Shown one piece after another: positions 1 through 32,426 of a stretch of 32,426 nt of DNA (position 1 is the stretch's first letter; each line of letters opens with the position of its first letter). The stretch comes from Candidatus Methylomirabilota bacterium. GTDB lineage: Bacteria; Methylomirabilota; Methylomirabilia; Rokubacteriales; CSP1-6. The DNA is taken from contig DATFVL010000061.1 in the NCBI GenBank assembly GCA_035260325.1, forward strand, positions 1-32,426, in the 5' to 3' direction. Position numbers and translations under genes: made by a program. The notes under the pieces are model-generated. The model saw nothing but the letters and a program-made list of their open reading frames with translations, was not told where the DNA came from and searched no databases.

Positions 1-2
1 AT

Positions 3-992
3 TCGTTCTGGATCGCGCCGCACGTCATGACCTACTCGGGCGTGACGCTGATGGTGCTCCTGAGCTTCGGCGTCCTCGCCTGGACGACGCTCCGGCCCGC
101 GGCCGCGGCGGGCGACGTCGTGCGCGTGCTCGGTCTCACGAGCACGCGCGGCTTCCACCTGGCCGCGTGGGGCATCGCGTTGACGGTCCTCGCGGCGCCG
201 ATCGACGATCTCTGGCACCGCCTCTTCGGGATCGACGTGACGCTCTGGAGCCCGCCGCATCTCCTGGGCCTCCTCGGCGCCGCGATCAACACGCTCGGCT
301 GCTTCCTGATCGCGCGCGAGGTCTATCCCGCGACGAGCCGCGCGGGCGTCGCGGCGATCCTCGTCACCGGCGCGCTCCTCTTCACCGGCCTGCACCTGGT
401 GGTGCAGCCCGCGTTCAGAATCGCGTACCTCCAGGGCGGCGTGTGGTTCCACTTCTACTCGATCCTCGCGCCGCTCCTCCTGCCCGTCGCCTACGTCGCG
501 ACGGCGCGCCTGTCGGGAAGCCGCTGGGCGCCGGCCGTCGTGCTCATCGGCGCGGTTGCCCTCGGGCTCGTCGGCCAGCAGCTCGCGCGGCTCGGCTTCG
601 ACCTGCTCCAGCCCGTCTCCGTCATCCAGGAGGAGATGCTCAAGGACCCTACGTCGCCGATCGCGGTCGCCAACGTCGTCGCGCGCAGGAACGGCACGGT
701 GGCGGGCGCCACGACGAGCGTCGCCCAGCTCCTCGGGCTGATCCCGCTGGCGGCGATGGTGGCGGTGGACGCGCGGCGGAGGCCCGTGGCCGCGACCGTC
801 GCCTACGCGCTCGTCCTCTTCGGGCTGATGGCCGTGAGGCTCGGCTTGCTGCCGGCGTACCAGGCGCTCGTGCCGGGGCCGGGCGACACGGTCGTCGCGC
901 TGGCGCTGACGCTCGCCGCGGGAGTGGCGGGTGGCTTCGGGGCGGGCCGGCTCGCGGCGCTGCTCGAGCCCGCGCCGCCCCGCGCGCGCTAG
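3..992 (+). CDS. Polytopic membrane protein of unknown function (5' end outside window)
   Basis: The frame is open from base 3 with no stop before the first ATG at 27. The residues before that ATG (SFWIAPHV) read as protein, so the gene probably begins upstream and is partial here. About nine hydrophobic segments can be counted, so it is an integral membrane protein. A conserved-looking loop after the second segment contains DDLWHRLFG and then LWSPPH, and a histidine-rich pattern (WFHFYS) sits in the fifth segment, which could suggest metal or haem binding. That is only an inference. It ends four bases before the converging superoxide dismutase gene. I do not recognise the family and assign no function. 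Coding status is supported by length, codon use and hydrophobic pattern. Confidence 0.75.
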   Translation, partial: SFWIAPHVMTYSGVTLMVLLSFGVLAWTTLRPAAAAGDVVRVLGLTSTRGFHLAAWGIALTVLAAPIDDLWHRLFGIDVTLWSPPHLLGLLGAAINTLGCFLIAREVYPATSRAGVAAILVTGALLFTGLHLVVQPAFRIAYLQGGVWFHFYSILAPLLLPVAYVATARLSGSRWAPAVVLIGAVALGLVGQQLARLGFDLLQPVSVIQEEMLKDPTSPIAVANVVARRNGTVAGATTSVAQLLGLIPLAAMVAVDARRRPVAATVAYALVLFGLMAVRLGLLPAYQALVPGPGDTVVALALTLAAGVAGGFGAGRLAALLEPAPPRAR

Positions 993-996
993 CCCG

Positions 997-1482
997 CTAC
1001 CGAATCACGCCGCAGGCGACGCGCGCTCCCGAGTTCCCCGTGGGATCGGTCTTCTCGTCGTCCGGGTCGGCGTGGACGACGAGGGCCAGGCCGGCGATGT
1101 CCTTGAGCGTCACGCCCGCGGCCGTCGCCTCGAGGTGGCCGGCGCCGTCCGCGCCCACCGTGAGGTTCGGGAGGTCGCCCGCGTGGGCGCCTTCGGGGTT
1201 CTTGTGGCCGTGCTTCTTGTTCCCGGGATTGAAGTGACCGCCCGCCGACGCGAAGGCCGGGGGCTCGCACGTTCCGACCGCGTGGATATGGAAGCCGTGC
1301 GCGCCGGGCTTGAGCCCGCTCACGCGCGCCGCGATCGCGACACCGCCGGGCACGTCGCGGAGCGTCGCGGTGCCGACGAGCTTCCCCTGCGCGTCCTTGA
1401 ACTCGACGGTCACCGCCTGCGCGTACGCGAGCGCCGGTGGCAGCAGGAGCAGCCCCCCGAGGATCAACGCGAGCCGTCTCAT
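997..1482 (-). CDS. sodC: Periplasmic Cu/Zn superoxide dismutase
   Basis: The 161-residue product should dismutate superoxide outside the cytoplasm. A Sec signal peptide covers about residues 1-21 (hydrophobic core, then AYAQ). All expected metal ligands are visible: HGFHIH (H65, H67), GGHFNP (H83, the bridging histidine), H91, H100 and D103 in HAGD, and H137 in VVHA. The conserved disulfide pair is C72 and C157 (ACGV). Length is normal for bacterial SodC. The ATG at 1482 overlaps the TGA of the upstream amidohydrolase in the sequence ATGA, so this is the last gene of a three-gene operon and is probably translationally coupled. Another long frame runs through the region but lacks any family signature and was not used. 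Confidence 0.95.
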   Translation of the reverse strand: MRRLALILGGLLLLPPALAYAQAVTVEFKDAQGKLVGTATLRDVPGGVAIAARVSGLKPGAHGFHIHAVGTCEPPAFASAGGHFNPGNKKHGHKNPEGAHAGDLPNLTVGADGAGHLEATAAGVTLKDIAGLALVVHADPDDEKTDPTGNSGARVACGVIR

Positions 1483-2663
1483 CGCTTGAACTCCTTCGTC
1501 GCCGCCGCCAGCGCCTCTGGCGCGGCGAGCAGGTCGAGCGCGGTCAGGGCGAGCGCCTTCGCCCCCGCCAGCATGCCGGCGCGCGCCATCGGCGAGCGCG
1601 CCCACTCGGCGAACTCCCGCGAGTGGCCGGGCACGCCGTCGGGGGAGATCCGGATGTAAGGGTGGATCGTCGGCAGCGCCTGGCTGACGTTGCCGCAGTC
1701 GGTCGAGCCGTAGCCGGCCTCGCCGTCGTCCGCGTCCACGGGGAAGTCGATGAACGCGAGGTTCTTCTCGAACACCTCGGCCATCGCCCGGTTCGGCTTC
1801 ATCGGGTCGTGGATCGTGCGCTCCGCGGTCACCTCGACGCGGCAGCCGGTGGCCGCCGCCGCGCCCTCGGCGCACGCCGTGAACCGCCGGAGGAGCTCCT
1901 TCAGATAGTCCTTGTCGATCGAGCGCAGGTAGAAGTCGGCGCGCGTGTAGTCGGGGATGATGTTCGGCTGCTCGCCGCCCTTGACGATGATCCCGTGGAC
2001 GCGCGCGTCCGGGTGGATCTGCTGGCGCATCTGGTCGAGCGCGACGAAGAGCTGGATGACCGCGTTCAGCGCGTTCACGCCGCGCCAGGGCCACGACGAC
2101 GCGTGCGTCGCCTTGCCGTGGAACTCGGCCTTCACCTTGGCGAGGCCGAGGGTGGGCCGCCACACCTGCGTGCCGCAGCGGCCGTGGATCATCATGGCGG
2201 CGTCCACGCCCTCGAAGACGCCCGCCTCCAGCAGCCGGACCTTGCCCGCGCCGCCCTCCTCCGCGGGCGTCCCGATCACCTGGACGCGGCCGGGGAAGGG
2301 GAGGCGGCCGAGCGCCGTCGCGAGCGCCGCGCCCGCGCCCGTGCCCGCCGTCGCGATGACGTTGTGGCCGCACGCGTGGCCGATCCCGGGCAGCGCATCG
2401 TACTCCGCCAGGATCGCGACCGTCGGCCCCGGGCCGGCGCCCTCGATCGTCGCGCGGAACGCGGTCGGCAGGCCGCCGACGCCCCGCTCGACCTTCGCCC
2501 CGTGCTTCTCGAGAAACGCGGTGAGCCAGGCGTGCGCCTGCTCTTCCTTGAAGGCGAGCTCGGGGTGGCCATGGATCCGGTGCGAGAGCGTCTCCAGCTC
2601 GTCGGCGAGGCGGTCCACCGCCTCGGCGACCTTCGGCTTGAGCGTGTCCGCCGGCGGGGTCAC
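1479..2663 (-). CDS. M20 family amidohydrolase, second tandem copy (PM20D2/AbgB-like)
   Basis: This 394-residue zinc-dependent amidohydrolase likely cleaves an N-acyl or dipeptide-type amide bond in the cytoplasm; the substrate is unknown. Metal-binding and catalytic motifs are present: HACGHN (96-101), the catalytic acids in GTPAEEGG (E135/E136) and a later GNVSQ segment. A lid/dimerisation domain carries GKATHAS and the N-terminal helix has HRIHGHPEL, as in the M20 subgroup with AbgB and PM20D2. I chose GTG at 2663 because it overlaps the TGA of the upstream paralogue (GTGA), matching the overlaps of its neighbours. It is clearly homologous to the gene before it along its whole length, so a tandem duplication is likely. 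No signal peptide is seen. Confidence 0.9.
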   Translation of the reverse strand: MTPPADTLKPKVAEAVDRLADELETLSHRIHGHPELAFKEEQAHAWLTAFLEKHGAKVERGVGGLPTAFRATIEGAGPGPTVAILAEYDALPGIGHACGHNVIATAGTGAGAALATALGRLPFPGRVQVIGTPAEEGGAGKVRLLEAGVFEGVDAAMMIHGRCGTQVWRPTLGLAKVKAEFHGKATHASSWPWRGVNALNAVIQLFVALDQMRQQIHPDARVHGIIVKGGEQPNIIPDYTRADFYLRSIDKDYLKELLRRFTACAEGAAAATGCRVEVTAERTIHDPMKPNRAMAEVFEKNLAFIDFPVDADDGEAGYGSTDCGNVSQALPTIHPYIRISPDGVPGHSREFAEWARSPMARAGMLAGAKALALTALDLLAAPEALAAATKEFKR

Positions 2664-3832
2664 GTCGCCTGCCGAAACTCGGCCTGAGCCCGCGTGACGA
2701 GCGACGGGTCCGCGAGGAGATCGCACACCGTCATGGCCATCGTCTTGGCCGAGACGAGCATGCCCTCGCGGGCGAGCGGGCTCCGCGCGGCCGCCTCGAA
2801 GGCGCGGGAGTGGATCGGCGTCCCGTCGGGCGCGATCTTCACCATCGGCTGGATCGCCGGGATCACCCGGCTCACGTTGCCGATGTCGGAGGAGCCGAGC
2901 CGGTCCGTGGCCTCCGGCGACTCGGTCACGCCGAACGTCGTGAGGTTCGCGCGGAAGGCGTCGAGGAGCGTCGCGTTTCGCTTCATGGGCTCGTACATGG
3001 TGTCCCGGTGCTCCACGACGCGGAGCTCGCAGCCGGCGGCCTTCGCCGCGCCCTCCGCGCACCGGATCACGCGCTTCTGCAGCTCCCACATGTAATCGAG
3101 GTTGAGCGCGCGCACGTAGAACGTCGTCGCCGCGAACTCGGGGATGATATTCGGCGCGGCGCCGCCGTGGGTGATGATGCCGTGGACGCGCGCGTCCGGC
3201 CGCACCTGCTGGCGGAGCATCGCCACGTTGTTGTAGGTCTGGATCGCCGCGTCGAGCGCGTTCACGCCCTGCCACGGGTCGGCCGACGCGTGCGCCGCCT
3301 TGCCGGTGAACTCGAAGCCGACGCGAACGATGCCGAGCAGGTCGGAGTGCCCGATCCAGCGGTCGAAGCCGTGGACCATCATCGCCGCGTCCACGTCCGC
3401 GAAGACGCCGCCCGTGATCAGCTTCACCTTGCCGCCGCCGCCTTCCTCGGCCGGGGTGCCGATGACCTGGACGCGTCCCTTCGGGAGCCGGTCCCGCACC
3501 GCGGCGAGCCCGGCGCCCGCGCCGACGCCCGCGGTGGCGATGACGTTGTGACCGCACGCGTGGCCGATCTGGGGCAGCGCGTCGTACTCGCAGAGGATCG
3601 CGATCGTCGGCCCCTCGCCCGTCTCGAGCGTGGCGCGGAACGCGGTCTCGACGCCCGCGACGCCGCGCTCGACCTTGAACCCCTGCTGCTCCAGGAACTC
3701 GGTGAGCCAGCCGGCCGCCTTCACCTCGTGATAGCCCAGCTCGGGGTTGTCGTGGATCCTGTGCGAGAGCTGCTCCAGCTCGTCGCCGAGGCGGTCGAGG
3801 GCCTTCGCGATGGCATCCTTCAGCACGTTCAT
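2660..3832 (-). CDS. M20 family amidohydrolase, first tandem copy (PM20D2/AbgB-like)
   Basis: The 390-residue product is the first gene of the operon with the second M20 copy and sodC. It has HACGHN (91-96), GTPAEEGG (E129/E130), MMVHG with a further candidate ligand (H154), and the lid motif GKAAHAS, so both the zinc and catalytic sets look intact. Family knowledge predicts hydrolysis of an acyl-amino acid, p-aminobenzoyl-glutamate-like or dipeptide substrate; the sequence does not say which. The ATG at 3832 was preferred over a longer start at 3883 because a Shine-Dalgarno-like AGGGAGA lies just before it and the extra N-terminal residues look unlike the family. It is divergently arranged with the luciferase-like gene at 3914. 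Confidence 0.9.
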   Translation of the reverse strand: MNVLKDAIAKALDRLGDELEQLSHRIHDNPELGYHEVKAAGWLTEFLEQQGFKVERGVAGVETAFRATLETGEGPTIAILCEYDALPQIGHACGHNVIATAGVGAGAGLAAVRDRLPKGRVQVIGTPAEEGGGGKVKLITGGVFADVDAAMMVHGFDRWIGHSDLLGIVRVGFEFTGKAAHASADPWQGVNALDAAIQTYNNVAMLRQQVRPDARVHGIITHGGAAPNIIPEFAATTFYVRALNLDYMWELQKRVIRCAEGAAKAAGCELRVVEHRDTMYEPMKRNATLLDAFRANLTTFGVTESPEATDRLGSSDIGNVSRVIPAIQPMVKIAPDGTPIHSRAFEAAARSPLAREGMLVSAKTMAMTVCDLLADPSLVTRAQAEFRQAT

Positions 3833-3913
3833 CCGGGATCTCCCTGACGTCGTGGTCTCTCCGGCTGCGCCGACGGGAGTCAACTATAGCATCGCCGTGG
3901 TAGGATTCGCGGC
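3833..3913. promoter_or_regulatory. Divergent promoter region (amidohydrolase operon / luciferase-like gene)
   Basis: This 81-base gap separates divergent genes and must hold the start signals of both. A TATAGC hexamer lies around 3885-3892 on the plus strand. On the minus strand the TTGACT-like hexamer around 3880-3885 resembles a -35 box, but no convincing -10 follows at 17 bases. TAGGA about eight bases before the GTG at 3914 can serve as ribosome binding site. Assignment is weak. Confidence 0.35.
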
Positions 3914-4837
3914 GTGAGGCGCGGGGTCACGCTCGGGGTCTCGATCCCCCAGACGGTCCTCCAGGGCGGCTTCGACGTCAGGAGGCTGCGCGACTACCTT
4001 GCCCGCGCCGAGGCGCTCGGCTTCGAGAGCGCGTGGGTCGTCGAGCAGATCCTCGGCTCGATCCGGAGCCTCGAGCCCGTCGCGCTGCTCACGTGGGCCG
4101 CGGCGTGCACCGAGCGGCTGCGGCTCGGCTCGGCCGTGCTCCTCACCGCGCTCCGGAGCCCGGTGCACACGGCGAAGGAGCTCGCGACGCTCGACCATCT
4201 CTCCGGCGGTCGGCTGACGGTCGGCGTCGGCCTCGGCGGCAACCCGAAGATCTACCCCGCGTTCGGTCTGAGCGCGGCGAAGCGCGCCGCGCGCTTCGCG
4301 GAGGGCCTCCGGCTCATGAAGCGGCTCTGGACCGAGGAGCGCGTGACGTTCGAGGGCGAGTTCTTCAGGCTCCAGAACGCGTCGATGCAGCCGAAGCCCG
4401 TGCAGAAGCCGCACCCGCCGCTCTGGTTCGGCGGCCATCATCCGAACGCCCTCAGGCGCACGGTCGAGCTGGGCGACGGCTTCATCGGCGCCGGCTCGAT
4501 CTCGACGGCAGCCTTCCTCGACGAGGTGGGCCTCCTCCGCCGGCTCCTGAAGGAGGCCGGCCGCGACCCCGCCGCGTTCCCGATGGGCAAGCGCGTCTAC
4601 ATCGCGGTGGACGAGGACCGGGCCCGCGCGGGCCGGCGGCTCGCCGAGTGGTTCGGCGCGTTCTACGGCAAGCCGGAGCTCGCCGCCGAGGTGTCCGTGT
4701 GGGGCGGGCCGCAGGAGTGCGTGGACCGGCTCGCGGAGATCGTCGGGGCCGGCGTCGGCTTCCTCATGCTCAATCCCGTCTTCGACGAGACGGAGCACCT
4801 CGAGGTCTTCGCCTCGAGGATCGCGCCCAAGCTCTAG
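3914..4837 (+). CDS. LLM-class (luciferase-like) flavin/F420-dependent oxidoreductase
   Basis: The 307-residue protein has the bacterial luciferase-like TIM-barrel pattern: an N-terminal LGVSIPQ strand, the helix motif ARAEALGFESAWV, then LRLGSAVL, ELATLDHLSGGRLTVGVGLGG (the best family signature, read here in parts) and the later KPHPPLWFGG strand. Members use reduced FMN or coenzyme F420; the sequence does not decide between them. The substrate is unknown. The start is GTG at 3914 with AGGA a few bases upstream. It is a single-gene unit, with the M20 operon behind it and a converging caspase-like gene ahead, separated by a hairpin. A second LLM-class gene at 20398-21417 is only distantly similar. 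Confidence 0.88.
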   Translation: MRRGVTLGVSIPQTVLQGGFDVRRLRDYLARAEALGFESAWVVEQILGSIRSLEPVALLTWAAACTERLRLGSAVLLTALRSPVHTAKELATLDHLSGGRLTVGVGLGGNPKIYPAFGLSAAKRAARFAEGLRLMKRLWTEERVTFEGEFFRLQNASMQPKPVQKPHPPLWFGGHHPNALRRTVELGDGFIGAGSISTAAFLDEVGLLRRLLKEAGRDPAAFPMGKRVYIAVDEDRARAGRRLAEWFGAFYGKPELAAEVSVWGGPQECVDRLAEIVGAGVGFLMLNPVFDETEHLEVFASRIAPKL

Positions 4838-4841
4838 CCGG

Positions 4842-4868
4842 GCGCCCGGGGCGTTATCGACCGGGCGC
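4842..4868. terminator. Bidirectional hairpin terminator candidate between convergent genes
   Basis: GCGCCCGG at 4842-4849 pairs perfectly with CCGGGCGC at 4861-4868 around an 11-base loop. A second palindrome (CCGGGCGCCCGG) overlaps the left arm at 4838-4849. It lies five bases after the stop of the luciferase-like gene and just beyond the stop of the converging caspase-like gene. There is no U-tract, so it is a hairpin that could stop transcription on both strands or protect 3' ends. Confidence 0.5.
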
Positions 4869-4875
4869 TACTGCG

Positions 4876-6642
4876 CTACTGGAGGTCGACGACCCGGAGG
4901 TTCGTGAAGTAGGCCTCCATGTCCTTCTCGTTCACGTAGAGCCCGAGATAGCCGCGCACGTCGGCGAAGGCCGTGCCCGCGCCGACGTACTTGTCGTTGA
5001 TGTAGCAGAGGATCTTCCGGCCCGAGACCTCGACCGCCAGGTGGTTGGTGGCGCCGTAGCCCGTCCGCACGGCCGCCTCCTTCGTCCAGTCGATGATGTG
5101 GTTCCATTTACCCTGGTGCCACTGCGTGAGCCGGTAGCTGCCGTCGGCGCTGATCCCGAAGACCGCGTAGAGGTCGTTGTTGTCGTTCGAGGCGCGGCCG
5201 AACTTGATCCCGAACATGTGGTTCTGGGCGCCGGCGCGGAGCTGGACCGTCAGCTCGACGCGCACGGAGTCCTGGAACTGGCCGGCGTAGGTGAGCCGCG
5301 GCTCGCAGGTGCCGCTGGCGTTGTTGGACTTGACCCAGTAACCCGAGTCCTCGTACCGCGCGGCGCAGATCTTGTCGGAGCCCACCCACGCCCGGCGCTC
5401 GCCGCGGATGAAGTCGTCCTCGAACAGGGTTCGGCCGCGCCCGCCGGGGATGGAGGCGACGACCGGCGGCGCCGGCGTGGGAAGGGGCTCGTAACGCGTC
5501 TCGATCCCCACGCGGACCGGCTGGATGTCGATCTGCACCTCGCTGCGCGTGTTCGCCGTGACCCGCACGTCGCGCCGCCACTCGGGATGTCCGGCCTTCT
5601 GTGCGCGCACCCGATGCTGACCCTCGACCAGGTTGTTGACGATCAGCTCGCGGCCCGCGTGCGTCTCGCCGACCAGCTGGTCGTCGAGCCACACCTCCAC
5701 GCCCTCGAGGCGGGAGATGAGCGAGAGAGAGCCGACGCGGGCCTTTTCCGTGATCTCCCAGCGCGGCGGCTCATAGACGGGCGGCCCCGTCGGGCGCGGC
5801 GGCGCCGTGGCGACGACGGGTCCGGGAGCGGGGGCGGGCGCGGGGCCGCCCGTGATCGCGAAGAAGAAGTCGCCCGTGAGGTTGCTCGCCTCCCAGGGGT
5901 TCTGACGCCCGCCCGTACGGGTCAGGACGCCCTGGCGGACGCGCTTGAAGACGTCCTCGATCTTGAGGTTCGGCTCGCGCAGCGCCTTGAGGAGCTCCGC
6001 CGTATAGATGCCGTTCGCGCCGGGATCGCCGTCGTCGGCGGTGCTGCCCGGCGCCGTCGCGTACGCGATGTAGGTGCCCATCGGCGCGTCCATGAACGCG
6101 AGGCCGCGGGCGCTGCCCCGGAACTTCCGCGCGAACGGGTTGTCGCGGCACGCGTCGAGGACGATGATGTTGACGCGGTTCTTCGCCTGGTCCATCTGGC
6201 CGAGGACGCTGTCCACGTCCACCGTCTCGGCCGCCACGTACCGCTCGCTGCGGATCTCCGCGTCGATCGGGATCATGAAGTTCTTGCCGGAGACCTGCAT
6301 GCCGTGGCCGGAGTAGTAGAAGAGGCCCGCGCCGAGGCCCGGCCCGCCGCTCCCGAGCTTCTCGCCGAACGCGGCGACGGCCCGGCGGAACTGGGCGGAG
6401 TTGACGTTCTCGAACGCCATCACCTCGAAGCCCATGCGCTTGAGCGCTTGCGTCATCGCGCGCGCGTCGTTGACCGGGTTGTTCAGCTTGCCGGTCGCAT
6501 AGGCGCCGTTGCCGATGACGAGCGCGATTCGCTTCTCGTGCTTCATCTCGTCGACGGTGATGGTGCGGAACTGCTGCGCCGAGGTCGAGGCGACGGCCAG
6601 CAGCACGAGAAGCGCCCCTAGCCAGTAACGCGTCATGCGCAC
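4876..6642 (-). CDS. Secreted caspase-like (peptidase C14) protein with PEGA and lectin-like C-terminal domains
   Basis: The roughly 588-residue product starts with a signal peptide (hydrophobic stretch about 7-19, then ASTSAQ). A caspase-like p20 fold follows at about 37-260: it opens with RIALVIGNGAY, the catalytic histidine is H113 in YYSGHG and the catalytic cysteine is C165 in LDACRDNPF, so the dyad is intact. A proline-rich linker (266-293) leads to a PEGA domain (about 302-376, motif VEVWLDDQLVGET). The last 185 residues resemble a concanavalin/DUF1080-type beta-sandwich (LFEDDF opening, then FGIKFGR and GYLGLYV). GTG at 6642 lies eight bases after a GGAGG; ATG at 6636 is also possible. 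Export, protease and surface-binding domains together suggest a periplasmic or outer-surface orthocaspase-type protein; the target is unknown. Confidence 0.9.
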   Translation of the reverse strand: MRMTRYWLGALLVLLAVASTSAQQFRTITVDEMKHEKRIALVIGNGAYATGKLNNPVNDARAMTQALKRMGFEVMAFENVNSAQFRRAVAAFGEKLGSGGPGLGAGLFYYSGHGMQVSGKNFMIPIDAEIRSERYVAAETVDVDSVLGQMDQAKNRVNIIVLDACRDNPFARKFRGSARGLAFMDAPMGTYIAYATAPGSTADDGDPGANGIYTAELLKALREPNLKIEDVFKRVRQGVLTRTGGRQNPWEASNLTGDFFFAITGGPAPAPAPGPVVATAPPRPTGPPVYEPPRWEITEKARVGSLSLISRLEGVEVWLDDQLVGETHAGRELIVNNLVEGQHRVRAQKAGHPEWRRDVRVTANTRSEVQIDIQPVRVGIETRYEPLPTPAPPVVASIPGGRGRTLFEDDFIRGERRAWVGSDKICAARYEDSGYWVKSNNASGTCEPRLTYAGQFQDSVRVELTVQLRAGAQNHMFGIKFGRASNDNNDLYAVFGISADGSYRLTQWHQGKWNHIIDWTKEAAVRTGYGATNHLAVEVSGRKILCYINDKYVGAGTAFADVRGYLGLYVNEKDMEAYFTNLRVVDLQ

Positions 6643-6689
6643 GGTCAGCCCTCCTCTGTCAGAGACCTGCGAGACCAGAAACCATTGCG

Positions 6690-6718
6690 AGTCTAGCATT
6701 TGTCCACGCGTCAGTGAA
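6690..6718 (-). promoter_or_regulatory. Sigma70-like promoter of the caspase-like gene
   Basis: On the minus strand TTCACT (6718-6713) and TAGACT (6695-6690) are separated by 17 bases. Transcription would begin near 6683 and give a leader of about 40 bases carrying the GGAGG before the GTG at 6642. The -35 matches consensus at four of six positions. Confidence 0.5.
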
Positions 6719-6888
6719 TCCCCTCAGCGCTCCATTCGACCGCCGCCCGGTGCCATCCTTACCGTCCGGCGTGGTCAGAAAGGCGACACGATTTGGAAGG
6801 AATCCGACGCCGGAATACGCGAAGCGTTTCAAATCAAACACTTCCCCCGGGAGAATCCGGTGGTATCCCGTGTGCACCCGTATGCCGC

Positions 6889-7332
6889 GTGTCGGCGCAG
6901 CGCAAGACCGGCTGGAATCCGGAAACGTGGCGGAACCTGCCGGGCAAACACGTCCTGATCCTGGACGACCCGTCCGACCAGATGGACACGCTCAAGGGCT
7001 ACTTCGGACGGTTCGAGCACGGGGTGCGGTACGACCTCTTCGCGGCGTCGAGCGGCCCCGAGGCCGCGGCCGCGATGCGCCACGGCCGGCCCGACCTGAT
7101 CCTGCTCGACCCGCAGATGAAGGGCCTCAACGGGCTCGCGCTGCTCAAGCAGGTCCGCGCCCTCGACAGCTCGATCCCGGTGATCGTCATCACGGGCAAG
7201 CAGGCGACCGGCGCCGTCGTCGAGGTCCTGAACGTCGGGGTCTTCGCGTACGTGCCCAAGCCCTGCGACTTCCAGCAACTCGAGCACCTGGTGGCCCTGA
7301 TCGTCGGGGCGCCGTCCAGGGCCGCGTCATAG
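6889..7332 (+). CDS. Stand-alone response-regulator receiver protein, paralogue 1
   Basis: With the GTG at 6889 the product is 147 residues with one receiver domain and no output domain. Receiver landmarks are the acidic pair D26/D27 in VLILDD, phospho-acceptor D74 in LILLDPQMKG, the threonine in VIVITGK and the lysine in AYVPKP. The usual DDE pocket reads DDP. The frame stays open upstream to a TTG at 6793, but the added residues are of odd composition in a less GC-rich stretch, so I treat 6793-6888 as leader; the start is uncertain. It is followed after 35 bases by a clear paralogue sharing the FEHG, LLKQVRALD/LLKQIRALD and FAYVPKP blocks. It may act as a phosphate sink or CheY-like partner of an unlinked kinase. 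Confidence 0.8.
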   Translation: MSAQRKTGWNPETWRNLPGKHVLILDDPSDQMDTLKGYFGRFEHGVRYDLFAASSGPEAAAAMRHGRPDLILLDPQMKGLNGLALLKQVRALDSSIPVIVITGKQATGAVVEVLNVGVFAYVPKPCDFQQLEHLVALIVGAPSRAAS

Positions 7333-7355
7333 GCCTCCCGGAGGCCCGCGTCGCA

Positions 7356-7361
7356 TATACT
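7356..7361 (+). promoter_or_regulatory. -10 hexamer TATACT close to the start of receiver paralogue 2
   Basis: TATACT ends six bases before the GTG at 7368. No ribosome binding site fits between, so a transcript from here would be leaderless or nearly so. No good -35 is visible. Confidence 0.4.
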
Positions 7362-7367
7362 TGCCGT

Positions 7368-7802
7368 GTGCCGGACGCCGCGCCCGCTCCCAAGCGCATC
7401 CTCATCGTGGACGATGAGGCGGCGGTGATCGAGGTCCTGACGGAATTCTTCCGCCAGTTCGAGCACGGCCACACCTACGCCATCGAGACGGCGTCGAACG
7501 GCACCGACGGCTACATGGCCTTCCTCAAGCGGCGCCCGGACCTCGTCCTGCTCGACATGAACATGCCGGGGATGGACGGGCTCCAGCTCCTGAAGCAGAT
7601 CCGCGCCCTCGACACGCGCGTGCCGGTCATGATGGTCACGGCGAACGAGGACACGAAGATGGCCGCCGAGGCGCAGACCACCGGGATCTTCGCGTACGTG
7701 CCGAAGCCGTTCGACTTCCGCCACCTCGACCTGCTGGTCAGCCTCGTCCTCCAGCAATCGAGGCCGGCCGGCGGCGGCCCGGGCGGCGCGCCCGCACGCT
7801 GA
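7368..7802 (+). CDS. Stand-alone response-regulator receiver protein, paralogue 2
   Basis: This 144-residue CheY-like receiver has RILIVDDE (acid pocket D15, D16, E17), phospho-acceptor D63 in LVLLDMNMPGMDG, the T/S position in MMVTANE and the conserved lysine in AYVPKPFD. All canonical residues are present. The C-terminus is a short Gly/Pro-rich tail with no output domain. It is closely related to the preceding gene, clearly a local duplication. The chosen GTG at 7368 is preceded by TATACT rather than a Shine-Dalgarno sequence. The rmlD-like gene begins four bases after the stop. No histidine kinase is encoded in the window, so the phosphodonor is elsewhere. Confidence 0.88.
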   Translation: MPDAAPAPKRILIVDDEAAVIEVLTEFFRQFEHGHTYAIETASNGTDGYMAFLKRRPDLVLLDMNMPGMDGLQLLKQIRALDTRVPVMMVTANEDTKMAAEAQTTGIFAYVPKPFDFRHLDLLVSLVLQQSRPAGGGPGGAPAR

Positions 7803-7806
7803 GCGC

Positions 7807-8682
7807 GTGGCGCGCCCGCGGGTCGTCCTGATCGGCGCGGCCGGCCAGCTCGGCTTCGACCTCGCCCGGACGTTCGACCTCGACGGCGAGCTGATCCCGC
7901 TCACGCGCGCCGATCTCGACGTGCTCGACGCGCCGCGGGTCGCGGCACGCCTCATGGCGCTCCGCCCCACCCACGTCGTAAACACCGCGGCCTACAACCG
8001 CGTGGACCAGGCGGAGGAGGACCCGGACGCGGCGTTCGCGCTCAACGCCCGCGCCGTCGGCGACCTCGCGGCCGCCTGCCAGCGGCTCGGCGCCACGCTC
8101 GTCCACTTCTCCACCGACTACGTCTTCGACGGCCGCCGCGCGACGCCGTACCTCGAGTCGGACGCGCCGAACCCCCTCTCGGTCTACGCGGAGTCCAAGC
8201 TCGCGGGCGAGCGGGCGGCGCTCGAGCGCTGCGAGCGCGCCCACGTGTTCCGCGTCTGCGGGCTCTACGGCGTCGCGCGGAGCTCCGGCAAGGGCGGGAC
8301 GAACTTCGTCGAGACCATGCTGCGCTTGGCGGCCGAGGGCAAGCGGATCCGGGTCGTCGCCGACCAGGTGCTGGGGCCGAGCTACACCCTCGACCTCGCG
8401 CGAAAGGTCTGGAAGATCCTGCCGCGCGCCGAGCATCCCATCTACCACCTCACGAGCGCCGGCGCGACGAGCTGGTACGGCTTCGCGCGGCGGGTGTTCG
8501 AGCTCGCCGGGGTGACGCCGGACCTCGCGCCCGTGACCGCGGCCGAGTTCGGCGCCCGGGCGCGGCGCCCCGCCTACTCGGTCCTCGGCCACGCGAACCT
8601 GGCCGCCCTCGGCGAGGCCGACCTCCGCTCCTGGGACGCGGCGCTCACGGCCTACGTCGCCGAGCGCTCGTCGTCCCGGTAA
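7807..8682 (+). CDS. rmlD: dTDP-4-dehydrorhamnose reductase-like SDR (RmlD family)
   Basis: The 291-residue protein is an extended short-chain dehydrogenase. It has a nucleotide-binding GAAGQLG (10-16), VVNTAAYNRVDQAEED (family signature, about 57-72), FSTDYVFDG with T103, and catalytic Y127/K131 in YAESK. RmlD reduces dTDP-4-keto-rhamnose with NADPH, the last step of dTDP-L-rhamnose synthesis for cell-surface sugars. RmlA, B and C are not in the window, so a related sugar-nucleotide reductase cannot be excluded. It starts at GTG 7807, four bases after the receiver gene, and probably shares its transcript. Its last 31 bases overlap the 3' end of the convergent gene on the other strand. Confidence 0.88.
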   Translation: MARPRVVLIGAAGQLGFDLARTFDLDGELIPLTRADLDVLDAPRVAARLMALRPTHVVNTAAYNRVDQAEEDPDAAFALNARAVGDLAAACQRLGATLVHFSTDYVFDGRRATPYLESDAPNPLSVYAESKLAGERAALERCERAHVFRVCGLYGVARSSGKGGTNFVETMLRLAAEGKRIRVVADQVLGPSYTLDLARKVWKILPRAEHPIYHLTSAGATSWYGFARRVFELAGVTPDLAPVTAAEFGARARRPAYSVLGHANLAALGEADLRSWDAALTAYVAERSSSR

Positions 8683-9533
8683 CGCTCGGCCAGCGCCAGC
8701 TGGGCGGTCACGCCGATCAGCTCGTTGAAGTCGCGGAAGTTCATGTAGCGGTCCTTCAGCGCCAGCACGTCGTCGCGCGCCTTCACTTCGCCGAGGAACG
8801 CCCGGATCGCCTGGACGCCGACGAGGAGCGTGTCCACCGGGAGCAGGATGATCGCGTAGCCGAGGCCGCGCAGCGTCGGGAACGGCAGGAGCGGCGAGCG
8901 CCCGCCCGGCGCGTAGTTGTAGAGGAGGGGCGTGTCGAAGGCGCGCGCGACCCGCTCCACCTGCGCCGCGTCGCGCGGCGCCTCGACGAAGAGCACGTCG
9001 GCGCCGGCCTTCGCCGCGGCCTCGCCACGGCGGAGCGCCTCGTCGAAGTCCACGGCCGAGATCGCGTCGGTCCGCGCAATGATCAGGAGGTCCGGATCGC
9101 GACGCGCCTCCACCGCCGCGCGGATCTTGCCCGCGAACTCGCCGCGCGGGATCACCTGGTGGCCGGAGAGGTGGCCGCAGCGCTTGGGGGTGATCTGGTC
9201 CTCGATGTGGAGCGCCGCCACGCCCGCGGCCTCGTAGGTCTGGACCGTCCGGCGGACGTTGAGCGCGTTGCCGTAGCCCGTGTCCGCGTCGGCGATCAGC
9301 GGGATGTCCACGACCGCCGCCAGGTTGCGCGCGTTGTCGGCCATCTCGGCGAGGCCCGCGAAGCCGAGGTCGGGCAGGCCGAGCCGCGAGGCGGCCGTGC
9401 CGTAGCCGGTCATGTAGACCGCGGGGAAGCCCGCCTGCTGGACGAGCCGCGCGGAGATGCCGTCGTAGGCGCCGGGGACGACGAGGCCCTGCTTCTTCTC
9501 GACGAGCGTTCGGAGCGTGCGGCGAGGCGTCAT
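8652..9533 (-). CDS. Isocitrate lyase / PEP mutase superfamily carbon-carbon lyase
   Basis: The 293-residue protein matches the ICL/PEP-mutase superfamily. It has GAYDGISARL near the N-terminus, the metal-binding DADTGYGN (82-89), IEDQ (110-113) and the lyase loop KRCGH (117-121) with catalytic C119. The KRCGH cysteine argues for a lyase such as a methylisocitrate- or dimethylmalate-type lyase rather than a phosphonate-forming PEP mutase. The exact 2-hydroxy/2-methyl diacid is unknown. The ATG at 9533 overlaps the stop of the upstream M48 protease (ATGA), so the two are co-transcribed. The 3' end overlaps the converging rmlD by 31 bases. Confidence 0.88.
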   Translation of the reverse strand: MTPRRTLRTLVEKKQGLVVPGAYDGISARLVQQAGFPAVYMTGYGTAASRLGLPDLGFAGLAEMADNARNLAAVVDIPLIADADTGYGNALNVRRTVQTYEAAGVAALHIEDQITPKRCGHLSGHQVIPRGEFAGKIRAAVEARRDPDLLIIARTDAISAVDFDEALRRGEAAAKAGADVLFVEAPRDAAQVERVARAFDTPLLYNYAPGGRSPLLPFPTLRGLGYAIILLPVDTLLVGVQAIRAFLGEVKARDDVLALKDRYMNFRDFNELIGVTAQLALAERYRDDERSAT

Positions 9534-10621
9534 GCGGGCTCTCCTCTGGCGCGCGCGATCCGCCGATCGAGCGCGGGATGCGAGTACAGCACGAGCTCCT
9601 TCAGCCGGCCCGGGCGCCGCTCGGCGAGGTTCAGGTCGCCGAGCCGCTCCATCGCGCTGATGAATGCCGCCGGGTTGCCGGTGGCGGCGAGGGCGAAGTC
9701 GTCCGCCTCCCGCTCGATCCGGCGCGAGAAGCCGTTGCCGAGCGGCAGCGTGGCGAGGCCCAGGACGAGCAGGATCAGTGCGAGCGCGGGCATGCCCGCC
9801 GGATCGGCGGGGCCCGCGAGGCCGAGCGCGCCGGCACCGGCCCGGAGCAGCCGGTCCGCGAGCCCGAACGTCACGACCGTCAACGTCCCCTGCACGGCGA
9901 GGCCCCGGCGCACGTCGCCGTGAGCGTGGTGGCCGAGCTCGTGGGCGAGCACGGACTCGATCTCGTCCGCGGTGAAGCCCGCGAGGAGCGTGTCGAACAG
10001 GATGATGCGGCGCGTGCGGCCCCACCCCACGACCGCCGCGTTCGCCGTGCGGCCGCGGCGCGACTGGTCGGCGACGCTCACGTCCACGGCGCCTACGCCC
10101 ATGCGCCGCGCGAGCGCCAGGAGACGCTCGCGCAGGGCCGCGTCCTCGAGGGGTCGGAGCCGATAGAAGAGCGGGACGATCCAGACCGGGAGCACGAACG
10201 CGAGCGCGGCCTCCGCGACGACGAAGACGGCGGCGGCCGCGAGCCACCACCACGCGGTCGCGCGGAGCAGCGCGTAGACGATCTCGACCGCGGCGAGCCC
10301 GAGCGCCCCGGCGAGGAGCGCCGCCTTCGCGCGGTCGGCGAGCCACGCGGCGAGCCGCTGGTGGAGGAGGCCGTAGCGGCGCGGCAGCCACCACCCGCGC
10401 GCCCACGCGAGCGGGAAGATCAGCACGCCGTGCGCGGCGCCGAGCGCCGCCGCGACGGCGGCGAGCTGGCCCCAGGCCCCGCCCGGCGCCGCCGCGGCGG
10501 CGCGCGCGAGGGCGTGGGCCGAGCCGGTCAGGAGCACGGCGAGGAGATAACCCGCCGAGACCGCGAGCTCGGCGACCGCGAGGGCGAGCTGCAGGCGTTG
10601 ATAGCGAGCCGCGTCGGGCAT
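9530..10621 (-). CDS. M48 (Ste24/HtpX-type) membrane zinc metalloprotease
   Basis: The 363-residue protein contains the zinc motif HELGHH (H227, E228, H231) and the downstream EREAD (third-ligand glutamate E303), both required for M48 peptidases. Five or more hydrophobic segments precede and follow the catalytic block, so it is anchored in the inner membrane with the active site on the cytosolic face, by analogy with Ste24/HtpX. Likely job: membrane-protein quality control. The ATG at 10621 was chosen over an upstream extension because TACAAT stands just five bases ahead of it and the extension has no family similarity. It is the first gene of a two-gene unit with the lyase, and divergent from the MoxR/CoxE unit. 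Confidence 0.88.
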   Translation of the reverse strand: MPDAARYQRLQLALAVAELAVSAGYLLAVLLTGSAHALARAAAAAPGGAWGQLAAVAAALGAAHGVLIFPLAWARGWWLPRRYGLLHQRLAAWLADRAKAALLAGALGLAAVEIVYALLRATAWWWLAAAAVFVVAEAALAFVLPVWIVPLFYRLRPLEDAALRERLLALARRMGVGAVDVSVADQSRRGRTANAAVVGWGRTRRIILFDTLLAGFTADEIESVLAHELGHHAHGDVRRGLAVQGTLTVVTFGLADRLLRAGAGALGLAGPADPAGMPALALILLVLGLATLPLGNGFSRRIEREADDFALAATGNPAAFISAMERLGDLNLAERRPGRLKELVLYSHPALDRRIARARGEPA

Positions 10622-10626
10622 GACGC

Positions 10627-10632
10627 ATTGTA
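10627..10632 (-). promoter_or_regulatory. -10 hexamer TACAAT immediately before the M48 start codon
   Basis: On the minus strand TACAAT (10632-10627) ends five bases before the ATG at 10621. This leaves no room for a ribosome binding site and suggests a leaderless mRNA. Confidence 0.4.
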
Positions 10633-10714
10633 GACAACTGCGGGCCGGGTTACCGAAGAAGAGGCAGGGTGCAATCCCTTCCTCCGGAGAGGGCACGCTC
10701 GAGAGGGAGGACGA

Positions 10715-10730
10715 CTGTGAAGATTCACAG
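10715..10730. promoter_or_regulatory. Perfect dyad CTGTGAA-GA-TTCACAG, Crp/Fnr-like operator candidate
   Basis: A perfect 7+7 palindrome with a 2-base centre lies in the 268-base divergent region between the M48 and MoxR genes. Its core is TGTGA-N4-TCACA: Crp half-sites with the four-base spacing used by Fnr-type proteins. It could be an operator for a Crp/Fnr-family factor acting on either unit, or a chance hairpin. The rest of the 10622-10889 gap shows no gene. Confidence 0.35.
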
Positions 10731-10838
10731 GATCGGGAACGCGGGCGCTCGCGTCCGCGGTGTCCAGCTCAGGCATCGGCCCGATGCCGTCAGACGTTGC
10801 CAGGCACAGTACCCGCTGCCCGCCGGACGGGAATCCGC

Positions 10839-10844
10839 TACAAT
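10839..10844 (+). promoter_or_regulatory. -10 hexamer TACAAT upstream of the MoxR/CoxE unit
   Basis: TACAAT at 10839-10844 matches the -10 consensus TATAAT at five of six positions. The transcript would carry a leader of about 40 bases that includes GAGGAG five bases before the ATG at 10890. No convincing -35 is seen. Confidence 0.4.
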
Positions 10845-10889
10845 GAACGCTAATTCATCTCATCTCACGTCGTCTCACGAGGAGCCATC

Positions 10890-11798
10890 ATGTTCGAGTC
10901 CGTCGAGGAGGTCCAGCAGCGGTTCATCGCCGCGCGCTACATCGCGAGCCGGCGGATCGCCACCGTCGTGTTCCTCGCCGCCCGCATGGGCCGTCCGGTG
11001 CTCGTCGAAGGGCCCGCGGGCGTCGGCAAGACCGAGCTCGCGAAGACGCTGTCGGACGTCACCCGGCGCCGGCTCATCCGGCTCCAGTGCTACGAGGGGC
11101 TCGACGAGGGCAAGGCGCTCTACGAGTGGAAGTACGCCAAGCAGCTCCTCTACACGCAGCTCCTGCGCGACCGCATCGGCGAGCTGATCGCCGACGCGCC
11201 GTCGCTGCCGGACGCCGTCGCGAAGATCGCCGGGCAGGAGGACGCGTTCTTCTCGTTCCGCTTCCTCTCGCCGCGCCCGCTCCTCTCCGCGATCCTCGCC
11301 GAGGAGCCCGTCGTCCTCCTCGTGGACGAGATCGACAAGGCCGAGCCCGAGTTCGAGGCGTTCCTGCTCGAGGTGCTGTCGGACTTCCAGGTCTCGGTCC
11401 CCGAGCTCGGCACGGTCGTGGCCAAGCACATCCCCCTCGTCGTGCTCACGTCGAACAACGCGCGCGAGCTGTCCGACGGGCTCAAGCGGCGGTGCCTGCA
11501 CCTCTTCATCGACTTCCCGGTCCCGGCGGACGAGCTGGCGATCATCCGCCTCAAGGTGCCGGAGATCCCGGAGAAGCTCGCCGCGGCGGTCGTCGCGGCC
11601 GTCCAGAAGATCCGGGCGATGGACCTCCGGAAGCTCCCGTCCATCTCGGAGTCGCTCGACTGGGCGCGCTCGCTCGTGATCCTGAACGCCCGGGAGCTCT
11701 CGCCCGAGCTCGTCGAGTCCACGCTGACGATGCTCGTCAAGCACGAGAAGGACCTCGAGCGCGTGAAGGGCGCGCTCGACAAGGTGCTCGCCGAGTAG
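10890..11798 (+). CDS. MoxR-type AAA+ ATPase (CoxD-like)
   Basis: The 302-residue protein is a MoxR-group AAA+ ATPase. It has Walker A GPAGVGKT (41-48), Walker B VVLLVDEIDK (141-150), a sensor-1-like LTSNN and an arginine-rich LKRRCLHLFIDFP block. MoxR proteins work as chaperones that load or activate metalloenzymes together with a VWA-domain partner, and exactly such a partner follows. The pair resembles CoxD/CoxE, which mature the Mo-Cu CO dehydrogenase, but no cox structural genes are in view, so the client is unknown. ATG 10890 has a good GAGGAG ribosome binding site. The next gene begins three bases after its stop. Confidence 0.9.
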   Translation: MFESVEEVQQRFIAARYIASRRIATVVFLAARMGRPVLVEGPAGVGKTELAKTLSDVTRRRLIRLQCYEGLDEGKALYEWKYAKQLLYTQLLRDRIGELIADAPSLPDAVAKIAGQEDAFFSFRFLSPRPLLSAILAEEPVVLLVDEIDKAEPEFEAFLLEVLSDFQVSVPELGTVVAKHIPLVVLTSNNARELSDGLKRRCLHLFIDFPVPADELAIIRLKVPEIPEKLAAAVVAAVQKIRAMDLRKLPSISESLDWARSLVILNARELSPELVESTLTMLVKHEKDLERVKGALDKVLAE

Positions 11799-11801
11799 TC
11801 C

Positions 11802-13211
11802 TTGGACGAGCGGATCCTCGAGTTCATCGGCGACCTCCGCCGCGCGGAGGTGCGGATCTCGCCCTCCGAGGCGCTCGACGCGCTCGCCGCCGCGTCCGAG
11901 GTCGGGCTCGTCGACCGCGAGACGTTCAAGACCACGCTCGCCGCGACGCTGGTCAAGGAGTTCCGCGACCAGCCGACGTTCGACCGCCTCTTCGACCTCT
12001 ACTTCCTCGACCTCGAGGCGCTCGGGCAGGGACTCCAGAAGGCGCTCGGGCCCGCCGACCCGCGCGTGCAGGACATGCTCGACCGGCTGCTGGCCGAGGA
12101 GGGGATGGAGCTCGACGACCTCACCGAGCTCCTCATGCGCGGCGGCGGGAGCGAGATGGAGATGGCCATCCGCGCCTCGGGCCAGAACGCCGGGCTCGAG
12201 CGGCTCATGTACTTCCTCCAGGTCGGCTTCTTCTCGCGCCGGATCTCGGACCGCTTCGACTGGTCGGCGACCGAGGCCGACCTGGAGCGGCTCATGAAAA
12301 TGCTCGAGGCGCGCGGCCTCGACCCGGGCCAGCTCGCCCGCATCCGCAACTACCTCGAGCTGCGGCTCGAGGCGTTCAAGCGGATGATCCGCCAGCACGT
12401 CGAACGCGAGCTGGAGCGGCGCGCCTACCGCCAGGGCGAGAAGCTCACGCGCGAGGTCCTGTCCGAGAAGCCGCTCTTCGCGCTGACGCCGGACGAGATC
12501 GCGCAGATGAAGGCGGTCGTCGCGCGGCTCGCGCGGAAGATCAAGGACGCGCTGGCCCTGCGCCAGCGCCAGGAGCACCGCGGCCGCATCGACACGCGGC
12601 GCACCACGCGCAAGAGCCTCCAGTACGGCGGCATCCCGATGGAGATCTTCCTGAAGCGGCGCCACCGCGAGAAGCCGAAGCTCGTCACGGTCTGCGACGT
12701 CTCGGACTCGGTCCGCAACGCCTCCCGCTTCATGCTCCAGCTCGTCTGGAGCCTCCAGGAGTGCTTCAGCCGGGTGCGCTCCTACGTCTTCGTCTCGGAG
12801 ATCGCGGAGGTGACGCAGGCGTTCAACACCTACCCGGTGGAGCGCGCGATCGAGTGGGCGCTCAAGGGCGCGCCGGTGGACTTCCACTGCCGCTCGGACT
12901 TCGGCTACGCGTTCAGCCGCTTCGCGCGGACCGAGCTCGACATGCTCGACCGGAAGACGACGATCCTGGTCCTGGGCGACGCGCGCAATAACTACAACGA
13001 CCCGCAGGCGTGGGCGCTCCGGCTCATCCGCGAGCGCGTGAAGGGCATCATCTGGCTCAACCCCGAGGGGCAGTGGGGCTGGGGCATCGGCGACAGCGTC
13101 ATGCCCCTCTACTCGCCCTCGTGTGACTTCGTGCGCGAGTGCCGGACGATCGCCCAGCTCGGCGAGGTCGTGGACAACCTCGTGCACCACTGGTGGAGGC
13201 GCGGACGATGA
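11802..13211 (+). CDS. VWA-domain CoxE-like protein
   Basis: The 469-residue protein has a charged helical N-terminal two thirds and a C-terminal von Willebrand factor A domain. The metal-ion-dependent adhesion site begins with DVSDS (299-303) and a later LGDARNN supplies a further candidate MIDAS residue. Family: CoxE-like partners of MoxR ATPases. It most likely binds the ATPase and a client metalloprotein in the cytoplasm; no signal peptide is present. The start TTG at 11802 lies three bases after the moxR stop. A GTG or ATG fitting the family N-terminus is not available nearby, so translation may rely on coupling. Its TGA overlaps the next ATG (ATGA at 13208-13211). Confidence 0.88.
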   Translation: MDERILEFIGDLRRAEVRISPSEALDALAAASEVGLVDRETFKTTLAATLVKEFRDQPTFDRLFDLYFLDLEALGQGLQKALGPADPRVQDMLDRLLAEEGMELDDLTELLMRGGGSEMEMAIRASGQNAGLERLMYFLQVGFFSRRISDRFDWSATEADLERLMKMLEARGLDPGQLARIRNYLELRLEAFKRMIRQHVERELERRAYRQGEKLTREVLSEKPLFALTPDEIAQMKAVVARLARKIKDALALRQRQEHRGRIDTRRTTRKSLQYGGIPMEIFLKRRHREKPKLVTVCDVSDSVRNASRFMLQLVWSLQECFSRVRSYVFVSEIAEVTQAFNTYPVERAIEWALKGAPVDFHCRSDFGYAFSRFARTELDMLDRKTTILVLGDARNNYNDPQAWALRLIRERVKGIIWLNPEGQWGWGIGDSVMPLYSPSCDFVRECRTIAQLGEVVDNLVHHWWRRGR

Positions 13212-13864
13212 AGTGGGTCGCGGTGACGGCGCTCACGCTGCTCGCCGCCTCGCCCGCCGCGGCGCAGCCGCCCGAGTGCGTCACGCTCGAGGACTTCGCG
13301 AAGGCGAAGCCCGGCGAGTTCCCCACCGACTGGAAGCCGCGCAAGGACGCGGGCAAGGACGTCTACAAGGTGATGGAGGACCAGGGCCTTCGCTTCCTCC
13401 GCGCGGCGTCGAAGGGGCTCGGCATCCAGGCCGCGAAGCAGGTCGAGTGGGACTTCGGCCAGTACCCGATGCTCGCCTGGTCGTGGCGGCCGCGCGAGTT
13501 CCCGAAGGGCGGCGACGAGCGCGACTCCGGCACCAACGACAGCGCCCTCGCCGTCTACCTGCTGGTCCCGTACTCCCGCATCACCGGGCCGAAGGCGGTC
13601 AAGTACGTCTGGAGCGAGAAGGTGCCGGTCGGCACGCACCTGAGCTCCAACTACGGCCTCACGCAGGTGGTCGTCCTCCGGAGCGGCCGTCCGGACAAGG
13701 ACGACTGGGTCGAGGAGAAGGTGAACGCCCTCGCCGACTACAGGAAGCTCTTCAGCGAGGGCGACACGCCCAAGCCCGCCGGCATCGCCGTCCTCACCGA
13801 TGCCGACGACACCAAGTCCACCGCCCAGGGCGACTACACGAACTTCCGCGCCTGCCGGCGCTAG
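13208..13864 (+). CDS. Exported DUF3047 family protein
   Basis: The 218-residue protein has an N-terminal signal peptide (hydrophobic 4-16, then PAAAQP) and a body matching my memory of DUF3047: a beta-rich protein with LAWSWRPREFPKGGDER, a run AVYLLVP, and a C-terminal segment IAVLTDADDTKSTAQGDY containing an acidic cluster that could bind metal. The function of the family is unknown. It is the third gene of the MoxR/CoxE unit, joined by a 4-base stop/start overlap, so the ATPase/VWA pair may serve an envelope process. The closing CRR is followed by a degraded response-regulator fragment. Confidence 0.82.
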   Translation: MKWVAVTALTLLAASPAAAQPPECVTLEDFAKAKPGEFPTDWKPRKDAGKDVYKVMEDQGLRFLRAASKGLGIQAAKQVEWDFGQYPMLAWSWRPREFPKGGDERDSGTNDSALAVYLLVPYSRITGPKAVKYVWSEKVPVGTHLSSNYGLTQVVVLRSGRPDKDDWVEEKVNALADYRKLFSEGDTPKPAGIAVLTDADDTKSTAQGDYTNFRACRR

Positions 13865-13891
13865 CGGACCGGCCGCGGGCGCGAGGCGGCG

Positions 13892-14011
13892 ATGCCCCAG
13901 GAGATCCTGGTCGTCGAGGAAGAGCCCGACATCCGGAGCCTCGTGGTCATGCACCTCGAGCGCGAGGGCTTCCGCTGCCGGACGGCCGCGAGCGGGCACA
14001 CGCTCGCCTGA
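13892..14011 (+). pseudogene. Truncated response-regulator receiver remnant (39 codons)
   Basis: ATG at 13892 opens a 39-codon frame ending at TGA 14009-14011. Its sequence is the first beta-alpha-beta part of an OmpR-type receiver: ILVVEEEPDIRSLV, then HLEREGFRCRTAASG. The phospho-acceptor aspartate, the lysine and any output domain are missing. Only about 40 bases separate the stop from the ABC transporter gene, so the rest has been deleted rather than shifted out of frame. Whether the short peptide is made is unknown. Confidence 0.65.
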
Positions 14012-14036
14012 GATCGCGGCGTCGTCGCGGATTCTC

Positions 14037-14042
14037 TATACT
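14037..14042 (+). promoter_or_regulatory. -10 hexamer TATACT close to the ABC ATPase start
   Basis: TATACT ends eight bases before the GTG at 14051, the same hexamer and near-same spacing as at 7356-7361. No Shine-Dalgarno fits between, which suggests a leaderless start. Confidence 0.4.
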
Positions 14043-14050
14043 TACGACCC

Positions 14051-14818
14051 GTGCCAGACCCGATCTTCCAGGCCGAGCGCGTGTCGCTCACGTACCCGGA
14101 CGGTGAGGGCCGTCCGCGGGCGCCGGTCCTGGACGACGTGTCGCTGGAGGTGGAGCGCGGCGGCGCGCTCACGCTGGTCGGCCCCTCGGGCTCGGGCAAA
14201 TCCACGCTCCTCCGCTGTCTCAACCGGCTCGTGGAGCCGACGGGCGGGACGGTGCGCTTCGACGGCCGCGACATCCGGTCGCTCGACCCCCGCGACCTTC
14301 GACGCCGAGCCGCGCTGGTGATGCAGACGCCCGTGCTCTTCGAGGGCACGGTCGGGGACAATCTCCGCATCCGACCCGCCGACGCCCCGGGCGATTTCTC
14401 CGAGGCGCGGCTGGCGGCCGCGCTCGCCGAGGTGGGCCTCGACCCGGACTTCCTCGACCGCGACGCCGCCACCCTGTCCGGCGGTGAGAAGCAGCGGGTG
14501 ACGATCGCCCGGGCGCTCCTGCGCGACCCGCAGGCCCTCCTGCTCGATGAGCCCACCTCGGCGCTGGACCCGCCCAACGCGGCGCTGGTCGTCGAGACGA
14601 TCTCCCGGCTGCGGGAGACGCGCGGCCTCTCCATCGTCGCCGTGACGCATCAGCCGGAGCTCGTCCGCCGTCTCGGCGGCCGGCTGCTCTACCTCGTGAA
14701 GGGGCGGGCGCAGGCGTACGAGCGCATCGACGCCGCCGCGTCCGGCGCCGTCACCGATGCGCGGCTGCAGGCGTTCCTGGCCGGCGAACGCGCGCCCGCC
14801 GGCCCCGGCGGCGCATGA
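14051..14818 (+). CDS. fetA: ABC transporter ATP-binding protein, FetA/YbbL-like
   Basis: The 255-residue ATPase has Walker A GPSGSGKST (44-52), a Q-loop (VMQTP), the signature LSGGE (142-146), Walker B LLLDEP (163-168) and the H-loop in AVTHQ. It is encoded directly before a FetB/YbbM-type permease and the stop and start overlap (ATGA at 14815-14818), which fixes the pairing. In Escherichia coli FetAB is linked to iron export under oxidative stress; in other bacteria homologues are annotated as metal or phosphate-like transporters. Export of iron or another metal is therefore an inference. The C-terminal tail after VKGRAQAYE is Ala/Gly-rich and less conserved. Confidence 0.85.
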   Translation: MPDPIFQAERVSLTYPDGEGRPRAPVLDDVSLEVERGGALTLVGPSGSGKSTLLRCLNRLVEPTGGTVRFDGRDIRSLDPRDLRRRAALVMQTPVLFEGTVGDNLRIRPADAPGDFSEARLAAALAEVGLDPDFLDRDAATLSGGEKQRVTIARALLRDPQALLLDEPTSALDPPNAALVVETISRLRETRGLSIVAVTHQPELVRRLGGRLLYLVKGRAQAYERIDAAASGAVTDARLQAFLAGERAPAGPGGA

Positions 14819-15609
14819 CCGGCGCCGCGGGCGTGATCGATCTCTCGGTCTGGCAGCTCGCGGTGGCGCTGCTGCTCGTCGGCGTGGTCGTGGCGGTCTC
14901 GTTCCGCCAGGCCCTGGGGCTCGAGCGCGATCTCGTGATCGGCTCCGTCCGGACCATCGTCCAGCTCTACCTGGTCGGCCTCATCCTCGCCGCGGTGTTC
15001 GCGGCGGCGCGCTGGTACTGGGTCGTGCTGATCCTGGCGGTGATGACGGCCGTCGCGACGCACGCGGCGGTGTCGCGGCTCAGGAAGCCGATCCCCGGCG
15101 GGTACCAGATCGCCGCCGCCGCGCTGACGGTCTCGACGGCGGCGACGCTCGCGTACGTGATCGGCGTGGTCGTCCGCGTGCGCCCCTGGTACGAGCCCCA
15201 GTACATCATTCCCATCGCGGGCATGATCCTCGGCAACTCGATGACGAGCGCCGCGCTGGCCGGCGATCGCCTGCAGGGCGACCTCCGGGCCCGCGCGGAC
15301 GAGGTGGAGGCGCGGCTCGCCCTCGGCTTCTCCGGGCGCGAGGCGGTGCAGCCCATGGTGCGCGCGTCGCTGCGGGCCGCGATGATCCCGACCGTGAGCG
15401 GGATGATGACGGTCGGCCTGGTGCAGCTCCCGGGGATGATGACGGGCCAGATCCTCGCGGGCTCGTCCCCGCTCGTGGCGATCCGCTACCAGATGGTCGT
15501 CGTGTTCATGCTCGCGGCGGCCACGGCCATGGGGTCGCTCCTCTTCGTCCGGCTCGCCGCACGGCGCTACCTCACGGACGCCCACCAGCTCCGGCGGTAC
15601 CTGCTCTAG
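14815..15609 (+). CDS. fetB: ABC transporter permease, FetB/YbbM-like
   Basis: The 264-residue integral membrane protein has about seven hydrophobic segments. It carries the UPF0014/FetB hallmarks: VRTIVQLYLVG near the N-terminus, the IPIAGMILGNSMT motif around 137-149, and TVSGMMTVGLVQLPGMMTGQILAG in the second half (read in parts). These conserved blocks identify the family with confidence. It acts with the preceding ATPase. The ATG at 14815 overlaps the ATPase stop. Substrate by homology would be iron, but nothing in the sequence proves it. No substrate-binding protein is encoded nearby, consistent with an exporter. Confidence 0.88.
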   Translation: MTGAAGVIDLSVWQLAVALLLVGVVVAVSFRQALGLERDLVIGSVRTIVQLYLVGLILAAVFAAARWYWVVLILAVMTAVATHAAVSRLRKPIPGGYQIAAAALTVSTAATLAYVIGVVVRVRPWYEPQYIIPIAGMILGNSMTSAALAGDRLQGDLRARADEVEARLALGFSGREAVQPMVRASLRAAMIPTVSGMMTVGLVQLPGMMTGQILAGSSPLVAIRYQMVVVFMLAAATAMGSLLFVRLAARRYLTDAHQLRRYLL

Positions 15610-15642
15610 GAGCGCGCCGGGTCGCGGCGACCCGGGGTGTGT

Positions 15643-15648
15643 TAGCCT
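15643..15648 (+). promoter_or_regulatory. -10-like hexamer TAGCCT before the selenoprotein operon
   Basis: TAGCCT ends six bases before the ATG at 15655, in a 45-base gap after fetB. It keeps the TANNNT pattern and the spacing seen at other starts here. Weak on its own. Confidence 0.3.
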
Positions 15649-15654
15649 CTCCCC

Positions 15655-16710
15655 ATGTCACTGGCCGATCCCGAGCTCACCGCCGACGCGATCGAGGAGC
15701 TGTACGCGCGCGGCGTGACCGACGGCCTGCCGGTGGTCCCACCGACGCGCGCGCGCGTCGCGCGCGCGGTCGCGGCGACGGGACGCGACGGCGCGGAGCT
15801 CGTCGCGGAGGTCCCGCCCAACTATGGGCGCGCGACCGTGGAGAAGGTCGCGATCAACGCGGTGATGGCGGGGTGCCGTCCCGAGTACCTGCCGGTCGTC
15901 CTCGCCGCCGTCGAGGCCGTCTGCGACGACGCGTTCGACCTCCACGGGGTCTCGGCGACGACCAATGCCCCCGCGCCGCTCGTGATCGTCAACGGCCCGA
16001 TCCGCGGCAAGCTCGAGATCAACTGCGGCGCCGGCCTCTTCGGCCCCGGCTGGCGCGCCAACGCGACGATCGGCCGCGCCGTGCGCCTCGTCTGCGTCAA
16101 CGTGGGCGGCGCGATCCCGGGTGTCGTCAGCATGTCCACGTTCGCCCACCCGGGCCGCTACACCTACTGCATCGGCGAGCACGAGGAGGCGAGCCCGTGG
16201 GAGCCGCTCGCCGTGGAGCACGGCTTCGCCGCGGGCGAGTCGACCGTGGCCGTCCTCGCGGCCGACGCGCCGCTCGGTGTCTACGATCAGCGGTCGCGCA
16301 CGCCCGAGGACCTCCTGGCGACGCTCGCGGCGAGCCTGGCCGTGGTCGCGCACCACAAGATGACCCACTGGGGCGACACGCTGCTCGTCCTCTCGCCCGA
16401 GCACGCGGCGCTCGTCGGCGGCGCCGGCTGGACGAAGACCGACGTGCGCCGCTGGCTCTGGAAGCGTTTGCATCGCCCGGTCAGCGACCTGCTCCCGGGC
16501 AGGGACGGCGGCGACGGGCTCCCCGAGCACGTGCTGAAGAAGTTCAAGGACCCCGCGCACGACGACACGCCGATCGCGAAGTTCCGCGAGCCCGAGAACA
16601 TCAAGATCATGGTGGCGGGCGGCACGGCCGGGCGCTTCTCGGCGATCGTCCCGGGCTGGACGTTCTCCAAGGGCTCGGCGCTCGTCTTCCGCCCCATCCG
16701 CAGCGCGTGA
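15655..16710 (+). CDS. Uncharacterised protein encoded directly before the UGSC selenoprotein
   Basis: The 351-residue, apparently cytoplasmic protein has no signal peptide and no membrane segment. I do not recognise a characterised family. Conserved-looking blocks are TDGLPVVPPTRARV (21-34), PPNYGRATVEKVAINAVMAGC (read in parts), NGPIRGKLEINCGAG with a cysteine, and a Gly-rich NVGGAIPG. Cysteines lie in MAGCRPEY, EAVCDD, EINCGAG, VCVNVGG and TYCIGEHEE, so a thiol role is possible. It stops 13 bases before the selenoprotein start, with a strong ribosome binding site between them, so the two are almost certainly co-expressed. I infer that this is the catalytic or substrate-binding partner of the selenoprotein; nothing proves the reaction. 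Confidence 0.8.
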   Translation: MSLADPELTADAIEELYARGVTDGLPVVPPTRARVARAVAATGRDGAELVAEVPPNYGRATVEKVAINAVMAGCRPEYLPVVLAAVEAVCDDAFDLHGVSATTNAPAPLVIVNGPIRGKLEINCGAGLFGPGWRANATIGRAVRLVCVNVGGAIPGVVSMSTFAHPGRYTYCIGEHEEASPWEPLAVEHGFAAGESTVAVLAADAPLGVYDQRSRTPEDLLATLAASLAVVAHHKMTHWGDTLLVLSPEHAALVGGAGWTKTDVRRWLWKRLHRPVSDLLPGRDGGDGLPEHVLKKFKDPAHDDTPIAKFREPENIKIMVAGGTAGRFSAIVPGWTFSKGSALVFRPIRSA

Positions 16711-16723
16711 AAGGAGAAAGCAC

Positions 16724-17242
16724 ATGAGCGAGTACCTGGACCCGACCGCCTCCGTCGCCGTCCCGCGGAAGACCGCGGCGCGGCCCGCGAGCCTCGAGGG
16801 CAAGACGATCACGCTCCTCGACATCTCGAAGGCGAAGGGCGATCACCTCCTCGACCGGATCGAGGAGCTCCTGCGCGAGCGCGCCCGGCCGAAGGCCATC
16901 GTGCGGAAGAAGAAGCCCACGTTCGCGCGCCCGGCCCCGGACGAGCTGCGCCGCGACATCGTCGGCGCGACCGACGTCCTGATCGAGGCGCTCGCCGACT
17001 GAGGGTCGTGCACAACGTGCAGTGTGCACGACGGCGTGTTCTTCGAGGATCACGGCATCCCGACGGCGACGGTCGTCTCGTCCGAGTTCGTCCGCGCGGC
17101 GCGCGCCCAGGCCGGCGCGCTCGGCGCCACGGACTACCGGACCGTCGCCGTCCCTCACCCAGTCCAAACACTGACCCGCGATGAGGTCCGGGCGCTGGCC
17201 GACAAGGCGTTCGACGAGATCGTGAGGAGGCTCACGGCGTGA
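16724..17242 (+). CDS. UGSC-family selenoprotein with in-frame TGA decoded as selenocysteine
   Basis: From ATG 16724 (AAAGGAG eight bases upstream) the frame reads 92 residues to TGA at 17000-17002 and continues in the same frame for 79 more codons to TGA 17240-17242. Reading the first TGA as Sec gives a 172-residue protein with U93-G94-S95-C96, then TTCSVHDGVFFE with C99 and HGIPTATVVSSEFV. This matches the UGSC family, in which Sec or Cys occupies the first position. Protein-like sequence on both sides, the Sec-x-x-Cys redox spacing, and the hairpins right after the TGA all support recoding. The stop overlaps the GTG start of the amidase gene. Sec synthesis genes (selA, B, C, D) must lie outside the window. 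Likely a small redox protein; substrate unknown. Confidence 0.9.
17005..17032 (+). promoter_or_regulatory. Bacterial SECIS candidate downstream of the Sec codon
   Basis: Two overlapping hairpins follow the TGA at 17000-17002. A perfect 10-base-pair stem pairs 17005-17014 with 17023-17032 around loop ACGTGCAG. An alternative 6-base-pair stem pairs CGTGCA (17016-17021) with TGCACG (17025-17030) around loop GTG. The second places a G-containing loop 19 bases after the TGA and its stem about a dozen bases after it, which resembles the SelB-binding stem-loop of Escherichia coli fdhF. The two are mutually exclusive. Confidence 0.7.
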
Positions 17243-18141
17243 AGACCGCGGAGAAGCGGTGGTACCTGTTCGACGTCAACCCGTCCACGCCGCCGGCGTT
17301 CGAGGCGGCGCCCGGTGAGGAGTTCACCCTCGAGGTGCGCGGCGCGTTCGCCGACGTGCAGGACATCAGCACCGTGCCGACGCCGTTCACGCCGGCGTGC
17401 GACGGCCATCCGCTCGCGCCCATCGCCGGCCCGGTGTTGATCCGCGGCGCCAAGCCCGGCGACGCCGTCGTCGTGGATCTCCTCGAGATCAGCCCTCACG
17501 GCGAAGGGAAGACCGCCATCCTCCGGGACTTCGGGGTGCTCCGGCGCGAGTTCGGCGAGCCGTGGGCGCTCTCGTGCCCGGTGAAGGACGGCAAGGCGTG
17601 GTTCGGCGGGCGCATCCCGATCGCCCTCAACCCGAACCTCGGCACGGTCTCCACGATGCCGACCGAGGGCTACAAGCCCTCCTACGCCGGGCCGTACGGC
17701 GGCGACTTCGACCAGAAAGACGTGCGTGCGGGGTGCCGCGTCCACCTGCCCGTGATGGTGGACGGCGCGCTCCTCTTCTTCGCCGACCCGCACGCCGCGA
17801 TCAGCGACGGCATCATCACCGGCACCGGCGTCGAGTGCGACGCGACCGTGCGCGCGCGGGTGACCCTCGACAAGGGGCGCGCGCTCGACCGGCCGGTCCT
17901 CGAGGTGGACGACACGGTGCAGGTCCTCGGCTTCGGGCCGACGGTCGAGCTCGCGACGGAGGACGCGGCGCGCGGCGCGGTCGCGTGGTTCGTCGCGCGC
18001 ACGGGGATGGACCGGCGCGAGGCCTACATGCTCCTCTCCATCGTGGGCGAGCTGCGCATCGGCACGTCGCCGCGGCCGGTCATGGCGGCCCGCCTCATCA
18101 TCCCGCGCCCGATCGTCGAGGCCGCGGCGAAGGGCCGGTGA
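17239..18141 (+). CDS. Acetamidase/formamidase family protein
   Basis: The 300-residue protein fits the acetamidase/formamidase (FmdA/AmdA) family. It has GPVLIRGAKPGDAVVVDLLEI near residues 64-84 (read in parts), the central HLPVMVDGALLFFADPHAAISDGIITGTGVE region with the conserved DPHAAISDG, and a C-terminal AYMLLSIVGELRI. Family members hydrolyse short-chain amides or formamide to the acid and ammonia. The real substrate here is unknown. GTG 17239 overlaps the selenoprotein stop (GTGA), with GAGGAGG a few bases upstream, so translation can be both coupled and independent. Ribosomes reach this junction from upstream only if they read through the Sec codon. Confidence 0.87.
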   Translation: MKTAEKRWYLFDVNPSTPPAFEAAPGEEFTLEVRGAFADVQDISTVPTPFTPACDGHPLAPIAGPVLIRGAKPGDAVVVDLLEISPHGEGKTAILRDFGVLRREFGEPWALSCPVKDGKAWFGGRIPIALNPNLGTVSTMPTEGYKPSYAGPYGGDFDQKDVRAGCRVHLPVMVDGALLFFADPHAAISDGIITGTGVECDATVRARVTLDKGRALDRPVLEVDDTVQVLGFGPTVELATEDAARGAVAWFVARTGMDRREAYMLLSIVGELRIGTSPRPVMAARLIIPRPIVEAAAKGR

Positions 18142-18144
18142 GTC

Positions 18145-19089
18145 ATGGCGACGACGCTCGGCGACGACGACGTGGTCAAGATGCTCTCCTCGCTCAGCAA
18201 CTGGGGGCGCTGGGGCAAGGACGACGAGCTCGGGACGATCAACCTCATCACGCCGGCCAAGCGCAAGCAGGCCGCGGCGCTCGTGCGGGACGGCGTCCCG
18301 GTGAGCTGCGCGCGTCCGATCGTGACGAACGACATCAGCGTGGACACGGCGTTCCAGCCGCTCCGGCTCATGGTGGACTCGGGCGAGGGGCGTGACCACG
18401 ACTCGCGCGAGCGGCTCCTGGCGCGCCGCGGCGCCTCGGAGTTCATCGGAATGGTCTTCCACGGCTACACGATCACGCACGTGGACACGCCCGCGCACTA
18501 CTTCTGGCAGGGGAAGATCTACAACGGCCGCTCCTGCAACCTCATCACCGCGCGCGAGGGCGCCGGCGCCGAGTCGGTGGACCTGCTCCACGACGGCGTG
18601 GTGAGCCGGGGCGTGCTGCTCGACGTCGCGGCGCTCCGGGGACGCCCGCTCGACGCGGGCGAGGGCGTGATGCCCGAGGACCTCGAGGCGGCGGAGAAGG
18701 CCCAGCAGGTCCGCGTCGAGCCGGGCGACATCCTCCTGATCCGGACGGGCTACTACGCCCGGCGGCTCGAGACGCCGCGCCACCCGCTGAAGGACGGCTC
18801 GCCCGCCGCCCACGTCGCCTCGATGCCGTGGTTCCGCGAGCGCGACATCGCCATGCTCGGCACCGACACCCACAACGACGTGAGCCCCGCGACCCACCCG
18901 CGGCTTGGCAACGTGGTCCACATCGTGGCGCTCGTGGGCATGGGCCTCTGGCTCATCGACAACGGGAACCTCGAGGAGCTCGCGAAGGCGTGCGCGGCGC
19001 GGCGGCGCTGGGAGTTCATGCTGACGCTCGCGCCGCTCAGGCTCCAGCACGCGACGGGCTCCCCCGTGAACCCGATCGCGCTCTTCTAG
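18145..19089 (+). CDS. Cyclase-family metal-dependent hydrolase (kynurenine formamidase fold)
   Basis: The 314-residue protein carries the cyclase-family (PF04199) metal motif HVDTPAH (112-118) and a Trp/Gly-rich N-terminal NWGRWGKDDELGTIN typical of the long members. A later GTDTHND-like segment supplies more candidate ligands. Relatives include kynurenine formamidase (KynB), isatin hydrolase and polyketide cyclase-like enzymes, which hydrolyse amide or lactam bonds with a Mn or Zn ion. The start at 18145 is three bases after the amidase stop, so the two hydrolases are co-translated. Together they suggest stepwise cleavage of an amide or formyl-amide compound; this is inference. No signal peptide. 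Confidence 0.88.
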   Translation: MATTLGDDDVVKMLSSLSNWGRWGKDDELGTINLITPAKRKQAAALVRDGVPVSCARPIVTNDISVDTAFQPLRLMVDSGEGRDHDSRERLLARRGASEFIGMVFHGYTITHVDTPAHYFWQGKIYNGRSCNLITAREGAGAESVDLLHDGVVSRGVLLDVAALRGRPLDAGEGVMPEDLEAAEKAQQVRVEPGDILLIRTGYYARRLETPRHPLKDGSPAAHVASMPWFRERDIAMLGTDTHNDVSPATHPRLGNVVHIVALVGMGLWLIDNGNLEELAKACAARRRWEFMLTLAPLRLQHATGSPVNPIALF

Positions 19090-19112
19090 GCCGTCGAGGG
19101 GAGGCTCGGCGC

Positions 19113-19385
19113 ATGCTGTTCATGGTGGTCGAGCGGTTCAAGAACCGCGACGCCAAGGCGGTGTATCGCCGCTTTCGCGACCAGGGGCGCGGCGCGCCCG
19201 ACGGATTGAAATACGTCGGCAGCTGGATCGAGGCCAATTTCGACCGGTGCTTCCAGCTGATGGAGTGCGACGACGCGCGCCTCCTGCAGCGGTGGGTCGC
19301 GGTCTGGAGCGACCTCATCGAGTTCGAGATCGTGCCCGTCGTGCCGTCGGCGGAGACGCGCGAGGCGATCGAGCCGCTGCTCTGA
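19113..19385 (+). CDS. Small DUF3303-like protein
   Basis: The 90-residue product starts at ATG 19113 after GAGGGGAGG. It begins MLFMVVERF, continues with a YRRFRDQGRGAPDGLKYVGSWI stretch (read in parts), and includes CFQLMECDD and a Trp-rich WVAVWSDLIEFEIVPV. This pattern is that of DUF3303 / YciI-like dimeric alpha-beta barrel proteins, which often encode auxiliary or ligand-binding functions. It follows the cyclase-family gene by 23 bases and is probably the last gene of the operon, because a strong hairpin follows. Function unknown. Confidence 0.75.
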   Translation: MLFMVVERFKNRDAKAVYRRFRDQGRGAPDGLKYVGSWIEANFDRCFQLMECDDARLLQRWVAVWSDLIEFEIVPVVPSAETREAIEPLL

Positions 19386-19392
19386 CGCCCGT

Positions 19393-19422
19393 GCCGGCCC
19401 GCCGCGGCGATCGGCGGCCGGC
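19393..19422. terminator. GC-rich hairpin after the selenoprotein operon
   Basis: GCCGGCCCGCCG (19393-19404) pairs with CGGCGGCCGGC (19412-19422) with one bulged C and a 7-base loop. It lies just after the DUF3303-like stop and about 75 bases before the methyltransferase. No U-tract follows, so it could be a terminator-like 3' hairpin of the operon. The remainder of the gap to 19496 shows no gene. Confidence 0.4.
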
Positions 19423-19496
19423 GGTAAACCCCGACGTCGCTGGCTCGTCTTTCCTAAAGGGCGGACAGGAACAATGGCGCCCCGAGGGGGGCGGGC

Positions 19497-20387
19497 GTGG
19501 ACCCAGAGGAGATCGAGGCCGTCATCCAGCGGGCCAGGCTGGAGCTGTATCGCGACAACCTCTCGGGCGCGCTCGAGATCCTGGAGCGGGGCCGGGACGG
19601 CCGTGCCGACGATCGGCTGGCCCAGGAGATGCAGGGGATCCGCTCGTGCCTCGCGCACCTCGGCAGTCGCGACGCGTACGCGCGGGCCTACGAGGACTAT
19701 TACCGGGAGAGGAAGGCGCGCCCGAGCCTGAAGCTCCTCGAGCGCGAGGTCCGGACCCTGGTCGGCGCGCGGACCCGCAAGATGGTCCGGCGGTATGCGG
19801 ACTACCCGGAGTTCCGGCTCCTCGAGGACGAGATCCTCGCGATCCGCGCCGCGCGGGTGCTCGACGCCGGCTGCGGCGAGGGACGCGTCGCCCTCACGCT
19901 CGGCGCACGCCATCCCGGCCTCCGGATCGAGGGCGTCGAGGTCACCGAAACCAACGTGCGCATCGCGCGCAGACTGAACCGCTTTCCCAACATCGCCTTC
20001 CATCGGGGATTCATCGAAGACGCGGCACAGCTCCTCCCACCCGGGAGCTTCGATCTCGCCTACTCGTTCGCCGTCCTCGAGCACGTGCCCGACGTGGACG
20101 CGACCGTAGGGGCCATCTTCGCGATGCTCCGGCCGGGCGGGCGGCTCTGCGTGATCGTGCCGATGAACGAGTTCAGCGTGACCGGGCCGCTCCCGGCCTA
20201 CGTGCCTCCCGACGGCATCGCCGGACACGTGCGCGTCTTCACCGAGGCGGACCTCGAGAAGCGGTTCGGGAGATTCCCGGGGTTCGTCGTCACGAGGCTC
20301 CCAGGCGCGTGGCGGAGCGGCCGGTACCCGGACGCGATCCGACCGAAGGAGTTCGGCGCCTACTTCGCGGCGTTCTCCCGGCCCTGA
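19497..20387 (+). CDS. Class I SAM-dependent methyltransferase
   Basis: The 296-residue protein has about 110 residues of helical, charged N-terminus (possible TPR-like or coiled region), then a class I methyltransferase domain: motif I VLDAGCGEGRV (121-131), an acidic strand end in IEGVEVTE, FDLAYSFAVLEHV as motif IV, and LRPGGRLCVIVP as motif VI. The methyl acceptor is unknown. GTG 19497 was used; the nearby ATG at 19474 is in a different frame. It converges on the second luciferase-like gene with ten bases between stops. Confidence 0.82.
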   Translation: MDPEEIEAVIQRARLELYRDNLSGALEILERGRDGRADDRLAQEMQGIRSCLAHLGSRDAYARAYEDYYRERKARPSLKLLEREVRTLVGARTRKMVRRYADYPEFRLLEDEILAIRAARVLDAGCGEGRVALTLGARHPGLRIEGVEVTETNVRIARRLNRFPNIAFHRGFIEDAAQLLPPGSFDLAYSFAVLEHVPDVDATVGAIFAMLRPGGRLCVIVPMNEFSVTGPLPAYVPPDGIAGHVRVFTEADLEKRFGRFPGFVVTRLPGAWRSGRYPDAIRPKEFGAYFAAFSRP

Positions 20388-20397
20388 CTAGAAGCTC

Positions 20398-21417
20398 TCA
20401 CGGCCCGCGCTCCTCGGCGAACCTCGGCAGGACCTTGTCGCCGAGCAGCCGGATCGAGCGGAGGACCTTCGCCTGCTCCATGCCGGGCCACTGCAGGCGG
20501 AAGATCATCGTCGTGAGGCCGAGCCGCTCGCGGTAGCGCGCGATCTCCTCGGCGACGCGCGACGGGTCGCCGATGACGAACCGGTCGCGCGCCAGCTCCT
20601 CGAAGGGGAGGTCGAAGCTCTCGCCGGCCGGCAGCGCCTTGTCCTGTTCCCAGCGCCGGTACGCGCGGTACTTCGCGTCGAGGAACCGCGCCGCTTCGGC
20701 GAACGCGCTCGCCGTGTCGGGCGCGACGTAGCATTCCTTGATCAGCGGCGTTTCCGCCGCCGGCGGGCGGCCGAGCTCGCGGCGCGTCTGCGTGAAGAGG
20801 GCGAGCTGGCGCTCGAGCGTCGCCAGCGTCGTGTGCGGGTTCATCAGCCACGCGTCGCCGAGGCGCGCGGCGCGCTTGACGCCGGCGTCGGCGTTCGCCG
20901 CGAGCCAGATGGGCGGGCGCGGCCGCTGGAGCGGGCGCATCGAGATCCTCACGTCGCGCATGCGAAAATGCTTGCCCTCGTAGCTCACGGGCTCGCCGTT
21001 CCACAGCCGCTCGATCACCTCGAGCCCTTCGACGAGCCTGCCGACGCGCTCGCGCGGATCGAGGCCCATCGCCTCGTTCTCGGCGTCGCGGTACCCGAGG
21101 CCCACGCCGAAGACGAGGCGGCCGCCCGTGATCACGTCGAGCGTCGCGAGCTGCTCGGCGACCTCGAGCGGGTGGTGGAGCGGCAGGAGCAGGCAGCCCG
21201 TGCCCAGCGTCATGCCGGGGGCGTCGGCGGCGATGCGCCCGAGGGTGGGGATCGGCTGGAAGTAGCTGAACGGCTCGGAGAGATAGTGCTGGCTCGCCCA
21301 CGCCGACGCGAAGCCCACCGCACGCGCGAGCCGCACCTGCTCGACGTGCTCCTGGAAGCGCGCGGCCTGCGGGTCGTCCGGGAGATGCTGGACGGAGAGC
21401 CCGAGACCGAACTTCAC
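20398..21417 (-). CDS. LLM-class (luciferase-like) flavin-dependent oxidoreductase 2
   Basis: The 339-residue protein is a luciferase-like monooxygenase-family barrel. It opens with VKFGLGLSVQ, followed by the helix-strand ARAVGFASAWASQHY, LGTGCLLLPLHHPLEVAEQ, TLDVITGGRLVFGVGLGYR and RPRPPIWLAANAD (all read in parts). The cofactor may be FMN or F420. GTG 21417 overlaps the stop of the upstream zinc-ribbon gene (GTGA). Position directly after a thiolase-like protein and its DUF35 partner suggests oxidation of a CoA-linked or steroid-like compound in the same pathway; that is inferred from context. It is the last gene of the long minus-strand series. Confidence 0.88.
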   Translation of the reverse strand: MKFGLGLSVQHLPDDPQAARFQEHVEQVRLARAVGFASAWASQHYLSEPFSYFQPIPTLGRIAADAPGMTLGTGCLLLPLHHPLEVAEQLATLDVITGGRLVFGVGLGYRDAENEAMGLDPRERVGRLVEGLEVIERLWNGEPVSYEGKHFRMRDVRISMRPLQRPRPPIWLAANADAGVKRAARLGDAWLMNPHTTLATLERQLALFTQTRRELGRPPAAETPLIKECYVAPDTASAFAEAARFLDAKYRAYRRWEQDKALPAGESFDLPFEELARDRFVIGDPSRVAEEIARYRERLGLTTMIFRLQWPGMEQAKVLRSIRLLGDKVLPRFAEERGP

Positions 21418-21917
21418 GCGAGCCGCCAGACCCGTCCCTGCGAGGCCTCGTCGGTGAGCGTGAACTGCGGCAGCGCCATGTGCTCGGCGAGGTCCTGGAA
21501 GATCACGCTCACGCGCTTTCCAATCGCGACGTGCTGCTCGTCCTCCGGGGTGAGATCGCGCTTGAGGAGGTTGGCGATGATCCGCAGCGCCTCGTCGGGC
21601 GTCGGCGCGCCGCGCTGCTCGTCGAGCTCGACGAGGACGACCGGGTAGGGCGTGAGCTCGCGGAAGCCCGGCTGGATCGCGTGGTGGACGATCTCGTAGG
21701 AGTAGATCGTCCCGCGGCCGGAGACCTCCTGCCACGACCAGCCGAGCGCCATGCACCAGGGACACGCGTGCGTCGGCGGGTAGCGCAGGAGCCCGCAGGC
21801 TGCGCACTTGCGCACGACGAGGCGGTGGGCGCGCGCGTGCGCGTAGAACTCCTTCCACTCCGTGTCGTTGTCGGGGACGATCAGCGACATCCCGCGGTAC
21901 TGGACGGGCTGGGGCAT
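21414..21917 (-). CDS. DUF35 zinc-ribbon/OB-fold protein, partner of the thiolase-like protein
   Basis: The 167-residue protein has a rubredoxin-like zinc ribbon, CAACG and CPWC (C38, C41, C52, C55), followed by an OB-fold domain with GRGTIYSYEIVHHA and a later IGKRVSVIF. This is the DUF35 layout. DUF35 proteins form complexes with thiolase-fold partners, for instance ChsH2-type DUF35 with the Ltp2 aldolase in steroid side-chain degradation, and feed CoA thioesters through the OB-fold. The thiolase-like gene ends only three bases before this ATG, and the next gene starts inside its stop codon, so the set is translated together. Confidence 0.88.
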   Translation of the reverse strand: MPQPVQYRGMSLIVPDNDTEWKEFYAHARAHRLVVRKCAACGLLRYPPTHACPWCMALGWSWQEVSGRGTIYSYEIVHHAIQPGFRELTPYPVVLVELDEQRGAPTPDEALRIIANLLKRDLTPEDEQHVAIGKRVSVIFQDLAEHMALPQFTLTDEASQGRVWRLA

Positions 21918-21920
21918 GGG

Positions 21921-23147
21921 CTATCGCCTCATGATCAGGGCGCTGCCGAGAGGCGGCATGGCCCAGCCGAGGTTCATGCTGATCTCGGCGTCCTTCACCT
22001 GGCGGCAGCGGCCCGGGGCGTAATCGTAGGTGTGGACGCCCTCGGCCGCCGTCGGGCAGTAGTCGTCCACGGTCCCGCGGAGCTGGCGGACGTTCTCGAT
22101 CACCATGGACATGCCGTGCGTGTAGCCCTCGCAGAGATGGCCGCCCGACGTGTTGTTGGGGCGCTTGCCGCCTAGTTCAATGGCTCCGCTCGAGACGTAC
22201 TGCCCTCCTTCTCCCTTCTTACAGAACCCATATTCTTCCAGCTGCAGCATCGTCGTGAAGGTGAACGCGTCGTAGGAGCCCGTGACGTCCACGTCCTCGG
22301 GGCCGATGCCCGCCTGGCCGAAGACGATGTCCTTCGCGTAGTAGCCGGCGACACGGGTGATCGGCCCGTGGGCCCAGTGGAAGTCCAGGCGCGGCTTCGA
22401 CACGCGCCCGGCGACGCCCAGGATGCGCGCGGGCCGCCGGCGGCCGTCGCGCGCGCGCTCGGCCGAGGTGACGATGACGCAGGTCGCGTTGTCGGTCTCG
22501 AGGCAGCAGTCGAGGAGGCGGAGCGGCTTCACGATCCAGCGCGAGCCGACGACGTCCGCGACGGTCACGCGCTCCTTGAGCAGCGCCTTGGGGTTCTGCG
22601 AGGCGTGCTTGCTGTGCGCCACCTTCACGTGGGCCACCTGCTCGGAGGTCGTGCCGTACTCGTACATGTGGCGCATGAAGGTCGGCGCGAAGTTCTGGCC
22701 CGCGCTCCGCATCCCGAACGGCACCTGGGCGAGGTCGAGACCGCGCACGGGCTGGGCGGCGCGGGCGCCCGTGCCGCCGATGCGGAACTCGCTGTAGCCG
22801 TTCATCGAGCGGTAGATCGCGACGGTGTTGCACATGCCGGCCTCGATCGCCCCCATCGCGAGGCCGACGAGCGCCTCGGTGGACGAGCCGCCGCCCATCA
22901 CGTCCATGTAGAAGTTCAGGCGGATGCCGAGGTCCGACGCGACGTGGTTGGCGAGGGTCGAGTCGCCGCCCTGATAGTCCATCATCCCGTCAACGTCGCG
23001 CGCCGTCAGGCCCGCGTCGAGGATCGCGTTGCGGACGGCCTCGACGGCCAGCGCGCGGGTCGTGCGGTTGGAGCCGCGCGAGTACTCGGTCTCGCCCACG
23101 CCGACGATGCAGTACTTGTCCCGAAGGCCGCGACTCTGGACGACCAT
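21921..23147 (-). CDS. Thiolase-fold protein lacking the catalytic cysteine (Ltp2-like)
   Basis: The 408-residue protein has the thiolase/SCP2-type pattern: YCIVGVGETEYSRGS, AVEAVRNAILDAGL, then GGGSSTEALVG and a C-terminal GGHLCEGYTHGM block. The place of the nucleophilic Cys is occupied by Ser (GGGSS at 85-89), so ordinary thiolysis looks unlikely. Cys-less thiolase-fold proteins paired with DUF35 proteins include the aldolase Ltp2, so a retro-aldol or lipid-transfer role on an acyl-CoA is plausible. ATG 23147 was chosen. GTG 23168 is possible, but a TAGCAT hexamer stands 11 bases before the ATG and the extra residues look unlike the family. Confidence 0.85.
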   Translation of the reverse strand: MVVQSRGLRDKYCIVGVGETEYSRGSNRTTRALAVEAVRNAILDAGLTARDVDGMMDYQGGDSTLANHVASDLGIRLNFYMDVMGGGSSTEALVGLAMGAIEAGMCNTVAIYRSMNGYSEFRIGGTGARAAQPVRGLDLAQVPFGMRSAGQNFAPTFMRHMYEYGTTSEQVAHVKVAHSKHASQNPKALLKERVTVADVVGSRWIVKPLRLLDCCLETDNATCVIVTSAERARDGRRRPARILGVAGRVSKPRLDFHWAHGPITRVAGYYAKDIVFGQAGIGPEDVDVTGSYDAFTFTTMLQLEEYGFCKKGEGGQYVSSGAIELGGKRPNNTSGGHLCEGYTHGMSMVIENVRQLRGTVDDYCPTAAEGVHTYDYAPGRCRQVKDAEISMNLGWAMPPLGSALIMRR

Positions 23148-23172
23148 CTGTGCCGGCGATGCTACCACTTTT

Positions 23173-24438
23173 TCAGCCGCGGCCTTTCCACGGTCCGGTG
23201 ATCAGCCGGGCGCCTCGGTGCCAGGTGACGTAGGCCCAGGCCCACTCGAACAGCACCAGGAAGCGGTTGCGGAAGCCGATCAGGAACATGATGTGCACGA
23301 GAAGCCACGCGAGCCACGCGACGAGCCCTGAGAGCGGGAGCCCACCCACGACCGCGACGGCGGCCGCGCGCCCGATCGTGGCCATGCTGCCCCTGTCGCG
23401 GTAGCGGAAGGAACGGGTCGGCTGGCCGTGGAGTCGCCGCCACACGTTGTCCGCCACCGCGCGCCCCTGCTGGATGGCCACGGGCGCCACGCCGGGCAGC
23501 GGCGCGCCGGTCTGATGCAGAAACGCGCACATGTCGCCGATGGCGAAGGCCTCGGGATGGCCCGGGATCGAGAGATCCGGCTCGACGAGGACGCGGCCGG
23601 AGCGGTCGAGAGGCGCACCGAGGGTCCGCGCGAGCGGCGCCGCGGCCACGCCGGCGGCCCAGAGCACGGTGCGAGCGCGGATCTGCTCGCCTCTGAGCCA
23701 CACCGCGTCCGTGGTCACTCGCGTGACGACGGCCTTCGTGCGCACCTCGACGCCGATCCGCCGGAGCGCGTCCTCCGCGCTGCGGGACAGCGACTCCGGG
23801 AAGGTGGTGAGGATGCGCGGCCCGCCCTCGAGAAGGACGATCCGCGCCTTGGTCGGGTCGATCAGGCGGAAGTCGCGGGCGATGGTCTGGCGCGAGATCT
23901 CGCCGAGGGCGCCGGCCAGCTCGACGCCGGTGGGACCGCCGCCGATGACCACGAACGTGAGGAGCGCCTGCCGCTCGGCGCCGTCGCTCTCGCGCTCGGC
24001 GGCCTCGTAGGCCAGGAGTACGCGGCGGCGAATCTCGAGGGCGTCCTCCAGGGTCTTGAGCCCCGGGGCCAGCACTTCCCAGTCGTCGTGGCCGAAGTAC
24101 GAGTGGCTGGCCCCGGCGGCGAGGACGAGCGCGTCGTAGCCGATCTCGCCGCGATCGAGCACGACGCGGCGGCCGGCCAGATCCACCCGCGCGACCTCCG
24201 CGAGGAGGACCGTGATGTTGGTGGCCTTGCGCAGGACGGATCGGAGCGGGACCGCGATGTCGGAGGGGTTCAGCGCCGCCGTGGCGACCTGGTAGAGCAG
24301 CGGCTGGAAGAGGTGGTGGTTGCGCCGGTCGAGGAGCGTGACGCGCACGGCCCGGCGGGCCAGCGCCCGCGCGGCGTAGAGCCCGCCGAAGCCGCCGCCC
24401 ACGATCACCACGTGCGGAGGGGCGGCCGGTCGTCTCAT
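23173..24438 (-). CDS. ndh: Type II NADH:quinone dehydrogenase (NDH-2)
   Basis: The 421-residue flavoprotein has two dinucleotide-binding motifs: VVIVGGGFGGLYAAR (FAD, residues 10-24) and VVIGGGPTGVELAG (NADH). It also has FQPLLYQVATAALNPSDIA near the N-terminus, the FAD-contacting AFAIGDMCAF and the quinone-site-like VAPVAIQQGR. A hydrophobic C-terminal stretch (LVAWLAWLLVHIMFLIGFRNR) anchors it to the membrane face. This single-subunit enzyme passes electrons from NADH to quinone without pumping. The ATG at 24438 lies ten bases after the alpha/beta hydrolase stop. It is in the middle of a minus-strand series. Confidence 0.93.
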   Translation of the reverse strand: MRRPAAPPHVVIVGGGFGGLYAARALARRAVRVTLLDRRNHHLFQPLLYQVATAALNPSDIAVPLRSVLRKATNITVLLAEVARVDLAGRRVVLDRGEIGYDALVLAAGASHSYFGHDDWEVLAPGLKTLEDALEIRRRVLLAYEAAERESDGAERQALLTFVVIGGGPTGVELAGALGEISRQTIARDFRLIDPTKARIVLLEGGPRILTTFPESLSRSAEDALRRIGVEVRTKAVVTRVTTDAVWLRGEQIRARTVLWAAGVAAAPLARTLGAPLDRSGRVLVEPDLSIPGHPEAFAIGDMCAFLHQTGAPLPGVAPVAIQQGRAVADNVWRRLHGQPTRSFRYRDRGSMATIGRAAAVAVVGGLPLSGLVAWLAWLLVHIMFLIGFRNRFLVLFEWAWAYVTWHRGARLITGPWKGRG

Positions 24439-24448
24439 GGGCGTATGT

Positions 24449-25240
24449 TCATCGCGCCTCCTTCTCGAGCCAGGCGGCGACGTCGGCGGCGATCGCCTCC
24501 CAGCCGGGCTCCTGGATGAGCATGTGGGCGTGCTCGTCCCAGACGCGGATCTCCGCGCCGTACTTCGCGGCGACCTTCCGCACCGTCTTCGCGGGCGTGA
24601 TGCGGTCCTCGCGGCCCGCCACGACGAGCATCGGGCACCGCACGCGCCGGGCGTCCACCGGCACGCCCGTCACCGCGACGTCGAAGGCCTGACGTCCCGA
24701 CTCGGGCACGAGCCGCTCGAACGCGGCGCGGCGCTCCTCCGGCGGGGTCCGGCCGTAGAGGAGCGCGTCGGCCTCCTCGAACGACGGCGTGATCGGCCGG
24801 GAGCCGAAGATCTCGCCCGCGTGCCTCAGCGAGAGCCAGAAGAGCTTGGGCGTGGACAGGGCGAAGATGCCCCGCGGCGCCGCGGGCGTGAGGAGGACGG
24901 CGGCGGGCGGATCGCCGATCTCGGCGAGCTTCTGGACGATGAGGCCGCCCATCGAGTGGCCCACGAGGATCGGGTTGCCGATCGCCCCGGCGACGGCGCG
25001 CGCGTCCGTCACGTAGTCGGCGAAGGGGACGCGGCCGATGTCCCGGACGGGCTTCGAGCCGTGGTGGCCGCGGAGGTCGAGCGCGTAGCAGGTGACGCCG
25101 CGGCCCGCGAAGAACCCGAGCCACTTGTCCCACATCCAGCTCCCGCCCCACATGCCGTGGACGAACAGGATCGGGCGCCCGTGCTCGGGCACCCGCGGCG
25201 CCGCGCGCTCGACCTTGAGCCCCGCGATCTCCATCGGCAT
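24449..25240 (-). CDS. Alpha/beta hydrolase
   Basis: The 263-residue protein has the alpha/beta-hydrolase fold with oxyanion-hole motif FVHGMWGG (26-33), nucleophile elbow GHSMGG (S96), the acid D211 in AGREDRI and histidine H238 in EHAHML. Substrate is unknown; esterase, lipase or C-C hydrolase roles are all possible. ATG 25240 is followed by a second ATG at 25234. The first is favoured because TAGAAT stands eight bases before it. Its stop is ten bases before the NDH-2 start, so they may share a transcript. Confidence 0.87.
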   Translation of the reverse strand: MPMEIAGLKVERAAPRVPEHGRPILFVHGMWGGSWMWDKWLGFFAGRGVTCYALDLRGHHGSKPVRDIGRVPFADYVTDARAVAGAIGNPILVGHSMGGLIVQKLAEIGDPPAAVLLTPAAPRGIFALSTPKLFWLSLRHAGEIFGSRPITPSFEEADALLYGRTPPEERRAAFERLVPESGRQAFDVAVTGVPVDARRVRCPMLVVAGREDRITPAKTVRKVAAKYGAEIRVWDEHAHMLIQEPGWEAIAADVAAWLEKEAR

Positions 25241-25248
25241 CCCGCGCG

Positions 25249-25254
25249 ATTCTA
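25249..25254 (-). promoter_or_regulatory. -10 hexamer TAGAAT before the alpha/beta hydrolase
   Basis: On the minus strand TAGAAT (25254-25249) ends eight bases before ATG 25240. CTGACC stands 19 bases further upstream, a weak -35. The transcript would lack a ribosome binding site. Confidence 0.4.
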
Positions 25255-25275
25255 GCAGGCCCGCGCCGGCTCCGG

Positions 25276-26580
25276 TCAGGCGCCGAGGACCTCGTCGAGG
25301 ACGCGACCGTCGGTCCCCGCCAGTGTGAGACCGAGCACACGGGCGACCGTGGGCCCGACGTCGCGGCTCCGGACCGCGGCGAGCGTCATCCCCTTCGCGA
25401 TGCCGGGTCCCGCCGCCAGGAAGAATGCGCCGAGGTCGGCGTGCGTCGGGAGGTGGCCGTGGGAGCCTCGATAGCGCGGGGCGCAGACGAGCTCGTCGCC
25501 CGCGGCGTCGTCCGCGAAGGAGTAGCCCGGCGCCGCCTCGAGGAGGAGGTCGCCGACCTTCGGGTTCGCGGCGCTCGTCGGGAGCCCGAGGCCCGCGTAC
25601 GCGCCCTCCGCGAAGACGTGGGCGACGCCCTCGAGCCGCGCCAGCTCGGGCGCCAGGTCCCGCGCGAGCCGCGCGCGATCGCCGGCACCCGTGCAGTAGA
25701 CGTAGCCCGCGCCGGAGTTCACGACGAAGCGCGCTTCCCCGCCCGCGATGCCGCCGGCCGCGTCCACGCGGAGCAGTCCGAGCTGCCGGAGCCGCGCGTT
25801 GATGCGCACGTCGTGCGCGACGGGCAGGAAGCCGTGGTCCGAGACGACGAAGAGCGCGGTGCGCTCGCCGAGCTCGTCGGCGGGCAGCGTGCCGAGGAGC
25901 CTCTGGATGAGGCCGTCCACGTAGTCGATCGCCCAGTAGGCCTCGGGCGAGCGCGGGCCGTGGAGGTGCTGGAAGCTGTCGACGCAGAGGAAGTGCACGA
26001 GCATGAGCCGCGGCGCGTGGCGGCGCCAGACGTGCGCCGCGAGCTCCGCGACCATCGCGTCCTTCAGGAAGCGCTTGGGCAGCTCGGCCCACTCGCCCTG
26101 GCGGTCGAGCGGATAGCCGAGTGCCAGGAGCTCCGCCCACACGGCGCGCGACGTCTGCGTCTCGAAGATCCGCTGGTCCTTGAAGAACGGCAGGTTGAAG
26201 TCGAGCGCGGGCGACCGGCGCGTCGCGGGCCAGTCGATCGCCGCGGTGCCGAGCCCGGCCGCATGCGCCACGTCGTAGATCGTGGGCACGCGCACGAGGT
26301 CCGGGGCGTCGTACACGGGGTCGCCGCTCAGGTCCTCGCGCGCGCCGGTGGCGCGATTGAGGACGCTGTTGCCGACCACGCCGTGGCGGTCGGGCGCGAC
26401 GCCGGTGACGAGACTCACGTGGGTCGGCCAGGTCGTGCTCGGGAACACGGTCTCCATCCGCTCGGCGATGACGCCGCGCTCGGCGAGCGCGCGGAGCCCC
26501 GGCATGCGCGCCGCGCCGTCCCGGAAGTAGAAGGCGGCGAGGCCGTCCACGCTCACGACGATCGCGCGCGTCGCGCTCAC
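25276..26580 (-). CDS. Alkaline phosphatase-superfamily nucleotide pyrophosphatase/phosphodiesterase
   Basis: The 434-residue protein has the type I phosphodiesterase/nucleotide pyrophosphatase pattern: metal ligand D12 in VVSVDGL, nucleophile T50 in FPSTTWPTH, a central FLCVDSFQHLHG with two ligands, ALFVVSDHGF and a C-terminal SHGHLPTHADLG with the last histidines. All expected metal ligands look present. Typical reactions are hydrolysis of phosphodiesters or nucleotide pyrophosphates; the substrate is unknown. No signal peptide is visible. GTG 26580 overlaps the stop of the MFS gene (GTGA), so the two are co-expressed. The downstream hydrolase starts 35 bases after its stop. Confidence 0.88.
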   Translation of the reverse strand: MSATRAIVVSVDGLAAFYFRDGAARMPGLRALAERGVIAERMETVFPSTTWPTHVSLVTGVAPDRHGVVGNSVLNRATGAREDLSGDPVYDAPDLVRVPTIYDVAHAAGLGTAAIDWPATRRSPALDFNLPFFKDQRIFETQTSRAVWAELLALGYPLDRQGEWAELPKRFLKDAMVAELAAHVWRRHAPRLMLVHFLCVDSFQHLHGPRSPEAYWAIDYVDGLIQRLLGTLPADELGERTALFVVSDHGFLPVAHDVRINARLRQLGLLRVDAAGGIAGGEARFVVNSGAGYVYCTGAGDRARLARDLAPELARLEGVAHVFAEGAYAGLGLPTSAANPKVGDLLLEAAPGYSFADDAAGDELVCAPRYRGSHGHLPTHADLGAFFLAAGPGIAKGMTLAAVRSRDVGPTVARVLGLTLAGTDGRVLDEVLGA

Positions 26581-27782
26581 GCCGGCGCCTCCCGCGGCGC
26601 CCGGGACAGCGCGAGGAGCGCGACGCCCAGCAGGTTGAAGACGGCGCCGACGACCCACATGATGCTGTAGCTGCCCGTCGCGTCGTGGAGCGCGCCGGCG
26701 ATCAGCGGCCCCCAGCCCGCCATCGCCCCCGCGAGCGCGAACAAGAACCCGACGATCGCGCCCGTCTGGCCGCGACCGAAGAAGTCGCCGACGATCGCGG
26801 GGAAGAGCGTCGAGACCGTGCCGTACGAGTAGCCGAAGACGAACGTGTCGGCGAAGAGCACGAGCGGGCCGCGCGCGGCCGCGAGGAAGCCGAGGAACCC
26901 GACGGCCTGGAGCGCCATCCCGATCGCGAGCGTGGCCCTCCGTCCGAGCCGGTCCGAGACGCCGCCCATCACGAGCCGCCCGGCGACCGCGCCGATGCCG
27001 AGCGTCGAGACCACCCACGCGCCGGTCAGGGCCGAGTAGCCGAGGTCGCGCGCGAACGGCACGATGTGCACGAGCGGGACGAAGACCGGGATCCACGTCG
27101 CGCTGAACGCGGCGCCGAGCATCCAGAAGGCGCGCGTGCGCCACGCGCGCGCGAGGGGCCAGCCCCGCTCCGCGGCGCCCGCCGCGGCCGGCGCGGGCGC
27201 GCCGTCGGGATGGAGGCCGACGCTCTCGGGATCGCGCCGCATCACGCACGCGACGAGGGTCAGGACGACGAAGATCGCGGCGCCGAAGACCACGTACGCC
27301 GTCCGCCAGCCGACGGCGGTGACGAGGAGCTGGGCGAGGGGCGGCAGGGCGAACGTGCCCGCGCTCCCGCCGCTCGACGCAAGGCCGACGGCGAGGCCGC
27401 GGCGCTGGACGAACCACTTCACGACGGTCGTGTTGCACGGGACGTACGCGGTCCCCATGCCGAGCGCCGCGACGCCGCCGTAGAGCAGATAGGGCTGCCA
27501 GAGCTCGGTCACGAGCGACATGCTGGCGAGCGCCGTGCCCAGGAGCAGCCCGCCCGCGCCGATGACCACGCGCGGGCCCCAGAGGTCGGTGAGCCGCCCC
27601 GCGGGGAAGCCGAAGACGCAGTAGAGCGCCGCGTAGAGGGAGAACGCGCCCGCCAGGCTGGCCCGGCTCCAGCCGAACTCCTCGAGGAGCGCCGAGAAGA
27701 AGACGCCGAACGAGTACTGGGCGCCGTACGCGAAGAAGAGGACGAGGAACGCGCCCCCGACGATGACCCAGCCCCGAAACAA
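26577..27782 (-). CDS. Major facilitator superfamily transporter (MCT/OFA-like)
   Basis: The 401-residue protein has twelve hydrophobic segments and MFS loop motifs: the 2-3 loop GRLTDLWGPR and the second-half copy GGVSDRLGRR. The opening FRGWVIVGGAF and YSFGVFFSALLEEFGWSRA block is typical of monocarboxylate/oxalate-formate-type transporters, so an organic acid is a plausible substrate. TTG 27782 is the only start fitting the family N-terminus. It lies two bases after the uvrA stop and has no obvious ribosome binding site, so translational coupling to uvrA is likely. It is followed by the phosphodiesterase with a 4-base overlap. Confidence 0.87.
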   Translation of the reverse strand: MFRGWVIVGGAFLVLFFAYGAQYSFGVFFSALLEEFGWSRASLAGAFSLYAALYCVFGFPAGRLTDLWGPRVVIGAGGLLLGTALASMSLVTELWQPYLLYGGVAALGMGTAYVPCNTTVVKWFVQRRGLAVGLASSGGSAGTFALPPLAQLLVTAVGWRTAYVVFGAAIFVVLTLVACVMRRDPESVGLHPDGAPAPAAAGAAERGWPLARAWRTRAFWMLGAAFSATWIPVFVPLVHIVPFARDLGYSALTGAWVVSTLGIGAVAGRLVMGGVSDRLGRRATLAIGMALQAVGFLGFLAAARGPLVLFADTFVFGYSYGTVSTLFPAIVGDFFGRGQTGAIVGFLFALAGAMAGWGPLIAGALHDATGSYSIMWVVGAVFNLLGVALLALSRAPREAPA

Positions 27783-27784
27783 GA

Positions 27785-30571
<2,787 letters not shown>

Positions 30572-30595
30572 TCGATCGGTCCTCCTGAGGTGGGT

Positions 30596-30601
30596 AGTCT
30601 A
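30596..30601 (-). promoter_or_regulatory. -10 hexamer TAGACT of uvrA
   Basis: On the minus strand TAGACT (30601-30596) would start a transcript near 30589, giving a short leader with the AGGAGG before ATG 30571. No clear -35. It is the same hexamer as in the divergent fur promoter 60 bases away. Confidence 0.4.
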
Positions 30602-30640
30602 CTGGAACCGGCGCCGCGGCGCCAGGGCGCGGCGGAGCGC

Positions 30641-30669
30641 TTGACACGCGCGCGGCGGCCCGGTAGACT
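30641..30669 (+). promoter_or_regulatory. Sigma70 promoter of the Fur/PerR-rubrerythrin unit
   Basis: TTGACA at 30641-30646 is a perfect -35, TAGACT at 30664-30669 is a good -10, and the spacer is exactly 17 bases. Transcription would begin near 30676. This is the clearest promoter of the window. Confidence 0.75.
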
Positions 30670-30682
30670 CCGACGTCGCTGT

Positions 30683-30697
30683 TGATAATGATTACTA
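30683..30697 (+). promoter_or_regulatory. PerR/Fur-type operator over the start codon
   Basis: The 15-mer TGATAATGATTACTA matches the PerR box TTATAATNATTATAA at 11 of 14 defined positions, and also resembles part of the Fur box. It covers the likely transcript start region and the ATG at 30688. In such GC-rich DNA an AT-rich dyad at this place is conspicuous. It suggests repression of the unit by its own first gene product. Confidence 0.6.
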
Positions 30698-31143
30698 ACT
30701 ACGAGACCCACGCCACGCTGCGCGCGCGGGGGCTGCGGCCGACGAAGCCCCGGCGCCTGATCCTCGAGGCCGTGCGCGCGACCGACGTCCACCCGACGGC
30801 GGCCTTCGTCTACCGCCGCGTGCGGAAGCGGCTCCCGCGCGTGAGCCTCGCGACCGTCTACCGCAACCTCCGCGTGCTGGCCGCCGAGGGCTTCCTGGCC
30901 GAGCGCGCGGACGCGGCGGGGCTGCGCTTCGACGGCAACACGGCGCCCCACGACCACTTCACCTGCCTCGCGTGCGGCCGGATCTACGACGTCCCGGCGC
31001 GCCGCGGGCGGGCCGCGCGCGCGCGGATGGCGGCGCACACCGGCTTCGAGATCCTGAACCACCGCACAGAGTACTTCGGCCGCTGCGGCGACTGTCGCCG
31101 GCACGGCGGCCGGACGTCCCCGAAAGCAAAAAGGAGGAGCTGA
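30688..31143 (+). CDS. perR: Fur-family regulator, probably PerR-type peroxide sensor
   Basis: The 151-residue protein has the Fur winged helix (RGLRPTKPRRLILEAV; recognition helix SLATVYRNL at 53-61), the metal-sensing HDHF (88-91), and two CxxC zinc pairs: C93/C96 and C133/C136. A PerR role rather than Fur or Zur is inferred from the next gene, a rubrerythrin for peroxide detoxification, and from the PerR-like box over its own start. ATG 30688 was chosen; a TTG at 30682 is in frame but the ATG agrees with the promoter spacing. The rubrerythrin starts four bases after the stop. Confidence 0.85.
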   Translation: MITNYETHATLRARGLRPTKPRRLILEAVRATDVHPTAAFVYRRVRKRLPRVSLATVYRNLRVLAAEGFLAERADAAGLRFDGNTAPHDHFTCLACGRIYDVPARRGRAARARMAAHTGFEILNHRTEYFGRCGDCRRHGGRTSPKAKRRS

Positions 31144-31146
31144 GTC

Positions 31147-31596
31147 ATGGCAGGCAAGAGCCTCAAGGGCACCAAGAGCCACGCAAACCTGAAGGAAGCG
31201 TTCGCCGGCGAGTCGCAGGCGAATCGCCGCTACCTCTACTTCGCGCGCGTCGCGGACATCGAGGGGTTTCCCGACATGGCGGGCCTCTTCAAGGACACCG
31301 CGGACGCCGAGACCGGTCACGCCTTCGGCCACCTCGACTTCCTGAAAGAGGTCGGCGATCCGGTGACCGACGAGCCGATCGGCAAGACCGAGAAGAACCT
31401 CAAGTCCGCGGTCACCGGCGAGACGTACGAGTACACGCAGATGTACCCGGGCATGGCCAAGACCGCGCGTGACGAGGGCTTCCCGGAGCTCGGCGAGTGG
31501 TTCGAGACGCTCTCGAAGGCCGAGAAGTCGCACGCGGGGCGGTTCAACAAGGGGCTCAAGCAGATCGCGGGCAAGGAGCCGGCTGAGGCCATCTAG
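31147..31596 (+). CDS. Rubrerythrin without rubredoxin domain
   Basis: The 149-residue protein is a ferritin-like di-iron four-helix protein. Expected iron ligands are E22 (FAGES), E55/H58 (AETGHA), E92 and/or E95 (GETYEY) and E126/H129 (AEKSHAGRF). The C-terminal rubredoxin domain of classical rubrerythrin, with its CxxC pairs, is absent, so electrons must come from another donor. Family function: reduction of hydrogen peroxide, common in anaerobes and microaerophiles. An AGGAGG ribosome binding site precedes ATG 31147. It shares a promoter with the Fur-family gene. The Fe-S protein downstream could be linked to its electron supply, but that is speculation. Confidence 0.93.
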
Positions 31597-31598
31597 CT

Positions 31599-31752
31599 CT
31601 CGTTCCGGTTCGGGGGGGCGCGCCGGGGGACCCTGCTCGACCACGCTAGCCGCAACACGCGGGGTCGAGGCTGTAGGTTTGCGGTTCGGGCGACCCTGAC
31701 TACACGGGTCTCGCAGGGTCACCCCGTCCCTCCCCCACCGAACCGGAACGAG
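31599..31752. repeat. 154-base inverted-repeat element with nested hairpins
   Basis: CTCGTTCCGGTTCG at 31599-31612 is the perfect inverse of 31739-31752. Inside, GACCCTG (31692-31698) pairs with CAGGGTC (31714-31720), an arm at 31626-31636 can pair with the same right side, and CTCGACC (31636-31642) pairs with GGTCGAG (31663-31669) around another small stem. A 3-base GCT flanks both ends (31596-31598, 31753-31755), as a short target duplication might. It could be a miniature inverted-repeat element, a structured leader of the next gene, or a terminator complex. Confidence 0.6.
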
Positions 31753-31765
31753 GCTCGATTCCATC

Positions 31766-32426
31766 ATGGGGACGCTCGACCTCAATTCGGCGGAGTTCTG
31801 GGACCTGTCGGCGGTCGACAAAGAGCTGCGGCGCGTCTACGACATCTGCGGCGGCTGCCGGCGCTGCCTGCCGCTCTGCCCGTCGTTCAAGGTTCTCTTC
31901 GACCGCCTCGACGTGGAGGCCGTGGACGGCGATGTCGAGAAGCTGCGCGCGCGCGACGTCAAGGAGGTCGTGGACCTCTGCTACCAGTGCAAGCTCTGCT
32001 ACAACCACTGCCCGTACACCCCGCCCCACCGGTGGGCGGTGGACTTCCCGCGCCTGATGCTGCGCGCCCGCGCCGGTGAGGCGCGGAAGAACGGCGTCAG
32101 CCGTCAGGACCGGATGCTCGGCAACACCGAGCTCATCGGCCGGCTCAGCAGCCTCGCGGCGCCGCTGACGAACTGGCTGAACGAGCTCGGCGTGCACCGC
32201 GCGTTCGTTCAGGCCGTCGCGGGGATCCACAGGCGGCGGAACCTTCCGAAGTTCCATCGCGAGACCTTCACCCAATGGTTCAAGAAACGCGAGAACGCTA
32301 AGACCGCGGGTCGCGCAGACGCGACGGGCGTGGCGACAGGCCGGGAGCCCGTCGCTGTAGGAGGCGTGGCGCCAGCCCGGGAGACTGCGGCTCGCGCAAG
32401 CGCGGCGGGCGGGCCGACAGGCCGGG
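31766..32426 (+). CDS. Fe-S binding protein, GlpC/HdrD-like, 3' end outside window
   Basis: ATG 31766 opens a frame with no stop to the end of the window (about 220 residues so far). Two classic 4Fe-4S cluster motifs are present: C28-GG-C31-RR-C34-LPL-C38-P and C72-YQ-C75-KL-C78-YNH-C82-P. This is the N-terminal ferredoxin-like part of GlpC/HdrD-type subunits, which normally continue with two CCG domains. The linker after the FTQWFKKRENAK segment turns into an Ala/Gly/Arg-rich stretch encoded by GC-rich repeats, perhaps lengthening the gap before the CCG domains. The product probably shuttles electrons for a membrane or soluble oxidoreductase. It follows the rubrerythrin after the inverted-repeat element. 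Confidence 0.85.
   Translation, partial: MGTLDLNSAEFWDLSAVDKELRRVYDICGGCRRCLPLCPSFKVLFDRLDVEAVDGDVEKLRARDVKEVVDLCYQCKLCYNHCPYTPPHRWAVDFPRLMLRARAGEARKNGVSRQDRMLGNTELIGRLSSLAAPLTNWLNELGVHRAFVQAVAGIHRRRNLPKFHRETFTQWFKKRENAKTAGRADATGVATGREPVAVGGVAPARETAARASAAGGPTGR
32306..32426. repeat. GC-rich imperfect repeats inside the Fe-S protein gene
   Basis: A 40-base unit at 32306-32345 recurs at 32387-32426 with 34 of 40 identities, ending in the identical ACAGGCCGGG. A shorter partial copy (GGCGTGGCGCCAGCCCGGG) lies between at about 32362-32381. Units contain small palindromes such as GTCGCG-CAGA-CGCGAC. The pattern resembles REP-like intergenic repeats, yet lies in an open coding frame. It runs off the window, so its full extent is unknown. 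Confidence 0.6.

Follow-up and report, generated by a model that had tools for sequence, protein, structure and literature searches.

A UGSC-Family Selenoprotein and Its Partner Protein in Rokubacteria: Candidate Subunits of a Thioredoxin-Linked Reductase

The UGSC-containing protein has been recognized as a selenoprotein family since the 2008 GOS study, being abundant and functionally unassigned (PMC2398784, PMC13188914), and a 2026 review still assigns it no function (PMC13188914). In aquatic metagenomes few selenoprotein families are as abundant, yet none of the work since 2008 has given it a function. The described systems to which it can be most closely compared are the selenoproteins GrdB and PrdB (PF07355, TIGR04483) of glycine and D-proline reductase. 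For proline reductase, the proposal is that the selenocysteine (Sec) of PrdB attacks the substrate and that a cysteine then resolves the resultant selenoether to a Se-S bond (PMC3091704); the clostridial grd operons also encode a trxA/trxB pair (PMC10880999). Large selenoproteomes are on record in the phylum Methylomirabilota: PMC13188914 cites a MAG for which 63 selenoprotein genes are predicted.

We analyzed a 32,426-nucleotide contig (C61, the “window”) from a Rokubacterial genome of 3.77 Mb in 317 contigs, the host of which is a soil or groundwater bacterium. The gene of interest (16724–17242, + strand) had been predicted, from the letters alone, to be a UGSC-family selenoprotein gene hidden by an in-frame TGA. 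With TGA read as Sec (U), translation from an ATG start to a terminal TGA gives 172 residues, of which residue 93 alone is U (encoded by TGA at 17000–17002, in the motif U-G-S-C). The frame is broken by this TGA alone and runs on in the same register to the stop codon at 17240–17242. As also predicted, there is an overlap with the next gene, which begins with GTG at 17239; it amounts to four bases. The predicted protein matches PF24696 (UGSC family; 180.3 bits against a cut-off of 25, E 4.8e-53, 2–171/172) and NF041046 (“UGSC family (seleno)protein”; 165.5 bits against a cut-off of 125, 1–147/147). Both cut-offs are thus passed end to end, the alignment with homologues spans the TGA and the whole length of the protein, and the protein carries Sec in the [UC]-G-S-C position that defines the family. 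Since the family was described in 2008, the gene adds a member to an established family and is not a new kind of selenoprotein, and the gene itself shows no difference from the family as modelled by the two profiles. One detail of the original prediction needs qualifying: it noted a second cysteine after Sec-Gly-Ser-Cys, and whereas Cys96 is invariant, Cys99 is replaced by Ser, Trp, or Gly in the paralogues. The invariant residues are Lys64, Sec93, Cys96, Phe122, and Pro146, with Lys36, Asp92, and Asp103 nearly invariant.

A standard gene caller breaks the frame at the TGA, as had been foreseen, giving here an ORF of 92 residues (16724–17002) and a false short ORF (17024–17242, + strand) from a GTG that overlaps the loop of the hairpin described below; the same splitting is seen in the public records of Acidovorax sp. 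T1 and Paracoccus ferrooxidans. This behavior is the sole point in favor of the reading in which the TGA is an assembly error or else a genuine stop, the locus then being a pseudogene or two short genes. Against that reading, the TGA is retained in dozens of independent assemblies, which also disposes of a sequencing error in a TGC or TGT codon, and in all five UGSC paralogues of the same genome, each of which has exactly one in-frame TGA. Coding composition, moreover, runs on past it: in a scan of both strands of the 32-kb window using GC3 in the 60 codons to each side, just two TGAs (17000–17002 and 18139) had coding-like composition (high GC3) on both sides, which places the former beyond chance; the latter is the normal stop codon separating the two genes that follow, whose frames happen to coincide. 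Across the phylum, UGSC is present in 72 of 95 genomes, with up to 12 copies per genome (2 to 12 in the host's own family within the Rokubacteria), and all of the UGSC matches listed have exactly one in-frame TGA.

Homologues with cysteine at residue 93 exist, as anticipated, with TGC or TGT at the Sec codon in haloarchaeal, Arthrobacter, Roseovarius, Variovorax, Neorhizobium, and other plasmid copies (loci L127, L128, L130, L131, L133, and L152 are included). The Sec machinery sought in the genome was also found: a selC tRNA-Sec above the Rfam cut-off with a TCA anticodon, selA (587 bits), and selD (288 bits), together with a separate Sec-type N-terminal selD piece with an in-frame TGA on another contig; selB, adjoining selA, is represented by its first 162 residues, running into the contig end. 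Rfam and tRNA scans of the window itself returned no matches.

The window contains a bacterial SECIS hairpin (17013–17033, + strand), identified by covariation, by its loss in Cys forms, and by its fit to the published bSECIS constraints (PMC13188914). A six-base-pair stem (17016–17021 with 17025–17030) encloses a GUG loop (17022–17024) located 19 nt after the UGA; here those six inner pairs are intact, and the two beyond them are mismatched. When 33 distinct stretches following the TGA were aligned without gaps, the supported stem paired columns 14–22 with 26–34 around a three-base loop starting with G. Pairing holds in 90.2% of the cells of this stem, and double changes are seen at four pairs, including U-A to G-U in 12 sequences and C-G to G-C in 4. 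The covariation score was reached by none of 500 shuffles and is lost on sliding the partner strand. Sec copies have an uninterrupted stem with a mean of 7.3 bp and a minimum of 4, whereas in 12 of the 13 Cys copies, counting outward from the loop, no more than a single pair remains (Mann-Whitney p 8e-7, a value to be taken as indicative only, the sequences being related). The folding energy of the hairpin is not unusual for a GC-rich sequence (z −0.79). A conspicuous 10-bp palindrome at 17005–17032 was also considered as the SECIS; it lacks conservation and covaries no more than shuffles do, so the shorter covarying stem is preferred. The covarying hairpin, the Cys homologues, and the Sec machinery all contradict a real stop or an assembly error, a reading which is very improbable and, on present evidence, refuted. 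That 16724–17242 encodes a true UGSC-family selenoprotein, taken on its own, is close to certain.

When the UGSC profile was compared (hhalign) with GrdB-type proteins of the host's phylum, it matched their C-terminal Sec domain at 95% probability (E 2e-8), with Sec aligned on Sec over ∼90 columns that extend through the following helix and a G-[IL]-P motif to a C-terminal H-P segment. With the Sec motif masked the match remained at 64% (E 6e-5); of 30 column shuffles the best reached 0.4%, and the reversed alignment reached 0.6%. By these comparisons UGSC is a remote relative of the GrdB/PrdB Sec domain. The two groups are alike in their UxxC Sec motif followed by a helix, in the subsequent G-[IL]-P-[TV], in the C-terminal H-P segment, and in having a thioredoxin system encoded alongside in some lineages. 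UGSC differs from GrdB in being shorter and in lacking the GrdB N-terminal part, and UGSC gave no match to PF07355 at E ≤ 10. It also differs from GrdB/PrdB in occurring in haloarchaea and other organisms outside the clostridia.

An AlphaFold2 (AF2) model of UGSC (pLDDT 93.7) has a five-strand alternating β/α fold, in which Sec93 follows strand three at the start of a helix (94–109); several of the conserved residues, in loops after strands, would, judging by the topology, sit near Sec in this model. The model bears on a second reading, namely that the selenoprotein is a stand-alone thiol oxidoreductase or peroxidase with a thioredoxin-like fold and that its neighbor PART (below) is merely a frequent operon mate. 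The UxxC motif is consistent with such a role, a thioredoxin-like fold was suggested in the 2008 GOS paper (PMC2398784), and peroxidase activity of GrdB has been reported, according to the title of a reference in PMC3091704. However, a search of PDB folds with the model returned no thioredoxin among the best 50 matches and no convincing relative; a thioredoxin fold for UGSC is not supported. The near-obligate presence and repeated fusion of PART likewise argue against a stand-alone enzyme, which we consider unlikely.

The gene immediately upstream (15655–16710, + strand) encodes a protein of 351 residues with the motif TDGLPVVPPT, here termed PART, which is adjacent or fused to UGSC in most loci; both this partner and the GrdB/PrdB kinship were missed by the original prediction. 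PART proteins are ∼330–350 residues long, and PART and 18 diverse relatives had no match among Pfam and NCBIfam models. Among the fetched loci, some of which overlap, PART lies in the same locus as 81 of 87 UGSC matches, on either side; three of the six UGSC matches without PART are in loci that end early. All five UGSC paralogues of the host genome have PART beside them, again on either side. A sixth PART paralogue of this genome (L134:2508–3677, G000:C126) has no UGSC beside it. PART occurs in 70 of the 71 UGSC-bearing genomes of the phylum: in the 94 genomes searched for both families, 70 have both, 23 neither, and one UGSC only. The patchy distribution within genus g29 is matched, with both families in G010, G011, and G014 and neither in G008, G009, G012, and G013. 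On plasmids, from haloarchaea to Variovorax, 18 of 19 fetched PART loci hold UGSC. The two families also co-evolve, the distances among UGSC sequences mirroring those among their PART neighbors (r 0.82 over 26 loci, equalled in 0 of 5000 permutations).

The two proteins are also found fused. In Acidovorax sp. T1 a UGSC-PART fusion forms one 526-codon frame broken by the Sec TGA alone, and a single annotated CDS spans UGSC and PART in Vibrio, Sporomusa, and Variovorax boronicumulans. The UGSC/Unknown_1 fusion of the GOS data, described in PMC2398784 as UGSC with a conserved unknown domain, is probably an arrangement of the Acidovorax type, in which Unknown_1 may correspond to PART. Linkage, co-occurrence, fusion, and mirrored distances constitute strong computational evidence that UGSC and PART are a functional pair.

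Several of these plasmid loci have features of their own. The Acidovorax sp. T1 fusion (plasmid p2-T1, NZ_CP021650.1, L129:4923–6500) is annotated as a 291-bp “hypothetical protein”, with no gene listed for the remainder. On pFER4 of Paracoccus ferrooxidans (L153:3881–4450) the Sec-UGSC is annotated as two short hypothetical proteins, and selB lies ∼4 kb downstream on the same plasmid. In the haloarchaeal plasmid loci L131 and L152, UGSC is flanked by two different PART genes, one per side, which suggests a heteromeric complex. In fusions on plasmids of Vibrio europaeus (L156:3835–5520) and Sporomusa termitida (L157:3814–5538), methionine replaces Sec/Cys (DMGTS), and these fusions lie near genes for aconitase X and DUF126. 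Some members therefore cannot use Sec/Cys chemistry, and the Met-type fusions are possibly a non-redox branch of the same fold.

A third reading makes UGSC a full member of the Grd/Prd system, with PART a diverged GrdE/PrdA carrying a pyruvoyl group; the distant match to the GrdB-type Sec domain, in which the two Sec residues coincide, and the trxB/trxA neighbors in plasmid loci are in keeping with this. However, comparisons of PART with the GrdE profile and with the GrdB N-terminal region were both at noise level, and we reject PART as either. The host genome contains no match to PF09338 (GrdE), UGSC itself does not match PF07355, and in other Rokubacteria genuine GrdE and GrdB homologues occur next to each other, apart from UGSC-PART. 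Nor did structure suggest kinship: for the PART model (pLDDT 88.5) the best PDB match, a two-subunit fumarate hydratase (E 3e-3, TM 0.25–0.29), is not meaningful and is rejected as a relative, and neither the PART nor the UGSC sequence matched any in the PDB. PART has neither GrdE/GrdB similarity nor a structural relative, so nothing points to a pyruvoyl group for binding the substrate. Thus, unlike GrdB/PrdB, UGSC has a partner that is not GrdE-like, and we do not file it under Grd/Prd, because PF07355 and a GrdE partner were both looked for and neither was found. Full membership of the Grd/Prd system seems to us improbable, more so than a stand-alone oxidoreductase.

Although they are not clostridia, many Rokubacteria (loci L102–L120 and L137–L151) have a GrdE-like gene next to a GrdB-like one, the latter with an in-frame TGA (UGTxTRCGA). 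The host genome has its own GrdB-like Sec candidate (L135:3108–4019, G000:C123), found via weak PF07355 matches, with an in-frame TGA in LVPSUPVCHQTVSL; short Sec proteins similar to it occur across the phylum.

A link to thioredoxin comes from gene order. In Arthrobacter sp. ERGS1:01 the order is trxB-trxA-PART-UGSC, in Roseovarius trxB follows UGSC, and Variovorax sp. SRS16 has trxB 2 kb upstream; in all, a TrxB-like protein (E ≤ 1e-20) is encoded near 7 of 19 plasmid loci. A search for nearby TrxB-like genes in 49 loci from Rokubacteria, proteobacteria, and Hydrogenedentota found none, so the thioredoxin link comes from the plasmid loci. The TrxB-linked plasmid copies of UGSC carry cysteine.

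Taken together, we favor, with a probability of roughly 60%, the reading that the Sec-decoded UGSC and PART form a two-protein, thioredoxin-linked reductase resembling proline and glycine reductase. By analogy with those enzymes, UGSC would most likely be the catalytic, selenium-bearing subunit and PART the other subunit. UGA 17000–17002 would be decoded by SelB and tRNA-Sec, aided by the hairpin just downstream. PART may bind the substrate or act as a scaffold within what we infer to be a physical complex with reductase activity. In the redox cycle envisaged, the Sec93 selenolate would act as a nucleophile to attack or reduce the bound substrate, the invariant Cys96 would resolve the Sec93 intermediate to a Se-S bond, and a thioredoxin/thioredoxin reductase couple would re-reduce that bond.

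The partner, the relation to GrdB/PrdB, and the nearby trxB of some lineages turn an unknown selenoprotein into a testable two-subunit reductase, and the Cys form, present in culturable Arthrobacter, Roseovarius, Variovorax, and haloarchaea, is accessible without Sec machinery. In broader terms, UGSC and PART may represent a widespread, undescribed class of two-subunit, thioredoxin-linked selenoenzymes, with Cys versions in archaea and actinobacteria, with only the Sec domain in common with glycine/proline reductase, and with Rokubacterial paralogous pairs possibly serving different substrates; we regard the chances of this wider proposal as evenly balanced. As far as the accessible literature shows, the partner family, the GrdB kinship, and the proximity to TrxB are undescribed, although a study of selenoprotein neighborhoods (Haft & Tolstoy 2025, mSystems) may overlap. 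Public annotation still splits UGSC selenoprotein genes and labels the partner a “hypothetical protein”.

The genes flanking the pair hint at a substrate. Downstream are genes for an acetamidase/formamidase-like protein (PF03069; 17239–18141, + strand), the start of which is the one overlapping the UGSC stop, and a “putative cyclase” (PF04199, metal-dependent amide hydrolase type; 18145–19089, + strand), each present in part of the orthologous loci only. Upstream of the PART gene are an ABC transporter ATPase (14051–14818, + strand), the position of which is not conserved, and a UPF0014/FetB-like permease assigned by profile matches (PF03649; 14815–15609, + strand). The ABC transporter, amidase, and cyclase vary between orthologous loci and are rejected as fixed parts of the system. 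Neighbors at other loci include TRAP/tricarboxylate transporters, CoA transferases, CoA ester lyases, PEP-mutase/isocitrate-lyase relatives, and amidohydrolases. These neighbors, variable as they are between loci, suggest a small organic acid or amide as the substrate, which may differ between UGSC paralogues. Elsewhere in the window, a caspase-domain (PF00656) protein with a PEGA domain is encoded at 4876–6699 (− strand), and a Fur-family regulator directly followed by a rubrerythrin, recalling a peroxide-response pair, is encoded at 30682–31596 (+ strand).
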